A program made the position numbers and the translations under genes. The notes below the pieces were generated by a model. The model saw only the letters and a list, made by a program, of their open reading frames with translations, had not been told where the DNA came from and made no database searches. A stretch of 64,000 nucleotides of DNA from Leptothermofonsia sichuanensis E412 (lineage in GTDB: Bacteria; Cyanobacteriota; Cyanobacteriia; Leptolyngbyales; Leptolyngbyaceae). Of this stretch, positions 1 through 64,000 are shown piece after piece (within the stretch, counting starts at the first letter, position 1; every line of letters starts with the position of its first letter). Location: NCBI RefSeq assembly GCF_019891175.1, contig NZ_CP072600.1, positions 3,906,001-3,970,000 on the forward strand, read 5' to 3'.

Positions 1-110
1 ATCGCACTGAGGTCAAAATCAGGCTACAAAGCCCTGTTTTCGCCCCAGGAATGATCTTCTGACAGGAAGGTTTCAGCCGTTGGTTTACCACCAAATGGAT
101 TGAACCGGGT

Positions 111-176
111 GTTGCTGAATGGCCTGGAACTTCGTTCCTTGTGATTCAATTCTGAATTCATCCCCGAATTAGCGAC
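111..176 (-). repeat. Palindromic repeat family A, copy 1
   Basis: Diverged copy of a 70-85 bp element whose ends read TTGCTGAWT... and ...ATTCAGCAAC, with GAACTTCGTTC in the middle. It lies in reverse orientation relative to copies at 1402, 2051, 52440 and 59309. Assignment is by eye. Confidence 0.5.
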
Positions 177-268
177 GCCCTGCACTGAAAATTATCAGGG
201 TTTTAGGGTCTGGCGATTCAAACCTTCTTGCTGTTGTACAGAAAATTGTTCTCCCAGATTAGGTATCC

Positions 269-814
269 ATGTTGAATCTCAAGCTCTCAAACTATTCTGA
301 TGGACGTGCCATAAACTTCCTGAAGCAAAACCCATCGATATCCCAAACGCTAATCGCTGAGGCTGGGGAAGATTTCAGCCGGGTTACAACACTGATTGAA
401 CCGATTCTAAATGCCCCCAGTCGATGTGAAATCAGTTCCTACTACATTCAGGCAGTCACCACGGGTCGAACAGCTTTTCTGACCACCAACTTACCCGATA
501 TCAACAAAACCCATGTCACAGAAATTGGCTCAGGCTGGCTAATTGGGCGTAGCCCCAACTGTGCGATCGCCCTGGAAGAACTGTCCATCTCCCGCTGTCA
601 TGCCGTCATTGGTCACCGTCCCAATCGAGGCTTCTATATCATTGATGTGGGCAGCAGCAATGGCACTTTTGTCAATGGTTGTCGCCTTGCCACGTTGAAA
701 CAACGATTTCTGGAAGATGGAGATTTGATTGAATTAAGTCATACCCGCATTGAATTCTTTGTCGCAGGGGTAAGAGCGCAGGTTGGTGTACTGGAAGAAA
801 CCCAGGCACACTGA
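269..814 (+). CDS. FHA domain protein
   Basis: A 181-residue soluble protein. Residues about 85-165 form a forkhead-associated domain: GWLIGRSPNC at 90-98, SISRCH at 106-111 and GSSNGTFVNG at 128-137 are the conserved phosphothreonine-binding elements. The N-terminal 80 residues have no recognised domain. FHA domains bind phosphothreonine, so this protein probably reads the output of Ser/Thr kinases, two of which are encoded in the window (52.5 and 62.7 kb), although no adjacency ties them together. It stands alone, with a hairpin downstream. The domain call is secure; the partner is unknown. Confidence 0.85.
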   Translation: MLNLKLSNYSDGRAINFLKQNPSISQTLIAEAGEDFSRVTTLIEPILNAPSRCEISSYYIQAVTTGRTAFLTTNLPDINKTHVTEIGSGWLIGRSPNCAIALEELSISRCHAVIGHRPNRGFYIIDVGSSNGTFVNGCRLATLKQRFLEDGDLIELSHTRIEFFVAGVRAQVGVLEETQAH

Positions 815-846
815 TCGCTCTGAATGCGCATTAGTTCATACCCCTT

Positions 847-889
847 AAACCCTGTGGGCGATGCTTGTGAGCAAATTCCCACAGGGTTT
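847..889. other. Perfect 12-bp stem hairpin
   Basis: AAACCCTGTGGG (847-858) pairs exactly with CCCACAGGGTTT (878-889) across a 19-nt loop, 33 bases after the FHA gene. There is no following T tract, so it may be a transcript-stabilising hairpin rather than a standard terminator. Confidence 0.6.
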
Positions 890-980
890 GGCGTAATGTG
901 TAACCAGTGCAGGTAAAGTTCCAAGCTTTTCGGTTGCTTGAATCCATACTCCTGAGAAACGTTGTGTTTAGAAACTGTGT

Positions 981-1053
981 TAAAAGCCTATCCGAAAAGC
1001 CCCAACAGCCAAAGCTCGAGCCCAGACTGAGGAAGTTTTCGGATAGGCTTTAA
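981..1053 (+). repeat. Foldback (MITE-like) element, copy 1
   Basis: Terminal inverted repeats AAAGCCTATCCGAAAA and TTTTCGGATAGGCTTT are perfect complements around a 38-bp core. A second copy at 59464-59536 carries the core in the opposite orientation. No coding capacity. Confidence 0.75.
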
Positions 1054-1401
1054 GAAATTTTGTGTGCTTTTGTAGTGAGAAACCTCTGCCACACTGCACT
1101 GGCAATTCGGGTTTCTCAATTGATTTGGGACTGATACATTACGGACATATTTGTTTTTTTGAAAAACCAGGTGCATTTCCGTAATCGAATCATTCCTCAC
1201 TGTAGTCCCACCTGTAAATATAGTCCCCATAGTCCCCCAATACAGCCCCAGCTTCAAAACAACTAACTCACACCATTTTGGATTTGCGATTTTAGATCGT
1301 ATAGCGGTAGCCATCCAGGTCAGGGCAAATAGAGTGCTCAACCCCGGATTCCATCATCCTTCCTTCCCCGCATCCCATCCCCTTGTCCCCTGCCATAGAG
1401 G

Positions 1402-1477
1402 CATTGCTAAATCTAGGGATGAAAAAGGTGCTGGATGCTTGAAACTTCGTTTCAATTCATCCCGCTTTTCAGCAACG
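1402..1477 (+). repeat. Palindromic repeat family A, copy 2
   Basis: Begins ATTGCTAAAT and ends TTTTCAGCAAC, with an inner inverted repeat around GAAACTTCGTTTC. It resembles the copy at 59309-59388. Confidence 0.6.
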
Positions 1478-1590
1478 CTACCATAGAAGCCTCACATCGC
1501 AAATCATTCAACCAGGTATCGGCCTCATCCTCTTAAATCAATATCAAAAGCCTGGAGTAAAAATTTTTGAACTAGATAGTAGACAAACAA

Positions 1591-1608
1591 ATACTACATA
1601 TGTAGTAT
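1591..1608. promoter_or_regulatory. Perfect 18-bp palindrome, candidate operator
   Basis: ATACTACAT followed by ATGTAGTAT is an exact dyad. It is flanked by two AGTAGAC copies in an AT-rich stretch, 33 bases before a possible short ORF. It resembles a dimeric-repressor operator; the regulator is unknown. Confidence 0.4.
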
Positions 1609-1641
1609 GTAAACAGTAGACTTTTCAGACTTAAGTTCTCC

Positions 1642-1878
1642 ATGACACGTACCACTCTACCGACCTTACATTGCGCAGCGGATTGCCGACCGACCATTCA
1701 CGGATGGGCTGCACCGATTGTGCTGTCTGGGTTCGAGGGAATGGTACAGCTCATTGATGGAAAATCCATTGGTGGCAAATCCATTAGCAGCAGAATTTCA
1801 GGTGCCATTCCAGCAGGACTCAATTTGAATCTACTTAAACAGAGCGGGAGGTGCAGGTGCAGGACTGCATCTGCATAG
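1642..1878 (+). CDS. Doubtful 78-residue ORF between palindrome and terminator
   Basis: An ATG-started ORF of 78 codons that I do not recognise. It holds CAADC near the N-terminus and a Cys/Arg-rich tail, with no membrane segment or known motif. What favours it is position: an operator-like 18-bp palindrome lies upstream and a GC-rich hairpin with a T tract begins 25 bases after its stop. No good ribosome binding site is evident, and an overlapping minus-strand ORF (1698-2048) is equally open, so the unit could instead be a non-coding RNA or nothing. Confidence 0.25.
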   Translation: MTRTTLPTLHCAADCRPTIHGWAAPIVLSGFEGMVQLIDGKSIGGKSISSRISGAIPAGLNLNLLKQSGRCRCRTASA

Positions 1879-1902
1879 ATCAGCCGTAAGCATCTAAGCG
1901 TT

Positions 1903-1940
1903 ACCCCCGCTTCTGAGAACCAGGAGCGGGGGTGCTTTTT
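1903..1940 (+). terminator. Rho-independent terminator-like hairpin
   Basis: ACCCCCGCT (1903-1911) pairs with AGCGGGGGT (1925-1933), followed by GCTTTTT. It would end a transcript started near the 1591 palindrome. Confidence 0.55.
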
Positions 1941-2050
1941 GGGAAAAGTTTCCGGCGATCCCAGTACAACCATCAGATAAACCACTCCAGATATTACAAA
2001 ACCCCATCGTGGGATTTTCGCGCGATCGCACCCCCACCAGGCACACACAA

Positions 2051-2136
2051 GCGTTACTGATTCTAAGGATGAATTAAAGGCTGCATGAATTGAAACGTTA
2101 GCCCAATTAATTCATGCAGCGATTCGGCAATATCAC
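2051..2136 (+). repeat. Palindromic repeat family A, copy 3
   Basis: Contains CTGCATGAATTGAA and AATTAATTCATGCAG as inverted arms, with the outer GCGTTACTGATTC and GATTCGGCAA ends of the family. Confidence 0.55.
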
Positions 2137-2229
2137 CGGCAAACAGGCCCTTCAAAACTAAACTCAAGGCCCGGTTCACCCGGTCGTCCGATTTGTAGCA
2201 CAGTTCTGGAAAGCCCAGCAGGAAGAAGG

Positions 2230-2616
2230 ATGTTGAAGCTCACCTATACAGATGTCGGATTATACATGGAGCGGATCGCCGCATCCCTTGAAACGCTGGT
2301 TAGCCAGCGAGTTGTCCTCGCGCTCCGTGCCGGCCAATCCCTGCACGTTGAACCCGGTAAGGCATCCTTTCTATTACCGGCGGATGCCCCTGGTCTTCGT
2401 CATCTGGAAGCAACTTTAAATCTAAGGATCCGCCAGGACATCACCATCACACCCGTGGATAACGAGTTTGTGGAAATGAGTGTAAATGGTATCTGGATCG
2501 CTCAAAGCGCTGAGGCGTATGAAGGAATGTTTGTTACGGCCTCCTGCGATCGCACAGAGTTTTTTGTTTATAAACTCTGGCAATCAACCCAGACTGGGGT
2601 GTCCTCGTTTGCTTAG
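2230..2616 (+). CDS. Conserved hypothetical protein
   Basis: A 128-residue soluble protein preceded by a strong ribosome binding site (AGGAAGAAGG directly before the ATG). It has no membrane segment. The N-terminal half (LETLVSQRVVLALRAGQSLHVE) looks alpha/beta and the C-terminal half is beta-rich, ending in FFVYKLWQS. I have an impression of a cyanobacterium-specific hypothetical family but cannot name it. It stands alone between repeat-rich spacers. The gene itself is credible; its function is unknown. Confidence 0.6.
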   Translation: MLKLTYTDVGLYMERIAASLETLVSQRVVLALRAGQSLHVEPGKASFLLPADAPGLRHLEATLNLRIRQDITITPVDNEFVEMSVNGIWIAQSAEAYEGMFVTASCDRTEFFVYKLWQSTQTGVSSFA

Positions 2617-2639
2617 AAATGAGGATTTTATAACCGGAT

Positions 2640-2761
2640 TCACCACAGAGACACAGAGGGCACGAAGAAATGCTTGGCATTGCCTTTGACCAAGCTAGTG
2701 AACTCCGACTGACTCACCACAGAGACACAGAGGGCATGAAGAAATTCCTCTGTGTCTCTCA
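2640..2761. repeat. CACCACAGAG repeat, two tandem copies
   Basis: Two copies of CACCACAGAGACACAGAGGG (from 2641 and 2715). The second folds against CCTCTGTGTCTCT. It belongs to a hairpin-forming intergenic family with further copies at 9.8, 17.2, 20.7, 40.7, 47.1, 59.4 and 62.4 kb. Confidence 0.75.
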
Positions 2762-2887
2762 GAAACCCTGTACCCCATACCCCATACCCCATACCCGAAC
2801 CTATTGGACTCAATCCAGACATGAGACGAAACCAGAATAAAGTGGTAGCGAGTTTGTGTTAGGGCGTGGTATAACTGTATCAGGTAG

Positions 2888-2948
2888 GAAAGCTCTAAGG
2901 AAATTGGATCTAAGGAAATTGGATCTAAGAAAATTATCTAAGGAAATT
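2888..2948. repeat. Short tandem repeat CTAAGGAAATTGGAT
   Basis: About four copies of a 15-bp unit (CTAAGGAAATTGGAT, the last ones decayed) in the spacer upstream of the Fur-family gene. Confidence 0.7.
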
Positions 2949-3138
2949 AAAAGTATACACTCCTCCTCAGAGCGAGATGGGAACTGTCATGGGGACGTAT
3001 AGGGTGACCTCCTATTCCTCGTGTAGTAACCTTGAGAGATCCTTCGTTTGAGTCTTTGGAACTGTCGCAACTGCTGTGTTCCATTCCAGCTCCAGCAACA
3101 GGTCATGTTGAGTCTCAGGTGAAGAGGTGGCATCAATG

Positions 3139-3186
3139 AATATCCTGGTTCAATATCCTGGTCAAAAGTAAATATTCTGGTCAAAA
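3139..3186. promoter_or_regulatory. Triplicated AATATYCTGGTYAA motif upstream of Fur-family gene
   Basis: AATATCCTGGTTCAA (3139), AATATCCTGGTCAAAA (3152) and AATATTCTGGTCAAAA (3171) end only ten bases before the start codon. This is a plausible autoregulatory operator array; the binding protein is inferred, not shown. Confidence 0.4.
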
Positions 3187-3195
3187 CCGTTAAGT

Positions 3196-3642
3196 ATGCA
3201 GAACGATGTGGCTACCTTAAAACCTATTCGATCCCTGGAGGATGCTCTGGATCGGTGTCAGACTTTGGGAATGCGCCTGAGTCGGCAACGACGCTCTATC
3301 CTGGAACTGCTCTGGCGTGAACAGGAACATCTGTCTGCCCGTGAAATTTACGATCGCCTCAATCGCCAGGGAAAGGATATTGGACACACATCGGTCTATC
3401 AAAACTTAGAAGCTCTTTCCAGCCACGGAATTATTGAATGTATCGAACGTTCAGACGGGCGGCTATACGGCAATATCAGTGATTCTCATAGTCACATAAA
3501 CTGTCTCGACACCAACCAGATTCTTGATATTCATGTGGAGTTACCAGAGTCTTTAATAAAGCAAATTGAAGCGCAGACAGGCGTTTCGATTACTGATTAC
3601 CGCATTGATTTTTACGGCTATCGCAACCCTGACAACGCCTGA
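3196..3642 (+). CDS. Fur-family metalloregulator, PerR-like
   Basis: A 148-residue DNA-binding repressor of the Fur/PerR/Zur family. A winged helix spans about residues 25-90 (SRQRRSILELLWREQEHLSA, then HTSVYQNLEALSSHGII), followed by a dimerisation/metal domain with HSHINC near residue 100. The metal-site histidines (HLSA, HSH) are present, but there is no CxxC pair anywhere; the three cysteines are isolated. The structural zinc site of classical Fur is therefore absent or built differently. A PerR-like peroxide or metal-stress role is the best guess. Three direct repeats immediately upstream suggest self-regulation. Confidence 0.8.
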   Translation: MQNDVATLKPIRSLEDALDRCQTLGMRLSRQRRSILELLWREQEHLSAREIYDRLNRQGKDIGHTSVYQNLEALSSHGIIECIERSDGRLYGNISDSHSHINCLDTNQILDIHVELPESLIKQIEAQTGVSITDYRIDFYGYRNPDNA

Positions 3643-3764
3643 AAAGAGATGTTGCCCAGACGCTCCAGTTTCCAGAGCATCTGGGCAAGTAGATAGAACG
3701 CCTGGCACGGCAAGTGAAAGCTGAAATTTCCTCCCTGGCATTGACTTTCTAGTATGCCTACCAG

Positions 3765-3860
3765 GCTTTAGCGGGAGCCTGGCAACGAGCCTACATCCTT
3801 ATAAATAGCGCTAAACACATACGAACCTGGCAACGAGGGTCAGGGAAACGAGGGTCAAGC
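3765..3860. repeat. CTGGCAACGAG repeat cluster
   Basis: ACCAGGCTTTAGCGGGAGCC followed by TGGCAACGAG, then repeated CTGGCAACGAGGGTCAGG. It is related to the TGGTAACGAG hairpins at 30.7 and 57.1 kb. Confidence 0.55.
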
Positions 3861-3993
3861 AAATACGGCTTCAGCACCACTAAAATTTGCGGGATGATTG
3901 GTTCATTGCTCCAACTTGGGTGGTAGCGAATACAATATCGGCAACGTCTGAACAGGTGGCGGAGATTGTGGGGTGCTGGATTGGGAGGAACTA

Positions 3994-5877
3994 ATGCAAG
4001 AGACTTCTGAAGGGACTGAGAGCCATATTCCTCAGAAACATTTGCCATTTCACCTTAGCAGTTACCGATTCCGTATTCCTCAGCTTCTCTGGGGTATTCG
4101 TGGGGCAGCGACCCCGGCTCTCTGGTTGGGGCTGCTGGCGCTTTGTGGTGGCATGGCAACCACTGCCTACCTCTGGTTAGCTTCGATTCCGCCCTTACCT
4201 GAGTGTAGAAGGATTACTCCGCTGGCCTCTGATTCTGAGCGTTTGTATTGTGCTGAGCGAGCAGCCCGATCTGGTAAACTCGATGCAGTTCTGGCAGGTT
4301 TTGACCTGGTGAAAGGTTGGTCTTCAAACCACCCACTGCGGCATCAGATCAATCGGGCTATGAAAGACTGGTCAAGAGTTCTCCTGGATCGTGCCCGTGA
4401 AAAAGCGAAACAGGGAGATTTGCCAGGGGCGATCGCCCTTGCCAGGAAAATTCCAGACACCAGCCCCGTTTACAAAGAAGTGAAAGCGGCGATCGCGGGC
4501 TGGCAACAAGATCAAAATCAGGGAAACAACCTCAAGCAAGCGTTTCAAAAGGCACTCAATCAACAAGACTGGCTTACAGCAGAGGATCACATTCTGGCAT
4601 TTTCCAAACTCAGCCATGATGAGGGCTGGCGAGCAGAGGTAAAACGCCTGCGGCAACGCCTGGCGAAGGAGCGGAGTGCCTACCAGCAGCTTCAAGAACT
4701 TCAGTGGCAGGTGGAGGATGCGCCCTACCGTGCCGATGTCCTGGCTCAGGCGATCGCCCAGGCAAAACAGATTGCGCCTGGCATCTATGCCCATGCCACT
4801 GCCCAAACTTCGATTAGCCGCTGGACTCAGGCTTTGCTGGATATTGTTTATGAACAGTTGAGTCAGCACGATGTAATCGGGGCGATCGCCACAGCCCAGG
4901 CACTTCCGTTTGAGGTCGCTCCGCCCAAAAATATCAGTGATCTGGTCTGGTTTAGTCGCGCCAAATCTCTGACTGCCAGCCGGTTTTCAAATCAGCCCTT
5001 ATCAGAACAACTTCAGCAATCCTGGATGACTCTGGCTCAGATCCGGCAGTTTCGGAAAACCAGTTCTTTTTATCAGCCGTCCCAGTCGGTGATTCCACAA
5101 TTGGAGCAGCAGCTTCAAGACCTGACCCAACTCCAGGCTGCCAGCTCTGCTGCCAGTTTGGGACAGATTCCCTCACTTCAGTTGGCCATTCAGTTGGCGG
5201 AGAGCATTACACCCAATCGTCCTCAGCGCCTCCAAGCCCAGAGTTTGATTGCCCGCTGGCGGCGAGACATTCAGCAGGTGGCCGATCGTCCCACGCTGCT
5301 GGCAGCCCAGAGCCTTGCGGCAGAAGATACGGTTCCCGCCTTGAAGCAGGCGATCGCCCAGGCAAAGACAATCGCTCCGGGACGAACCCTCAGACCCGAA
5401 GCACAGGCAGCCATCTTTAAGTGGAATCGCCAGATCCAGACGATTGAAGACCGCCCGATTCTGGCAAGGGCAACCACCCTGGCCAGCCAGAAAAAACTGA
5501 AGGAAGCGATTCAGCAGGTAAACAAAATTGCCCCAGGACGGGCACTGTACAGCGAAGCCCAGGCATCTGCCCGGAAATGGACCCACCTGATTCAAGTTGC
5601 AGAAGACCAGCCGATTCTCAATCGAGCGAAAACCTTGGCAGATAATGGCAATCTTGCAGGTGCAATTGGGGAAGCGGCTAAAATCAGCTCTGGACGGGCA
5701 CTCTATGACGAGGCTCAGAGTGCGATTGCCCGCTGGAATGCCCAGATAGAAGCGTCCAGTCGGCGGGCGCAGCGCTATGCCCCCCGTCGCGATCGTGATG
5801 ACTATGCCCCTCCTGGTTATCCCCCCTTTGGATATGGCAGCCGCCCTGGTCGCCGTGGTCCTTATTTCTTTCCCTAA
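3994..5877 (+). CDS. Membrane-anchored repeat protein, paralogue 1
   Basis: The ATG at 3994 is preferred over a GTG at 3973 because GGGAGGA lies four bases before it, giving 627 residues. One transmembrane helix (about residues 41-64, LWLGLLALCGGMATTAYLWL) anchors a long helical domain. Its C-terminal half carries repeats of about 50 residues with consensus A..IAPGR.LY.EAQ.AI..W..QI...ED.P.L, resembling a TPR-like solenoid. The last 40 residues are Arg/Pro/Tyr/Gly-rich. The next gene (6099) encodes a paralogue of the same architecture. A scaffold role at the membrane is inferred from architecture; no enzymatic motif is visible. Confidence 0.75.
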   Translation: MQETSEGTESHIPQKHLPFHLSSYRFRIPQLLWGIRGAATPALWLGLLALCGGMATTAYLWLASIPPLPECRRITPLASDSERLYCAERAARSGKLDAVLAGFDLVKGWSSNHPLRHQINRAMKDWSRVLLDRAREKAKQGDLPGAIALARKIPDTSPVYKEVKAAIAGWQQDQNQGNNLKQAFQKALNQQDWLTAEDHILAFSKLSHDEGWRAEVKRLRQRLAKERSAYQQLQELQWQVEDAPYRADVLAQAIAQAKQIAPGIYAHATAQTSISRWTQALLDIVYEQLSQHDVIGAIATAQALPFEVAPPKNISDLVWFSRAKSLTASRFSNQPLSEQLQQSWMTLAQIRQFRKTSSFYQPSQSVIPQLEQQLQDLTQLQAASSAASLGQIPSLQLAIQLAESITPNRPQRLQAQSLIARWRRDIQQVADRPTLLAAQSLAAEDTVPALKQAIAQAKTIAPGRTLRPEAQAAIFKWNRQIQTIEDRPILARATTLASQKKLKEAIQQVNKIAPGRALYSEAQASARKWTHLIQVAEDQPILNRAKTLADNGNLAGAIGEAAKISSGRALYDEAQSAIARWNAQIEASSRRAQRYAPRRDRDDYAPPGYPPFGYGSRPGRRGPYFFP

Positions 5878-6098
5878 TACATGGCGGCGTAGGTTCAGCA
5901 CCAGTTCGAGGGAGCCAGAACTCAGAATTCAGGAGTCCGGAGAAGAAATCAGGAGGGGGAATCAGATTTACGCTGAGTAAATTTCGGTAATGATCATTCA
6001 GAATGCTGGGGATAAGCTGAATCGAACGCGACAATAGATTTTTAAGGGATCGAGTCTTTAGTTTTCAAAGACGGTAAGCGTTAACACATGATTAGGGC

Positions 6099-8093
6099 AT
6101 GGGTATGGAACAGGCAACCTTGACCGGTGGAATTTCCCAGCGAAGTAAAAAAGGACGGGGGTTTGCAGGTCCGCTGGTGTGGCTGTGGCTGCTGACTTTC
6201 TGCACCGGGACAGGCGTAGCTGCTGTGCTCTGGTTGACGACCTTACCGCCTTTACCGGACTGTGAACAGTTCAATACTTTAAGTCTGGAGGCTGACCGGC
6301 TGTTCTGTGTAGAGCAGGCTGCCCGCTCTGGTCGTGAGGACTCCCTGGTTGCAGGGCTTGACCTGGTCAAGGACTGGTCAGTTGACCACCCACTTTACAA
6401 TCGTGCTCAAACCTTAATGGGAAAGTGGTCGGAATCTGTTCTGGAGCTTGCCCGCCTAAAAGCTATTGAAGCTGACCTGACCGGAGCAATCGCCCTGGCA
6501 CAAAAAATTCCCTCCAATAGCCCTGTTTATCAGGATGCCAGTGCCACAATTGCCACCTGGCAGCAAGACCTTAAACAGGGGCAGGCGATCGTAGACACCG
6601 TGCAGGCAGCTATGAAAGCCAGAAACTGGAAAGTGGCGACTGAGCAAATTCGGGTACTTTCCCAAATGGGTAGCGACTACTGGCGGCAGCAGGTGACTCG
6701 CCTGAGACAGCAGATCAGTACGGAAGAAATTGCCGCCAGTCAGCTTCAAAATGCCCGGAATCTGGTGCAGGCAGCTCCAGATGACATCCAGGTATTGGGA
6801 CGGGCGATCGCTCTGGCAGAGCAGATCAATCCAGAAACCTATGCCTACACCGCCGCAAAATCCGAAATCGATCGCTGGATGGCAAGCCTGTATCAAGCCG
6901 TAGCAGGGCAGTTGACTCCAACCACCAGTCTGGAAGGAGCAAAGGCGACTGTCCAGCGCCTGCCCCGTGGGGTCCCAATCCCGGATGTCAAAGACATTCT
7001 CTGGTTTAGCCGCGCCCAACCACTAGTGACTGAAACGGTTCCCAGAGGTCCACTGGTTCAACAACTCTGGCACCTGTGGCTGACCTATTCCCAGGTCAAT
7101 CAAATTCGCCCCAACAGCCCCCTTTACAATCAATCACAAACAATGTTGCCCAGGCTGCAACAGCAAATTCAGGATGTGACTCAGTTGACGGTGGCTGACA
7201 CCCTTGCCAGCGCATGGCAAATCCCCACATTTCAACTGGCGATTCAGGTTGCCCAGGGAATCGGTCCAGATCGCCCCCGTCGGATCCATGCCCAGACGTT
7301 AATCAGCATGTGGCAGAAAAATATTGAGCGCGTCCAGGACCGTCCCCATCTGCTACAGGCACAACAGTTGGCAACCGCTGGTAGCCCAGAGGCCTTAAGG
7401 CAGGCGATCGCGGCTGCCAGGCAAATTCCAACTGGCCGCCCCTTATATGCTGAAGCCCAGAAAGAAATTGCCCAGTGGAACCGTCAGATTCAACTCATTG
7501 AGGATGAACCAATCCTGAAGCAGGCACGAACCCTGGCAAAACAGCAACGGTTGGATGACGCCATGCAAGTTGCCAGCCAAATTCGTCCGGGTCGAGTTCT
7601 TTATCAAGAAGCCCAAACTGCAATTACTACCTGGCGCATAGAAATTGAAACTGCCGCAGACCAACCCCTGCTGGACCGGGCATATAACCTGGCGGCTGAA
7701 GGCCAATTAACCGCAGCGATTAATCTGGCCTCTCAAATTCGCCCTGGTCGTTCCCTGTACCGGCAGGCACAGTCTGCGATCGCCACCTGGAATGCCCAGC
7801 AACCAAAAGCTCGCCAATCTCAGCCTGACACTTCAGCACCTTCACAAACCCCGTCCTCCATCAGCCCTGACCCTCTCCTTTCCACTCCCCCTTCCCAGTT
7901 TCCAACCCTTTCCCCCGAAACTGCGCCCCCTCGACTTTCTCCCCAAATCCCGCCATCGATTGCGCCCTCGCCCCAGAGTAGCCCACCTACTGTCGCCCCC
8001 GCAGTTCCAGGAATGGGCCAGACACCACCTCTCCAAAGCCCCCTCCCAGGGGACTATCCGGTAGAGACCCAGGAAGTGTTACCTGAACCTTGA
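6099..8093 (+). CDS. Membrane-anchored repeat protein, paralogue 2
   Basis: A 664-residue protein built like its upstream neighbour: a transmembrane helix at about residues 26-50 (LVWLWLLTFCTGTGVAAVLW), the shared motif LPPLPDC, then a helical region ending in four or five repeats with consensus ARQI.TGRPLY.EAQ.EI..W. The tail from about residue 570 is Pro/Ser/Thr/Gln-rich and differs from the Arg/Gly-rich tail of paralogue 1. The pair arose by tandem duplication with divergent tails. An ATG two codons downstream is an alternative start. Function unknown; membrane scaffold inferred. Confidence 0.75.
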   Translation: MGMEQATLTGGISQRSKKGRGFAGPLVWLWLLTFCTGTGVAAVLWLTTLPPLPDCEQFNTLSLEADRLFCVEQAARSGREDSLVAGLDLVKDWSVDHPLYNRAQTLMGKWSESVLELARLKAIEADLTGAIALAQKIPSNSPVYQDASATIATWQQDLKQGQAIVDTVQAAMKARNWKVATEQIRVLSQMGSDYWRQQVTRLRQQISTEEIAASQLQNARNLVQAAPDDIQVLGRAIALAEQINPETYAYTAAKSEIDRWMASLYQAVAGQLTPTTSLEGAKATVQRLPRGVPIPDVKDILWFSRAQPLVTETVPRGPLVQQLWHLWLTYSQVNQIRPNSPLYNQSQTMLPRLQQQIQDVTQLTVADTLASAWQIPTFQLAIQVAQGIGPDRPRRIHAQTLISMWQKNIERVQDRPHLLQAQQLATAGSPEALRQAIAAARQIPTGRPLYAEAQKEIAQWNRQIQLIEDEPILKQARTLAKQQRLDDAMQVASQIRPGRVLYQEAQTAITTWRIEIETAADQPLLDRAYNLAAEGQLTAAINLASQIRPGRSLYRQAQSAIATWNAQQPKARQSQPDTSAPSQTPSSISPDPLLSTPPSQFPTLSPETAPPRLSPQIPPSIAPSPQSSPPTVAPAVPGMGQTPPLQSPLPGDYPVETQEVLPEP

Positions 8094-8141
8094 GGGGGGA
8101 GGAGTGAGGAGAAAGGAGTGAAGAGAGAGAAGATTAGATAT

Positions 8142-8255
8142 TAACGCGAAGTGCGAGAATCTCCAGATCCCCGGTGTCTAAGGAAGTTAGCCAGTCAATT
8201 CGATTGAAGTCTACGAGACACCGGGGATCTTGGCTTCCAAGTTGCACATGGCGTA
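8142..8255 (+). repeat. 115-bp structured mobile element, copy 1
   Basis: Imperfect terminal inverted repeats (TAACGCGAAGTGC at the left, GCACATGGCGTA at the right) enclose a perfect 15-bp stem: AGATCCCCGGTGTCT (8165-8179) with AGACACCGGGGATCT (8216-8230). The 36-nt loop holds an inner hairpin TCAAT-TCG-ATTGA. Copy 2 at 28701-28815 has identical spacing throughout. Confidence 0.85.
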
Positions 8256-8406
8256 TATTAGCTGGTTACACTAATCCCTAATTGCTGACTCTTTGACTCC
8301 TGACCACTGACTTCTGACCACTCTGTTCCCCATCCCCTGTTCCCTGTCCCCTGCTATGGCAGTAAGCTAGAGTCAGCGATTTAGTCTTTTGCGTAGCAGA
8401 ACCACA

Positions 8407-8826
8407 ATGGCCTCCTTGCCCAACTACCGACCCAAACAGCTTTCCCTCGGTCCGCTGGAAGCTGAAATCCTGCAAATCATTTGGGATCTGGGGACTGTCA
8501 CCGTGAAAGATGTGCATGCCCGCATTCTGTCTAACCCAGAACGAGAATTGGCGTACACTTCTGTGACCACCGTTCTGCAACGGCTGGCTCAAAAGGGCTG
8601 GTTAGCCTGTGACAAACAGGGGAAGACCCACCTCTGGAAAGCTTTAATTACACGGGAAGAGGCGCAGGCACTGCGGGCTTACGAGCAGTTGAATCAGTTT
8701 TTAGCGATTGGTAATCCAGATGTGGTGGCTGCCTTTGCTGACCAGTTGGATCAGACCAGTGTTGAGCAGATTGAGGCGATCGCCCAACGGCTCCGTGCCA
8801 TTCGTCAAGCCCGGGAGGAACAGTGA
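8407..8826 (+). CDS. BlaI/MecI/CopY-family transcriptional repressor
   Basis: 139 residues from the ATG at 8407 (a TTG at 8389 is an alternative). The N-terminal winged helix (LGPLEAEILQIIWDLGTVTV, then TSVTTVLQRLAQKGWL) is typical of the BlaI/MecI family, and the C-terminal helices should dimerise. The stop codon overlaps the start of an M56 peptidase gene (TGATG), the classic arrangement in which a membrane protease inactivates the repressor by cleavage. No beta-lactamase gene is adjacent, so the controlled target is unknown. Confidence 0.88.
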   Translation: MASLPNYRPKQLSLGPLEAEILQIIWDLGTVTVKDVHARILSNPERELAYTSVTTVLQRLAQKGWLACDKQGKTHLWKALITREEAQALRAYEQLNQFLAIGNPDVVAAFADQLDQTSVEQIEAIAQRLRAIRQAREEQ

Positions 8827-9668
8827 TGCATCTTACAATTTTGCTGGTAGCACTGGCACTTGCCTGGTTACTGAGGCTGAAACCTGTTGAGACAACTGGG
8901 GACTGGCAGGGACGCTGGCAGCGATCGCTGGGGGTATTTCTTTTGTCTCCGATCCTACTGCTCGCGACGGCAGTGGCACTGCTCTGTATGGGGCCGAAGG
9001 GGGAAATGGTCTGCTGGTGGGAAGGTTGGTTCAGCTATTTCCTGGCGATCACATTTCTGGTTGCTGCCGTTACTTTGTTGCTGAGATTGGCACTGGAGGG
9101 TTGGCGATCGCTCCGTCAGGTTCAATCCTATCCCCAGTTTGAGGTAGGTGATGTTTCCACCCGCTTGCTTTCCACGTCAATTCCTTTCATTGCCCGCATT
9201 GGTTTCTGGCAATCTGAACTGGTTGTCAGTCAGGGGTTAGTCAATTCCTTTGATTCAGATCATTTAGAAGCCGTGCTGACCCATGAACAGGCCCATCATC
9301 ACTATAGAGACACCTTCTGGTTTTTCTGGCTGGGCTGGTTGCGTCGGCTTACGTTCTGGCTGCCACAAACTGAAACCCTCTGGCAAGAATTGTTGCTTCT
9401 CCGTGAACACCGGGCAGATTGTTGGGCATCCCAACGAGTGGATTCCCTTCTACTTGCCGAGTCTCTACTTCAGATGGTAAGCGCCCCAGAACTTTATTCA
9501 GCTACAATTTGTGCAGCTTTCAGTAATGCCATTCCCCCAACCCGGCTGGAAGAGCGGATTGACCTGCTGCTGTCCAATCCGAATCCTCCTCGGCAACATC
9601 AACCGTGGCTCTGGGCATGGCTGTTGCTGGGAATGTTGCCCCTGCTGATTGTTCCCTTTCATTACTGA
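8826..9668 (+). CDS. M56 (BlaR1-like) membrane metallopeptidase
   Basis: 280 residues from the ATG that overlaps the repressor stop codon (TGATG); a GTG three bases upstream would also serve. At least three hydrophobic helices are seen in the first 90 residues and a last one at the C-terminus (LWAWLLLGMLPLLIVPF). The zinc motif HEQAH, in LTHEQAHHHYRD, lies at about residue 150, with a downstream REHRADCWA glutamate/histidine segment typical of M56 enzymes. The extracellular penicillin-binding sensor domain of true BlaR1 is missing, as in most cyanobacterial M56 proteins. It probably cleaves the BlaI-type repressor encoded just before it in response to an unknown signal. Confidence 0.88.
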   Translation: MHLTILLVALALAWLLRLKPVETTGDWQGRWQRSLGVFLLSPILLLATAVALLCMGPKGEMVCWWEGWFSYFLAITFLVAAVTLLLRLALEGWRSLRQVQSYPQFEVGDVSTRLLSTSIPFIARIGFWQSELVVSQGLVNSFDSDHLEAVLTHEQAHHHYRDTFWFFWLGWLRRLTFWLPQTETLWQELLLLREHRADCWASQRVDSLLLAESLLQMVSAPELYSATICAAFSNAIPPTRLEERIDLLLSNPNPPRQHQPWLWAWLLLGMLPLLIVPFHY

Positions 9669-9676
9669 TGGTTTGT

Positions 9677-9765
9677 CAATTTTGTAGTTGCGAGTCTGAG
9701 GTCAGGAAGAAGTGATTATTTTGGGGTTTTCAACCCACAAAATGATTCTTGACCAACCACCAATG
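9677..9765 (+). repeat. Dispersed repeat family C, copy 1
   Basis: About 90 bp beginning TTTGTAGTTGCGAGTCTGAG and containing TTTTGGGGTTTTCAACCCAC. An inverted homologue lies at 37386-37473. Confidence 0.7.
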
Positions 9766-9777
9766 CAGGCTGAGGAG

Positions 9778-9861
9778 CGAGGATTTTATCACCTGAAACT
9801 TCACCACAGAGGCACGGAGAACAGAGAGCAATTCCTCTGTGCCCTCTGTAACTCCGTGGTA
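9778..9861. repeat. CACCACAGAG repeat copy
   Basis: GGATTTTATCACCTGAAACT leads into TCACCACAGAGGCACGGAG, which folds against CTCTGTGCCCTCTGTAACTC. It lies between convergent genes and could act as a bidirectional transcript end. Confidence 0.7.
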
Positions 9862-9896
9862 AGCCCTGAGTTTTTCGGTTTATTGAATCCACGATC

Positions 9897-11063
9897 CTAA
9901 GCGATCTTGCCGATTACACCCTCCACCAACCAATCCATTGACTCCAGCTCGATCGCAGTCTGTCCATAATCTTTTGGAACGACGACCTTTCCTGTGTTGT
10001 CCTTCAGTCCGGCTGTATAGATGATTAATGAACCATCTTGCAGTCTGGCTTTTGCTTTATCAGCCGCCTTTTTCGCCTCTGGAGATACAGCGGGTCCATA
10101 GTCAGAAAGCTTTACAAAACCTTCCCTGTAGCCACCCCGCAACAGATGGGGGATGCCATCATTCATCAGTGTTTTACCGGCCTGAATCAATCTGGCATAT
10201 TCGGTATAAACCGTTGTCCAATCCCACTCTGCCCCGGTGAGATAGCCCTTTGGAGCCAGGGACGACTGATTAGCATGATAGCCAGAACTAAAGATCCCTC
10301 GTTTTTCTGCGGTTTCAATCACAACTTTGGGGCTGTCTACATGACAGGTGACCACATCGATGCCCTGATCGACCAGACTATTAGTTGCTTCTGCCTCTTT
10401 TACAGGTAGTGACCAATCACCTGTAAAAATGACCTGAGTTGTGATGGTGGGTTTGATACTGCGTGCTCCCAATGTAAAACTGTTGATATTGCGAAGCACT
10501 TGCGGGATGGGTTTTGCTGCCACAAATCCCAATTTGCCTGACTGGGTCATATGACCTGCCACAATGCCTGCAATATACTGAGCCTCATCAATGTAACCAA
10601 AATAGCTGCCTACGTTTTTCGGGTGTTTGCCTTCCTGGTATAGCCCACCACAGTGGAAAAACTGTACCTGTGGATAGCTGGCAGCCAGTTTAAGAATGTG
10701 TGGGTCGAAATATCCAAAAGAGGTCGGAAACAGCGCCGTCACTTTGTCCTGGTCGATCATCGTCTGCATCACTTCCTGTACCTCGGTCGTTTCAGGCACA
10801 CCAGCCTGATCGATCGTCTTAACCTCTGCCATTCCCTTTAACCCTTCCTTACCCTGGAAGTGGGCCTGGTTATAGCCAAAATCATCTTTGGGTCCAACGT
10901 AAATAAAACCCATCGCTAACACAGAACTGGCATCCGGGTTGGCTGCGGGAGAGTCACCTGTGGTGGGACTTGTCGTCGGGGTGCACCCTGTCCACAACCG
11001 TGATGTTGCTCCAAAGGCTCCAACCGCTAATAACCCTCGAATGATCTGACGGCGATTGCTCAA
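9897..11063 (-). CDS. BMP-family ABC substrate-binding lipoprotein
   Basis: I choose the TTG start at 11063 because GGAGGAGGAACT directly precedes it and it opens a clean signal peptide (SNRRQIIRGLLAVGAFGA); a GTG at 11096 is the longer alternative. The lipobox LWTGC places the acylated cysteine at about residue 27. The mature part is a periplasmic binding protein of the basic membrane protein family (MGFIYVGPKDDFGYNQAH at its start), whose characterised members bind nucleosides, purines or autoinducers. No permease or ATPase gene is nearby, so it must work with components encoded elsewhere. It follows an isochorismatase-family amidohydrolase by 44 bases, suggesting uptake of a nitrogenous substrate. 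Confidence 0.85.
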   Translation of the reverse strand: MSNRRQIIRGLLAVGAFGATSRLWTGCTPTTSPTTGDSPAANPDASSVLAMGFIYVGPKDDFGYNQAHFQGKEGLKGMAEVKTIDQAGVPETTEVQEVMQTMIDQDKVTALFPTSFGYFDPHILKLAASYPQVQFFHCGGLYQEGKHPKNVGSYFGYIDEAQYIAGIVAGHMTQSGKLGFVAAKPIPQVLRNINSFTLGARSIKPTITTQVIFTGDWSLPVKEAEATNSLVDQGIDVVTCHVDSPKVVIETAEKRGIFSSGYHANQSSLAPKGYLTGAEWDWTTVYTEYARLIQAGKTLMNDGIPHLLRGGYREGFVKLSDYGPAVSPEAKKAADKAKARLQDGSLIIYTAGLKDNTGKVVVPKDYGQTAIELESMDWLVEGVIGKIA

Positions 11064-11107
11064 AGTTCCTCCTCCCACCAGGGCTTTCAATCTCACAAAC
11101 GAATCCT

Positions 11108-11791
11108 TTATTCTTTCACGGCTGCAATCAGAGCTTCGGAGGCAGCGACTGCCCCAAACACACCACCCTGCATCTTGATCATGTTCAAAGCCGCAAGGTG
11201 ATTTCCATAATCAGTGGCACCAGTACAGTCTGATAACAACAGGCATTCATAGCCGCGATCGTTGGCATCACGCATGGTGGTGTGGACACAGACATCCGTT
11301 GTAATGCCTGCCAGGATCAGGTTTTGAATGCCATTACGCTTCAAAATTAAGTCCAGATCGGTGGCGTAAAATGAGCCTTTCCCAGGTTTGTCAATAATCA
11401 CCTCACCCGGCAGGGGAGCTAGTTCAGGGATGATTTCCCATCCGGGTTCACCACGCACAAGGATGCGACCGCACGGACCTGGATCTCCAATACCTGCACC
11501 GATTTGCTGCGATCGCCAGCGTTTGTTTTCAGGCAAGTCCGACAGGTCAGGGCGATGTCCTTCACGGGTATGTATGATCATGTAGCCATGCGATCGCAAC
11601 ACCCCCAGAAGTCGCTGAATGGGCGCGATTGGGGCTTGTGTCAGGGACAGGTCATAGCCCATTTTGTCTACATAACCACCTTCACCACAGAAATCGGTTT
11701 GCATGTCGATGACGATCAGCGCCGTATTCTCTGGATGCAAATCCCCATTGAATGGATAGGGATAGGGTTCTGCATCAACATATCGCCCCAT
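11108..11791 (-). CDS. Isochorismatase-family cysteine hydrolase, biuret/ureidoacrylate amidohydrolase-like
   Basis: 227 residues with a good ribosome binding site (GGAGGTTAGCA before the ATG). The family triad is visible: Asp29 in VIDMQTDF, a Lys in [16 protein letters not shown] (Lys135 or 138) and Cys168 in [15 protein letters not shown], together with the cis-peptide segment before the cysteine. The N-terminal [10 protein letters not shown] and the [14 protein letters not shown] segment resemble biuret/triuret hydrolases and RutB-type ureidoacrylate hydrolases more than isochorismatase itself. It would release carbamate or ammonia from a urea-like amide. It is probably cotranscribed with the BMP-type binding protein, so the pair may scavenge a nitrogen compound. 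The exact substrate is not determinable. Confidence 0.82.
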
Positions 11792-11992
11792 TGCTAACCT
11801 CCGAATTCAGGGGGATCAGGTATCCGAAATTTGATGTAAAACGATGTGAAACAGTCTACAGTTAAAACTTCAATTCAAACTTCGATGTAATCTTTAGCAC
11901 ATTCTCCCCGAACAGATTCGTATTTCACGCTACATTTTATCTGCCTCCTACCTTCTGCCTTCCACCTTCTGCCCTCTACCTTCTACCTTTCT

Positions 11993-12976
11993 CTACCGGC
12001 CTGCGCGTCGCCGCAGGATATCTAACAGCGTTAAAAAGTGGGAAGGGAGAGGAGCAATTGCCTCAATCTGCTCCTCTGAGACAGGATGCTGGAGGCGTAA
12101 TCGCCAGGCGTGGAGTGCCTGACCAGGCAAATTAACGCCCACAGATCTGCCTGAGCCATAGTCCGGGTCACCCACAATGGGAAGCCCAACACAGGCAGCG
12201 TGAACCCGGATCTGATGGGTACGCCCGGTTTCCAGTTCAAAATTGATCAGGGTATAGTTGCCCAGGCGCTCCTTAATCTGCCAGTGGGTGATTGCCTGAC
12301 GCCCACCCTGCTCCAGGGGGACGATCGCCATTTTTTTTCGATCAACGGGGTGTCGTCCAATTGGAGCGTTGATCGTCCCCTGTTCGGTTTTGGGCACGCC
12401 ATAGACGACACCCAGATAGTCCCGTCGAGCCGTTTTGGTTTGAAATTGCTGTTGCAGATGGATGTGGGCGTGATCATTTTTAGCAATCGCGATCGCTCCC
12501 GTTGTATCCCTGTCCAGCCGATGCACAATGCCCGGTCGTTGAATACCACCAATCCCAGATAGGGTGCTTTCTCCTGATTCCGTGCGGCAATGCCACAGCA
12601 AGGCATTAACTAGGGTGCCACTGATATGTCCTGCGGACGGATGAACCACCATTCCAGCAGGCTTGTTCACAATCAGCAAATCATTATCTTCGTAAAGAAT
12701 CTCCAGGGGAATATTTTCTGGCTCAATATTGAGCGGTTCAACTTCAGGAATGGTGAGGCGAATGCGATCGCCCACCTGCACAAGTTCTTTCTTGGACAGA
12801 CAAACCTCCCCATTCAGGAGAACCTGGTTCTGGCCAATCAGCTTTTGAATCCGCGATCGCGACAGTTCCGCCAACTGGTCCGCCAGAAAGGCATCTAAGC
12901 GTTCTCCCGCCTCCTCTTCCTCAACCCACAATTCAATTTCTCCATTACCCATCACCCATTCCCAATTTCCCGTCAA
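11993..12976 (-). CDS. rluD: RluD-type 23S rRNA pseudouridine synthase
   Basis: 327 residues; an ATG eight codons in (12952) may be the true start. An S4 RNA-binding domain (about residues 18-75, ERLDAFLADQLAELSRSRIQ) precedes the RluA-family catalytic domain, which has HRLDRDTTGAIAIAK with the catalytic Asp at about residue 155, and GRTHQIRVHA. Residues DDLLIVNKPAGMVVHP are the usual domain opening. Family members isomerise uridines in helix 69 of 23S rRNA. It ends in an Arg-rich tail. The RluA/RluD class is certain; the precise target site is inferred from the S4 domain plus length. Confidence 0.88.
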   Translation of the reverse strand: MTGNWEWVMGNGEIELWVEEEEAGERLDAFLADQLAELSRSRIQKLIGQNQVLLNGEVCLSKKELVQVGDRIRLTIPEVEPLNIEPENIPLEILYEDNDLLIVNKPAGMVVHPSAGHISGTLVNALLWHCRTESGESTLSGIGGIQRPGIVHRLDRDTTGAIAIAKNDHAHIHLQQQFQTKTARRDYLGVVYGVPKTEQGTINAPIGRHPVDRKKMAIVPLEQGGRQAITHWQIKERLGNYTLINFELETGRTHQIRVHAACVGLPIVGDPDYGSGRSVGVNLPGQALHAWRLRLQHPVSEEQIEAIAPLPSHFLTLLDILRRRAGR

Positions 12977-13082
12977 CGCTCAACTCATGCCACGCTAAAT
13001 GTTCAATTCCCCTCACTCCTTTTTCCTCTTTTCTTCTCCTCCCTCCTCCCCCCTCACTCCTCCCCCTCACTCCCTCTCCCAA

Positions 13083-13841
13083 TCAATGCCCCGGTCGGCT
13101 ACTCTTCAGGGTGGAGTGCAGGTTGACAACAGAACCAATGACTGCGATCGCCGGGGCACCAAACTGCTGTTCTTCAACCTGATGCACAATAGTTTCCAGC
13201 GTGCCCGTGAGTTCTTCCTGGTCAGGGCGAGTTCCCCAGCGGACTAAGGCAACGGGCGTGGTGTCACTTAACCCGGCTGTTCGCAGTTGGTCCACGATAT
13301 AGGGCAGATTGTGAATACCCATATAAATCACGATCGTCTCAGATCCGTGGGCGATCGCAGACCAGTTGACAGCGGGGCGATACTTCCCAGCACCTTCATG
13401 CCCAGTCACAAAAGTGACCGAGGAACTGAAATGGCGATGGGTCAGGGGAATGCCAGCATAGGCAGGTGCCGCAATTCCTGATGTAATTCCCGGTACCACC
13501 TCTACCGGAACACCCGCCCGAACCAGTTCCTCCATTTCTTCGCCACCGCGCCCAAAGATGAATGGATCTCCCCCCTTCAGACGCACCACAATTGCAGATT
13601 GTTTAGCCTTCTCAATCAGCAGTTGATTGGTATCTTCCTGCAACATTGAGTGCATTCCCTTCCGCTTGCCCGCATTAATCTGTTCTGCCTGGGGGTTGAT
13701 CATCCTCAAAATCTGGGGACTGACCAGGGCATCATAAACCACCACATCAGCACACTCCAGCAATGCTTTGCCTTTCAATGTCATTAACCCCGGATCTCCG
13801 GGTCCAGCACCAACTAAATAAACCTTGCCTGATTGGGTCAT
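13083..13841 (-). CDS. cobA: Uroporphyrinogen-III C-methyltransferase
   Basis: 252 residues from the ATG at 13841 ([18 protein letters not shown]); the longer frame to 13892 adds an unrelated leader. SAM-dependent methylation of uroporphyrinogen III at C2 and C7 gives precorrin-2, the branch point to siroheme and cobalamin. Visible signatures are [18 protein letters not shown] at the N-terminus, the [18 protein letters not shown] motif and GIPLTHR. It is a stand-alone methyltransferase without the CysG oxidase/chelatase domain, as usual in cyanobacteria. It lies 54 bases downstream of a sirohydrochlorin chelatase gene on the same strand, forming a siroheme operon. Confidence 0.93.
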
Positions 13842-13895
13842 AGAGTGAGTCAGCGAGTAAGCACGATGTAATTTACAAAATCTGTCATTCAATCC

Positions 13896-14846
13896 TCATC
13901 CTGAATCCGTCCCCTGTCCCCCTGCCAGATCCACTAACAAATCTGCCAGTTCCGGGGTGGCATCTAACGGGGAAGTAAGGTGCAGTTCCAGGAGCGGGAA
14001 TGCCAGAGAAAGATCGGCAACCTGGCGGGCGATCGCATCCGTCACACTGCCTTCAAATAGAAAATAGGGGAAAAGCGCAATTCGTTTGGTGCCCGAATTC
14101 ACCAGATCCCGTAAACAGGTATCCAGACTGGGAGGAACAGACCAGTAGGCAGGAATGGCTCCCAGCCACTCCGCCAGCGCTTCCACTGATTGATTGGCAC
14201 CGGGACGGCGACTTCCGTGGGCTAACAAAATCCAGGCTTCAACTGGTAAGGCAGCCATCCGTTCGCTGATTAAACGCCGTAAGCCCGGATGGGAGCCAAG
14301 ATGGGGGGTGATTTCAAGCTGAACACCTGTCCCCAATGCCTGCTGAGCCAGGTCAACTTCCCGCGGGATGTCCTCCATCACATGCATTCCCCGAAGCAGA
14401 AACAACGGTAGCACCTGCACCCTCACTGGCTCACACCTGACGACAGAGGCTCCCTTTGCCTGAAATGGTTGACTGAATCGAATAATCTGTGCGTGCAGAG
14501 ATTCAGACACACATTCAAGGGAGGCAATCTCAACGACTGGCGGATTCAGCGTTGAAGTGGCAAATCCATTGCTTTGTGGTAATTGGTCTGGTGACTGGTC
14601 TGATGACTGGTTACCTGGCTGGTGATTCGCCAGGTAACCAGCCGCAGTCTGGGTCATTCTGGTACTGATGGGTGGTGCCGGCGGCAAGTGTTGAATCCGC
14701 CAGGAAAAATAAGCTGACAGCTTTTCTGCTGCCTCTCGTGGACGGCGATCGCGACTACCATGAAAGACCAGCAAATAGGCGGAAGGAGTGTGCAAAGTGG
14801 CGAGGGACAAAGGATATTTCTCGAATTCTAGCGCCCAGCCATGCAA
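13896..14846 (-). CDS. Sirohydrochlorin chelatase, two-domain CbiX/SirB type
   Basis: 316 residues with two homologous CbiX domains: the first opens LLVFHGSRDRRPREAA (about residue 25) and the second LLAHGSRRPGANQSV (about residue 205), each with the metal-binding His. It inserts Fe2+ (or Co2+) into sirohydrochlorin. Between the domains lies a low-complexity Gln/Ser/Pro linker (NHQPGNQSSDQSPDQ) whose DNA contains a perfect 13-bp inverted repeat (14607-14641), so the linker seems to have grown by repeat insertion. The next gene is cobA, so siroheme production for sulfite and nitrite reductases is the likely joint role. Confidence 0.85.
   Translation of the reverse strand: MHGWALEFEKYPLSLATLHTPSAYLLVFHGSRDRRPREAAEKLSAYFSWRIQHLPPAPPISTRMTQTAAGYLANHQPGNQSSDQSPDQLPQSNGFATSTLNPPVVEIASLECVSESLHAQIIRFSQPFQAKGASVVRCEPVRVQVLPLFLLRGMHVMEDIPREVDLAQQALGTGVQLEITPHLGSHPGLRRLISERMAALPVEAWILLAHGSRRPGANQSVEALAEWLGAIPAYWSVPPSLDTCLRDLVNSGTKRIALFPYFLFEGSVTDAIARQVADLSLAFPLLELHLTSPLDATPELADLLVDLAGGQGTDSG
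14607..14641. repeat. Perfect inverted repeat inside the chelatase gene
   Basis: CTGGTTACCTGGC (14607-14619) and GCCAGGTAACCAG (14629-14641) flank a 9-nt loop. It is related in sequence to the dispersed GTTACCAGG hairpins but is translated as part of the interdomain linker. Confidence 0.65.
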
Positions 14847-14959
14847 ACGGGAACTATCTGCTGAGGTTTATAGCGTTTCCTTTCCGGGTCAGGTACACCT
14901 CATCGGTCTGACTCAAAGTTTCTACGGCTATCCATGCACCTCACTGGATGCAAAAAACC

Positions 14960-15418
14960 CTATAGCCTGCTCGCGCTTCCGCCATTGGTTGACTGAATCT
15001 CTGCGGCCTCTGTCTCATCAAAAGAGCACTTGACGGTGATCTTCAGGTTACTCTGAGCTTTACCACTGGCAATGTAGGGAATGCCAGCATCTGCACTCAA
15101 ATTCACCCCAAATTCGAGGGTCACTTCGTTCACATTAGCCAGGCTGATATTTTTGAATGCATTGAGACAATAAACCGTATAAGTGCGGATAGTACTTTGC
15201 ACCAGTTGCATGGATTGGGTCGGGTTCAGGCGGGTAGGAAGCCCAATTCCCTTTGCTCCCCCGCGTCGTTGCTCACCATTCGACTCATAGGGTTCCTGAG
15301 AAATAATTTCAGCTCGTTCGGTTTCTTCCTGAGCTTCGATATACAGAACAGTGCCATCTTCTAATTGAACGGGAATCAGTTTTGCCAAAGGAGTTCCTGC
15401 CAGTGGGGTCAATGTCAT
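14960..15418 (-). CDS. Trypco1-like (CU044_2847-type) domain protein
   Basis: 152 residues from the ATG at 15418; a longer frame would overlap the upstream gene's stop. A short beta-strand start (LIPVQLEDGTVLYIEAQE) leads to VTLEFGVNLSADAGIPYIASG, then QSNLKITVKC. This matches my memory of the trypsin-co-occurring domain Trypco1, where a strand pair with EFGVKLSAEAG is typical. Such proteins are found beside peptidases and in conflict systems, but no trypsin-like gene is adjacent here; the upstream gene encodes an MBL-fold hydrolase whose stop lies 26 bases before this start. Function unknown. Confidence 0.6.
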   Translation of the reverse strand: MTLTPLAGTPLAKLIPVQLEDGTVLYIEAQEETERAEIISQEPYESNGEQRRGGAKGIGLPTRLNPTQSMQLVQSTIRTYTVYCLNAFKNISLANVNEVTLEFGVNLSADAGIPYIASGKAQSNLKITVKCSFDETEAAEIQSTNGGSASRL

Positions 15419-15443
15419 CGTTCCCCAGCGACACCAATCTGGA

Positions 15444-16409
15444 TCAGGGGTGATACCCCTCATCTTTCCCCTCTATCCATCTGACACACTGTTCCATCTG
15501 CTGATGCATGGTTGCCCGATCGCTGTGGTAGCGACGACCGTGCCCTGGAAGCACCCACTCAAAGGAATAGGAAAGCAATTTTTTCATGGACTGGGTGAGT
15601 TCTGCCCAGGAGTACCAGCAGGCATAGCGAAAGGCAATCAGGTGCCCCCGTTCTTCGGACCAAGCAAGGTGATCCCCTGTGAATAGAAAGGTCTGGTCAT
15701 AGAGCAGAACCGTGTGCCCTTTGGTGTGCCCTGGAACGGGAATGATCAATAGATCAGGTGCAAGTTGTACAGGCTCCTGTCCAGTCAGTTTAATTTCAAC
15801 ATCACGGGTGCTGCTGGTGATTTCATCGCTGTGCAGGATGCGATCGCAGCCAAAGTGCTGATGAAATTTCTGATGATCCGCCACATCGTCCCGGTGGGTC
15901 AGGTATACGTAACGGACACCACCCATTTCCTCCAGTCGCCGGACCAGCGGGGGAGCAAAGCGGGGGGAATCTACCAGGACATTCCCCTCAGAACGCTGGA
16001 TCAGGTAACTGGCCGCACCAAAGGAACTTTCCGCATGGTAGCCACAGTGGTACACATTGGCAGAGATCGCGATCGGAATGCTTTCCTGAGCAGCCTTAAT
16101 ATCTACTGGTTTTTCCACAGTGCCAATCGAAGCGGTTGGGCAGGATAAGAGTGCCTGCATGAGAGATTCAACCCTACGAATAATTCTAAGTAAAAAGCCA
16201 ATCGAAGCGGTTGGACAGGATAAGAGTGCCTGCATTGCCCGCAGACGTTCCTTCTCATCCGCGGGCTGGTGGTAGACCGCAGACTGGTCACCAGCTTGAG
16301 TAAAGACTTCAGGTGCCATCCAGCGGCAGGTGTCACAGTCAATACAGGTGCGATCGACGTAAAAGTCACCGCTGACGTTCTCTGATCGGCGTTGGGAAAG
16401 GTGAGCCAT
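15444..16409 (-). CDS. Ferredoxin / metallo-beta-lactamase fusion protein with internal duplication
   Basis: The ATG at 16409 is chosen because upstream residues come from low-complexity DNA; this gives 321 residues. Residues about 10-80 are a ferredoxin-like segment (YVDRTCIDCDTCRWMAPEVF, final Cys in LLSCPTASIG). The rest is an MBL fold: THRDDVADH, PVPGHTKGH, FTGDH and LPGHG give the dimetal ligands. Such cyanobacterial fusions are probably redox-linked hydrolases. Oddity: the segment MQALLSCPTASIG occurs twice, separated by FLLRIIRRVESL, a 75-bp in-frame insertion that adds a spare fourth-ligand cysteine next to the cluster site. Confidence 0.82.
   Translation of the reverse strand: MAHLSQRRSENVSGDFYVDRTCIDCDTCRWMAPEVFTQAGDQSAVYHQPADEKERLRAMQALLSCPTASIGFLLRIIRRVESLMQALLSCPTASIGTVEKPVDIKAAQESIPIAISANVYHCGYHAESSFGAASYLIQRSEGNVLVDSPRFAPPLVRRLEEMGGVRYVYLTHRDDVADHQKFHQHFGCDRILHSDEITSSTRDVEIKLTGQEPVQLAPDLLIIPVPGHTKGHTVLLYDQTFLFTGDHLAWSEERGHLIAFRYACWYSWAELTQSMKKLLSYSFEWVLPGHGRRYHSDRATMHQQMEQCVRWIEGKDEGYHP
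16122..16235. repeat. 39-bp direct repeat inside the ferredoxin/MBL gene
   Basis: Copies at 16122-16160 and 16197-16235 differ at one base and are separated by an AT-rich 36-bp spacer. The period of 75 bp keeps the reading frame. Confidence 0.9.
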
Positions 16410-16649
16410 GGGAGGATGCGGTACCGGGTACCGGGTGTGGGGGGTCGGGTGTCGGGGTCGGGGGCTGGTGTGGAGTATGCCTGAGGTCAGGATGATCTCG
16501 TGGAGCCTGACTCGGTTGCAAGGGGTTGTCAAATTTTGGTGCCAACCCTCAAGCGGGAATCGAGGGAATCAGGGGACAGAGGAATTGAGGCACGGCTAAC
16601 AGGACATGCCCGGTTGCAATCCCACCACGATAGGTATCAAATGGAGAAT

Positions 16650-16735
16650 TGTATGTCCTTTCGTTTGCCCTCTATACCCTCTACCCTACACCCTGCCCCC
16701 CATACCCTGCCCCCCATACCCTGCCCTCCCTACCC
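16650..16735. repeat. CATACCCTGCCCCC short tandem repeats
   Basis: Three or four copies of a 14-bp unit, CCCATACCCTGCCC, immediately before the crr6 start codon. They create a spurious Pro/Tyr-rich N-terminal extension in that frame. Confidence 0.75.
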
Positions 16736-17215
16736 ATGACCATTATCATTTCCCTCAACGCCCGCACCATTGACACGCTGGATTTGACTCCTGCTCTGTC
16801 TGTGATTGAACCGTTATTGCAGGAAGGGGCGATCGCCCTGCATGAACAACAAGTTCAATTCCAAATTGACTATCCCAGGAAGCCAGACGATCCTCGTGAA
16901 TTACCAGAAATTCCTGAAATTCGGCTCTGGTTTGTCCGTCTGGATGCCCTGTATCCGTGGTTGCCTTTTCTACTGGACTGGAAGGCTGGAGAACTGACCC
17001 GCTATACCGCTATGCTGGTGCCCCACCAGTTTCATCCTAAGGAAGGTATTCAATTTAACCCGGAAGGTTTGGAAATCTTTGTCATGCACAAAATCTTCGT
17101 CTTAACGAACTGGTTAAAGCAACACAATATTCAAGGTCGATCCCGGCTGATGGCGATCGCTCAAATGTTTGGCTATGAACTGGATGACGCCCTATTTGAT
17201 CTCATCAGTGCTTAG
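16736..17215 (+). CDS. crr6: CRR6-family NdhI maturation factor
   Basis: 159 residues from the ATG at 16736; the 29 codons before it are translated tandem repeat. The protein matches the CRR6/DUF1817 family, recognised by TIIISLNARTIDTLDL at the N-terminus, IPEIRLWFVRLDALYPWLPF in the middle and LLDWKAGELTRYTAMLVPHQ. In chloroplasts CRR6 helps insert the NdhI Fe-S subunit into the NDH-1 subcomplex, and the cyanobacterial homologue serves the same assembly step. It stands alone here. Recognition is from family memory of these motifs. Confidence 0.82.
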   Translation: MTIIISLNARTIDTLDLTPALSVIEPLLQEGAIALHEQQVQFQIDYPRKPDDPRELPEIPEIRLWFVRLDALYPWLPFLLDWKAGELTRYTAMLVPHQFHPKEGIQFNPEGLEIFVMHKIFVLTNWLKQHNIQGRSRLMAIAQMFGYELDDALFDLISA

Positions 17216-18267
17216 GTAATGAGGATTGAATCACCCGGAATTTCACCACAGAATTTCACCACAGAGGCACATAGGACACGGAGGAATTGCTCTGTGTCCC
17301 TTCTAAAAATTGCATGACCGCGTCCCCCTACCTCCTTGCCTCCCCATCCTCTGAGCAATTTGCATTCTGCCGGATGATCCAGGGAAATCTCCAAAAAACC
17401 CTGCTAAACCTCAAGTTCAGCGATTTATCCTATAAACATTCTGTTTTTTGAAGGATTTCCGTAATCAGGGTTCCGTCATCTGAAGAGTAACCCAGATTAG
17501 CCTGCAAGGGTGAGATCCTTGGCAACGACCTCGTCTATGATAGCGGCATAACCGAGTAGCGGCGTAACGTTCATTTACCCATAGAAGAGCTGGATAGCGG
17601 AATGAACTGGAACGAATTCAATGCATCCAACGCTCGATTATACCTGAAAAATCAGCAACGTCCCGCAGGAAAGGCAATAGTAAGGGGGTGAGGGGTGTCA
17701 GGCTATATTGTATCCGAATGAAAACGGCTATACTGAAGGGTTTTAAAGTATTTGTTTTTTAGACAAGATTACTGATTTGTCGGTGGGTATATCTGGTTAA
17801 AATTTAAAGAGAGGTGGAGAGTATTTTTACTGAATCTGGTTTCAGGAGTTTGAAGGTATTGCCTTCTATGAAGAGTCGTTATTGTGTGACAGAAATCACC
17901 CGCCTGATGGATGACAATCACTCGTTCAGAACAGGCCGTATCACTCTGTACGGTAGACAAATCCTTCATGATAATGACACGCTAAGTGTTTCTACGATAG
18001 GTGAACTTAAGGATAATGTCTCGGAGTGCTGATTTACGCCTGTCTGCCTGTAAATCCAGGATTAATGAATTGACTGACAGCAACTGTTTGACAGGTACCT
18101 GATTCCCCTGAGTGCCCGATTCCCAGAAAGTTTAGCGAGATGGTTTGATAGGACTATCAGTTCATTCTATGGAAACGATATGTGACGTAAGGGTGTAGCG
18201 CGTCTACGGGATGGTCGATTCCCGCTCAGACTTGATCACAAAAAGACTTTACTAATCCTGAGTACCT
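17216..18267. other. Gene-free spacer with one CACCACAGAG copy
   Basis: A hairpin repeat at 17218-17305 is the only clear structure. A 72-codon ORF at 17814-18032 has no recognisable motif or ribosome binding site and I do not call it. Confidence 0.5.
17218..17305. repeat. CACCACAGAG repeat copy
   Basis: TTTCACCACAGAATTTCACC followed by ACAGAGGCACATAGGACACG, partly duplicated at its left end and folding against GCTCTGTGTCCC. Confidence 0.7.
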
Positions 18268-19656
18268 ATGATTGCCGGGAATGCCTTGGATAATATCTAT
18301 TCAAACCCAATGGAGCCGACCCTCAGGCTGAGTAAGCCAGGACGGAACATTCAGCAGTCGCAGGAAACTATTTACAGTTTCCTGCTGGAAGTGGTCAAAA
18401 AGTGGCCCCCCGAAGAGGTGTTATTGGAATTCAAACGCCTTTTCATCTACCATGTGGATTCTGTCAGCTCGGATGCTATTCAGTCCTTATACGAAATTGT
18501 CTTCTCAAATAACGAGGAAGAATTTAGAAACACGCTGAAGCGCTCCTGTTACATTCTGATCAACAACTGGGATGCCTCCCGTAATTACAAGCCAATTCAG
18601 GAATTAGTTAAAGCTTTTTCTGATACTACCCTCAACCGCTACACCTCATCTCCAACGCTCAAACGCCTGCGCCAGTGGGTTGACAACTTTGTTAAGGGGA
18701 AGGATTTTGAAGAGCTAAAGCTTTTTGCCTCCCGATATGAAGATCATGAACGGGGTCCCTGGAGTTCCCGATATACCTCCTATTTGCTGGTGCCCCAGTA
18801 TATTGACCTGAGCAATCCAATTGAGCAACGGGAAGCGGCGCGGGCATTATCAAAACAGTTAAAAGATCGATTCAAGTTTGACCTGGCGATGTATATTGCC
18901 AGGGCGCAGACCAGTGCGCCAGCTAAACAAACCCCTAAAAATCCGACCGTACTGGGGGATGAGGTGCTGCGTTTAATCAAGGCGATTGTGGCCAGGCGGG
19001 GACCTTTCAGCTATACCAATCTGGCCAACATTTTCATGAATCAGATTAAGAATTTAACTTATGGAGAATTTAAACAAAGTCTGCGGCAATATTTGATTTT
19101 TTCTGTTGAGAACCGGGAGTTTGTAGAGTCGTTGCAGGCAAAGCTCTCCGAGCGACTGGACACCCTGTATGAGAGCCATGAAAATGACATCATTACCAAT
19201 GCCCTTATCTTGCGGACCTGCAATCGGGTCATTGAGTACTTAACGACCGAGAATCAGAGCGAGCCATCTCAACTGTTCATTCTGCTGCTGTCCCAGGCCA
19301 GCCCGGTGACATTAGTGATTGTGTTGCTAAAGATTATCCTGATCTGCAAACATGCCCGGACTCACCTGGAATCCTGCATTGCCCATTTAATTAAGTATTA
19401 TCAGGACTACCCTGAGGAGGAATGTACCTGGGTCGTCAATTTCCTGGAAGTGTTTAATGTCACCTTTGCGATTCACGCAGAGAATGTGCAGTACAACCTG
19501 ATCAAGATGGAGGTGGACGGGTTACAACCTGCTCCTATGTTTGATCCAGATAAGTACCGGATTTTCTCCCAACTGAGGAATGAACCGCCGTTTGAGCTAT
19601 TTCCAGAGATTATTGACCCAGAGCAGTTGCTACCAATGGATGATCAGACGTTATGA
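18268..19656 (+). CDS. Conserved cyanobacterial hypothetical protein, all-helical
   Basis: 462 residues; the Met at codon 15 (MEPTLRLSKP) is an alternative start. The protein looks wholly alpha-helical, without signal peptide. One hydrophobic segment at about residues 350-370 (ASPVTLVIVLLKIILICK) may be buried rather than membrane-spanning. Landmarks are YSFLLEVVKKWPPEEVLLEFKR-like text near residue 40 and WSSRYTSYLLVPQYIDL near residue 170. I do not recognise a named family. The 3' end overlaps the convergent flippase-like gene by 13 bases. Confidence 0.75.
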   Translation: MIAGNALDNIYSNPMEPTLRLSKPGRNIQQSQETIYSFLLEVVKKWPPEEVLLEFKRLFIYHVDSVSSDAIQSLYEIVFSNNEEEFRNTLKRSCYILINNWDASRNYKPIQELVKAFSDTTLNRYTSSPTLKRLRQWVDNFVKGKDFEELKLFASRYEDHERGPWSSRYTSYLLVPQYIDLSNPIEQREAARALSKQLKDRFKFDLAMYIARAQTSAPAKQTPKNPTVLGDEVLRLIKAIVARRGPFSYTNLANIFMNQIKNLTYGEFKQSLRQYLIFSVENREFVESLQAKLSERLDTLYESHENDIITNALILRTCNRVIEYLTTENQSEPSQLFILLLSQASPVTLVIVLLKIILICKHARTHLESCIAHLIKYYQDYPEEECTWVVNFLEVFNVTFAIHAENVQYNLIKMEVDGLQPAPMFDPDKYRIFSQLRNEPPFELFPEIIDPEQLLPMDDQTL

Positions 19657-20582
19657 GTTCGCTGTTCATCGAGCCAGGCTAATCCAGCTCCAGCGGCTTC
19701 TGCCAGAATACTGATCAGGCGGTAAAGCGCAACGACGCTAAGGAGAACGGCAGGGGAAATGGTTTGATCCAGGAGGGCGATCGCCGTTGCTTCAAAAACT
19801 CCGATCCCGCCCGGTGCTCCGGGAATAACCAGCCCTAGTAACCATGCCAGGCTGAACACACTGATCAACAGCGGAATCTGACCAGACTCAATTGAATGGA
19901 TTGCCAGGAATGTAACCAGAAACCCCATACCCCGTAGCAGCAAAAATCCTACTTCACCGATAAAGGGAATCAGGGGATAGCCCTTCAGTTGGATAGGTGA
20001 GGAAGCCATTTTTGCCGCCTTTGCTTTCTGCTTCAACTGACTCAGGAGGCGAAGGACAGGGTTCAGCACGATGGGGTGGAGTGCCCCTAGAACTATAAGT
20101 AGGCCCAACCACTGCCCGACAAGCCCCCAAAAGCCATATTGGGCAGCAATCTGGCGACTGCAAAGAAGCGTGATCACAAGGGCAGAAGCGGCCATCAGCA
20201 GGGGTTCCAGTAAAACACTGACCGTCGCCGTTTCCAGGGCAACTCCGGCTTTGGTCGCTGCTACAATTCGCCCATAGAAGTGCCAGACATTGCCAGGCAG
20301 ATATTTAGCAATGTTGGTTTTCAGGTAGGTCTGGATTGCCCAGATCGCATGGGTCGGTTGCTTGAAGTAGTGCAGGATCAGGCTCCAGACCCAGCCAGCA
20401 CAAACATGGGCGAACAGAGTAATGCCCAGGGCGATCGCTAAACACGCCCATCCATTTCCGTCAACCTGAATAGCGGTAACCTGCTGCCAGTTATCCTTAA
20501 GCACCTTACCCAGGAAAAACAGGGTTCCGCCCAGAATCAGCCAGCGGAGAAACGGCTTGAGGCGTGAAATCAATTGCTTCAT
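19644..20582 (-). CDS. LPG synthetase/AglD-type (UPF0104) integral membrane protein
   Basis: 312 residues with about eight hydrophobic helices, of the lysylphosphatidylglycerol-synthetase transmembrane/flippase-like family. Landmarks are the first helix LRWLILGGTLFFLGKVL, KTNIAKYLPGNVWHFYGR (the conserved NIAKYLPG-type motif) and LGLVIPGAPGGIGVFEATAI (PGGIGxxE). There is no aminoacyl-transferase domain, so a lipid or polyprenyl-glycan translocation role is inferred. The start codon lies in a short direct repeat (ATGAAGCAATT occurs twice, 13 bases apart). Confidence 0.85.
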   Translation of the reverse strand: MKQLISRLKPFLRWLILGGTLFFLGKVLKDNWQQVTAIQVDGNGWACLAIALGITLFAHVCAGWVWSLILHYFKQPTHAIWAIQTYLKTNIAKYLPGNVWHFYGRIVAATKAGVALETATVSVLLEPLLMAASALVITLLCSRQIAAQYGFWGLVGQWLGLLIVLGALHPIVLNPVLRLLSQLKQKAKAAKMASSPIQLKGYPLIPFIGEVGFLLLRGMGFLVTFLAIHSIESGQIPLLISVFSLAWLLGLVIPGAPGGIGVFEATAIALLDQTISPAVLLSVVALYRLISILAEAAGAGLAWLDEQRTHNV

Positions 20583-20908
20583 GGAATTGCTTCATGGAAT
20601 ATTTACAGCCCAGACATTCAAACCGATCATCTCAAACACAACCATCACTGAGAAGTTGCTTTGTGCCCTTTGTGCCTTTGTGGTTAGTTCCACGGATGTT
20701 CAATCCTCAATCCTGAGTCCAACCACTGCTGATTTGAAGCATGAACTAGTGTTGGATTTGTCCCAGCCCACTGTACTTTTTAGCAGAACAGTCCAATCTT
20801 GTCAGATTGAATCATTACCGTCTAAAGTTGACTCAATTTCTGATTCAGACAGAGTAAGCTTAAATGACGCGGCTTGGGTCAGCAATTTTGGTATGAGGAT
20901 AGTTTTGT
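20583..20908. other. Divergent intergenic region
   Basis: Between divergent genes; it holds a CACAAAGGCACAAAGGGC repeat (20650-20690) and presumably promoters for both flanking genes, though none stands out. Confidence 0.5.
20650..20690. repeat. CACCACAAAG-type repeat copy (half)
   Basis: GCTTTGTGCCCTTTGTGCCT followed by TTGTGGTTAG, i.e. the complement of CACAAAGGCACAAAGGG. Confidence 0.6.
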
Positions 20909-22510
20909 ATGCGAGCTTTGCTTTTGTATCCCCAGTTTCCTAAAAGTTACTGGTCATTTGAAAAAGCCCTGGAACTGGTAGACCGGAAGGTCATGCTTCC
21001 CCCCCTGGGATTGGTCACTGTTGCCGCGATTTTGCCCCAGGAGTGGGAATATAAGCTGGTCGATTGCAATATTCGAGCCGTCACTGAGGCAGAGTGGGAG
21101 TGGGCAGAGATTGTGATTGTGTCTGCCATGATTGTCCAGAAGGACGATTTCTTAACCCAGGTTCAGGAAGCAAAACGGCGGGGCAAACGAGTTGCCGCTG
21201 GTGGTCCTTACACTACAGCTCTCCCCCAGGAAGCGGAAGCGGCTGGCGTTGATTACTTAATTTTGGATGAGGGAGAAATTACCCTTCCTCTATTCGTGGA
21301 AGCGTTGAAACGGGGAGACACCAGCGGGGTATTTCGTGCCAATGGGGAAAAACCTGATGTCACCAGTACTCCCATCCCCCGGTTTGATTTGCTGGAACTG
21401 GATGCCTACGATAGCATGTCGGTTCAATTTTCGCGGGGATGTCCCTTCCAGTGCGAGTTTTGCGACATCATTGTGCTGTATGGGCGCAAACCGCGTACCA
21501 AAACTCCCCAGCAGCTCTTAGCCGAGTTGCAATGCCTCTATGATCTGGGCTGGCGGCGGGCCATTTTCATGGTGGACGACAATTTCATTGGCAACAAACG
21601 GAATGTGAAGCTGTTGCTCAGGGAATTGAAGCCCTGGATGGCAGAGCACAACTATCCGTTCCGGTTTAATACTGAAGCATCGGTCGATCTGGCAAAGGAC
21701 CAGGAATTGATGGACTTGATGGTGGAATGTAACTTTAACGCCGTCTTTCTGGGAATTGAAACCCCAGATGAGGAGAGCCTCACGCTGACCCAGAAGTACC
21801 AGAACACACGGGAGTCTCTGGCAGATTCTGTTGATGCCATTGCGCGATCAGGGCTGCGGGTAATGGCGGGGTTCATCATCGGGTTTGATGGTGAAAAGGC
21901 CGGGGCGGGCGATCGCATTGTCCGGTTTGTGGAGCAAACCACCATTCCAATGGCCATGTTCAGTATGTTACAGGCCCTACCGGATACTGCTCTCTGGCAC
22001 CGGCTGAAGAAGGAAGGACGGTTACGGGATGATGTGGTCGAGTCCTCTGGCATGAACCAGACGACCTTAATGAATTTCATTCCCACTCGCCCCCTGGAAG
22101 ACATTGCCAGGGAATATGTGGAAGCCTTCTGGCAACTGTATGACCCCATGTGCTACCTGGAGCGTACCTATCGCCATTTCTTGAAACTGGGTGCCCCCAA
22201 ATGTCCTTCGGTGATGCATGAAGTGAACTGGGTTAACATTCGTGCTGTGCTGACTGTGCTCTGGCGGCAGGGCGTGGTGCGTAAGACTCGGTTCAAATTC
22301 TGGTTAAATCTGCTGGGAATTTTGCGGCATAATCCTGCTGTTTGGGAACATTACCTGAATGTCTGCGCCCTAAATGAACATTTCCTGGAATATCGTCAGA
22401 TTGTGCGTGACCAGATTGAGGCTCAATTAGCTGAGTACCTGGCAAATGCATCCCCTCGGAAGCCAAAACGGGTTGAACCAGAAAAGGTCGAGGTGGCGAT
22501 CGCAAGCTGA
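20909..22510 (+). CDS. B12-binding radical SAM protein (DUF4070), HpnP-like
   Basis: 533 residues. An N-terminal cobalamin-binding Rossmann domain (MRALLLYPQFPKSYWSFEKA to about residue 140) precedes a radical SAM TIM barrel with the [4Fe-4S] motif CPFQCEFC at about residues 178-185 and FMVDDNFIGNKRN. The C-terminal region is of DUF4070 type. The opening and the segments PPLGLVTVAAILPQEWEYKL and GFIIGFDGEKAGAGDRIVRF resemble hopanoid C-2 methylase HpnP, but the family has many paralogues of unknown substrate. An MFS transporter gene follows after 74 bases. The class is sure; the HpnP assignment is tentative. Confidence 0.85.
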   Translation: MRALLLYPQFPKSYWSFEKALELVDRKVMLPPLGLVTVAAILPQEWEYKLVDCNIRAVTEAEWEWAEIVIVSAMIVQKDDFLTQVQEAKRRGKRVAAGGPYTTALPQEAEAAGVDYLILDEGEITLPLFVEALKRGDTSGVFRANGEKPDVTSTPIPRFDLLELDAYDSMSVQFSRGCPFQCEFCDIIVLYGRKPRTKTPQQLLAELQCLYDLGWRRAIFMVDDNFIGNKRNVKLLLRELKPWMAEHNYPFRFNTEASVDLAKDQELMDLMVECNFNAVFLGIETPDEESLTLTQKYQNTRESLADSVDAIARSGLRVMAGFIIGFDGEKAGAGDRIVRFVEQTTIPMAMFSMLQALPDTALWHRLKKEGRLRDDVVESSGMNQTTLMNFIPTRPLEDIAREYVEAFWQLYDPMCYLERTYRHFLKLGAPKCPSVMHEVNWVNIRAVLTVLWRQGVVRKTRFKFWLNLLGILRHNPAVWEHYLNVCALNEHFLEYRQIVRDQIEAQLAEYLANASPRKPKRVEPEKVEVAIAS

Positions 22511-22584
22511 GTGAGCACTGAAAGCACAAAATTTGGGAAACCTGGAGTATATTCCCCAGACGTTCCCTCTTTGCTTGCTGCCCA

Positions 22585-23823
22585 GTGAAAAAACTGCCCG
22601 CAACTACGGTTTACCTGATCCTGACCACAGCTTCAACCCTGTTTAGCTATTCAGTTTTTACTGTCAGTGCGGTGTATCGGGTAACGGTTGCCGGTTTGAA
22701 CCCCCTCCAACTAGTCCTGGTGGGCACTGCCCTGGAAACCACAATCTTTGTGTGTGAAATTCCCACAGGAGTGCTGGCAGATGTCCACAGCCGTCGATTG
22801 TCCATCATCATTGGTACGTTTCTGATCGGGGCAGGCTTTATCCTGGAAGGCTCAGAACCTACGTTTGCAGCAATTCTGCTGGCGCAGGTGCTCTGGGGCA
22901 TAGGCTACACATTTATGAGTGGCGCACAGCAAGCCTGGATTTCTGACGAAGTGGGGGAAAAAAAGGCGCACCAGGTTTTCCTGCGGGGTGCCCAGGTAAG
23001 CCAGATGGGTGGGTTATTTGGCACCTTTTTGGGTGTCGGGCTTGCCAGTTACCGAATTGGACTTCCCATGGTGGCGGGGGGAGGTCTCTATCTGGGGTTA
23101 GGACTGTTTTTGATGCTGTTCATGCCTGAGCGAGGCTTTATGCCACAGCCGCATAACCGCCGGACGCCCTGGAAAAGCATGGCCCATACTCTGCGGGGAG
23201 GAGTGTACCGGATCCGGCGACAGCCGGTACTGATGATTTTGCTTGGGGTTGGGGCGTTGCATGGGTTAGCCAGTGAAGGACTCGATCGCCTCTGGGAAAT
23301 GCATTTTCTGCAAAACTTTGCCCTTCCGGGATTGGGACTGCTGGAGCCGATTGTCTGGTTCGGAATTATCAACGCGATCGCCAGCATTCTCAGCATTTTG
23401 GGTGTTGAATTGATCCGGTTATGGCTGGCAGAGAAGGGCTACCTGAATGCCGCCAAAGCGCTGCTGGTGATTGATAGTTTGCTGATTGTCAGCCTCTTGA
23501 CTTTTAGCCTGTCCCACAGCTTTGAACTGGCCTTAGCGTCCTGCTGGGCAACCGATTTGTTAAGAGCTGCCAATGAGCCAGTCTATATTGCCTGGATTAA
23601 TCAAAAACTAAATTCAGCCACACGAGCAACTGTTTTTTCAATGGGTAGCCAGATCAATGCCATTGGCAAGATTTTAGGGGGTCCGATCCTGGGAGTCATT
23701 GGCAATGATTTGTCCATCAGAGCCGCGATCGCAGCTTCCGGTATGATTCTGGTTCCCGTGCTGCTACTGTATATGCGAACCCTTCGACACCACTGGAGTC
23801 AGGTAACTGAAATGAAACCTTGA
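22585..23823 (+). CDS. Major facilitator superfamily transporter
   Basis: 412 residues starting at a GTG. About 12 hydrophobic helices; the loop between helices 2 and 3 carries GVLADVHSRRLSIIIG, a variant of the MFS motif A (GxLaDrxGrkxxl). The central loop is basic (PQPHNRRTPWKSM). It resembles cyanobacterial and actinobacterial drug/metabolite exporters. It lies directly after the radical SAM gene and before an RluE-type gene on the same strand, and may be cotranscribed with the former. The substrate is unknown. Confidence 0.85.
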   Translation: MKKLPATTVYLILTTASTLFSYSVFTVSAVYRVTVAGLNPLQLVLVGTALETTIFVCEIPTGVLADVHSRRLSIIIGTFLIGAGFILEGSEPTFAAILLAQVLWGIGYTFMSGAQQAWISDEVGEKKAHQVFLRGAQVSQMGGLFGTFLGVGLASYRIGLPMVAGGGLYLGLGLFLMLFMPERGFMPQPHNRRTPWKSMAHTLRGGVYRIRRQPVLMILLGVGALHGLASEGLDRLWEMHFLQNFALPGLGLLEPIVWFGIINAIASILSILGVELIRLWLAEKGYLNAAKALLVIDSLLIVSLLTFSLSHSFELALASCWATDLLRAANEPVYIAWINQKLNSATRATVFSMGSQINAIGKILGGPILGVIGNDLSIRAAIAASGMILVPVLLLYMRTLRHHWSQVTEMKP

Positions 23824-23847
23824 ACAGACGATCGCCTCCCCTTTCCC

Positions 23848-24498
23848 ATGCCTTACCGCTATTTACTGTTTCACAAACCTTACAACGTTCTCTGTCAGTT
23901 CACAGACGACCAGTCCACCGCACAGCCGCGATCAGCACCGCCGCGATCAACGCTGAAAGACTATATCTCTGTTCCAGCCGTGTATCCTGTAGGACGGCTT
24001 GATTATGATAGCGAGGGGCTGTTGCTGTTAACCAATCATGGCCAGCTTCAGCATCGCCTCAGTAATCCCAAGTTTCAGCATTCCCGTACCTACTGGGTGC
24101 AGGTAGAGCGGATTCCTGATGAAACGGCCCTGCAACAACTGCGCCAGGGAGTCCAGATCCAGGGGTATTGCACCCGCCCTGCAACCGTGACCCTGCTCCC
24201 GCAGGAACCCGATTTGCCACCCCGCAATCCACCGATTCGCTTTCGGAAATCGGTGCCCACAGCATGGCTGGCAATGACGCTGACCGAAGGACGTAACCGT
24301 CAGGTACGACGAATGACTGCCGCTGTCGGCTTCCCAACCCTGCGCCTGGTACGGGTCAAAATTGCCCATCTGAGTCTGGAGGGACTGCAACCTGGACAGT
24401 GGCGGGACCTGACTCCGGAGGAATTGGACCCGTTGATGTACCTCTGCCAGTTACCGGGGAAACCAATGGGAGGGCGATCGCCCATGCCTCTGATATAG
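23848..24498 (+). CDS. rluE: RluE/RsuA-family pseudouridine synthase
   Basis: 216 residues without an S4 domain. Motifs: [14 protein letters not shown] at the N-terminus, the catalytic [15 protein letters not shown] (Asp at about residue 52) and [20 protein letters not shown]. Short RsuA-family enzymes of this shape are RluE-like, forming pseudouridine 2457 in 23S rRNA (E. coli numbering). A Pro/Arg/Ser-rich insert ([10 protein letters not shown]) precedes the catalytic loop. A bidirectional terminator separates it from the convergent sigma factor gene. Confidence 0.86.
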
Positions 24499-24585
24499 CA
24501 GGGAATAGAGGACAGGGTTCGTGTTTACTAATTTGTCCTGACCCTCATGGCTACAGCCCCATCAGAAAAGGTCAAAACCCGCACT

Positions 24586-24617
24586 AAAAAGAGGACATTA
24601 CAGGTAACGTCCTTTTT
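24586..24617. terminator. Bidirectional terminator
   Basis: AAAAAGAGGACATTAC pairs with GTAACGTCCTTTTTC with one mismatch, leaving A and T tracts on both sides. It sits between convergent rluE and the sigma gene, so it can serve both. Confidence 0.7.
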
Positions 24618-24703
24618 CATCCCACCCCTTATTCAAGGCAGACACCAGATCCGATACCCGATACCCCGTACCCGGTACCGGATCCCCATTACCCGGCTCT
24701 CAA

Positions 24704-25687
24704 TTAGCTGGCCAGATACTCCCTCACCCGTCCCTTACGGCGACGAAGCTGGTCAAGTGCCTGCCGTTCTAACTGGCGAACCCGCTCTCGACTGAGGTTA
24801 AGCCGTTCCCCTACTTTTGCCAGAGAAAGCTCATTGCCATCTTCCAGCCCAAAGCGCAGGGTTAGCACTTCGCGCTGTTGAGGCGTCAGCTCAGACATGA
24901 GGGTTTCCAGGTCTTGCCGCAAGGACTCCTGATCCATGAAATTTTCAGGCGACTGACCATCATCTTCCAGCAGATCTTGCAGTTCGGTGTCCTGGTTGTC
25001 ACCAACCCGCAGATCAAGAGAAACCGGCTGACGAGCCATTGTCAGGTACTCCCGAATTTGGGCAGGTTCCAACTCCAGAGCCTCTGCAATTTCAGTAGCC
25101 GTGGCAGCACGACCCAAGTTTTGGGACAGTTCTCGCTGGACTTTCTTGATCTTGTTCAGTTTCTCAGTGATGTGGATAGGCAGGCGAATCGTGCGTGCCT
25201 GCTGGGCAATTGCCCGCGTAATTGCCTGACGAATCCACCAGTAAGCGTAGGTTGAAAACTTGTAACCCCGAGTCGGGTCAAACTTCTCAACCCCGCGCTC
25301 CAGTCCCATCGTTCCTTCCTGAATCAGGTCTAAGAACTCCAGGTTGCGCTTCTGATATTTTTTGGCGATCGAAACGACCAGACGCAGATTTGCTTCAATC
25401 ATCTTTTGCTTCGCCCGCCGTCCCTTTAGCATGATCTCCTTCAAATCGGCAGCACTGATGCGGGCATGGTCTGCCAGTTCCTGCTCAGTTGGCTCATAGT
25501 TCAGCGTTTTGGCCAGCGCCTCTTTTTTCTCTTGCAACGCCATCATCTGCTGAACCTGCTTGCCGTAGATAATCTCCTGCTCATGGGTCAGCATTGGAAC
25601 ACGACCAATTTCATGCAAATACGTGCGAACCATATCTGCCGTGAAGGTGGGTTTTGCAGTCTTGGATTTGGTGGTGGCAGTGGTCAT
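24704..25687 (-). CDS. sigB: Group 2 RNA polymerase sigma factor, SigB-like
   Basis: 327 residues with the full sigma-70 order: region 1.2 ([23 protein letters not shown]), region 2 ([20 protein letters not shown], then [17 protein letters not shown]), region 3 ([21 protein letters not shown]) and region 4 ([32 protein letters not shown]). Region 1.1 is missing, as in cyanobacterial group 2 sigma factors, which control adaptive responses. The N-terminus ([12 protein letters not shown]-like) and RQLERQAL resemble SigB. A gene-free 850-bp upstream region suggests elaborate control. Confidence 0.9.
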
Positions 25688-26535
25688 GGATGCGTATCAA
25701 CTCCGTAGACAAAAAATGGGGAACACAGTGGACAAATGTTAAGATTTGAATCTGAAAGGACTGTCCACCTGCAAAGCATCTGGGTTTCAGGGCAGTCAGC
25801 CAGAGACGATAGAATTGAAGACAGCTAGAAAAACAGCTAGAAAGTTTTCAGAAGACCTGTCCAAAACCTAGAGAATTACTGGAAAAGGTCGAAGCCCCTT
25901 TTACTTACGAACAGGTGGCAACGGTAGACAAACGACAACGACACGTAAAACAACTAATAGGAAGCAACAGTTAGGAGGAAGCAGGTGAAGTGAACGGTTT
26001 CGGAAAGCCGCCTTTCAAGCAAAGCGGAATCGTTATGAGTTTGAAACAGATTATGATCTCAGATTATAGCCGCTACTAAAGCAATTTGGTTTCCCCCTAC
26101 TGGATGATTCAGATGGATGATTAAATCAGGGGTCGTCGAGTGGGGAAACCCGGATAGGGCATGACTCTGACTTTTTCCTGAACGTCTGAAGACTTTTAGA
26201 CGAACTAACTCCGACTTACTCCTTTATAGTGCCTTGATTCAGCAGTCCTGACTAGACTCAGTTGAGAGGGATATCCGAACTTTGTGAGCCGCCTCTGGTG
26301 AGGATATCTGCAACATAAATGGTGAACCCTTTGACGAAGGACTGAAGGTGTGCGTGAATCAATGTGTCTGATTGAGAATGTCTGATTAAGAGAATGTCTG
26401 ATTAAGATGCGCTCTGACAGAGTGTAGACAACGGTTGTAACTAAGGTATGACGAAGGTGTTGACCTGGTATGTAAGAAATTCTGGGTTTCACGGATTCAC
26501 GCACCTATCTGTACGCAGCAATGGGCAGGATGGAT
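25688..26535. other. Gene-free region upstream of the SigB-like gene
   Basis: No gene visible. It contains three short direct repeats of ATGTCTGATTRAG (26363-26406) and AACAGCTAGAAA duplicated near 25830. It may hold the sigma gene promoter and a long leader. Confidence 0.4.
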
Positions 26536-28293
26536 TTAAATACCCAGATCGGCTTTTGCTGTTTCAGCCGCTTTAAAGACAACGGCAGTTGGCAGTTCTT
26601 CCCAGGCAGCATCGCCAATTTCAGCATAGAAGGTTTCGTCATAGGGGCGGGTTTTGACCACGACGGGCATGGGTACGGCATGACCCAGAATCAACGCCTG
26701 TTGTTTAGAATCCAGCTTTGCCAGGACTGATTTCAAACTCTGTGCCCCGGCAACGCCGGTAAAGATGGCGTCTATATCTTTTTCGTCGTTAAGCAGGGCC
26801 GTGATGCGGGTACCAATTTGGGACATTACTTCGTTATCGATCCCGGAGGGGCGTTGATCAACGACCAGCAAGGTCACGAAGTATTTCCGCATTTCGCGGG
26901 CAATCGTGCCAAAAATAGTTTGCCCAACAGTCGCCGGATCGAGAAAGCGGTGTGCCTCTTCAATCGTGATGACAAGCTGCCGGGGACGATCGCTGACATT
27001 CTTGGTTTGCAAAAACTGCTCTGCCTTGCGAACGTATGCCTGGTGAATCCGGCGGGCAATCACATTGGTTGCCAGCATATAGGACAGCAGGTTCGCCTGG
27101 GAACCAAACTCCACCACCACATGCTTGCCAGCCTCCAGGGACTCCAGAATTTGCCCGACATAGTTGTGGGGACAGGAATTACGGATATATTTCAACTCTG
27201 CCAGCCGGTTGAGCTTCCGCTGGAGTGCCATAATAGAGGACTTACTACCCATCTTGGTTTCACAAAATTCCTGAATTTCTTCGTTATTCATGGTCAGCAG
27301 ACGGGCAATCCAGGACCTGCCAAACTCGTTGCGTAGAATGATGGCATTCTCCAGGCTGGCTTCCGACAGGTTTAGCTCACCCCGCACCAGCATCAAATCT
27401 TCGACATCGATCTGGTCAAAACTGACATAAAGTTCCTGGGCATCCCGCACCCCCCGTCGTTTAGTGGAATCCGGATCAAGGGTGTAGATCTGTACCTGTC
27501 CCGGAAATAGCTGCCGCAGTCCTTTAACCGTACTGAACTGTTTTCCTTCCCGCGTTGCTTCCCAGCCATACTCGGAATGCATGTCGAAAATCAGATTCAC
27601 CGCTGCCTGTTTGCGAATAATGCCCGACAGTAGCAACCGGGTCAGAAAGGACTTGCCTGTCCCCGATTTGCCAAAAACCCCATTGCTGCGTTCCACAAAC
27701 CGATCCAGGTCAAGACAGATGGGCACTTCCATATCAATGGGTTGCCCGATCGCAAAATTCCTCCGATGGGGGTCATCCTCCCAGCCAAATACGGCACGAA
27801 AATCTCGTTCACTGGCATCGTAGACCTGACTGAAGTGGTTCGGAATGGTTTTGACCGGCAGCAATTCAATCTCACTGCTGGACTGAGCTTTATAGGAACC
27901 AGCAGAGGAATGGGCAGTCGCAAGACCATTTTTCTTCGACTGGTTTCTTTCTCTTCTTCCCTCTCCCCTCTCCCCTTTCCCCTCTCTCCTCACTTCCTCT
28001 GGCGTAATCATCAACATGGGTGTCAGATTAATCGTGCCAAAAGTGCCACTCCCCGCCAGGACTTCCTGTAAAAAGGTGTTGGAAGGTTCGGGTGGGTTTG
28101 CCAGGATGCGCTGGCTGGAGGTTCCCAGGGAAACATCGGTCAGCATACAGAAAAAGCGCGATCGCACCCCCTGCACCACCAGAAACTTGCCCACACGCAT
28201 ATCCTCAACCAGCACATCCGGGTGCAGCCGAATTTCTAAGCCCTGGCTGAGAGAACCCTGAACGACGGAACCTAACGGCTTCTCTGAGGTCAT
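26536..28293 (-). CDS. HerA-like (DUF87) hexameric ATPase
   Basis: 585 residues. An N-terminal beta-rich HAS-barrel-like region (about 1-90) precedes a RecA/FtsK-like ATPase: Walker A GKSGTGKSF at about residue 215, Walker B LVITIEEAHRFLDP at about residue 450 and an arginine-finger region (REMRKYFVTLLVVDQRPS). HerA-type motors translocate DNA, often with NurA or other nucleases; no nuclease gene adjoins. At about residues 103-125 a charged stretch (EGKGERGEGRRERNQSKK) is encoded by CT/GA-rich simple-sequence DNA (27941-28003) that appears to have expanded in frame. Confidence 0.83.
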   Translation of the reverse strand: MTSEKPLGSVVQGSLSQGLEIRLHPDVLVEDMRVGKFLVVQGVRSRFFCMLTDVSLGTSSQRILANPPEPSNTFLQEVLAGSGTFGTINLTPMLMITPEEVRREGKGERGEGRRERNQSKKNGLATAHSSAGSYKAQSSSEIELLPVKTIPNHFSQVYDASERDFRAVFGWEDDPHRRNFAIGQPIDMEVPICLDLDRFVERSNGVFGKSGTGKSFLTRLLLSGIIRKQAAVNLIFDMHSEYGWEATREGKQFSTVKGLRQLFPGQVQIYTLDPDSTKRRGVRDAQELYVSFDQIDVEDLMLVRGELNLSEASLENAIILRNEFGRSWIARLLTMNNEEIQEFCETKMGSKSSIMALQRKLNRLAELKYIRNSCPHNYVGQILESLEAGKHVVVEFGSQANLLSYMLATNVIARRIHQAYVRKAEQFLQTKNVSDRPRQLVITIEEAHRFLDPATVGQTIFGTIAREMRKYFVTLLVVDQRPSGIDNEVMSQIGTRITALLNDEKDIDAIFTGVAGAQSLKSVLAKLDSKQQALILGHAVPMPVVVKTRPYDETFYAEIGDAAWEELPTAVVFKAAETAKADLGI

Positions 28294-28411
28294 GGAGTCC
28301 TGCCCCTCCCGTTGAGGAGAGATTTACGGAGACAGTAACCTTAAATAATACATTAGTTCCAAACAAAAGAGAACGATTGTTCTAAATCAAATCATAAATT
28401 TCCGCAGTCAA

Positions 28412-28504
28412 TATAGCGATCCTATCTGGATTGTGAGAAAGGATTCCTGGGGAATCCTTTCTCACAAAGCCTCTTACTCTCACAACTGATTTAGGACTGC
28501 TATA
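28412..28504. repeat. 90-bp palindromic element inserted in the HNH remnant
   Basis: Ends ATATAGCGATCCTA and TAGGACTGCTATAT are near-complementary. The core is a perfect 15-bp hairpin GTGAGAAAGGATTCC (28433-28447) / GGAATCCTTTCTCAC (28451-28465). Related text (CTCACAAAGCCTCTTATTCT) recurs near 40490. It interrupts the HNH-protein remnant right after its Ser-His. Confidence 0.7.
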
Positions 28505-28590
28505 TGACTGCCCTGCTGGCTAACTCGCATCTCGCAGTAACAGCAAATATAGCCTTGCTCTTGTAGAAGAAATCGATGAAGTTCCCGCTT
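28504..28590 (-). pseudogene. Remnant of a PtuB-like HNH endonuclease (TIGR02646 type)
   Basis: The minus-strand frame reads KRELHRFLLQEQGYICCYC followed by EMRVSQQGSHI, the typical N-terminal zinc/HNH start of retron- and Septu-associated HNH proteins (EQGYxCCYC ... SHIEH). It stops exactly at the end of a 90-bp palindromic element, so the rest of the gene is lost. It lies just downstream of the broken AAA ATPase, matching the ptuA-ptuB order. The assignment rests on motif memory. Confidence 0.65.
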
Positions 28591-28700
28591 GGAAGTTCCC
28601 GCTTGAATGGTTCATCGCTCAAGACAATCCCTTCTTCTCCCTGAAGCAGATCTTCTAAACTGGGGTTTGGGATTACCAATCTTCTTGCCAAATGACCTAC

Positions 28701-28815
28701 TAACGCAAAGTGCAACAATCTTCAGATCCCTGGCGTCTGGGGAGGTTAGCCAGTCAATTCGATTGAAGTCCATGAGACACCAGGGATCTTGGCTTCCAAG
28801 TTACACATGGCGTTA
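28701..28815 (+). repeat. 115-bp structured mobile element, copy 2
   Basis: Same spacing as copy 1 (8142-8255): a 23-nt left flank, a 15-bp stem AGATCCCTGGCGTCT (28724-28738) with AGACACCAGGGATCT (28775-28789), a 36-nt loop and a 26-nt right flank. Stem changes relative to copy 1 keep pairing (C-G to T-A, plus one G-T wobble). It is flanked by TAC on both sides, a probable 3-bp target duplication. Confidence 0.87.
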
Positions 28816-29095
28816 CCAGCACTAACAGCCACTTTTCACCATCTGAAAGCTGATTGATACAGATCCCTACTTTTATTGATCCCTACTTTTATTATTGATA
28901 TCTGCTTCATTAAAATTCATTAAAAAATTGGATGGGATCTACCCTCTCTCTGGCGGGAAGCCATCCAACCTGGTTTTCTCTTCGTCGCAACAAGTCTAAG
29001 TCAGACTCCGGATTGCTAAGTAGACCGGGCTTGAAAAGTTCAGGTGTGTGAAGTTAGATAAAGGCATCGATTTCAACAGTTTGGAGAGTCAGACG

Positions 29096-29506
29096 ATGGG
29101 CGCCCGCTTACGAGTGTTTCTCAGTGCTGCTGAAGAGCGCACCTTGTTTGAGCTTCGTACCGCAACGACCGTTCCTCAGCGGGTGAAAGACCGAGCCGAA
29201 GTGGTGCGGTTGAGCCATCAAGGGATGTATGTGGAGAAAATTGCCACCTTGTTCCACTGGCATGAGCGAACGGTGCGAGAAACTTTGGGGCGTTGGCAAG
29301 CCAAGGGATTAGGGGGACTGTGGGATGGGCCCAGACCCGGAGCCAAACGACGGTGGCAAGCGGAGGACATGGAGTACTTGGAAGCGTGTTTACGAGCAGA
29401 ACCGCACACCTACAATAGTCAGCAACTGGCCCACAAGTTAGCCAGTGAGCGGAACGTCGAGTTGAGTGCCGACCACCTCCGACAGGTGCTCAAAAAAAGG
29501 GGGTGA
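29096..29506 (+). CDS. IS630 transposase, N-terminal frame (DNA-binding part)
   Basis: 136 residues from the ATG at 29096, preceded by TTGGAGAG. It carries the helix-turn-helix pair of IS630/Tc1-mariner transposases (KDRAEVVRLSHQGMYVEKIA, then WHERTVRETLGRWQAKGLGG) and a winged-helix tail (YNSQQLAHKLASERNVELSA). The frame ends just past CAAAAAAAGGGGG, where a -1 shift would join the next frame. This frame alone lacks a catalytic domain. Confidence 0.85.
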   Translation: MGARLRVFLSAAEERTLFELRTATTVPQRVKDRAEVVRLSHQGMYVEKIATLFHWHERTVRETLGRWQAKGLGGLWDGPRPGAKRRWQAEDMEYLEACLRAEPHTYNSQQLAHKLASERNVELSADHLRQVLKKRG

Positions 29507-30168
29507 TTTGGAAACGCACTCGTCACAGTCACCGAGGCAAGCAAGACCCAGTCGAAAAGGCGAAGAAACTGGCGGACTTGGAGAGGCTGCAATGGGCAGC
29601 AGCAGCAGGAGACATCGACTTGTTTTATCTGGACGAATCGGGGTTTTCGCTGTGGATGCCCGTCGAGTATAGCTATTTCTTTGTGGGAGAACAGAAGCGC
29701 CTTGAACAAACCTCACGGCGAGGCAAACGGATTAGCATTTTGGGATTGTTGCAACCCTTGGTAAGTTTCGTCTATGGCTTGGTGGTGGGCAGTTTCGATA
29801 GCACTCGCTACATCACGATGATGGATGAACAGGCTCGGCAAGCCAAACTCCAATTGGCACAAACGGGCAAGATCCGGGTCATCGTTCAAGATAACAGCCC
29901 CACTCATACCAGCAAACAGATGCAGGCGAAATGGGTAGAGTGGGAAACTTGCGGACTGTATTGCTTTTTCTTACCGAAATACTGCTCCGAACTCAATCCG
30001 ATTGAAATCGAGTGGCATCAGTTAAAAACGCACGAATTGCGAGGACATATGTTTGAACATGAACTGGACTTAGCCTATGCCGTCATTGATGGGGTCGAGG
30101 CCAGAGCGCAAGCGGCAGGGTATCAAGCTGAACGATTCCGATTTCCCTCGAAATTGGCTCATTCATGA
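29503..30168 (+). CDS. IS630 transposase, C-terminal frame (DDE catalytic domain)
   Basis: A 221-residue frame opening at a GTG, lying in the -1 frame to the upstream ORF. The catalytic triad is intact: Asp in FYLDESGFSL, Asp in VIVQDNSPTHTS and Glu in LNPIEIEWHQLK. It is probably made as a fusion with the N-terminal frame by slippage on A7G5 (29492-29503), giving about 355 residues, normal for the family. Independent translation from the GTG is less likely to give an active enzyme. Confidence 0.85.
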   Translation: MIWKRTRHSHRGKQDPVEKAKKLADLERLQWAAAAGDIDLFYLDESGFSLWMPVEYSYFFVGEQKRLEQTSRRGKRISILGLLQPLVSFVYGLVVGSFDSTRYITMMDEQARQAKLQLAQTGKIRVIVQDNSPTHTSKQMQAKWVEWETCGLYCFFLPKYCSELNPIEIEWHQLKTHELRGHMFEHELDLAYAVIDGVEARAQAAGYQAERFRFPSKLAHS

Positions 30169-30474
30169 ACCATTACATACCTGAGCTTTTTAACCCTTAG
30201 CTACTTAATCACATACTTTAGGACTACCTCAAAGTACGAAAATAACTTTGCAAAGCATTTAAGAATACTTGACTTTCCAACGCCGTTATTTCCAATAAGA
30301 ACGTTGACTTGAGGATCAAGCTCTAATGTTAAATCCTCAATGCCACGAAATGATTGGATATTCAGGCGTTTAACTTTCATGGTTCCTCAAGTACTGAAAG
30401 GGTGGGATGGCTATCCTACTAAAATCGAATGGCACTGACATAAGAGATTAAAGATCTCCAACTTCAGAGACTAA

Positions 30475-30507
30475 AGATCTCCAACTTCTTCGAGAAGTTG
30501 GAGATCT
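30475..30507. repeat. Perfect 15-bp hairpin
   Basis: AGATCTCCAACTTCT (30475-30489) and AGAAGTTGGAGATCT (30493-30507) are separated by TCG. A partial copy AAGATCTCCAACTTC precedes it at 30451. Dispersed-repeat character. Confidence 0.7.
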
Positions 30508-30670
30508 GGACGATCGCATTCGGCTTAATTCAGTGACATTGATTTCTTGTTGAGTCTGGCTGAAGGATCTAACAGGGTTTTTCAGAAATCGGGGATCTAC
30601 TAAGAGAGAGTCACTGGTTACTAAACTCTGTCTTCCCTGGTTCCATTGGAAACTGGAACTTCTGGTCTGA

Positions 30671-30740
30671 CGTTACCAGGCTGGAGCCTGGTAACGAGCA
30701 GAGAGCCAGGAACGAGCTGGAGCTTGATAACAAGCAGCAA
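30671..30740. repeat. GTTACCAGG/CCTGGTAAC hairpin cluster
   Basis: CGTTACCAGG (30671-30680) and CCTGGTAACG (30687-30696) form a perfect 10-bp stem with loop CTGGAG, followed by degenerate copies (CAGGAACGAGCTGGAGC). Confidence 0.75.
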
Positions 30741-30790
30741 TCAGCAAATCAGGGATTTGAAGAGTCGTCCCATACTCCAATAAATTTGGG

Positions 30791-31570
30791 TTACTCAATG
30801 TTGATCGAGGTCGGGGAAGATGAAGACGTTGAGCTGAAAGCCGTGGAGGGTTTGCGGAAGTCGGCGTAGAGTTTGTCCCGCCAGGTGAAAAAGGGTTCAA
30901 AGGTGCCAATGTCAGCAATGCCAGGAACGCCTTTGCCTTTCAGGTCTGGGGAGATATCCAGATAGGGACCATCGGGAAATTTGATATACATGCTCAACCC
31001 GGCAACGGCAAAGTCCGCCAGGGTAGGGTAATCCGTGACCAAGTAGGGCTGCTCCATCAGGATGAAACAAAGGGATGCCAGGTCACGTTTGATGGCGTCT
31101 TTGGCAGACTTGAAGGGATCGGGCAACCCAGGCAGGTTAAAGAGATTGCCAGGCACAGCACCCACCAGGGTTTTCAGAAAAGCGGGAGTACTGGATGGCA
31201 GCGTCGCGGTGCGGAAACTGGGATCTTGTCCAAATGCACTAATCAGGCATTGGCGGGCATTTAAACCAATGGATTCATCTGCCCACTGTTCGATGAGCAG
31301 GCACAAGCCCCGCAGTTTTGGGTCAGTGGGAATGATGGGTTTGTCAGGATATTGTCTTTCCAGGTATTCCGCGATCGCCGTGGAGTCGGCAATGATTTCG
31401 CTCCCATCCTTCAGCACCGGCACCTGGCGATGACCCGTCATGCGGACCAGGTCAAGTTGTCCAATGCCGGGAGTCACCTCAATCTTGCGATACGCCAGAC
31501 CTTTATAGTCCAGAATCAACCTTACTTTTTCAACGTAGTGAGAGAGTTCAAATTGGTATAGCTCCAGCAT
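30791..31570 (-). CDS. Glutathione S-transferase family protein
   Basis: 259 residues from the ATG at 31570 (MLELYQFELSHYVEKVRLIL); the upstream extension is not family-like. A thioredoxin-fold N-terminal domain shows HRQVPVLKDGSEIIADSTAI, the cis-Pro and glutathione-binding DST motif, and a helical C-terminal domain follows (EQPYLVTDYPTLADFAVAGL with the conserved Asp). The active-site position carries Ser-His rather than Cys. The C-terminus is Ser-rich. Substrate unknown; detoxification or stress role inferred from the family. Confidence 0.86.
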   Translation of the reverse strand: MLELYQFELSHYVEKVRLILDYKGLAYRKIEVTPGIGQLDLVRMTGHRQVPVLKDGSEIIADSTAIAEYLERQYPDKPIIPTDPKLRGLCLLIEQWADESIGLNARQCLISAFGQDPSFRTATLPSSTPAFLKTLVGAVPGNLFNLPGLPDPFKSAKDAIKRDLASLCFILMEQPYLVTDYPTLADFAVAGLSMYIKFPDGPYLDISPDLKGKGVPGIADIGTFEPFFTWRDKLYADFRKPSTAFSSTSSSSPTSINIE

Positions 31571-31669
31571 GGGGGTTCTCCTGTCAGGCAACTCCGTAAG
31601 ACTAACCCAATCGCTCCTGAAAAACAATGGAAAACCAGTGCCAGCCTTATCTATTCGTGAAGGACTGAT

Positions 31670-32884
31670 CTATTCGTAAACTAATTGTCTGAAGCGAATG
31701 TCATCTCTGATGAAATCAAAGCAGGGGTCTGTTTTGGCAGCTTCCCGGCTTTTTTCAGGATTCAGACTAATCGCTTGCTGGAGGTTTTCAAACGTATGAT
31801 CTGTGTCGCCTTGCAGGGCATAACAACGCGCTTTCCCAAACCAGGCCAGGAAAAAATCGGGTTTGACTTGGGTGGCTTTGTCGTAGGCAGTAATGGCTGC
31901 CTCAATCTGTTGCAATTTTGCCAGCGCCGTCCCTTTCCCAAACCAGGCTTCTACAAAATCGGGTTTAAGCTGAATTGCTTTGTCATAGGACGCAATGGCG
32001 GCTTCCATTTGTTGCAGCTTCGCTAAAGCGGCTCCGCGGCCAAAGGATGCTTTTGGATTGTCTGGTTCGATCTGAATTGCTTTGTCGTAAAAGGTTACGG
32101 CTTCTTCATAGCGCCCTTCAAAGTAAAGCGCTTTTCCTTGTTCTACATAGTCATTGGCGGTAAATGACAGTTGAGCATTGCTGGATTTCAGAGATTCGAG
32201 CTGTTGGGTGAGTCTGTGAATTTTTTGTTGAACTTCTGGGGGCGCCGTATCTCGAATAGGGGAGGGAGTGATTTGGGAGAGTTCTTGAATGATCTGGTCT
32301 TTTTCTTTTTGAGCATCCAAAACTAATGTTTTGAGCTGAGAAAGCTGGTCTTTGAATTCCGCCCTCAGGTTTTCAATTTCCTGTTTGAAGGCTTCTGCCT
32401 GTTGCTTCATCTCTGCTGCAATTTCCTGGTCAAATTGTTTTTCAACCTCTTGTTGGAGTTGTTGTTTAGTTTCGCCCAGGATTTGGGTGATAACACTGCG
32501 GCGAATGAACCAGACACTGATGGCTGCCAGGACGGGCAGGAATGTTAAAACTCCCAGCAGGACGTTTAATAAGCTGGTGGTGTGGCTGAAAGCCCGATCC
32601 ACTTCCGCCTGAATTTGGGCTCGAATAGCAATGCTCTTTTCCAGATCTTCTTCGACCAGTTCCTGAAGCTGGCGGTCTTCTCGCAGACGTTCTAATTTCT
32701 CCCAAAAGGAGTTGGTAAAGGGAGAAGGGTCTTTAATCTGGACAGGGTTTACTGGACTGGTTGGTTTGCTCCCACTGGAGGGAGTGGATAGAGAATCCGT
32801 CTGGGCGATCGCTGGACTGGCTGTAATAACTCCAATTAAGAAAAAACCCGTAAGAATAATTGCGATTCGGTGAATGCGTTTCAT
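31670..32884 (-). CDS. Exported/membrane-anchored coiled-coil TPR protein
   Basis: 404 residues from the ATG at 32884, whose A is shared with the stop of the upstream orthocaspase gene (TAATG). A signal peptide (residues 1-28, ending PAIAQ) is followed by a transmembrane segment at about 105-130 (LLNVLLGVLTFLPVLAAISV), a coiled coil (about 135-215) and three or four TPR units near 240-375 (GKALYFEGRYEEAVTFYDKA, then YDKAIQLKPDFVEAWFGKG). TPRs bind peptides or proteins. Translational coupling to the caspase-like gene suggests joint function, perhaps as its membrane scaffold. Confidence 0.83.
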   Translation of the reverse strand: MKRIHRIAIILTGFFLIGVITASPAIAQTDSLSTPSSGSKPTSPVNPVQIKDPSPFTNSFWEKLERLREDRQLQELVEEDLEKSIAIRAQIQAEVDRAFSHTTSLLNVLLGVLTFLPVLAAISVWFIRRSVITQILGETKQQLQQEVEKQFDQEIAAEMKQQAEAFKQEIENLRAEFKDQLSQLKTLVLDAQKEKDQIIQELSQITPSPIRDTAPPEVQQKIHRLTQQLESLKSSNAQLSFTANDYVEQGKALYFEGRYEEAVTFYDKAIQIEPDNPKASFGRGAALAKLQQMEAAIASYDKAIQLKPDFVEAWFGKGTALAKLQQIEAAITAYDKATQVKPDFFLAWFGKARCYALQGDTDHTFENLQQAISLNPEKSREAAKTDPCFDFIRDDIRFRQLVYE

Positions 32885-35223
32885 TAAACAACCTGGTAAA
32901 CGAAACGAAGGCCTGCCCATGCTTTCACATCCAGGGCAAATGACTCAGGGGTAGCACCAACAACTTTTGCAGCTATGTCGCTTGCCTGGTGTAGATCTTG
33001 CAAAACTGCCTGGGCAATTTCTAGTGGATTGGGCAAGGGGTAGAAGGCTGGATTATTGCCAGCAGCATGGAGCGCGACTGCGAGCAGAGCCTGAGTCTGA
33101 GTAAAGGGGGTACGGCAACAAATGAGATAGGTTTCGGTAATACCGGGTGGACCATTCAACGTCCACTGAGAAGCGGGCAGAGAACGGGGAAGCGTGATAA
33201 CTTCGCCGGGGGCAATGCTTCCAGGGAGAGCAGGGGCAGGAGGGACTGAAGGTTCTTCCGGGGAAGAAACCGGATCAGTTGACCCCGGTTTAGGGGATAG
33301 GGGTTCACCTGATTGGGTAGAAGGCGCATAAAGAGCAATCAGGTTACCACTGCTATCTAAACCCAGCAGAATGAAGTAAAGGGGTTGAGGGTTGTTGTTT
33401 TCCAGTCGATATTGAATGCGGCTACCAATGGGTAAGCTAAGCAGCCCGTCGGTTGTGACTGGAACCGGGTTGCCATTTCTTTTAGGGGCAGGATTGGCTG
33501 CGCGATCGCCCGCTTGCATAACCGAAGTTTCATGGTACAGCACTGCTTGAGGCTGCGGGTCAAGTTTTTCCAGCGTGATCCGGACTGCCAGTTGGGAAGA
33601 GGTTTCATTCACCGTCAGGTTCAGCAATTTAGCTGCCAGCAGAGTTTGGAGTTTGGGAACCAGCCGCCGAACTGCAAATTTGACAGCTTCTCCTCCATCC
33701 CCGGCAGTGTTGGGAATAGCATTTTGTGCCAGGGAAAATAATCCGTAGCTACTCTGGGTGGGAGGGGGATTGGTGACAATCCCAGTCAGGTTCGTTGCCG
33801 ATGCAATCTGGGTCGGTGCCAGTACCGGGACTTTACTGAACAAATAGTCGGCAGCCTGCTCGCCAGCGATCGCAGACGACACCCGTGGAATTGCAGTAAA
33901 GGCACTGATGGCATCTACCCGCTCAATTCGCTCCAGGCTGCTATCGAGGGCTACGGTTAGCCCAATGTTATGAGGCAGTACCCGCACCCGCTCTCGGACA
34001 AACTGTCCCACTTTTAGAGGGGGTGGAGACTCTCCTGCATCGAACGTAGAGCTGACCCGCAGCACCTTTGCTCTGGCAGTCAACCCTTCCCTGGAAAGGA
34101 TTTGCAGGAAAGTGGTCGAATCGGTATTCGGAGAAGTGTTGTGATCAATCAATGTCAATAGCGAGTTGGCGGCGTAATGTTCCAGGACAACCGTGGGTAA
34201 CCCGCCTAACCAGAGTTGAACTGTTTTGCTGCCATCTTCTCCCTCCATAATGGCTCCGTTAGCTCCAGAAACGGTGAGCGGCAGGAAGTAGGGTTGTAAA
34301 AGCGTCTGGCTTTTCTGTCCCCCCAGTTGGGGCTGTTGCCCCTCGCTTGCTAATTGTTCAATCTGCATTCTGGTGCGGCTGAAGATTACCTGCAATTTAG
34401 TGGCAGATGCCGCTTCCCACAGAGTGCGGGTTAAGGCATAGGTAAACAATCCGGCACTAAAGCCGTTCCAGCGTGCCTCCAGTGCCATTTGACCGGGAGC
34501 CGTGGCCGAGAGCAAAACTCCGGGGAGTGCAGGGTGGGGAGAGGTTGGGATGGAAGGGCGCGGAAAGATTTTACCGGCAAGTTGTTGCTGAAAGGCGAGT
34601 TCTGCCTGATCCGGTTGGAGGGGGGGCAGACTGGGACGAGCACGAATCCGGAGGTTGCCCTGAAGCGATTTGCCAGGGTAAATGAAACTGGTATCAAGGA
34701 CAGTCGTGACTCGATCCGTTGGCAGCGAGCGCACCAGCAGCCAGAGTGTATCTTCTAAAACATCCTGGGTGATGACGGGTTCACTTTCGACAATTTGCCC
34801 ATCAACCGGTACCAGGCTGGTCTGGCTAAATTCCGGGGAGGTTCCCAGTGCCACATTGCCGCCATAGCCACTGAAATGAAACACCACCACATCGCCCGAT
34901 TGGGCCTGTTGAATCAGATGGGAGACAAAGGCAGATTCGATCGCGTCTCGAGTGGCCTGCTGGTCAGTCAGGGTGAGAATATCTTGAGGTTGAAACCCAA
35001 AACAATGGATCAGCAGTTCCCGCTGAAGTTCCACATCCGTAACACAACCACTCAGGGGAACTGCCCGGTATTGATTGATCCCGACAAGTAGGGCCAGTTT
35101 ACGGTTAGTAGAGGCAGCCAGCACCTCTTGATAGCGGGATGCAAGCACGGATAGGCTGGCTTCACTCAGCCCCCATGTTGCCACTGCCAGACCCGCCTGC
35201 TGTAAAAACGCTCGCCGCTTCAT
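32884..35223 (-). CDS. Caspase-family (orthocaspase) protein with Tyr/Ser in place of the His/Cys dyad
   Basis: 779 residues. The N-terminus MKRRAFLQQAGLAVATWGLS looks like a twin-arginine export signal. The caspase p20 fold spans about residues 38-280 (KLALLVGINQYRAVPLSGCV). At the catalytic His the motif HFSGHG reads HFSGYG, and where DxCHSG is expected the sequence is LDTSFIYPG, so both dyad residues are replaced (Tyr, Ser). Cyanobacterial orthocaspase homologues with such substitutions are known and presumed non-proteolytic. The remaining 450 residues contain a Pro/Ser-rich linker and a beta-rich C-terminal region. It overlaps the TPR gene by one base. Confidence 0.85.
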   Translation of the reverse strand: MKRRAFLQQAGLAVATWGLSEASLSVLASRYQEVLAASTNRKLALLVGINQYRAVPLSGCVTDVELQRELLIHCFGFQPQDILTLTDQQATRDAIESAFVSHLIQQAQSGDVVVFHFSGYGGNVALGTSPEFSQTSLVPVDGQIVESEPVITQDVLEDTLWLLVRSLPTDRVTTVLDTSFIYPGKSLQGNLRIRARPSLPPLQPDQAELAFQQQLAGKIFPRPSIPTSPHPALPGVLLSATAPGQMALEARWNGFSAGLFTYALTRTLWEAASATKLQVIFSRTRMQIEQLASEGQQPQLGGQKSQTLLQPYFLPLTVSGANGAIMEGEDGSKTVQLWLGGLPTVVLEHYAANSLLTLIDHNTSPNTDSTTFLQILSREGLTARAKVLRVSSTFDAGESPPPLKVGQFVRERVRVLPHNIGLTVALDSSLERIERVDAISAFTAIPRVSSAIAGEQAADYLFSKVPVLAPTQIASATNLTGIVTNPPPTQSSYGLFSLAQNAIPNTAGDGGEAVKFAVRRLVPKLQTLLAAKLLNLTVNETSSQLAVRITLEKLDPQPQAVLYHETSVMQAGDRAANPAPKRNGNPVPVTTDGLLSLPIGSRIQYRLENNNPQPLYFILLGLDSSGNLIALYAPSTQSGEPLSPKPGSTDPVSSPEEPSVPPAPALPGSIAPGEVITLPRSLPASQWTLNGPPGITETYLICCRTPFTQTQALLAVALHAAGNNPAFYPLPNPLEIAQAVLQDLHQASDIAAKVVGATPESFALDVKAWAGLRFVYQVV

Positions 35224-35380
35224 GTTGGCTGTTTGCGATCGCCCATTACTGCCATAGCCTCTTTTGAGGAGTCGTTAATAAAAGAATGTCTGAGAAGGAC
35301 TTTTGCTGGAAAAACTCCACCTGCTCCCCAAAGGATGGCTATAGCTACCAGAGTAACTGATAAAGCTGCTTGCCTGGTGC

Positions 35381-36565
35381 TTAGATCTCGTAGGAAATTT
35401 CCTGAATTTGCATGGCTCTGGCAAGTTCCGCGGCAACCTCTGGACGAGAAAACTCCGGTGGGGGCAGTTCACCCCGACGCAACATTTCCCTCACCTTTGT
35501 TCCAGAGAGGTGAATCCTTTCTTCTCGCGTACTGGGGCTGGTTTTTGTAGTCGCCATCTGCTTAGTCCGGAGACAATAAAAGGCGTGCTCAAATTTCAGC
35601 GGTGTAATCCCCAGTTCCTCTGGATTAAACTCATCGAAAATATGCTGAGCATCGTAGGTACCGTAATAGTCACCCACACCCGCATGATCTCGCCCGACAA
35701 TAAAATGGGTACAGCCATAGTTCTTCCTCACTAAGGCATGAAAAATGGCTTCCCTGGGTCCAGCGTAACGCATGGCAGCCGGATTAATTGCCAGAATCAC
35801 CCGTTCTTTTGGGAAATAATGCTCCAGCATAATTTCGTAGCAACGCATCCGGACATCCGCCGGAATATCATCTTCTTTAGTCGCGCCGACCAGCGGATGG
35901 AGAAACAACCCGTCTACGATTTCCAGAGCACATTTGATGATGTATTCATGCGCCCGGTGGATTGGATTCCGGGTCTGAAAGCCAACAATTGTTTTCCAGC
36001 CTTTGTCCTGGAACAGCCTGCGAGACTCGGCGGGATCGATCTGGTAGGTCGGGAAGCGGGGGTCAGTGTCCCGCTGGAGTAGCCAGACAGGACCTGCCAG
36101 GTTAACGGTTCCCTGATGGTAAACAACAGCTACCCCAGGATGCTTCTCCTCATTAGTGCGATAGACCATCAGCGCTTCGTGGCGCTTATCGTAGTGATAT
36201 TTTTGAGTCAGTTGCAGCACACCAACGAAACGCCCCTGGGAATTATCCAGACGCACCAGGGTTCCTTCCTTGAGGGGGGCGGCAACGTCTTCTGCAACAG
36301 ACAGGGTGATCGGAATCGACCAGGGTAAACCGTTTGCCAGATGCATCTCGTTAACGACGCGATCGTAGTCTGCCTGCTCCATAAAACCCGTCAGGGGACT
36401 GAAGCCGCCGATCGCAATCAAATCGAGGTCAGAAACCGCCCGTTCATCCAGTTGCACTCTGGGCAAATACCCGGCTTTATCAAGAAATTCTGCCTGCTGC
36501 TCTGGAGTGGCGATGCGGTTAATCAGGGTTCCACCGTGGGGAGTAATGCTGTCTGGATGAGTCAT
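35381..36565 (-). CDS. sat: Sulfate adenylyltransferase (ATP sulfurylase)
   Basis: 394 residues from the ATG at 36565 ([17 protein letters not shown]), which fits the usual length; a longer frame to 36607 adds 14 residues. It converts sulfate and ATP to adenylyl sulfate in assimilatory sulfur metabolism. Motifs are [16 protein letters not shown] (the QxRN and HxxH nucleotide site), [14 protein letters not shown] and [13 protein letters not shown]. It ends [12 protein letters not shown]. It stands alone between the orthocaspase gene and a divergent PEBP gene. No kinase domain is fused. Confidence 0.96.
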
Positions 36566-36769
36566 GGGGTTGCCCGTTACGGATTGCAATTTTTTAAATT
36601 TTTTCACAATTCAATCCTACTAGGAGTCTGCTACTCTATCCCTGTAACATTTCACAAATACAGTCCCTGGTCAGGCTCCGGGTGAGCGCAAAATGAAGGC
36701 TGGGAGTCTCTGGATTGCTGGATTTCCTCTTAGCTTTCTAGCCAACTGGTCACGGAGCGAACACCCATC

Positions 36770-37228
36770 ATGAAACTGGAAAGTTCTGCATTTAGGCCCC
36801 ATCAAACCATCCCAGCAAAATATACCTGTGATGGGGCAGATGTTTCTCCACCATTGAACTGGGATGACCCACCCGCCCATACCAAAAGTCTGGTATTAAT
36901 CTGCGACGACCCGGATGCACCTGGTAAAACGTGGGTTCATTGGGTGTTGTATGATCTGCCATCTGATTTGCGACAACTAGCGGAAGGGGTGCCACCCCAA
37001 CCCATGCTGCCTGGTGGTGGGGTGCACGGGACCAATGATTTTCGCAAATTGGGCTACGGTGGACCCTGTCCTCCCAGTGGCACGCACCGCTACTTTTTCA
37101 AACTGTATGCCTTGGACACGTTGCTGAATCTACACTCAGGAGCAACCAAAGTTCAGGTTGAAAGGGCCATGCAGAACCACGTTTTAGCCCAGGCAGAATT
37201 GATTGGGCAGTATGGGCGATCGCGCTGA
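36770..37228 (+). CDS. YbhB/YbcL-type PEBP family protein
   Basis: 152 residues of the phosphatidylethanolamine-binding / Raf-kinase-inhibitor-like family. Conserved blocks: DGADVSPPLNWDDPPAHT, LICDDPDAPGKTWVHWVLYD and the GHR-type block in GGPCPPSGTHRYFFKLYALD. It is cytoplasmic, with no signal peptide. Bacterial members have no settled function. A composite repeat begins about 75 bases after its stop. Confidence 0.9.
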   Translation: MKLESSAFRPHQTIPAKYTCDGADVSPPLNWDDPPAHTKSLVLICDDPDAPGKTWVHWVLYDLPSDLRQLAEGVPPQPMLPGGGVHGTNDFRKLGYGGPCPPSGTHRYFFKLYALDTLLNLHSGATKVQVERAMQNHVLAQAELIGQYGRSR

Positions 37229-37303
37229 ACAGTCATACGGCTTTCTTACCCCCCCAGAGTTATGACAGAGCAACCCTCGTTGCCAGCTTCTAGAGCATCG
37301 GTT

Positions 37304-37386
37304 CAGAATTCCAGGCATCAGATTTCTGGTGAGAAATTCAACGAAACTTGGGTATCCGTTAGAAGAAATCCGATTTATGCACCGGC
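37304..37386 (-). repeat. Dispersed repeat family D, copy 1
   Basis: Reverse complement of about 80 bp at 45403-45486 (GAAATCSGATTTCTTCTA, CATACCCAAATTTCGTTG). It directly abuts a family C copy, forming a 170-bp composite. Confidence 0.75.
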
Positions 37387-37473
37387 ATTCTCGTGGTCTG
37401 CCAGGAATTGTTTTGTGGGTCGAAAACCCCAGAATAATAACCTCTCTCACCCAGACTCACAACTACAAAGTTG
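37386..37473 (-). repeat. Dispersed repeat family C, copy 2
   Basis: Reverse complement of 9677-9765, sharing TTTGTAGTTG-GAGTCTG and GGGGTTTTCGACCCACAAAA. Confidence 0.75.
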
Positions 37474-37771
37474 CCAAACCACTGGTCTGGCATGGCATTT
37501 CCATGCCAAATTACCAACGTGATCTCGAACACACAGATTTCTCTGCTCCGGATAGTATCTTGAATATCGGGACACAGGGCGAACCGTGTGTCCTATGGGT
37601 GTGTGAAAGCCTTTTGTATTTGCTTCTACCAGATGACTATCTTGCTGACTGCGAAATGTCGCAGATGCAAAATCCAGGTTGTCTGTTGCATCAAAGTTTG
37701 AATGAAGTTGCAAATTGAATCCGAACAGAAACCTGTAAGCAGTTGTTATCCAGCTCTTTAGGAGGATTTTC

Positions 37772-38485
37772 ATGGGGTTAGCGCCTGATAGTTTAATGAA
37801 GCGCATTCAACGTCGTGTAAAAGCTTATACAGTACAACCATTGGGCTATCAGCTTAAATACGGAGATTTAGGTCAATACCTTGCTTATTCCTGCTATATC
37901 CCTGGCTGGGTCTTAGAAAAAGAAGCGATCGCACTGATTGAGGTAAGTTACAATCTGCCCCCTGATCCGGTAATTGTTGAGGTTGGCTCGTTTGTCGGAA
38001 AGTCAGCAGTGCTACTGGCAGGGGCACGCAAGCTCAAGGGCAGTGGCATTGTTCACTGCATCGATCCATTTGATGCATCTGGTGATCCATTTTCAGTACC
38101 GTTTTACCTTCGAGTGGCAAAGCGACGAAGTATTCCGCTTGAACAGTGGTTTGCAGAGAATATAGAACGCATTGGTCTCAGTCCCTGGGTCAAAGCATAC
38201 AAAGCGACGGGGCAGGAGATTGGCAAAACCTGGACAACCCCAATCGACTTCCTCTACCTGGATGGAGATCAAACCCCAGAGGGGGCACGCGAAACCTATG
38301 AACTTTTTGCCCCTTACCTGAAGCCCGGTGGCTGGATTGCCCTACACAACACCGCTGATCGAGATTATGACCCAGGGCATGACGGTAACTACCGATTGGT
38401 GCAAGAAATAATTCAAGAACCTGAATATACAGATAAGTATCGTATCGACATGACAACCTTTGCCCGTAAAGCGAACGCAGGTTAA
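37772..38485 (+). CDS. Class I SAM-dependent methyltransferase
   Basis: 237 residues with ribosome binding site TTAGGAGGATTTTC before the ATG. The Rossmann core shows IVEVGSFVGKSAVLLAGA (motif I, residues about 70-87), IDPFDASGDPF (motif II), PIDFLYLDGDQTPEGARE and LKPGGWIALHNTAD. It matches the Methyltransf_24 style of enzymes often found near glycan or natural-product genes, but its neighbours give no pathway. The target molecule is unknown. Confidence 0.82.
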   Translation: MGLAPDSLMKRIQRRVKAYTVQPLGYQLKYGDLGQYLAYSCYIPGWVLEKEAIALIEVSYNLPPDPVIVEVGSFVGKSAVLLAGARKLKGSGIVHCIDPFDASGDPFSVPFYLRVAKRRSIPLEQWFAENIERIGLSPWVKAYKATGQEIGKTWTTPIDFLYLDGDQTPEGARETYELFAPYLKPGGWIALHNTADRDYDPGHDGNYRLVQEIIQEPEYTDKYRIDMTTFARKANAG

Positions 38486-39013
38486 TTCAGGATCAGCCCT
38501 TACAGCGGTTATTAATTGATTTCACCACACTCAGTACGGGGTATCCGGTACTCAACGCCCAAAGATGGTGCTCATTCATCTGAGAATCGCTGTAAGAAAC
38601 TGTTTGTAAATGAATATATAGCGTTTCTCAATTGAATGCGATACAGGGATATGAGGCACAGTGGGGTGTTCCGCACCCTCACTGTACTTCCACACCCTTG
38701 AAAAGGGCTATAAACGTCCTGATAAGCAAGGAATTCAAGATTTTATAGAACAAATGACCTGGAACAAATGACCTGTTCTTAAAACCTTTGAGCTGTGAAC
38801 ACCTGGATGGATTTAGTACCAGTTTACAAACAGTTTCTAAGGGCTGGCTACCAATCATTGTTGTCTTGTTCAGTAAAGCTAAGCCATACAGGTCAGGGCA
38901 GGTTAGCGATCGCAAACTCCTGTCACACCCTCTTTTGCCCCTATTCCCCGTCCCCTGCTATAAATCGGCATCAGCAGAAGAAAGACAGTCTGCGCTAAAA
39001 CCTGCTAAGCCAT
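38486..39013. other. Intergenic region with one hairpin repeat
   Basis: Apart from a 37-bp hairpin repeat (38652-38688) nothing coding is seen. Small ORFs here overlap repeats and lack ribosome sites. Confidence 0.5.
38652..38688. repeat. 37-bp hairpin repeat family E, copy 1
   Basis: TGAGGCACAGTGGGGTG, then CACCCTCACTGTA as complementary arm. An equal-length partner lies at 60432-60468. Confidence 0.65.
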
Positions 39014-39044
39014 AAAAAAATGCCTTCTCCCTGAAGAGAAGGCA
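39014..39044 (-). terminator. psbA terminator
   Basis: On the minus strand TGCCTTCTC pairs with GAGAAGGCA around TTCAGG, followed by seven T residues, 49 bases after the psbA stop. Confidence 0.9.
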
Positions 39045-39092
39045 CCTCACACAACTAGGAACCTGAGCTAGAAGCTCAAAGGGAACCCAGAA

Positions 39093-40175
39093 TTAGCCAT
39101 TGATAGCAGGCGCGCTCAGAGCCACAGGTGCCGCTTCGCCAGCCGCCAGGTCGAGGGGGAAGTTGTGAGCATTGCGCTCGTGCATCACTTCCATCCCCAG
39201 GTTGGCACGGTTCAGAATGTCCGCCCAGGTGCTCACTACCCGTCCCTGAGAATCCATAACGCTCTGGTTGAAGTTGAACCCGTTCAGGTTAAACGCCATC
39301 GTGCTGATACCCAGTGCCGTAAACCAGATCCCAATCACTGGCCATGCACCCAGGAAGAAGTGCAGCGCACGGGAATTGTTGAACGACGCATACTGGAACA
39401 CCAACCGACCAAAGTAGCCGTGAGCAGCCACAATGTTGTAGGTCTCTTCCTCTTGCCCAAACTTGTAGCCATAGTTGGCAGACTCATCTTCTGTCGTCTC
39501 ACGCACCAGAGAAGAGGTCACTAGCGAACCATGCATGGCGCTGAACAACGCACCACCGAATACACCGGCCACACCCAGCATGTGGAAGGGGTGCATCAAA
39601 ATGTTGTGCTCTGCCTGGAACACGAACATGAAGTTGAACGTACCGGAAATCCCCAAAGGCATCCCATCGGAGAAGGACCCCTGTCCAATTGGGTAAATCA
39701 GGAAAACAGCGGTCGCGGCGGCAACAGGAGCAGAGTATGCCACGCAGATCCAGGGACGCATCCCCAGCCGGTAGGACAACTCCCATTCCCGTCCCATGTA
39801 GGCAAATACGCCAATCAGGAAGTGGAGCACAATCAGCTGGTACGGACCACCGTTGTACAGCCACTCATCCAGGGAAGCGGCTTCCCAGATGGGGTAGAAG
39901 TGCAGTCCAATGGCGTTGGAGGAGGGAACGACCGCCCCAGAGATGATGTTGTTGCCATACATCAGAGACCCGGCTACGGGTTCCCGGATGCCATCGATGT
40001 CCACAGGAGGAGCCGCGATGAAGGCGATGATGAAGCAGATGGTGGCTGCCAGCAGGGTGGGGATCATCAACACGCCGAACCAGCCCACATACAGGCGGTT
40101 CTCCGTGCTGGTCACCCATCCACAGAACTGACTCCACAGACTTTCGCGCTCAACGCGCTGAAGTGTTGTTGTCAT
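39093..40175 (-). CDS. psbA: Photosystem II D1 protein
   Basis: 360 residues, the usual length, with five transmembrane helices. D1 binds the P680 chlorophylls, QB and part of the Mn4CaO5 cluster ligands in the thylakoid membrane. Residue 130 is Glu ([13 protein letters not shown]), the pheophytin-contacting state of high-light D1 forms rather than Gln130. The C-terminal processing site follows NFPLDLA (mature end Ala344), with a 16-residue extension. A near-consensus promoter lies 64-92 bases upstream and a strong terminator downstream, so it is transcribed singly. Other psbA copies probably exist elsewhere in the genome. Confidence 0.98.
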
Positions 40176-40238
40176 GATTCTAATGAGTGCAGTAAACAGG
40201 ATGATATGGATAATCGACTTGTTACAAGTCTTAACGTA

Positions 40239-40267
40239 ATAGTAGCCAAAGACCGAGGGTTTGTAAA
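40239..40267 (-). promoter_or_regulatory. psbA promoter
   Basis: Minus strand TTTACA (40267-40262) and TACTAT (40244-40239) are separated by exactly 17 bases, a housekeeping sigma-type promoter leaving a leader of roughly 60 nt before the psbA ATG. Confidence 0.8.
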
Positions 40268-40429
40268 GGAGTATTGCGATATTTTGTTGCGAAATTTATA
40301 GCGATCGCCAGCTCTCTCTCTTCAACACCACCGATAATCCCGGAATAGCCTGTTAATTATGGCTTTAGCGTTTGTACCTGTAATTTCCTGGAAAGGACTC
40401 CAGCGAAAAGCTTGTTACAAAACTTAGTT

Positions 40430-40465
40430 AAAAAACACCCCTCTGATTCAAATCAATCAGAGGGG
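40430..40465 (-). terminator. Terminator-like hairpin, minus strand
   Basis: CCCCTCTGAT (40438-40447) pairs with ATCAGAGGGG (40456-40465), and six A residues precede it on the plus strand, giving a T tract on the minus strand. It is the likely end of transcripts from the DUF1815 gene. Confidence 0.75.
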
Positions 40466-40693
40466 CCTGCGTTCAAACCAGAAATCCTCTCTCACAAAGC
40501 CTCTTATTCTCACCCATAATCTGAGATTGTCAGGACCTTTGGGAGATGGACTTAAATCAGTGTGGAGATAAAAACCCGAAGCCCAACATAAGATGTCGCG
40601 ATTTCCAGGGTTAATCCCGTCTTGCCTGCAAATCTGCTTACAGAAAAAGCTTCGGGATCGTGGATTAACAAACCGAAAGCCTTAGCCTTTTAT

Positions 40694-40782
40694 CACGGAG
40701 AAACCCCGGGCACAGAGGAATTACTCTGTGTTCTCCGTGCCTCTGTGGTGAACTTTCAGGTTATAAAATCTTCATTCCTTAG
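40694..40782. repeat. CACCACAGAG repeat copy, reverse orientation
   Basis: CACGGAGAAACC...GGGCACAGAGGAATTACTCTG pairs with TGTTCTCCGTGCCTCTGTGG, followed by TTCAGGTTATAAAATCTTCA, the conserved outer arm. Confidence 0.75.
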
Positions 40783-40793
40783 GAAGAAAAACT

Positions 40794-41144
40794 TTAGAGA
40801 AGCGTTTCAGCAGGGATGACCGGGCGATATTGGGACGGCTTGATTTGATGTTTCACCAAACTAGCCAGTTCCTGCAACTGGCTAATTGCCTCTGCCCCCT
40901 CTAATTTCATTAATTCCCGGTCATCCCGCATCTCAGTCCAGGTGATCCCATAGTCAGATACCAGAAACCGGATCAGGTGGTTGTCTCCCAGGCTCACCAT
41001 AAAAGAAGCACTGTTCATCTGACCGCCACAGGTGTAGCAGGATGCCAGGTACCCCTGCCGTTCAAGCACAATGGCAAGTGCCTGAAGATTCATCACAAGA
41101 TCCTGGACAAATTGACGGTGTTGATCTGCAAGTCTAAGGAACAC
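40794..41144 (-). CDS. DUF1815 family protein
   Basis: 116 residues, a small cyanobacterium-specific protein recognised by MFLRLADQHRQFVQDLVMNL, the central RQGYLASCYTCGGQMNSASF and SDYGITWTEMRDDRELMKLE. The CYTCGG pair might bind metal or form a disulfide, but no function is established. It stands alone, with a terminator-like hairpin 330 bases downstream beyond a repeat. Confidence 0.8.
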   Translation of the reverse strand: MFLRLADQHRQFVQDLVMNLQALAIVLERQGYLASCYTCGGQMNSASFMVSLGDNHLIRFLVSDYGITWTEMRDDRELMKLEGAEAISQLQELASLVKHQIKPSQYRPVIPAETLL

Positions 41145-41584
41145 AATTGTCCTCCTATCACCACACCTAATTCTAAACGTTTTTAATACTTTCTTAAGGA
41201 TTCTGCCAATAAAAATTCACTGATCGCGACGAGCGGCAGATTAAAAAACCAGAGCCGTAGATTTCATCCCCTTTTGCCTAAGGTTAACCGAGTCCTCCAT
41301 GCCGTCAGTATCACCAGAGACAATTCAACAACAACAATTCAACGAGTTGAGCCGCGGACCTGGACCCGGTAGACAAAAATAAAGCCGTTAAAAAAAGTAA
41401 GACAAAATAAATTTGATCCTGGTGCCTGACGCTCCCAGATGTCAGCTATCTCTGGATAGATTTGTTCAATCCAGGCGTGTGAGTTCCCTTAGATCGAGTT
41501 TGCCTTTTCAAGACAGGAGCGGCATCAGTATGTAAGGGATTTATCACCATTCTTTACAATTCTGACAGAACCTCGACTGCTTCG
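41145..41584. other. Intergenic region without visible features
   Basis: AT-rich; ACAATTCAACAACAACAATT (near 41320) is a small direct repeat. No gene, RNA or terminator is recognised. Confidence 0.4.
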
Positions 41585-41806
41585 TCAGGGTAACGGCTCT
41601 AAGTCCCACCAGCCGAAGGCAGGACCTACAAACCGAATGACAATCCAGAAGACGACCAACAGACCAATTCCCACCCAGGCTCCTCTGGTAGTCCACTGGA
41701 CAAACTGGTTTGCTTGAGTTTTTGTGACTGGCAACCAGGGAAGAATGTTTGGCTCCTGACCATACTTCTCCCCAAGAGCTTCCTTGCGCCGCTTAGATTC
41801 GCCCAT
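41585..41806 (-). CDS. DUF2839 family small membrane protein
   Basis: 73 residues. A basic start (MGESKRRKEALGEKYG) is followed by NILPWLPVTKTQANQFV and one transmembrane helix at about residues 43-62 (AWVGIGLLVVFWIVIRFVG). This layout matches the cyanobacterial DUF2839 family. Function unknown. It is divergent from carB, with about 250 bases between them. Confidence 0.8.
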   Translation of the reverse strand: MGESKRRKEALGEKYGQEPNILPWLPVTKTQANQFVQWTTRGAWVGIGLLVVFWIVIRFVGPAFGWWDLEPLP

Positions 41807-42054
41807 ACGCGATCTCGCTTTTTCTAAAGGTATCTAACCATATGTCTCTAACTATATAGTTTACCGTGGGAAGTTACTGATGCAGTTGCTGATTGAAGGG
41901 GCTGGGGTTTCAACTTCTATCAGGATCTCAAATCAGTCCTATTAAAATTTACGGGGCAACGGGAACAAACCTTGGGATTAGATAAAGCGCTACCAACTGG
42001 AGGGGCGAAAGCTTTTACAATAAGTGGGATTTTTCACCCCTAGCTGCAAGCCCT

Positions 42055-45000
42055 ATGCCTCGTCGCAATGATCTTCACAAGATTTTACTGATTGGCTCTG
42101 GTCCGATTGTGATTGGGCAAGCCTGTGAATTTGACTACTCCGGTACACAAGCCTGTAAAGCCCTGCGTGATGAAGGCTATGAAGTGATCCTGGTCAATTC
42201 AAACCCGGCAACGATCATGACTGATCCAGAGACTGCTGATCGCACCTATATCGAGCCACTCACTCCAGAGATTGTTGCAAAGATCATTGAGAAGGAGCGC
42301 CCGGATGCCCTACTACCAACAATGGGTGGACAGACGGCTCTCAATCTGGCGGTGTCCCTGGCAAAAAACGGCACCCTGGACAAATACGGAGTCGAACTGA
42401 TTGGGGCGAAATTACCGGCGATCGAGAAGGCAGAAGATCGCAAGTTATTTAAGGAGGCCATGGAGAAGATTGGCGTGCCGGTTTGTCCCTCTGGATTGGC
42501 TACCACGCTGGAGGAAGCACGGGCGATCGCCCAGCAAATTGCCAGCTACCCCATCATTATCCGTCCTGCATTTACCCTCGGCGGCACAGGCGGCGGCATT
42601 GCCTACAACCAGGAGGAGTTTGAGGAAATCGCCCAATCGGGGATCGATGCCAGTCCTGTTTCCCAGATTTTGATTGAAAAGTCGCTTCTGGGCTGGAAAG
42701 AGTATGAATTAGAAGTTATGCGGGATCTGGCCGATAACGTGGTGATCATCTGCTCAATTGAAAACCTGGATCCAATGGGGGTTCACACCGGGGATTCGAT
42801 TACCGTTGCCCCTGCCCAAACCCTGACTGACAAGGAATATCAGCGGCTGCGAGATGCCTCGATTAAGATCATTCGGGAAATCGGGGTGGAAACAGGCGGC
42901 TCCAATATTCAGTTTGCGGTGAATCCAGTGACGGGAGAGGTCATTGTAATTGAAATGAACCCGCGGGTGTCTCGCAGTTCTGCCCTGGCATCCAAGGCAA
43001 CCGGATTTCCGATCGCCAAAATGGCGGCCAAACTGGCAGTTGGCTACACCCTGGATGAGATCCCCAATGACATTACAAAAAAGACACCTGCCAGCTTTGA
43101 ACCCACAATTGATTATGTAGTGACAAAGATCCCGCGCTTTGCCTTCGAGAAGTTTCCCGGTTCTCAACCCGTGCTGACAACCCAGATGAAGTCGGTGGGA
43201 GAAGCGATGGCAATCGGGCGCACATTCCAGGAATCCTTTCAAAAAGCATTGCGTTCCCTGGAAACGGGGCGAGCTGGCTGGGGGTGTGATAAATCAGAGA
43301 AATTACCCAGTCTGGAACAAATCCGCGCCGGGCTACGGACTCCTAATCCGGAACGGATTTTCACGCTGCGCCATGCGTTGCAAATGGGCATGACCGTGGA
43401 TGAAATCTTTGAACTGACCAGTATTGATCCCTGGTTTCTGGACAAAATGCAGGAACTGCTGGACACAGAAAAGTTTCTTAAACGGACGCCCCTTAAAAGT
43501 CTGACCAGGGAGCAGATGTTTGCCGTAAAGCGGCAGGGGTTCAGCGATCGCCAGATCGCCTTTGCGACTAAAACCACCGAAGACGAGGTGCGTGCTTACC
43601 GCAAGTCTCTGGGGGTGATTCCGGTGTACAAAACCGTTGACACCTGTGCTGCCGAGTTTGAAGCCTTTACCCCCTACTATTACTCCACCTACGAAACCGA
43701 AAGTGAGATTTTGCCATCTGACCGGCGTAAGGTGATGATCCTGGGGGGAGGACCCAACCGGATTGGCCAGGGAATCGAGTTTGACTACTGCTGCTGCCAC
43801 ACCTCTTTTGCCCTTCAGGCAGATGGATTTGAGACGATCATGGTCAACTCCAACCCGGAGACGGTTTCCACCGATTACGACACCAGCGATCGCCTTTACT
43901 TTGAACCCCTCACAAAAGAAGATGTCCTGAATATTATTGAGGCGGAGAATCCAGAGGGGGTGATTATTCAATTTGGTGGTCAGACTCCGCTGAAACTGGC
44001 AGTTCCGTTGCAAAATTACCTTGCCAGCGACCAGTGTACGGTGCAGACCAAAATCTGGGGGACGTCCCCCGACTCGATCGATACCGCCGAAGACCGGGAG
44101 CGATTTGAAAAAATCCTGCGCCAACTGGATATTAAACAGCCACCCAACGGAATTGCCCGCAGCTACCAGGAAGCGCTGGAAGTTGCCCGGCGGATTAACT
44201 ATCCGGTGGTGGTGCGTCCCAGTTATGTATTAGGTGGACGGGCGATGGAAATCGTCTATTCTGATGCCGAACTGGAGCGCTACATGACCTATGCGGTTCA
44301 GATTGAGCCAGACCACCCAATCCTGATTGATAAGTTTCTGGAAAATGCGGTGGAAGTTGATGTGGACGCGATCGCCGATCAAACCGGACAGGTTGTGATT
44401 GGTGGGATCATGGAGCACATTGAACAGGCTGGAATTCACTCTGGCGACTCTGCCTGCTCCATTCCAGCGGTGTTTCTGAGTCAGCCTGTGCTCGATCAAA
44501 TTCGTACCTGGACGGTACAACTGGCGAAGGCCCTCCAGGTCGTGGGGTTGATGAATATTCAGTTTGCGGTCCAGGGGGAGCAGGTCTATATTTTGGAAGC
44601 AAATCCCCGTGCTTCCCGGACAGTCCCCTTTGTGTCAAAAGCGATCGGGGTGCCCCTGGCAAAAATGGCTGCCCGGATCATGTCTGGCAAAACCCTGGCA
44701 GAACTTCACTACACCGGGGAAGTAATTCCCACTCACATCTCCGTCAAAGAAGCCGTGTTGCCCTTTGAAAAGTTTGCAGGCACTGACACGATTTTGGGTC
44801 CTGAAATGCGCTCTACCGGAGAAGTCATGGGGATTGATGCCAGCTTTGGAGTGGCCTTCGCCAAAGCAGAACTGGCAGCCAACCAGCGCCTGCCTCTGGA
44901 GGGCACTGTCTTTGTCACCATGAACAATCGAGACAAAGCAGCCGTTGTTCCCGTGGTCAAAGACTTAATCGATTTAGGATTTTCCATCATTGCCACTGAA

Positions 45001-45309
45001 GGCACCCGCAAGACGTTACTGGAACATGGGTTGGAGGTTGAACTGGTGCTCAAACTACACGAGGGAAGACCCCATGTCCTGGACTGGATCAAAAATGAGA
45101 AGGTGCAACTTATTATTAACACGCCCTCGGGAGAAGAGGCCCAGGCAGACGGTCGTCTCATCCGGCGAACCGCCCTCGCCTATAAAATCCCCATCATCAC
45201 CACCATCGCTGGAGCGAAAGCTACTGCCTCTGCGATCCGCTCTTTACAATCTCAGCAACTGTCTGTCAAAGCATTGCAGGATTATTTGAGCCAGATGGTT
45301 AGAGGGTGA
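42055..45309 (+). CDS. carB: Carbamoyl-phosphate synthase large subunit
   Basis: 1084 residues, full length. Two homologous halves each hold a preATP-grasp and ATP-grasp domain: the first opens [20 protein letters not shown], the second [20 protein letters not shown] (about residue 562). ATP-site text [16 protein letters not shown] and [16 protein letters not shown] recurs in each half. The C-terminal MGS-like allosteric domain starts at about residue 945. It makes carbamoyl phosphate from bicarbonate, ammonia (delivered by CarA, not encoded here) and two ATP for arginine and pyrimidine synthesis. Confidence 0.98.
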
Positions 45310-46092
45310 GGGAATGAGGAGGTGAGAAGTTGGGAGTTGTTAGAAAGGTGACAGGGGTCAGTGAATCAGTTGCAGACTCCGAACCCTGACAGGCGACTAA
45401 AACGCCGGTATAGAAATCGGATTTCTTCTACCACATACCCAAATTTCGTTGGATTTCTCATAAGAAATCCGATTTCTTGGAATTCTTGCGTCAACTGTGA
45501 CTCTCTCCCCCCGCTTCCTTCTTTAAACTTGATTAAACTTTTTTTGCACGTTTTGTCCACGAAATCGCAATAACAACAATTTCTCTCATTCAGGTTTGTA
45601 GATTTTGTTGTGCAGGATGCATTCATCTGAAAGAATCCTGGGTACTCTTAAATATACGCTGATAGAGGCTTCTACTAAGACCTGACAGAAAAGTTCTGCC
45701 ATAGAATCTGAATAAGTCACTCCCTGGGGGTATACGTTTCCCCTCAGAAATGTTACACTTCTTAATAAGTTAAAGGTGAATAGGGTTAACGGCATCAAGG
45801 CACCGGGAAATTCTCGATGGATTGATAGCCGTCTTCGAACTCCATCGATACTGGTTCTACGGAGCTGGTTTCACAGGACTGGTTCTCAGATAAACTCCCG
45901 GTTGCCGTTCGCTTTCTTAATGACTGGCTCATTGTTTGACTTCATCCTAATGGGTTATAGAAATCAAACCAAAAGGGGGTTACCGGCAGCCTTCCCCTGG
46001 TTGTAAGGTTTTAGGGTTATGATTAATTTCCCCCTCATTGGTTGATTCTTCTGATTGCAGATCCGCTCCCCACATGTAAGTTCTAAAGCACT
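45310..46092. other. Gene-free region upstream of second sigma gene
   Basis: It contains a family D repeat (45403-45486). A 76-codon ORF at 45776-46006 is not recognisable and has no ribosome site. Promoters for the sigma gene are presumably near 46000. Confidence 0.45.
45403..45486 (+). repeat. Dispersed repeat family D, copy 2
   Basis: AGAAATCGGATTTCTTCTA and TAAGAAATCCGATTTCTTGG form inverted arms. It is homologous to 37304-37386 in reverse. Confidence 0.75.
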
Positions 46093-47049
46093 ATGAAAAT
46101 TGCCCAGACCTCCACAGATTTAGTGCGCTCTTATCTGAGAGAAATTGGTCGTGTGCCGCTACTAACTCACGAGCAAGAGATTCTCTTTGGCAAGCAGGTG
46201 CAGCGTCTATCCACTTTGTATGAAGCACGGGATGCTCTTGCTCCCCAGTTGGGTCATGCACCCACATTGGAAGAGTGGGCACAATGCGTTTCTCTTTCAG
46301 AAACTGATTTACAACAGGCGATCGCCGAGGGCGAATATGCCAAGCGTAAGATGGTTGAAGCAAATCTGCGTCTGGTCGTTTCTGTAGCTAAAAAGTACAC
46401 GAAGCGGAATGTTGATCTTCTGGACCTGATTCAGGAGGGCACTATTGGGATGCAGCGTGGGGTTGAGAAGTTTGACCCGACAAAGGGGTACCGCTTTTCA
46501 ACCTATGCCTACTGGTGGATCCGTCAGGCAATTACGCGGGCGATCGCGGAAAAAGGTCGCACGATTCGTCTGCCTATCCACATTACGGAAAAGCTAAATA
46601 AGTTGAAGAAGGCACAGCGCCATCTGGCTCAAAAGCTGGGGCGGGCCGCTACCGCTGCCGAACTGGCAGAAGAGTTAGAAATGACTCCGCGCCAGGTGCG
46701 GGAGTATCTGGAGCGGGCACGCCAGCCTCTTTCTCTGGATCTGCGCGTGGGAGATAACCAGGATACTGAGCTGGGTGAATTGCTGGAAGATACGGGCGCG
46801 TCACCGGAAGAATTTGCCACCCAGTCTTCGCTCAAGGCGGATCTGGAGAAGCTAATGGCAGATTTGACGCCTCAACAGCGAGAAGTGCTGGCACTCCGGT
46901 TTGGACTGGAAGATGGGCAATCATTGACCCTGGCGAAAATTGGCGATCGCCTGAACATTAGTCGTGAGCGAGTTCGCCAGATTGAGCGGGAAGCCCTGAG
47001 CAAGTTGCGGAAGCGGAAGGCGGCGATCGGCGAGTACCTGGCAAGCTAA
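46093..47049 (+). CDS. Group 2 RNA polymerase sigma factor, SigD-like
   Basis: 318 residues with sigma regions 1.2 ([20 protein letters not shown]), 2 ([20 protein letters not shown]), 3 ([20 protein letters not shown]) and 4 ([20 protein letters not shown] followed by [12 protein letters not shown]). Region 1.1 is absent, so it is group 2. [15 protein letters not shown] and the short N-terminus resemble SigD rather than the SigB-like paralogue at 24.7 kb, from which it clearly differs in regions 1.2-2.1. Such factors respond to light, redox or nutrient stress. Confidence 0.88.
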
Positions 47050-47119
47050 GGGATAGAAATCAGAAAACCATTCCCTGCCCCGCGATGGGTTTAGTCGCAG
47101 GGACGGGTTTTGCTTCAGA

Positions 47120-47212
47120 AATGAGGAATCTGATAACCTGAAATTTCACTACAGAGACACGGAGGGCACAGAGCGATTTCTCTGTGCTCTCTGTGGTAGA
47201 GACTTTGTGGTA
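47120..47212. repeat. CACCACAGAG repeat copy
   Basis: ATGAGGAATCTGATAACCTG, TTTCACTACAGAGACACGG, folding against TTCTCTGTGCTCTCTGTGG, just after the sigma gene. Confidence 0.72.
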
Positions 47213-47317
47213 GAACTCTACAACTCAGACCTCCGAGGTTTTTGAAAACCTCGAAGATTCTGGGTCTTTTCAAATTTATTTCAAGTTTGATATTTCAAGT
47301 TTGAATCAGCCTGTGAC

Positions 47318-47512
47318 TCAGGAAACCAGTGCCAGAGGTTGGGCAACTGGCTGTTGAATTGCCCACTCCAGCGATCGCCGTTTCAGCAGTGAGTAGGTAT
47401 TCTGTATTGTCACATCTGGCATCTCTTGCCAACAATGACGGCAAAACAAAACAGTTTGATGATGCCGAAAGCATCGCACCGTTGGATATCCGCAATAAGG
47501 GCAGTCTGTCAT
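47318..47512 (-). CDS. Small zinc-ribbon protein
   Basis: 64 residues with two CxxC knuckles, CPYCG (residues 4-8) and CRHCW (24-28), separated by TVRCFRHHQTVLF, then QEMPDV. This is a compact zinc ribbon of a type common among short cyanobacterial hypotheticals. The C-terminal 30 residues are not conserved-looking. It is convergent with the sigma gene. No function is known; nucleic-acid or protein binding is inferred from the fold. Confidence 0.6.
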   Translation of the reverse strand: MTDCPYCGYPTVRCFRHHQTVLFCRHCWQEMPDVTIQNTYSLLKRRSLEWAIQQPVAQPLALVS

Positions 47513-47754
47513 AAATGCTTTTCCATCCGTTTGTAATTATCTGTTTAATTAATAAATGGACAATTGATTATCCCTCAACCTATTTAGACAATAGGGTCAA
47601 AATGTGAGGATCTTGTGAAGATTGTGACGACTTTACAGAGCAATGCAAAGAAAGTAAACGTTTTGCAACTTTTTTGTAACTCTGCCCCCTGAATTCTGAC
47701 TCCTGGCTCCCTTAAACTATTGCTGAACTTATGCTGCCATGTATTTACCATGTA

Positions 47755-48834
47755 CTACAGCGTATTCTTCAACTCACCCACATAAATCCCCAGTGACCGC
47801 GCTGTTTGAACCAGATCACTGTCTGGCTCAACCACCAGCGGACTGAGTGCACAGACCTGTTCAATCGGCACTGCACTGACCGTTCCATTCTGCCAGGCTG
47901 CCATCTGACTGGATTGACCTTTGGCAATGAGGTCAACGGCGGCTTTGCCGAGGGCGGCTGCCATCAGGCGATCCAGTGCTGAGGGAATGCCACCCCGCTG
48001 GATATGACCTAAAACTGAAACTCGGATATCCACTGGATAACTGCTGCAACTGGCGATGCAATCAGCAATATATTGCCCTTTACCGCAGGCTATTTTTTGA
48101 TTGAACAGGTTGATTCCATCTTCCTCGCCTGGATGAATCCCCTCTGCCACAAGAATAATTGCAAATCTGCGATGCCAGCGATCGCGTAGCTCTGCCAGGT
48201 GACGGCACACCTTCTGAATTGAATAGGGAATTTCGGGAATTAAAATGACATCGGCTCCCCCGGCTATGCCTGAATGCAGTGCCAGATGTCCCGCCTCACG
48301 ACCCATCACTTCAACTACCATGACGCGGTCATGGCTCGCCGCCGTGAACGTCAAACGGTTGAGGGCCTCGGTGATCGTATTCACAGCCGTGTCAAAACCG
48401 ATCGCCCGTTCTGTAAGCGCTACATCATTATCAATGGTTTTAGGAATGGCAATGAACTGCCAGTTTCCCTGCAATGCCAGTTGATTCAAAATGGCGATAC
48501 TGCCATCTCCCCCAATACCAATCAGGGCATCCAGATCCAATGCTTGGTAGCTGGCAAGTATTTGGTCAATACAATTCAGTGTGTCCCCTTTGTTGATCGT
48601 GCCCAGGATAGTGCCGCCCATGCTCAGGAGGGGGTCGATCCCCCGCAAGTCGAAACTGTGCATGTGCAGGGGGATCATCTGACGCTCCAGTAGCCCCTGG
48701 GTGGCATAGGGAATACCATACACCTGCCAATCATAGGTAAGAGTGGCATGGCTGACCACTGCGCGAATCACCGCATTCAGTCCGGGGCAGTCGCCACCAC
48801 TAGTTAGGATACCCAATCGTTTTTGTGTTTGCAT
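47755..48834 (-). CDS. pfkA: 6-phosphofructokinase
   Basis: 359 residues. It opens RLGILTSGGDCPGLNAVIRA and has GIGGDGSIAILNQLA, PKTIDNDVALTERAIGFDTA, MGREAGHLALHSGIAGGADV and LGHIQRGGIPSALDR. The GGDGS Gly normally marks ATP-dependent enzymes, while PKTIDND (Lys, not Gly) is typical of PPi-dependent ones, so this is the mixed-substrate-type PfkA subgroup; ATP use is the better guess. It phosphorylates fructose 6-phosphate in glycolysis. It starts 82 bases after the FHA-reductase gene and may belong to that transcript. Confidence 0.94.
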   Translation of the reverse strand: MQTQKRLGILTSGGDCPGLNAVIRAVVSHATLTYDWQVYGIPYATQGLLERQMIPLHMHSFDLRGIDPLLSMGGTILGTINKGDTLNCIDQILASYQALDLDALIGIGGDGSIAILNQLALQGNWQFIAIPKTIDNDVALTERAIGFDTAVNTITEALNRLTFTAASHDRVMVVEVMGREAGHLALHSGIAGGADVILIPEIPYSIQKVCRHLAELRDRWHRRFAIILVAEGIHPGEEDGINLFNQKIACGKGQYIADCIASCSSYPVDIRVSVLGHIQRGGIPSALDRLMAAALGKAAVDLIAKGQSSQMAAWQNGTVSAVPIEQVCALSPLVVEPDSDLVQTARSLGIYVGELKNTL

Positions 48835-48916
48835 GGGAACTCATCCTGAAACCCGGTGTTCTCACTAAATTTCTCTGTCTTGAAACTAAACAACAAATTT
48901 GAGGAACTTGTGAGCC

Positions 48917-50455
48917 TCAGGCATCAATCTCCAGTTCATCCACGGGATAAGCCACACATGCCAGGGCATAGCCAGCTTCCTGATCGGTGGTGGTCAGGGC
49001 AGGGGGTGGTGTGTCATACCGTACCTGTCCCCGGCAAACTCGCACCTTACAGGCTCCACAGGCTCCCATTCGACAGGCATTCCGAATTGCAATTCCTTCT
49101 TGCTCCGCGATTTCCAGAATCGAGGCATTATCGTTTACAACGACTGCTTGCCCAGATTTAACAAAGCGAATCAACGGTTCGGCATTGATTGGGGTAGATC
49201 TGGCAGAACCTGACGAATCTAAAGAACGTCCATTCCTGTCAGGGGACGCTGACCTGGCAGATCTGGGGGGAGCGATCGCAGAGGATGAAAGCTTCCCTGA
49301 ATCAGGTTTTGACCGTTTGTAACCAAAGCTTTCTTCCTGATAGTTCTGCATGGGAAGTTGCAGCGATTCCAGAAGCGATCGCACGTTTTCCATAAATCCT
49401 TCTGGTCCACAAACATAGACGACCCGTTCATGTAAATCGGGGGCAACCAGTTGCAAAATTGACTCGGAAATGCGTCCGGTCAGGCCCATCCAGGAACGTC
49501 CTGGGGATTGTTGCGTCAGAGTAACAGCGAGGTGGAAATTGGGCATCTGAGCGGCGATCGCCTCCAGTTCACTGCGAAACACAATATCGTCTACAGTACG
49601 GGCACTGTGGAGAAATACAACATCACAATCAAGCAGCGTATCTTGAACCCAGCGAGTCATCGACATCATGGGGGTAATGCCGCTGCCTGCCGAAATCAGG
49701 AGTAGTTTGGGGGGTAGATGGGGCAGGCAGGTAAAGTGTCCGGCAGGCCCCCCCACTAACTTCAGGCGATCGCCCACCTGGAAGTGATCGTGCAGCCAGT
49801 TGGAAACCAGACCCGGTGGCACATCTGGTTGTGCTGCTGGACTGGCAACTCGTTTAATTGTCAGGCTGAGATGGTAAGGGCGGGTTGGGGATGAAGAAAT
49901 AGAATAGGAACGAATGACGGGTTTGCCATTAATATTCACTTCCAGATTGACAAACTGCCCTGGTAAGTAATGAAACAGGACAGGCGGTTCTGCAATGAAA
50001 TAAAACGTCTTGACATCCAGTGTTTCATTGACAATGCGACAGCAACGACACACTAAATCTTCATGATTCCACAGCGTTTCCGGTTGTGGAAAAGGAGGAG
50101 AAGTCACTAGGTAGGAACTCTCTGAATCAATGGACAACGCCATTACTTCTTCCACATGTAAAAATGTTTCCCCAAGCTGGAGCAAATCTCCAGGTCGGAG
50201 ACGGTGCCGGTCCTGAGCTGCAACCATTTTGCCGTTCAGTAAGGAACCAGAGGTACTGTCGTTATCTACGAAATAGTAGGCATCATCACTGTGAATAATT
50301 CGCCCATGAATACGGCTGACTTCAGGACTGGACAGCACCAGATCACAGGTGGAATTGCGCCCAATCAGCCATTCCTTCTGTCCTGGGTAAGACTGCTCTA
50401 ACTGGTGATGCTGAAATTGCTGTTGCTCAAAATTAACCGACTTCAGGATCAACAT
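48917..50455 (-). CDS. FHA - ferredoxin reductase - [2Fe-2S] ferredoxin fusion protein
   Basis: 512 residues from the ATG at 50455 (MLILKSVNFEQQQ); the frame runs on upstream only through simple-sequence DNA. Domain order: FHA (about residues 20-100, EWLIGRNSTCDLVLSSPEVS and RIHGR), an FAD-binding barrel (VIRSYSISSSPTRPYHLS), an NAD(P)-binding domain (LLISAGSGITPMMSMTRW and VYVCGPEGFMENV), a Pro/Ser linker, and a plant-type ferredoxin domain with RNACRMGACGACKVRVC. It resembles the CDHR-type reductases of oxygenases, but with a phosphothreonine-binding FHA domain in front. Electrons could pass from NAD(P)H to the neighbouring Fe-S membrane protein; the adjacent kinase may control docking. Confidence 0.87.
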   Translation of the reverse strand: MLILKSVNFEQQQFQHHQLEQSYPGQKEWLIGRNSTCDLVLSSPEVSRIHGRIIHSDDAYYFVDNDSTSGSLLNGKMVAAQDRHRLRPGDLLQLGETFLHVEEVMALSIDSESSYLVTSPPFPQPETLWNHEDLVCRCCRIVNETLDVKTFYFIAEPPVLFHYLPGQFVNLEVNINGKPVIRSYSISSSPTRPYHLSLTIKRVASPAAQPDVPPGLVSNWLHDHFQVGDRLKLVGGPAGHFTCLPHLPPKLLLISAGSGITPMMSMTRWVQDTLLDCDVVFLHSARTVDDIVFRSELEAIAAQMPNFHLAVTLTQQSPGRSWMGLTGRISESILQLVAPDLHERVVYVCGPEGFMENVRSLLESLQLPMQNYQEESFGYKRSKPDSGKLSSSAIAPPRSARSASPDRNGRSLDSSGSARSTPINAEPLIRFVKSGQAVVVNDNASILEIAEQEGIAIRNACRMGACGACKVRVCRGQVRYDTPPPALTTTDQEAGYALACVAYPVDELEIDA

Positions 50456-50501
50456 GTGTTTAGTCCTTTTTGTAGCGTAATTGATGACGCAGATGGAGGG
50501 A

Positions 50502-50625
50502 GAAGGGAGAAATGAGAAGTGAGAAGTGAGGAGGGAGAAATGAGAAGGGAGAAGGGAGAAGGGAGAAGTGAAGAGGGAGAAATGAGAAGTGAAGAGGAAG
50601 AAATGAGAAGGGAGGAGTGTTCGCC
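50502..50625. repeat. GA-rich minisatellite
   Basis: Tandem variants of GAGAAGGGAGAAATGAGAAGTG (unit about 7-14 bp) between the Fe-S membrane protein gene and the FHA-reductase gene. It creates a Phe/Ser/Leu-rich spurious frame on the minus strand. Confidence 0.85.
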
Positions 50626-50636
50626 TGTGGCGTTCT

Positions 50637-52334
50637 TTACACTGATGCTGATTTTCTGGATGGTTTGGCAATTGTGGTGGCTAAGGTATCGACCTCATGG
50701 AGTTGAGCAGCCTGCGATGAAGAAGACACCAGTAGTTCTGGTTTTGTGGAGGCGATCGCTTCAATTGTGGCGAAGTGATCAGCATCTTTAAGTTGCAAAT
50801 CTTCTCGTAATTTTCGGCAAAATTCAAAACTGCCTGAGACATCAGTCGTCTTTTGACTCAATAAATCCAGGACAACGTTGGTATAAGTCTGTAATCGTAC
50901 TCGTTGAGAGACTCCGTGCATGACTTTCACCAGCGTGTAAATTTCATCCGGGGTTAACTCGTCTAAAGAACGTCCTTCCAGCAGATCAGAATCAATCGGT
51001 AGTTTTTGCAGTTGTTGGCGCAGACTGTTCGCCATGTTTTCTCGTTCATACTGGGCACGGGTACGTTTCAGTGTGCGATACAGCCAGATGCTACCTACCA
51101 GGACAATTAATGCATTAAAGGTAAGCAGGGGATAGAGCGGCATTCGGTTCAAAGAAGGGCGGGCACCATAGGAGAAAAATGTCCAGAATGAGGCTGCGGT
51201 GAACAGGGTAAAGGTAATGTGCTGCGCCTGTTCGGCGGAGATGGGGCGACCATGCCACACTATGAGTCGTCGGCAGAGTCTTTCTAAGATCAATCCAATC
51301 GTCACTGTAATCGTCATCAAAACTGCAAAGGTGATGAACACAGCGATCGCCTTCGGGATAGGAATCGCATAGCCATAGATATAGAACCCGGTGTCAAATA
51401 CTTTGGTAATCTGGTCATTTTCGCGAGTCCAGGCACCGGAAAAGTAGTAATCCCAGTTCCCCGCATAGAGAAAGTAATAGAGGTAGAAAGCAATTACCAT
51501 TCCCAGATAGCCATATTGGACCAGCCGTCGTCCTGGTTTTTTGAGTTCTGTCCAGTAGGTTTTTTCAGCATCAATGTCAAAACAGGATACCTTACAACCC
51601 ACACAGGCACTGAGTTCCTGACCTGTTCGAGGATCAACCGTGCGACACATGGACTGGGTAATGGCTGGTTTCTGTTCTCGAAAAGTCTGGCTTCCCAGCA
51701 GCGATCGCGGTCCTGTGTAGATCAATTGCACAGGTGCCATGGGACAGAAATAATGACACCAGCTTTTGCCTGCATACAAGTAGCCCACCAGAATAGCACA
51801 GAGAATTGTCCCGATTAGAAAACCACCAAGAGCCATGCGATCGGCATTGATAAATAAAATGCGAATCCCCAAGCCCAGAACAAACAAACCAAACTGAACA
51901 TATAGATGATTTCGTCCCAGCCAGGAGGTTTCAGCGATCGTTACCACTTCTCGACGCCCCTCACCAGTCACCGGATCAATCACTTTTCGTTTCCGCTGAA
52001 TTCCTAATGCCCGCGGAATCTGAGACAGAAAAGATAAGGGACAAATTCGCCGCCAAAACTCATGCCCAAACACCAGCAGAATAAAGATGGCTGCTGGCAC
52101 AATCATTGCCCACCAGATCAAGGCACTCATGGCAAATGGGATTTGTGGCAAACAGTGATTCCGAATTGCAATACATCGATCGGGATCAACACGAAATGGA
52201 CTTGCCAGATTATCGGGTTGCGTCCACATGGGTGTAATCGGGTCATAGAACAATGACGCAATTAACAAAAACCATCCCAGGGTCAACACCCAGCGGACAC
52301 CATGCATTGTTTTCTCAGAAACTTTGTGCAGCAT
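50637..52334 (-). CDS. NapH/NosR-like polytopic 4Fe-4S membrane protein
   Basis: 565 residues, about eight to ten transmembrane helices. Cysteine motifs characteristic of the NapH/NosR/CcoG group are present: RRICPLSFLSQ, SWCHYFCPMAPVQ and SACVGCKVSCFDIDAEKTYW. These bind iron-sulfur clusters on the cytoplasmic face and move electrons across or along the membrane. The C-terminal 150 residues are soluble and helical (DELTPDEIYTLVKVMHGVSQ), not part of NapH, and unrecognised. It sits between the WD40 kinase and the FHA-reductase genes, all on one strand, implying a shared electron-transfer role. Confidence 0.82.
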   Translation of the reverse strand: MLHKVSEKTMHGVRWVLTLGWFLLIASLFYDPITPMWTQPDNLASPFRVDPDRCIAIRNHCLPQIPFAMSALIWWAMIVPAAIFILLVFGHEFWRRICPLSFLSQIPRALGIQRKRKVIDPVTGEGRREVVTIAETSWLGRNHLYVQFGLFVLGLGIRILFINADRMALGGFLIGTILCAILVGYLYAGKSWCHYFCPMAPVQLIYTGPRSLLGSQTFREQKPAITQSMCRTVDPRTGQELSACVGCKVSCFDIDAEKTYWTELKKPGRRLVQYGYLGMVIAFYLYYFLYAGNWDYYFSGAWTRENDQITKVFDTGFYIYGYAIPIPKAIAVFITFAVLMTITVTIGLILERLCRRLIVWHGRPISAEQAQHITFTLFTAASFWTFFSYGARPSLNRMPLYPLLTFNALIVLVGSIWLYRTLKRTRAQYERENMANSLRQQLQKLPIDSDLLEGRSLDELTPDEIYTLVKVMHGVSQRVRLQTYTNVVLDLLSQKTTDVSGSFEFCRKLREDLQLKDADHFATIEAIASTKPELLVSSSSQAAQLHEVDTLATTIAKPSRKSASV

Positions 52335-52439
52335 AAAGGGTACCTCTTGTACGAATGGGTAGGCGGGATGGAAACTCTAACAACTCCCAACTCCACTCCT
52401 CACTCCTCACTCCTCATTCCTCACTCTTAACTTTCCGGC

Positions 52440-52514
52440 GTTGCTGATTTCGGGTATGCATTGAGGGTTGTATGAATTGAAGACTTTCAATTCATACGGC
52501 TATTCAGCACGACC
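52440..52514 (+). repeat. Palindromic repeat family A, copy 4
   Basis: TTGCTGATTTCGGGTATGCA ... GTATGAATTGAAGACTTTC ... CATACGGCTATTCAGCA. About 75 bp nearly identical, in reverse, to 55229-55301. Its right end supplies the last codons and stop of the WD40 kinase gene. Confidence 0.85.
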
Positions 52515-54398
52515 AACTTTCCAGATGCGTAAGCGGCGATCGCCATTTGCACTGATCAGGTAACGGTGATCTGGACTGATGGCGACGCTGGTGCTTCGCT
52601 CCAGTATGCCAGCCTCCTGGGGAACCAGTCGTTCTGCTTTACGAGTCCAGAATCGCAGACTGCCATTAGCGTGAACGGTGGCAAGTGTCTGGTTCTTGAA
52701 GGCGATCGCCACTGGCTGGGCAGATTTTTCAGGGAACACCATTGCCAACTCTTCCCGGTTGAGATCCCACACCAATCCCCCATCTTTACCAAAGCTAAAC
52801 AGCGTATCATTACTGGCAACCTGTAAACCTACGATCGCATCAGTGTGCCCAGCAAAGGTACGATGGATTTGTCCGGTGTGCAGATCCCAGATTTGAATCT
52901 GACGATCGCTGCTGGCACTGATCAGTTTGTCTGGAGTGGCCCCATAGACGGCTACTGAAATTTCCGTATCCGGCAATTTCAGGGTTTGCATCCGGATACC
53001 CGTTTGCAGGTTCCACTGGCGTAGTATTCCACCCTTGCAACCGCTGATTAACCTGTGGGCATCGGGACTGATCGCCAGTGTCGTAACCGGATATCGATGT
53101 CCTCGAAAGATGCGTAAAGGCTTACCCGTAGCGGTATTCCACAAGCGAATTGTCCCGTCTTGACTGCCACTCAACAACCACCTGTTATCGGGACTGATGG
53201 CTAAAGCGGTGATAGGCGTGGCATGTCCATAGAACGATTTCAGCCTGGTGCCGGTTTGCAATGACCAGAGGTGTAAACCGCGATCGCTCCCGGCGGTTAC
53301 AAACAAACGGTTATCCGGTGAAATGATGATTCGATTCACTTCAGGCTGAATACTGACTTCCTGCACCATAGACAAATGCACATCAGACTGACGTAACTGC
53401 TGCCCTAAACGGGTTATTAGCGTTTTAGCCTGGATACTGTAAGTCTTCACATAGGGACCTCCCATGGCTCCCACTGCCAGCACAACCGTTGCCGGAATCA
53501 CGACCCGCCGCGCCACCCGGTGCCATTGAGCAACCGATGCCGATTGCCATGCCCGTCTCACGCTGGACAGCGTCCGCAGATCTTTCAAGACATCGGAGGC
53601 AAGCGAGTAGCGATCGCCCGGCTTCACCCGCACCATGCGATCCAGAATCGCAATCAATTTGGGTTCAACCGTCTGCTCACCCAGATAGCGATGCCAGTCC
53701 ATTTCACCAGAGATTGGATCTGGCTTAAACACTCGTGGATGAACTCCAGTCAACAGATGAATCACCGACATTCCTAAAGCATAAAGATCACTGTTCAACT
53801 GAGTCATTCCCTGTTGTTGCTCACCCGGCATATAACCAGGGGTACCAATGGCTAAGGACAGATCTTCCCCTTCAGAAGGATTAGCCAATGGATACTCAGG
53901 CAGGATATAAGCCGCTCCAAAATCGATCAAAACAACCTTGCCATCCTGTTTTCGTCGAATTATATTGCTCGGTTTAATATCCCGGTGAATCACACGGCGA
54001 GTGTGGAGAAAGTCAAGGACTGGCAGCAGTTCCCGCAGCAGTTTAAGGGCTGTTTTTGCTGTTAAACGCTGTCCCTGAGCCAGCCATCTGCCCAAATTTT
54101 CACCTTCAACATATTCCTGGACCAGGTAAACGTTATCCGGCTCATGACAGTAAGCAAACAACGTTGGAATTTGGGTGTGATGTCGTCCCAAACTCCCCAA
54201 GACAGAAGCTTCCGTTTCAAATAATTTCCAGGCTGTCTCTGATGAAATTGAATGATTAGGTGACAGTCGCAGACATTTGACAACACATAATGGATAGCGG
54301 GGTAAGTATTTATCGCGAGCCAGGTAAGTTTCACTAAACCCACCGGCTCCCAGCTTTTCCAGAATCAGGTAGCGCCCGGTTAACAGTTGCCCAATCAT
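52500..54398 (-). CDS. Ser/Thr protein kinase with WD40 repeats
   Basis: 632 residues. The kinase domain (about 10-275) is complete: GAGGFSETYLAR glycine loop, VVKCLRL lysine, VIHRDIKPSNII catalytic loop, VLIDFGAAY metal-binding DFG and GTPGYMPGEQ. A transmembrane helix near residues 300-320 (RVVIPATVVLAVGAMGGPYV) leads to a C-terminal seven-bladed-type WD40 propeller (for example NRWLLSGSQDGTIRLWNTAT). The final residues GRAE and the stop come from an inserted family A repeat, so the natural C-terminus may have been slightly altered. It heads the gene group with the Fe-S membrane protein and FHA-reductase. Confidence 0.93.
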   Translation of the reverse strand: MIGQLLTGRYLILEKLGAGGFSETYLARDKYLPRYPLCVVKCLRLSPNHSISSETAWKLFETEASVLGSLGRHHTQIPTLFAYCHEPDNVYLVQEYVEGENLGRWLAQGQRLTAKTALKLLRELLPVLDFLHTRRVIHRDIKPSNIIRRKQDGKVVLIDFGAAYILPEYPLANPSEGEDLSLAIGTPGYMPGEQQQGMTQLNSDLYALGMSVIHLLTGVHPRVFKPDPISGEMDWHRYLGEQTVEPKLIAILDRMVRVKPGDRYSLASDVLKDLRTLSSVRRAWQSASVAQWHRVARRVVIPATVVLAVGAMGGPYVKTYSIQAKTLITRLGQQLRQSDVHLSMVQEVSIQPEVNRIIISPDNRLFVTAGSDRGLHLWSLQTGTRLKSFYGHATPITALAISPDNRWLLSGSQDGTIRLWNTATGKPLRIFRGHRYPVTTLAISPDAHRLISGCKGGILRQWNLQTGIRMQTLKLPDTEISVAVYGATPDKLISASSDRQIQIWDLHTGQIHRTFAGHTDAIVGLQVASNDTLFSFGKDGGLVWDLNREELAMVFPEKSAQPVAIAFKNQTLATVHANGSLRFWTRKAERLVPQEAGILERSTSVAISPDHRYLISANGDRRLRIWKVGRAE

Positions 54399-55410
54399 AC
54401 CAATTCAACCTTCTACATGGTGGAAATGACAACAAAGCCCGTCGCAGTTAATCTGGCTTCACTTCCTCACACTTGAAAAAACACAGTTATTCAACAAATC
54501 CCTGCATCCGGTAGATAGGCATGACTGAATAGAAAGATGATTTTCGCTCCTGGACTTTTTGAAAACCCTTACACCCTCGAAAAGGACTATAGAGAAGAGG
54601 GGACAGGCGTTCCAGCCCTGAGGATAGCCTCAGGGTCATCCATACCTGCATTCAGCAACACCGAATCAGGAACTGGTGGGCAAATATCGCTCTTTCAATC
54701 AGTGATAAATCCGTGGTAGGCATCCCAAATACCAACCAGCCTGCTGCCAGGTAACTCAGTGGAGTGGCTGTCTGGCTATCTCAGTAGATTATAGTGTCCG
54801 AAAGTGCTGATGTCTATGCCCTATGCCAGAAGCGAGCAGAAAAAAGTTTGACCCGATTAACTGGAACCCTTTCGACAGAACAGTTCCAGTTATTTTCTGG
54901 ACATCTGAAAAGAATCTGACTGGCACACGGGATTCAGTACTGTGACAATCTACAAACAAGCATAGGACAAGATTTTTGTTGAAGAGAAATGAATAAATAT
55001 AATATCGCGGTTGATTCAAGTATCTTTGAAAACTTCAAGGGTTATGGACAATTGTGTCACTGACGGAGCGACTGGGGTAAATTAATTGAACTGTGATACT
55101 ATGTCACAGGCAATTGATCAAAAGTCAGCCCAGATGTTCCCTGAAACCAAAAACCGCCAGCCGTGCAATAAAATGCACATGCGCTGTGTTCCGTGCAGGT
55201 GTTGCAGCTACCAGTGGTAGAAATAGGTGGTGCTGAATATCCGTATGAATTGGAAGTCTTCAATTCGTACAACTCTCAATGCATACTCAAAATCAGTCAC
55301 GCTTAGAAAGAGGGTGTAGCTACCAGAGAGTAAGCAAATCGGTATCGGACTTGCAGAGTTCAAGATGCTGAAATCCATAGCTCCATCTGAAATGCAAGGA
55401 TACAGGAAAG
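54399..55410. other. Gene-free spacer with a family A repeat
   Basis: No coding region is recognised between the divergent kinase and PAS genes. CCCTGAGG-ATAG-CCTCAGGG (about 54617-54636) is a small perfect hairpin, and the family A copy at 55229-55301 is clear. Confidence 0.5.
55229..55301 (-). repeat. Palindromic repeat family A, copy 5
   Basis: Reverse-complement partner of 52440-52514 with about six differences over 73 bp. The two copies bracket the kinase gene in opposite orientations. Confidence 0.85.
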
Positions 55411-57081
55411 ATGGTTCCTACTTTCTGGGATATTCCTGGGATTCATTCCCATCAGGCATTAGAAGTTCTGGAGCGATCGCTCAGCCCCATTTGCATATAC
55501 AGCGATCGCGGGCAGACCATTTATGCCAGTCAAAGCTTTTTAGAGCTATTAAACGCAAGTACTGAGGAAGTGGGGTTCTTTGAATACTTCCCATCAGGAT
55601 CAACCCCATTGGTGATGCTGGATAAATTGTGGAAACGTGCCCTGAAAGGGGAAATGGTTGAATTCTGTTCTAAAACGAGAGACGACTGGACAGGTATCGA
55701 ATGTTCCCTGCAATTTAATCGGGATGCAGGACTGATGGTTTTGAAAGCAAAAGCCGCAAACTCAAATGCAAGCCGACAAACGCTAATTACAGAATATGAG
55801 CAGGCGATCGTCCGCTTGTATGGCTCCACATTGGCCACTGCTTTAATCAATCCAGAGGGAGTGGTTATCCAGTGCAATCAGCGCTTATCCAATCTTTTGG
55901 GTGTGAGCGGTCATGAGAACTTTCATCTGGAAACGTATATTCATCCAGACGATCGGCTGGTGGATACTGATTTGAGACAGCAATTATTGGATGGAACCAT
56001 TGACACTTACACTATTGAAAAACGTCTGGTGGCTAAGAATCAGGAAGTTATCTGGGTGAATGTCAACATCTCACTGATCGATTTGCCAACCTGTGTTGAT
56101 GGTTATTGCAAATATTTTGTGGCTCTGTTTGAAGACATTACCGAGAGCCGCAAAATCTACAACGCGCTGATTAGAACTGAAGAGAAGTGGAAAGCATTCA
56201 TCTTGAAGAGTCCCTACCTGTTTGTGCAAACCAGCCCCAACGGACAGATTGTGTATGCCAGTCCTGCCATTGAGCAGTTGCTGGGCTACCAGGAGGAGGA
56301 ACTGCTGGGGCGACATGTTGCGGAATTGATTCATCCCAATAACTTCAATGAGTTTGAGCTGGCTTTCCAGTTGTGGATTAACCAGGTTCAACCGAAAAAT
56401 CCAGGAATTGAATGCTGGTGGAGAGCAAAATCTGGCAAATGGATATCCTTATATAGCCAGGGACAGTCATTTCCCTCTATACTGGAAATAAATGGAGTGG
56501 TGATTACGGGATACAATATCACTGATCGCAAATATCTGGAAGCCGAACTAAAAGCCAGTCAGGAAAAGCTTCAATCACTCATATTGAATATTCCAGGAGC
56601 GGTGTTTCGGTGTGATACAACCTATACGATGAAATACCTCAGTAATGGCATCAATGCGATAACGGGTTACCCCGCTTCCAGTTTTCTGGATAATCAGATG
56701 CTATCCTATCTCAGTATCATTCATCCAGATGATATATCGATCATCACTAACTCGTTGATTCAATCCGTATTAGATCGCTATCGCCGTCCGATTGAATACC
56801 GGATTATTGATGTTAATGGTTGTATCCACTGGATTTCAGAACATAAGCAAGGTGTATTTGACTCCCAAGGTAACTTGCTGTGGTTAGATGGTGTTTTACT
56901 TGACATTAGCGATCGCAAACGTGCAGAAGCCAAATGCAAGCAAACAGAAGTGGAACTGCATCGCTGTCAGGCTATCAACCGTGCAATGGTTCAAATGATT
57001 CCTGACTTAATTCATTCCAGTTGTTTGAAGTGCATTTCACCAATGGTTTCCAGTGTTAATGAAACGTTCCCTGGTTACTAA
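55411..57081 (+). CDS. Multi-PAS sensor protein lacking an output domain, probably truncated
   Basis: 556 residues from an ATG preceded by AGGAAAG. Four PAS-type domains are seen: about 20-110, 145-260 (HPDDRLVDTDL, ending in FVALFEDITESRK), 265-385 (SPAIEQLLGYQEEELLGRH) and 390-505 (YHLSNGINAITGY-like, HPDDIS, LLDISDRKRAEAK). The next domain begins at AINRAMVQMIPDLI but runs into unrelated residues (HSSCLKCISPM) and stops. Its final Gly-Tyr-stop codons lie in a GTTACTAAG hairpin repeat. A histidine kinase or GGDEF output would be expected here; I infer that the 3' end was lost. Confidence 0.8.
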   Translation: MVPTFWDIPGIHSHQALEVLERSLSPICIYSDRGQTIYASQSFLELLNASTEEVGFFEYFPSGSTPLVMLDKLWKRALKGEMVEFCSKTRDDWTGIECSLQFNRDAGLMVLKAKAANSNASRQTLITEYEQAIVRLYGSTLATALINPEGVVIQCNQRLSNLLGVSGHENFHLETYIHPDDRLVDTDLRQQLLDGTIDTYTIEKRLVAKNQEVIWVNVNISLIDLPTCVDGYCKYFVALFEDITESRKIYNALIRTEEKWKAFILKSPYLFVQTSPNGQIVYASPAIEQLLGYQEEELLGRHVAELIHPNNFNEFELAFQLWINQVQPKNPGIECWWRAKSGKWISLYSQGQSFPSILEINGVVITGYNITDRKYLEAELKASQEKLQSLILNIPGAVFRCDTTYTMKYLSNGINAITGYPASSFLDNQMLSYLSIIHPDDISIITNSLIQSVLDRYRRPIEYRIIDVNGCIHWISEHKQGVFDSQGNLLWLDGVLLDISDRKRAEAKCKQTEVELHRCQAINRAMVQMIPDLIHSSCLKCISPMVSSVNETFPGY

Positions 57082-57255
57082 GCTCTGGCTTAGTAACCTC
57101 TCTGGGGAAGCTCCGGCTTCCCAAATTTGACCTGGAAACTGGAAGTTCTCCAGGATCTCGTTACCAGGCTCCGCATGGGATTAGCGAATTTATACTCGTT
57201 GCCAGGCTATCAGCACACACTAATCACATACCAGACTCCCGCCTGGTAACGAGTG
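57068..57255. repeat. Hairpin array of the TGGTAACGAG family
   Basis: Three adjacent palindromes: GGTTACTAAG-CTCTGG-CTTAGTAACC (57073-57098), GGGAAG-CTCCGG-CTTCCC (57105-57122) and a larger pair CTCGTTGCCAGG / CCTGGTAACGAG (about 57199-57254). Arms differ but the CTCYGG loop is kept. Confidence 0.8.
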
Positions 57256-57477
57256 TACGTCCAATTTTAAAGCATTCTCTAAAACTTACCTGCCCAGGAC
57301 TCTGACTGGATTTCACCATTCCTTCGCATAATCTTTCACCCAGGTTGACTGAATCCAGAAAGGTTTGGGATAGAATGAACCTATTAAAAAATTAATTGGT
57401 TGATTCAGGTGTGCTGCGCTATTTGGAAATCATTTCACAATTAGCGAAGGTAACAAGTCCTGTATTTTCTTCCTTTT

Positions 57478-58878
57478 ATGAGTCGTGAAGTTCCCGCCCT
57501 GGGTGTCGATGAGGGGCTGGTTCGAGCCACCCTTCAACGAAACTCTCAGCGAAATACTGTGTCAGTGAGTGAACCACTTCCTCAGAGTCAGCCTTCTGAA
57601 ACAGCGGATGCTCTGGCAAGCGAAGCAGACGGTCATGCTGATGTCTTTGAGCAAGCCGTTCGACTTCATGCCAGGACCAAAGTAGCATTGATTCGGAAAT
57701 TGCTGACCCAGCTTGACACAAATCAGATTCAGGCTGTTTTAGAATATGGGCTGCGAGAAATTGGCGATCGCCACCGACGCGGCGTATCCTCAACTTCAGC
57801 AAACCACCATACGCGCCTGTTGCTCAAAAAGGATTACAGCTATCAAGAGCGGGGACTGGATCAGCCAACCCAGTACTATGTGTATCTCAGGCGACGTAAA
57901 CCCAAGCTGGATCGATACATTGGAGCTTTATTTTATATTCCTGAAGGGTGTACACTGTCCTATTTTCTGGATGCAGAGGGGCGAATCATTTTCAACTCCC
58001 CCCACAATGTTTTTCAGTTGCGAGATTACTCAAATCCTGCCATTGTTCAGGTTGTCCGGCTGATTTGCCTGGAGCCGCCCCCACCTGACTACACTTTCAC
58101 AAAACAGCAGGAGGATGTTCCAGAAATCCGCTTACATCTGGAATACCTTGATCCCTTAACTCATCAGTCCATTGCCAGACAAGCCTATTTTTTTCCTGCC
58201 TGTATGCACGAAGGCGGTAGACTTGATCGCTATCGCTGGGAAGTTTCAACCGTCACACCGACACTGGAACCATCTGAACCATTGCAGCATCCAGTAAAGC
58301 CTCCAGTTCAACCGCTGGTTTCTAATCCTCAACCATTTGAGAACGAGTCTGCTGTCCTGGATGGGATGAGTGATACAGATTACTCACCGCTGATTTCCCC
58401 GATCAAGCCAGAGCAGCCATTGAATCGCTCAGAACAAACGGCTTCATCACCAATCCGTCAGGTGCTGGAATTGCCTGCCAAACCCCTGACCTTCTGCCTG
58501 TGCCGTCGTGAGGATGCCGATACAATTTTGAAGCGGATGCGCCTGTGGGTTTCCTGGAGCGAAAAGGCAATGCCCCAATCTCGCTGGGAAATTACTCAGA
58601 GCGGCGAAGTCTATACCTTAATCAATGCCCATTTCAAACGGCAAATTCTCAAGTTTTCCCGCGATCGCGCCTCCATTACCCTGGAAAACTCACTCCCTGT
58701 TCTGGTGAAATGGTTTCATGACCTCAGCCTGGCAGTTTCGCAAGCACAAAACCAGCGGCAATATAGCGCAGCCCAACTAAAACTGGCCCATAGCCTGTTT
58801 GTAGACATGAGCCTGCCCCAGAAGGATCCGCTGGTAGTACTGCAAAAGCTATTTGGAGTCGAGTTTTCTAAGCATTAG
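57478..58878 (+). CDS. Hypothetical protein
   Basis: 466 residues, cytoplasmic by composition. An N-terminal helical part (about 60-100, RTKVALIRKLLTQLDTNQIQ) is followed by a beta-rich region around 110-250 (YYVYLRRRKPKLDRYIGALF and TLSYFLDAEGRIIFNS), a Pro/Ser/Gln linker (about 260-330) and a C-terminal alpha/beta part (WEITQSGEVYTLINAHFKRQ). I do not recognise the family. A tRNA-Ser gene follows after 58 bases. The gene looks genuine from codon use and domain-like composition. Confidence 0.7.
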   Translation: MSREVPALGVDEGLVRATLQRNSQRNTVSVSEPLPQSQPSETADALASEADGHADVFEQAVRLHARTKVALIRKLLTQLDTNQIQAVLEYGLREIGDRHRRGVSSTSANHHTRLLLKKDYSYQERGLDQPTQYYVYLRRRKPKLDRYIGALFYIPEGCTLSYFLDAEGRIIFNSPHNVFQLRDYSNPAIVQVVRLICLEPPPPDYTFTKQQEDVPEIRLHLEYLDPLTHQSIARQAYFFPACMHEGGRLDRYRWEVSTVTPTLEPSEPLQHPVKPPVQPLVSNPQPFENESAVLDGMSDTDYSPLISPIKPEQPLNRSEQTASSPIRQVLELPAKPLTFCLCRREDADTILKRMRLWVSWSEKAMPQSRWEITQSGEVYTLINAHFKRQILKFSRDRASITLENSLPVLVKWFHDLSLAVSQAQNQRQYSAAQLKLAHSLFVDMSLPQKDPLVVLQKLFGVEFSKH

Positions 58879-58936
58879 ATAACCTGGCAAAGTTCCTTTA
58901 GTGAGCCACAGGAGGTATCATGGAAACTGACAATCT

Positions 58937-59021
58937 GGAGAGGTGGCAGAGTGGTCGAATGCACTCGACTTGAAATCGAGCGTGCCGAAAGGCACCGGGG
59001 GTTCGAATCCCCCCCTCTCCG
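58937..59021 (+). tRNA. tRNA-Ser (TGA anticodon)
   Basis: 85 nt. The acceptor stem GGAGAGG pairs with CCTCTCC, discriminator G. The anticodon stem CTCGA / TCGAG encloses CTTGAAA, giving anticodon TGA. A long variable arm (CGTGCCGAAAGGCAC), the class II mark of serine tRNA, and GGTTCGAATCC in the T arm are clear. CCA is not encoded. Confidence 0.97.
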
Positions 59022-59308
59022 TCGGAAACATTAAAATTAACATTAAAATTTAACTTCTAAGCTTAAATATTGTTTTCATGGGATTAAAAATGCTCCCAGA
59101 TTTAGAGGTCAGACAGATCCTCTTGCCCACAAAGCGCCGCATTTGACTGACAGGTAGTAGTGAAACAGATAGTAGTGAAATGGACTACTCTGACCTTCCG
59201 TGGATGACTGGGGCAAAGTTGAAAGGCAGACTCCCACTTTTGCCCTAACCTGCGGAGAATTACCAGGAAGGGATTTCACCTTCTGGCTTCATCCTTCTGC
59301 CTTCAGGG

Positions 59309-59388
59309 TTCCTGAATCTGGGTATGAATTTAGAGCGTGCATGAATTGAAACTTCGTTCCAATTCATACTGCTATTCAGCAGCACCCT
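59309..59388 (+). repeat. Palindromic repeat family A, copy 6
   Basis: CCTGAATCTGGGTATGAATT ... GTGCATGAATTGAAACTTCG ... TTCCAATTCATACTGCTATT followed by CAGCA. Confidence 0.75.
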
Positions 59389-59437
59389 GCCTTCTTTCAC
59401 TGGTGCAGGCTGCCAAAAATAATCCGCCAGTTCTGGC

Positions 59438-59572
59438 TTCAACCACAAAGACACAGAGCGCACTAAAAGCTTATCCAAAAACTTCCTCAGTCTGAGTCTG
59501 GACTTTGCCCGTTGGGGCTTTTCCGATAGGCTTTAAGAAACTTTGTGTTCCTTTGTGTCTTTGTGGTGAAAA
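59438..59572. repeat. CACCACAAAG-type repeat split by a foldback element
   Basis: CAACCACAAAGACACAGAGC on the left and CTTTGTGTCTTTGTGGTG on the right are the two arms of one hairpin repeat; the foldback element (59464-59536) sits in its loop. Confidence 0.7.
59464..59536 (-). repeat. Foldback (MITE-like) element, copy 2
   Basis: Ends TAAAAGCTTATCC and GGATAGGCTTTAA-type sequence. The core (ACTTCCTCAGTCTGAG...) is the reverse complement of the 981-1053 core. Confidence 0.75.
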
Positions 59573-59589
59573 ACTTCTGTCCCAATGCA

Positions 59590-60240
59590 CTAGGTCTGGC
59601 TATGTTGTTTTTCTGAAGCAGTGTAGCCGTTCATAGCCTCATGCCCATTAGCTTCCTTTTTCTGCCCATTGCTCTTGCGGGGCATGATGACACCATATCC
59701 CCCATGATTTCGTTCATAGATAACATTAATTTCGCCCGTTTCAGCATTCAGGAACATGTAGAAATCGTGGTCAATCATTTCCAGTTGCTCCTGGGCTTCC
59801 TGGACAGTCATGGGGGGCATGGCAAAGTATTTTGTGCGAACCACTTCGGATGGCAGGGATGGTTCACGTTCCTGTAACAGATTCGTAACCATTGGCTGAT
59901 CACTCAGGACTTCAGCCGTCTTGACGGAAGTATGGCTCTTATCTCGACGCTTTTCCTTATACTTACGCAGTTTACGAGCAATCTTATCCGCGACCAGATC
60001 AATGCTCGCATACAGATTTTCACTACTTTCTTCAGCGCGAACCACTGCGCCATTCACATAGATGGTTACCTCGGCTGTTTGCTTAGAATTTATCCGGGGG
60101 TTGCGGGCTACAGACAGGTGAACATCCACTTCAGTTGTCAGGTTTTGGTAGTGATTCACCGCCTTCTCAATTTTCTGAGTCACATAGTCATGGAGTGCAT
60201 CCGTGATCTCGATATTTTTTCCCTGGATAACAAGCTTCAT
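59590..60240 (-). CDS. hpf: Long-form ribosome hibernation promoting factor
   Basis: 216 residues. The N-terminal HPF/YfiA domain ([20 protein letters not shown], about 1-100) binds the 30S decoding region, and the C-terminal dimerisation domain (about 150-200, [20 protein letters not shown] and [17 protein letters not shown]) lets two ribosomes pair as inactive 100S particles. In cyanobacteria this is LrtA, a light-repressed transcript product with a long leader; the roughly 190 bases upstream before the divergent lipB could hold such a leader. Length and both domains are normal. Confidence 0.94.
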
Positions 60241-60431
60241 AAGCTTCCTCCCCGATTCAGTTTGGGTGCTAATTACACCCTAGCACTTTGTATAGGGGAG
60301 AACAGTTACCTTTAGAATGTTTTTCAAGGTGTGATAATTCTTGATTCAAAAATGTTGCTATTAATGCAAATTTGCGTCAAATTTCCCTTGATTTTTTGCT
60401 GGACTTGGATATGAGACTCTTTTCAAGCATG

Positions 60432-60468
60432 TGAGGTACAGTGAGGGGGCGGCCACCTTCACTGTATC
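60432..60468. repeat. 37-bp hairpin repeat family E, copy 2
   Basis: TGAGGTACAGTGAGGGGG and CCACCTTCACTGTA form the arms; same length and spacing as 38652-38688. It lies inside the upstream open extension of lipB, which argues that translation starts later. Confidence 0.65.
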
Positions 60469-60496
60469 CTTCCTGTCGCCTATTGCCAGTTCCCCA

Positions 60497-61180
60497 ATGT
60501 CCCCTGCCTTCCCCCTGCACGGCTCCCCTGTTCGCCATTGTCAACTGTATGTCCGGGAAATTGTGCCCTACAGGATCGCCCATTCCTGGCAGCGATCGCT
60601 CGTGGCAGAACGACGGCAGAACCCAAATCTAGAGGATGTGCTGATTCTGCTAGAACATCCGCCGATTTACACCCTGGGGCAGGGGGCAAGGTCTGATTTT
60701 CTCAAGTTTGACCCTGCCCAGTCTGAATTGGAGGTGATTCGGATTGAGCGGGGGGGGGAAGTGACTTACCATTGCCCGGGGCAATTGGTAGGCTACCCGA
60801 TTTTGAATTTGAACTACCACCAGAAAGACCTGCACTGGTATTTGCGCCAACTGGAGGAAGTGCTCATCCAGGTTCTGGCGGCTTATGGGTTAAAGGGAGA
60901 ACGCCTTGCAGGACTGACGGGCGTATGGGTAGATGGCAGAAAGGTAGGGGCGATCGGGATTAAGGTGAGCCGCTGGATTACTATGCATGGCTTCTCTCTC
61001 AACGTTTGCCCTGATATGGAAGGCTTTGAGAGCATTATTCCCTGTGGCATTGCAGATAAGCCCATAGGCAGTCTGGAACAGTTTATTCCGGGCATTGAAT
61101 TGGCGCGGGTCAGGCAACAGGTAATCCTGGCATTTGCTGAGGTGTTTGGCTTACAGATAGTTGCAGAAAAAGTTGACTGA
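60497..61180 (+). CDS. lipB: Octanoyl-[acyl-carrier-protein]:protein N-octanoyltransferase
   Basis: 227 residues from the ATG at 60497; the frame extends to 60431 but that part covers a hairpin repeat. LipB moves octanoyl groups from ACP to lipoyl domains. Motifs: [34 protein letters not shown], then [16 protein letters not shown] with the catalytic Lys and SIIPCGI with the catalytic Cys at about residue 178. No lipA is adjacent. The exact start is the only doubt. Confidence 0.93.
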
Positions 61181-61338
61181 AGAAATTTCAATTATTTGAT
61201 TCACCGCACCCTGTGTTTTTAGAGGGAATAATCTATCCACTATCCAGGAATTGCTATAAAACCGATACTGGAGGTAGAAAAACTACCGTGATTTGCCTGA
61301 GAAGCTGGAAGAAATCGCCTTCATAATTGTATCTATGA

Positions 61339-62391
61339 ATGAACCAACCTATGAATGAACCAAAGACTGGCACTATTTGGGAACAACTCAGTACCACAAA
61401 GCTGGTTCGCTATCTGCTGCTATTTGCCCTGGGCTGGGCGATTGTGCAGGTAATGGCTTATTTTGAAACCGTGCTGGTTATTTTTATCTTTGCAGCAATT
61501 TTAGCGTTCTTGTTGAACTATCCAGTGGGGTGGCTTGCCCGGGTTATTCCCCGATCGCTGGCTGTGATTGTAGTTTTTCTGCTGTCATTGCTGATCGTTG
61601 GAGGATTGGTTGCGACCCTGGGACTGGCAATTATTTCTCAGGCACAGCAACTACTCAAACAGGCTCCAGAGTCCTTAAACGCAGCGATCGCGCTGATTGA
61701 CCATTTGCAAAATCTGCTGACTCAATGGAACTTCAATGTTGATTTTAGTGAACTTGAGCAGCAACTTCGCAGCCAGGTTCTGACGGGTATTGGTGTAGGG
61801 TTTACAACCCTTCAGAATTTACTGACCAATTTAATTGATCTAATTTTGATCGCAGTTGTGGCGTTCTTCATGTTACTGGATGGCGAACGGCTATGGAACT
61901 TTGTACTGAGACCCGTGCCTAAGGATTTCCGTCACGACTTTACAATCATCATTCAACAGAACTTTTTAGGGTTTTTCTGGGGACGATTACTGCTATCCAT
62001 CTTTTTTGGGATTTCCGCATTTCTGGTATTTGTTCTGCTGGGAATTCCCTATGCGCTGGCATTAGCGGCGATCGCAGGCGTGTTTGATCTGATTCCTGGT
62101 ATTGGAGCAACCTTAGGCATCAGCCTGATCTCCATTATTGTTCTGCCTCAGGGCGTATTAACCAGCCTGAAAATACTGGTGAGCTGTATTGTGCTGCAAC
62201 AGGTGGAAGAAAACTTGCTGATGCCCCGCATTATGCAGGGTTCAATCAACATGAACCCGGTTGTGATGTTTTTTGCGCTTCTGGTAGGTGCCCGGATTGC
62301 CGGACTGGTGGGGGTTTTTCTGTCCATTCCGATCGCAGGTGTGCTGATCAGTTTATTTGATGTAGATGAGATGCGAGGTGAGGGGAATTAG
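61339..62391 (+). CDS. AI-2E family (UPF0118/PerM-like) membrane protein
   Basis: 350 residues with about seven or eight transmembrane helices. The family signature appears as LLGIPYALALAAIAGVFDLI followed by PGIGATLG, and EENLLMPRIMQGSINMNPVV near the C-terminus; a soluble amphipathic loop (LLKQAPESLNAAIALIDHLQ) follows the first helices. Family members are exporters or Na+/H+ antiporters; substrates in cyanobacteria are unknown. The start is ambiguous because CTATGAATGAACCAA is duplicated around it, giving two nearby ATGs (61339 and 61351). Confidence 0.88.
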   Translation: MNQPMNEPKTGTIWEQLSTTKLVRYLLLFALGWAIVQVMAYFETVLVIFIFAAILAFLLNYPVGWLARVIPRSLAVIVVFLLSLLIVGGLVATLGLAIISQAQQLLKQAPESLNAAIALIDHLQNLLTQWNFNVDFSELEQQLRSQVLTGIGVGFTTLQNLLTNLIDLILIAVVAFFMLLDGERLWNFVLRPVPKDFRHDFTIIIQQNFLGFFWGRLLLSIFFGISAFLVFVLLGIPYALALAAIAGVFDLIPGIGATLGISLISIIVLPQGVLTSLKILVSCIVLQQVEENLLMPRIMQGSINMNPVVMFFALLVGARIAGLVGVFLSIPIAGVLISLFDVDEMRGEGN

Positions 62392-62446
62392 GGAACAGGG
62401 GGTCCTTTTTGAGCCAAAGGATTGAGAATGCAATGATCTGTAAAAG

Positions 62447-62480
62447 TCACCACAAAGGCACAAAGGACACAAAGCCAGTT
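62447..62480. repeat. CACCACAAAG-type repeat copy (half)
   Basis: CACCACAAAGGCACAAAGGA followed by CACAAAG, without an obvious second arm. Confidence 0.6.
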
Positions 62481-62656
62481 CCTGATGCTTCTGGTGTGTT
62501 TGTTATCTCAGGATGAGATTTTAATTCCCATTCCTAATACATGAAGGCAGAAGGATGAAGGCTAAATTCCCATAAATTCTAAAGTTGAGCGTCAAGGCAC
62601 TGTACGGTTATGTCTGCCAACCTGCACTAATCAGTCAAAACCGTTTCTCCTGGATT

Positions 62657-64000
62657 CTATGGCGGTGTGTTCCCCCCTTCCCCAGACTCTTTCTGGATGG
62701 GTGATGGTTGTTCTGTGGGGGTCTTTTCAGCTTCTTGAGGTTGTTCTAGGACTTTGGAGTCTGGCAATTCTGGTTGGGGAGCTTCCGGGGGTGGAGCCAA
62801 TCTATCCGTTTTTGGTGAAGATTCTGGTTCAGGGGAAATTGGAGAAGGGGTTGGAGTCGGGGACTGGGCATCTGGAGCTGGGGACTTCTGGGCTTCCACA
62901 GGCCGGGGAGACGCCGTCACCTTCGGAGAAGGCGTTGGAACGGATGGTTCTGAGGGAGGGATGGCAGGTGTCGGAGTCTGATCTGCTGTTGGTGGAGAGG
63001 AGGATGGAATTAGTTGGGGTCTGAATAAGAAGACCCCAACTGCCAGCGCAACCACAAAGCTCATTAGGGCCAGGGGCAACAGCGTCAACCAGCTCAGGGG
63101 ACGAGTCCTGGAGGACACTGGCACGTCTGTTCTGGGCTTGCTGGCATAGCCGGGACTGACTGGAATGGTAACGCTGCGGGTGGTTGATCCGTTTGGGCTG
63201 GGTTCAGTCTCTGATTGGAAATCTGGCAGTCGTTTCAGCCATTCATCCACGCTGGGAGGGCGATCGCCTGGCTCCACTGCCATGCCCCAGAGAACTGCCT
63301 GGTTGGTGGCTGCACTCAAACCAGGGCATAAATCACGAGGGGCGATCAGGGGCTGGCGATCGCGCAGAACAGACGCCACCGGGACCTCTGCTGTGACCAG
63401 GGTGTAAAGGGTGGCAGCCAGTCCATAAACATCGGTTGCAGGGGTTCTCCGCTCCTGAGGCAGGTACTGCTCGATCGGCGCATAACCGGGTGAAACCAGG
63501 CCTGTATGGGTCTGGGTTTCACCAGGCGAAAATTCACGCGCAATCCCAAAGTCAATTAATACAACCTGGTCCGTTCTCTGTCGCAGAATGATGTTTTGGG
63601 GCTTGACATCGCGATGGAGCAACCCATTAAGATGTACCACTTTCAGAGCTGCCCCAATCTGCCGGATGTAGTGAATTGCAGTGGCTTCCGGCAACGGAGA
63701 AGCCGGTAGGACAACCGTATCCAGCGTCGGACCAGGGACATACTCCATCACGATAAATGGTAGTCCATCTTCGGTGAAAAAATCCAGCACCCGCACAATG
63801 TTGGGATGAATACACAGAGCTAGTCGTTTCGCCTCATCCTGGAACTGCCGTTGCGATCGGGCAAAGTTGGGATTCAGGCGAAATGATTCATCCAGTGTTT
63901 TGATCACGACTGTCTGCGCCAGGGCATGCAAGGCGACCCGGTAAGTGACCCCAAAGCCACCCCGTCCCAGCTCTCGATCAACGGTGTATTTTCCGTTCTG
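62657..64000 (-). CDS. Ser/Thr protein kinase, N-terminus beyond the window
   Basis: The frame is open to the window edge, so the start lies outside; at least 447 residues are present. The edge codons already read [20 protein letters not shown], the glycine loop, so only a few residues are missing. Kinase motifs: [34 protein letters not shown] and [11 protein letters not shown]. After residue 275 come a transmembrane helix ([20 protein letters not shown]) and a 130-residue tail rich in Pro, Ser, Thr and Glu, probably outside the cytoplasm and disordered. No sensor domain is recognisable, unlike the WD40 kinase at 52.5 kb. Confidence 0.92.

Follow-up and report, generated by a model that had tools for sequence, protein, structure and literature searches.

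Three consecutive minus-strand genes of Leptothermofonsia sichuanensis E412 encode a WD40 kinase, a NapH-like Fe-S membrane protein and an FHA-bearing reductase, which raises the question of whether they constitute a single regulated redox system. An initial annotation of the window (the whole stretch of DNA analyzed, 64,000 nt) had proposed a phospho-regulated electron-transfer module, and all three ORFs are indeed present as consecutive genes on that strand (Table 1). Comparison with related cyanobacterial loci leads us to read the block, with a probability of roughly 0.5, as a module that transfers electrons at the membrane and is gated by phosphorylation of threonine, an outward acceptor being the most likely.

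Table 1. Features of the locus (positions within the window)
Feature	Position	Strand	Remarks
Ser/Thr kinase with WD40	52500..54398	-	632 aa; Pfam Pkinase E 3e-33, WD40 E 1e-40
NapH-like polytopic Fe-S membrane protein	50637..52334	-	565 aa; Fer4_5 E 0.0015; 8 predicted TM helices
NapH-like C-terminal tail segment, T550-L-A-T-T554-I-A-K	50637..50687	-	Candidate phosphothreonine docking motif; trio-clade conservation
NapH-reductase gap, 181 bases	50456..50636		Mostly heptamer-type tandem repeat 50497-50617 (Tandem Repeats Finder)
FHA-FAD-NAD(P)-[2Fe-2S] reductase	48917..50455	-	512 aa; Pfam, alignment invariant columns, FHA residue table
PfkA	47755..48834		82 bases from reductase
PAS-repeat protein without output domain	55411..57081	+	Pfam PAS; divergent from trio, neighbor conserved
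Uncharacterized 466-aa protein after PAS gene	57478..58878	+	Conserved neighbor in about 15 loci

Conservation of the gene trio and of its core pair

The three genes form a conserved operon-like block. Their order is not due to chance, because about 20 genomes of the same family share it, as do named genomes of other families. No terminator-like site was found in the gap between the NapH-like and reductase genes. A longer reductase ORF starting from TTG 50671 was rejected: it runs through the repeat array, and the homologues begin at ATG 50455. In most trio loci, a homologue of the PAS gene stands in divergent orientation beside the kinase gene, and the 466-aa protein beyond it has no Pfam or NCBIfam match. 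The proposed link to carbon flux through PfkA was abandoned; the short distance was given correctly, yet PfkA is absent beside all the other trio loci examined.

The trio falls into one clade of 26 members (SH-aLRT 100), with the WD40 kinase directly upstream of the NapH-like gene in 24 of them and the contigs of the remaining two ending short of the kinase position. The concern that the three genes might rarely be neighbors was therefore dispelled within this clade, where the kinase is always upstream if the contig allows. Elsewhere, the NapH-reductase pair mostly comes without this kinase, so the idea that all three genes are conserved together held for one clade and not beyond it. The pair could be a conserved redox unit whose kinase is a mere genomic neighbor regulating something else, e.g., the divergent PAS gene, and this would fit both the general lack of this kinase beside the pair outside the clade and the many kinase/WD40 candidates in cyanobacterial genomes. 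We nevertheless consider it decidedly unlikely, given that the association is invariant within the clade and on the same strand, with near-overlap in some members (kinase and NapH-like genes -4 to 2 bases apart in L085-L087), and that other lineages have different kinases close to the pair (L102-L105, L112, L119, and L124).

The NapH-reductase pair is the conserved core across cyanobacteria, and the WD40 kinase is a clade-specific addition. Order (NapH-like gene, then reductase) and strand were identical in 51/51 non-redundant loci holding both genes. The NapH-like gene was found in 36 of the 292 genomes sampled, whereas the reductase (E < 1e-90) was found in 9, and each of these has the NapH-like gene too, as a fragment in one case; in the sampled phylum, the reductase is confined to genomes that also carry it. 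Outside the trio clade, the pair goes with other regulators, i.e., cNMP-binding, EF-hand and extra FHA domains, in addition to the other kinases.

The reductase and its probable redox partner

Pfam matches in the reductase comprise FHA (2e-16), FAD_binding_6 (1e-11), NAD_binding_1 (2e-19), and Fer2 (1e-15), accompanied by a flavin motif (RSYSISS), a nucleotide motif (GSGITPM), and the plant-type [2Fe-2S] cluster ligands C461, C466, C469, and C500. The FHA domain has G32 R33, S47 R48, and H50; the phosphothreonine-contact residues (GR, S47, and H50) are intact, which agrees with its earlier description as a phosphothreonine reader, and the STNG turn has Ser in place of its usual Asn (STSG). These contacts (GR, S, and H) are retained in nearly all paired reductases and lost in those of L080, L082, and L114, which have no NapH neighbor.

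In another genome, NapH and [2Fe-2S] parts are naturally fused (L197), with a ferredoxin half up to 53% identical to the ferredoxin domains of the reductases; this fusion supports the predicted electron transfer between the reductase and the NapH-like protein, as had been anticipated. The FAD-NAD-[2Fe-2S] order is also that of the GbcB, BenC, PaaE, and Hcr oxygenase reductases, and the best curated model for our protein is GbcB (glycine betaine monooxygenase reductase, NF058606); with 333 bits against a cut-off of 500, assignment to GbcB itself was ruled out. A Rieske protein adjoins the pair in L074, the sole locus seen with such a neighbor. It is highly improbable that the reductase serves a soluble oxygenase, as in GbcB or BenC, and that its membrane neighbor is incidental: although the GbcB match and the Rieske protein speak for such a role, the latter is restricted to that one locus, the NapH linkage is near-universal, and the fusion exists. 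Unlike GbcB-type reductases, moreover, the window protein has an N-terminal FHA domain, and its partner is a membrane protein.

The NapH-like membrane protein

As a family label, "NapH-like" is weak. The Fer4_5 score of the window protein is 18.9 bits, below the Pfam cut-off of 22 that its relatives in L078 (24.3), L093 (22.7), and L079 (39.6) exceed. The NapH hallmark of two CX3CP and two ferredoxin-type [4Fe-4S] motifs was not found; rather, there is one CX3CP (C193-C197), another reduced to C98-P, and one CX13CX2CX3C. Membership in NapH proper appears weak because the score is below the cut-off and one CX3CP motif is degenerate.

Alignments of 66 and 28 rows revealed seven invariant cytoplasmic cysteines (C98, C193, C197, C230, C244, C247, and C251), a nearly invariant extracytoplasmic pair (C54/C61), and conserved histidines H11, H91, and H372, with the cysteine topology derived from an AlphaFold2 model (mean pLDDT 74.9) and positive-inside loops. 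A conserved helical domain (about 440-535) is followed by a disordered tail (537-565, pLDDT < 50). A fold search of the model gave no PDB match at E <= 0.001, and the core has no solved homologue by profile or fold; for the long NapH-like forms, only the cNMP-binding region matched PDB profiles among the 60 matches listed. The protein resembles the NapH, NosR, and CcoG Fe-S proteins (Fer4_5) in being polytopic, with cytoplasmic CX3CP-type and CX2CX3C motifs and a weak Fer4_5 match. Unlike them, it has only one complete CX3CP and one further cluster-like motif, its family possesses the extracytoplasmic Cys pair, the conserved helical tail domain, and regulatory C-terminal modules, and no nap, nos, or cco genes were recognized beside its gene. 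Likewise, no NapA or NapG genes were recognized around the trio or the other loci examined.

NapH has been linked to quinol oxidation. The same pair, with the same phospho-docking, might thus pass its electrons to the quinone pool as a regulated NAD(P)H:plastoquinone reductase, or work in reverse as a quinol-driven reductant of the [2Fe-2S] domain. Such a role is suggested by the family label itself (Fer4_5), by the exclusively cytoplasmic Fe-S cysteines, with no outer redox cofactor visible, and by the nrtABCD nitrate-transporter-type genes that precede the long relatives in L176, L186, L187, and L188. It seems somewhat unlikely to us, however, as it draws on a weak NapH membership and leaves unexplained both C54/C61 and the recurrent extracytoplasmic neighbors (VHPO, SOD, and RTX) described below.

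A candidate phosphothreonine switch

The kinase has the expected catalytic features (K41, HRDIKPSN, and DFG), a single predicted TM helix near residues 295-317, and a C-terminal WD40 propeller; a hydrophobic segment separates the kinase and WD40 regions in 20/28 trio-type kinases. In the NapH-like tail, where a threonine phosphosite had been guessed, a conserved candidate, T550/T554, stands out in an otherwise variable, disordered sequence. The motif T[IVL]x[RK] occurs in 31 of 39 paired short NapH-like proteins versus 0 of 8 unpaired ones, and 48 motifs were observed in the paired proteins versus 5.6 expected from shuffles. Within the trio clade (n = 26), which is one lineage and whose counts are not independent, T550 is present in 23 members, T554 in 22, I/V/L555 in 26, and K/R557 in 24, with the strict motif missing in four (L073, L085, L086, and L087). 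Counted by lineage, from our reading of the tree, the contrast shrinks to about 5/9 paired versus 0/6 unpaired lineages with the motif. Tails outside the trio clade carry up to three copies (L102 and L104). Threonine-rich tails could serve another role.

The locus thus combines an active-looking Ser/Thr kinase, linked to an FHA protein, with a conserved candidate acceptor threonine in the putative partner of that protein. FHA domains are able to bind autophosphorylated kinases, and the reductase may instead dock on the kinase or on another phosphoprotein, leaving the tail motif as a basic/hydrophobic membrane- or Fe-S-proximal segment; the partly basic motif and the purely basic tails of some paired proteins (e.g., L117 and L122) are compatible with this. 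We judge it unlikely, considering that the threonine itself is conserved (22-23/26) within a disordered tail and that the motif is also present in lineages without an adjacent orthologous kinase and absent from unpaired short proteins.

The proposed phospho-switch has parallels in PknG/PknB-GarA/OdhI and in PpkA-Fha of type VI secretion, which likewise comprise a Ser/Thr kinase, a short Thr motif, and an FHA reader. GarA/OdhI, however, hold motif and FHA domain within one protein that controls TCA-cycle enzymes, whereas here they lie on two separate putative redox partners.

Proposed mechanism and possible output

Judging from its domains, the soluble reductase would oxidize NAD(P)H and send the electrons via FAD to its own [2Fe-2S] domain. 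From there they would move on to the Fe-S site that the 8-TM NapH-like protein has on its cytoplasmic side, a step supported by the fusion. The membrane-anchored WD40 kinase would phosphorylate T550 and/or T554, and the FHA domain would bind the phosphothreonine, recruiting the electron donor to its membrane acceptor. In other lineages, the pair is retained and its control swapped. Electrons would then most likely proceed to an extracytoplasmic acceptor, the conserved C54/C61 hairpin lying on that side of the membrane. Around the outer face, neither a conserved haem ligand nor a cofactor could be recognized, a point against such an outward path.

Genes near related loci bear on the identity of this acceptor. 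A vanadium bromoperoxidase lies 122 bases upstream of the pair in L108/L109, a VCPO 119 bases downstream in L117, and a VCPO with a signal-peptide-like start about 1 kb downstream in L113/L125, while a lipoprotein-like Cu/Zn SOD, the sole copy found in the genome, is near the pair in L106, L112, L119, and L124. These VHPO and SOD neighbors come from about four lineages, all with pairs that fall outside the trio clade, and neither Cu/Zn SOD nor VCPO-type haloperoxidase was detected in the window genome. RTX-CHRD and type I secretion genes are found near some trio members. CHRD was considered as a hidden SOD and rejected: profile comparison was negative, there was no convincing PDB match, and its AlphaFold model was too poor for use (pLDDT 43). 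From the VHPO, SOD, and RTX-CHRD neighbors, we infer an output outside the cytoplasm, possibly in the form of reactive oxygen. Because such genes recur beside related loci, O2, reduced to superoxide and peroxide, may be the leading acceptor candidate.

A tentative and rather unlikely extension is a NOX-like logic built from NOX-unrelated parts, in which electrons from NAD(P)H would reach O2 outside by way of an FAD/[2Fe-2S] reductase that can be recruited and of an Fe-S membrane protein; the gates (Thr phosphorylation-FHA, cNMP, or Ca2+) would be interchangeable, and the extracellular superoxide/H2O2 would serve haloperoxidases, matrix chemistry, or photoprotection. NOX2 and RBOH/NOX5 share with the module a cytosolic NAD(P)H/FAD donor, a polytopic membrane acceptor, gating (phosphorylation-driven assembly in NOX2, EF-hands in RBOH/NOX5), and a possible output to the outside. 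Unlike in NOX, the membrane part lacks a ferric-reductase/cyt b558 domain and has Fe-S-type Cys motifs, the domains for flavin and NAD belong to another, soluble chain that also has a [2Fe-2S] domain, and O2 is only a candidate acceptor. No homology was found: none of the three proteins, which are separate chains, has a Pfam match to the bis-haem TM domain of the NOX/ferric reductase superfamily, and there was no fold match.

Significance

Switches of the kinase-FHA type are already known, and so is membrane electron transfer driven by NAD(P)H; the literature searched, which partly covered kinase-FHA work in cyanobacteria, gave no description of the two united on an Fe-S membrane protein. The module is a clear case of a single redox core whose signaling modules are swapped. 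Cyanobacteria produce extracellular superoxide, such production is reduced by a flavoenzyme inhibitor in most phytoplankton tested, and NADPH oxidases and glutathione reductase are the named candidates for phytoplankton superoxide (PMC12684733, PMC6247811). The module offers a concrete, testable candidate flavoenzyme route to extracellular superoxide and, judging from its neighbors, may supply cyanobacterial haloperoxidases with peroxide.

Conservation and linkage of the genes

The open reading frames for a WD40 Ser/Thr kinase, a NapH-like membrane protein and an FHA-bearing reductase, as described in the initial annotation, are present on the minus strand, and the reductase has signature motifs for FAD, NAD(P) and a plant-type [2Fe-2S] cluster. 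The reductase is best read from ATG 50455; a longer alternative frame begins at a TTG and reads through the heptamer-repeat array occupying most of the NapH–reductase gap, which would be translated from that start.

Coordinates of features in the window and in homologous loci (L-numbers)
Location	Feature	Remark
window 52500-54398	WD40 Ser/Thr kinase	minus strand
window 50637-52334	NapH-like protein	minus strand
window 48917-50455	FHA-FAD-NAD-[2Fe-2S] reductase	minus strand
window 50497-50617, 52394-52426	heptamer-type tandem repeats	intergenic gaps of trio
window 55411-58878	PAS-only protein and uncharacterised 466-aa protein	conserved trio neighbours; PAS gene divergent
L197:7857-9725	NapH-[2Fe-2S] fusion	genome G121
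L126:5081-9098	FHA-reductase locus	Crenothrix
L074:4946-6418	Tll0287-domain nucleotide cyclase	near NapH-HEAT-FHA-cNMP protein
L088:5177-6706	Tll0287-domain nucleotide cyclase	near NapH-HEAT-FHA-cNMP protein
L089		Tll0287-domain nucleotide cyclase	near NapH-HEAT-FHA-cNMP protein
L209		Tll0287-domain nucleotide cyclase	near NapH-HEAT-FHA-cNMP protein

Of 42 genomes in the window's family, 32 encode the NapH-like protein, ~23 the reductase and ~20 a close homologue of the kinase, and the positions of these hits coincide. Neighbourhood clustering bore out the proposed adjacency in other genomes, recovering the order kinase, NapH-like, reductase on a single strand; beyond it come a PAS gene in divergent orientation and then an uncharacterised gene. 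The window's 466-aa protein had no match in Pfam/NCBIfam. The proximity of PfkA holds in the window (82 bases downstream of the reductase) but in no other trio locus examined. Across the phylum, 36 of 292 genomes encode the NapH-like protein and nine a close reductase, and all nine also hold a NapH-like gene (a fragment in G278). Wherever both occurred (51/51 non-redundant loci), the reductase followed the NapH-like gene on the same strand, mostly within 300 bases. The trio forms one clade of 26 in a tree of 96 NapH-like cores (SH-aLRT 100), and its only two members scored as kinase-free, L055 and L101, sit where their contigs end. From this the pair looks older, with the WD40 kinase probably having joined in a single lineage.

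An FHA-reductase without a NapH neighbour also occurs outside cyanobacteria, in Crenothrix (L126), where the adjacent genes encode a PNPOx-globin protein and two further ferredoxin reductases.

Predicted topology and probable electron transfer

The predicted NapH-like structure has eight transmembrane helices (mean pLDDT 74.9), and neither profile nor fold searches found a solved relative of its core. Loop charges assign the N terminus, all seven Fe-S-type cysteines and the tail to the cytoplasm, and C54/C61 to the outer face; this conserved pair is kept in 27 of 28 rows of one alignment and at 98–100% in another of 66 rows. L197 holds a fusion of a NapH-like protein and a [2Fe-2S] ferredoxin domain akin to the one in the reductases; no FHA-type reductase gene is adjacent. 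Judged by sequence, the fusion would be a natural joining of electron donor and acceptor. Electrons would flow from reductase to NapH-like protein. Since the fusion lacks the C54/C61 loop, some family members may do without that pair. A DoxX gene lies upstream of the fusion.

A candidate phospho-switch

Nearly every NapH-linked reductase keeps its FHA contact residues, L078 and L087 each deviating at one position. In L077 the reductase has no FHA domain and only a NapH fragment is present; three reductases with no NapH neighbour (L080, L082 and L114) have lost the contact Arg and Ser. The disordered NapH tail carries a conserved T[IVL]x[RK] motif in 31/39 short proteins paired with a reductase vs 0/8 unpaired, counts inflated by kinship (~5/9 vs 0/6 by lineage, on a rough reading of the tree). 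Paired short tails hold 48 motifs vs 5.6 expected on shuffling each tail. T550 and T554 are the conserved threonines of the otherwise variable tail in the trio clade, and a separate clade (L102–L105) has two or three copies each, with kinase genes nearby. Such a pattern would be expected of a phosphothreonine docking site, which makes the motif a candidate and is not proof of phosphorylation; the tail would be phosphorylated and bound by FHA.

Neighbours and possible electron destination

In L108 and L109 a vanadium bromoperoxidase (1qhb match, E 3e-115) lies immediately 5′ of the pair. Enzymes of VCPO type are encoded downstream in L117, L113 and L125, and a lipoprotein-like Cu/Zn SOD, the sole SOD of its type found in those genomes, follows the pair in L106, L112, L119 and L124; a rough count gives approximately four independent SOD/VHPO acquisitions. 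The window genome yielded no Cu/Zn SOD or VCPO-type genes, in a search where the VCPO model was also silent in the control genomes. Several trio members have RTX-CHRD proteins and type I secretion genes nearby. RTX/CHRD proteins adjoin the trio in L085, L086, L087, L095, L098 and L101, two of them immediately 5′ of the kinase in L085–L087, and some of these loci have HlyD and ABC exporter genes. By guilt by association, these neighbours and the Tll0287-type cyclases of other lineages may share one theme, consistent with an outward electron acceptor. We favor, at a probability of roughly 0.5, a phosphorylation-gated donor-acceptor module ending most likely at such an acceptor; that electrons end at quinone is unlikely, and an extracellular ROS generator is slightly less probable still. 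The module resembles a gated NADPH oxidase in outline of working, without being a family member, nor do membership tests place it with NapH or GbcB.

Many NapH-like relatives outside the trio are longer, with a HEAT-like region and cNMP-binding domain, sometimes with FHA; others carry EF-hands, C-terminal in L093, L177, L178, L179, L181 and L196, which suggests Ca2+ control. Tll0287-type sensor cyclases adjoin long forms that bear both FHA and cNMP-binding domains. Haem c and NO binding have been reported for this domain family in a preprint (PMC12889525), and a circuit from NO/redox through cyclic nucleotide to electron transfer is possible at these loci. Other long forms lie directly 3′ of nrtABCD-type transporter genes (L176, L186, L187 and L188), the cNMP-binding domain being a separate ORF in L188 and part of the protein in the other three; functions within the NapH-like family may therefore differ.
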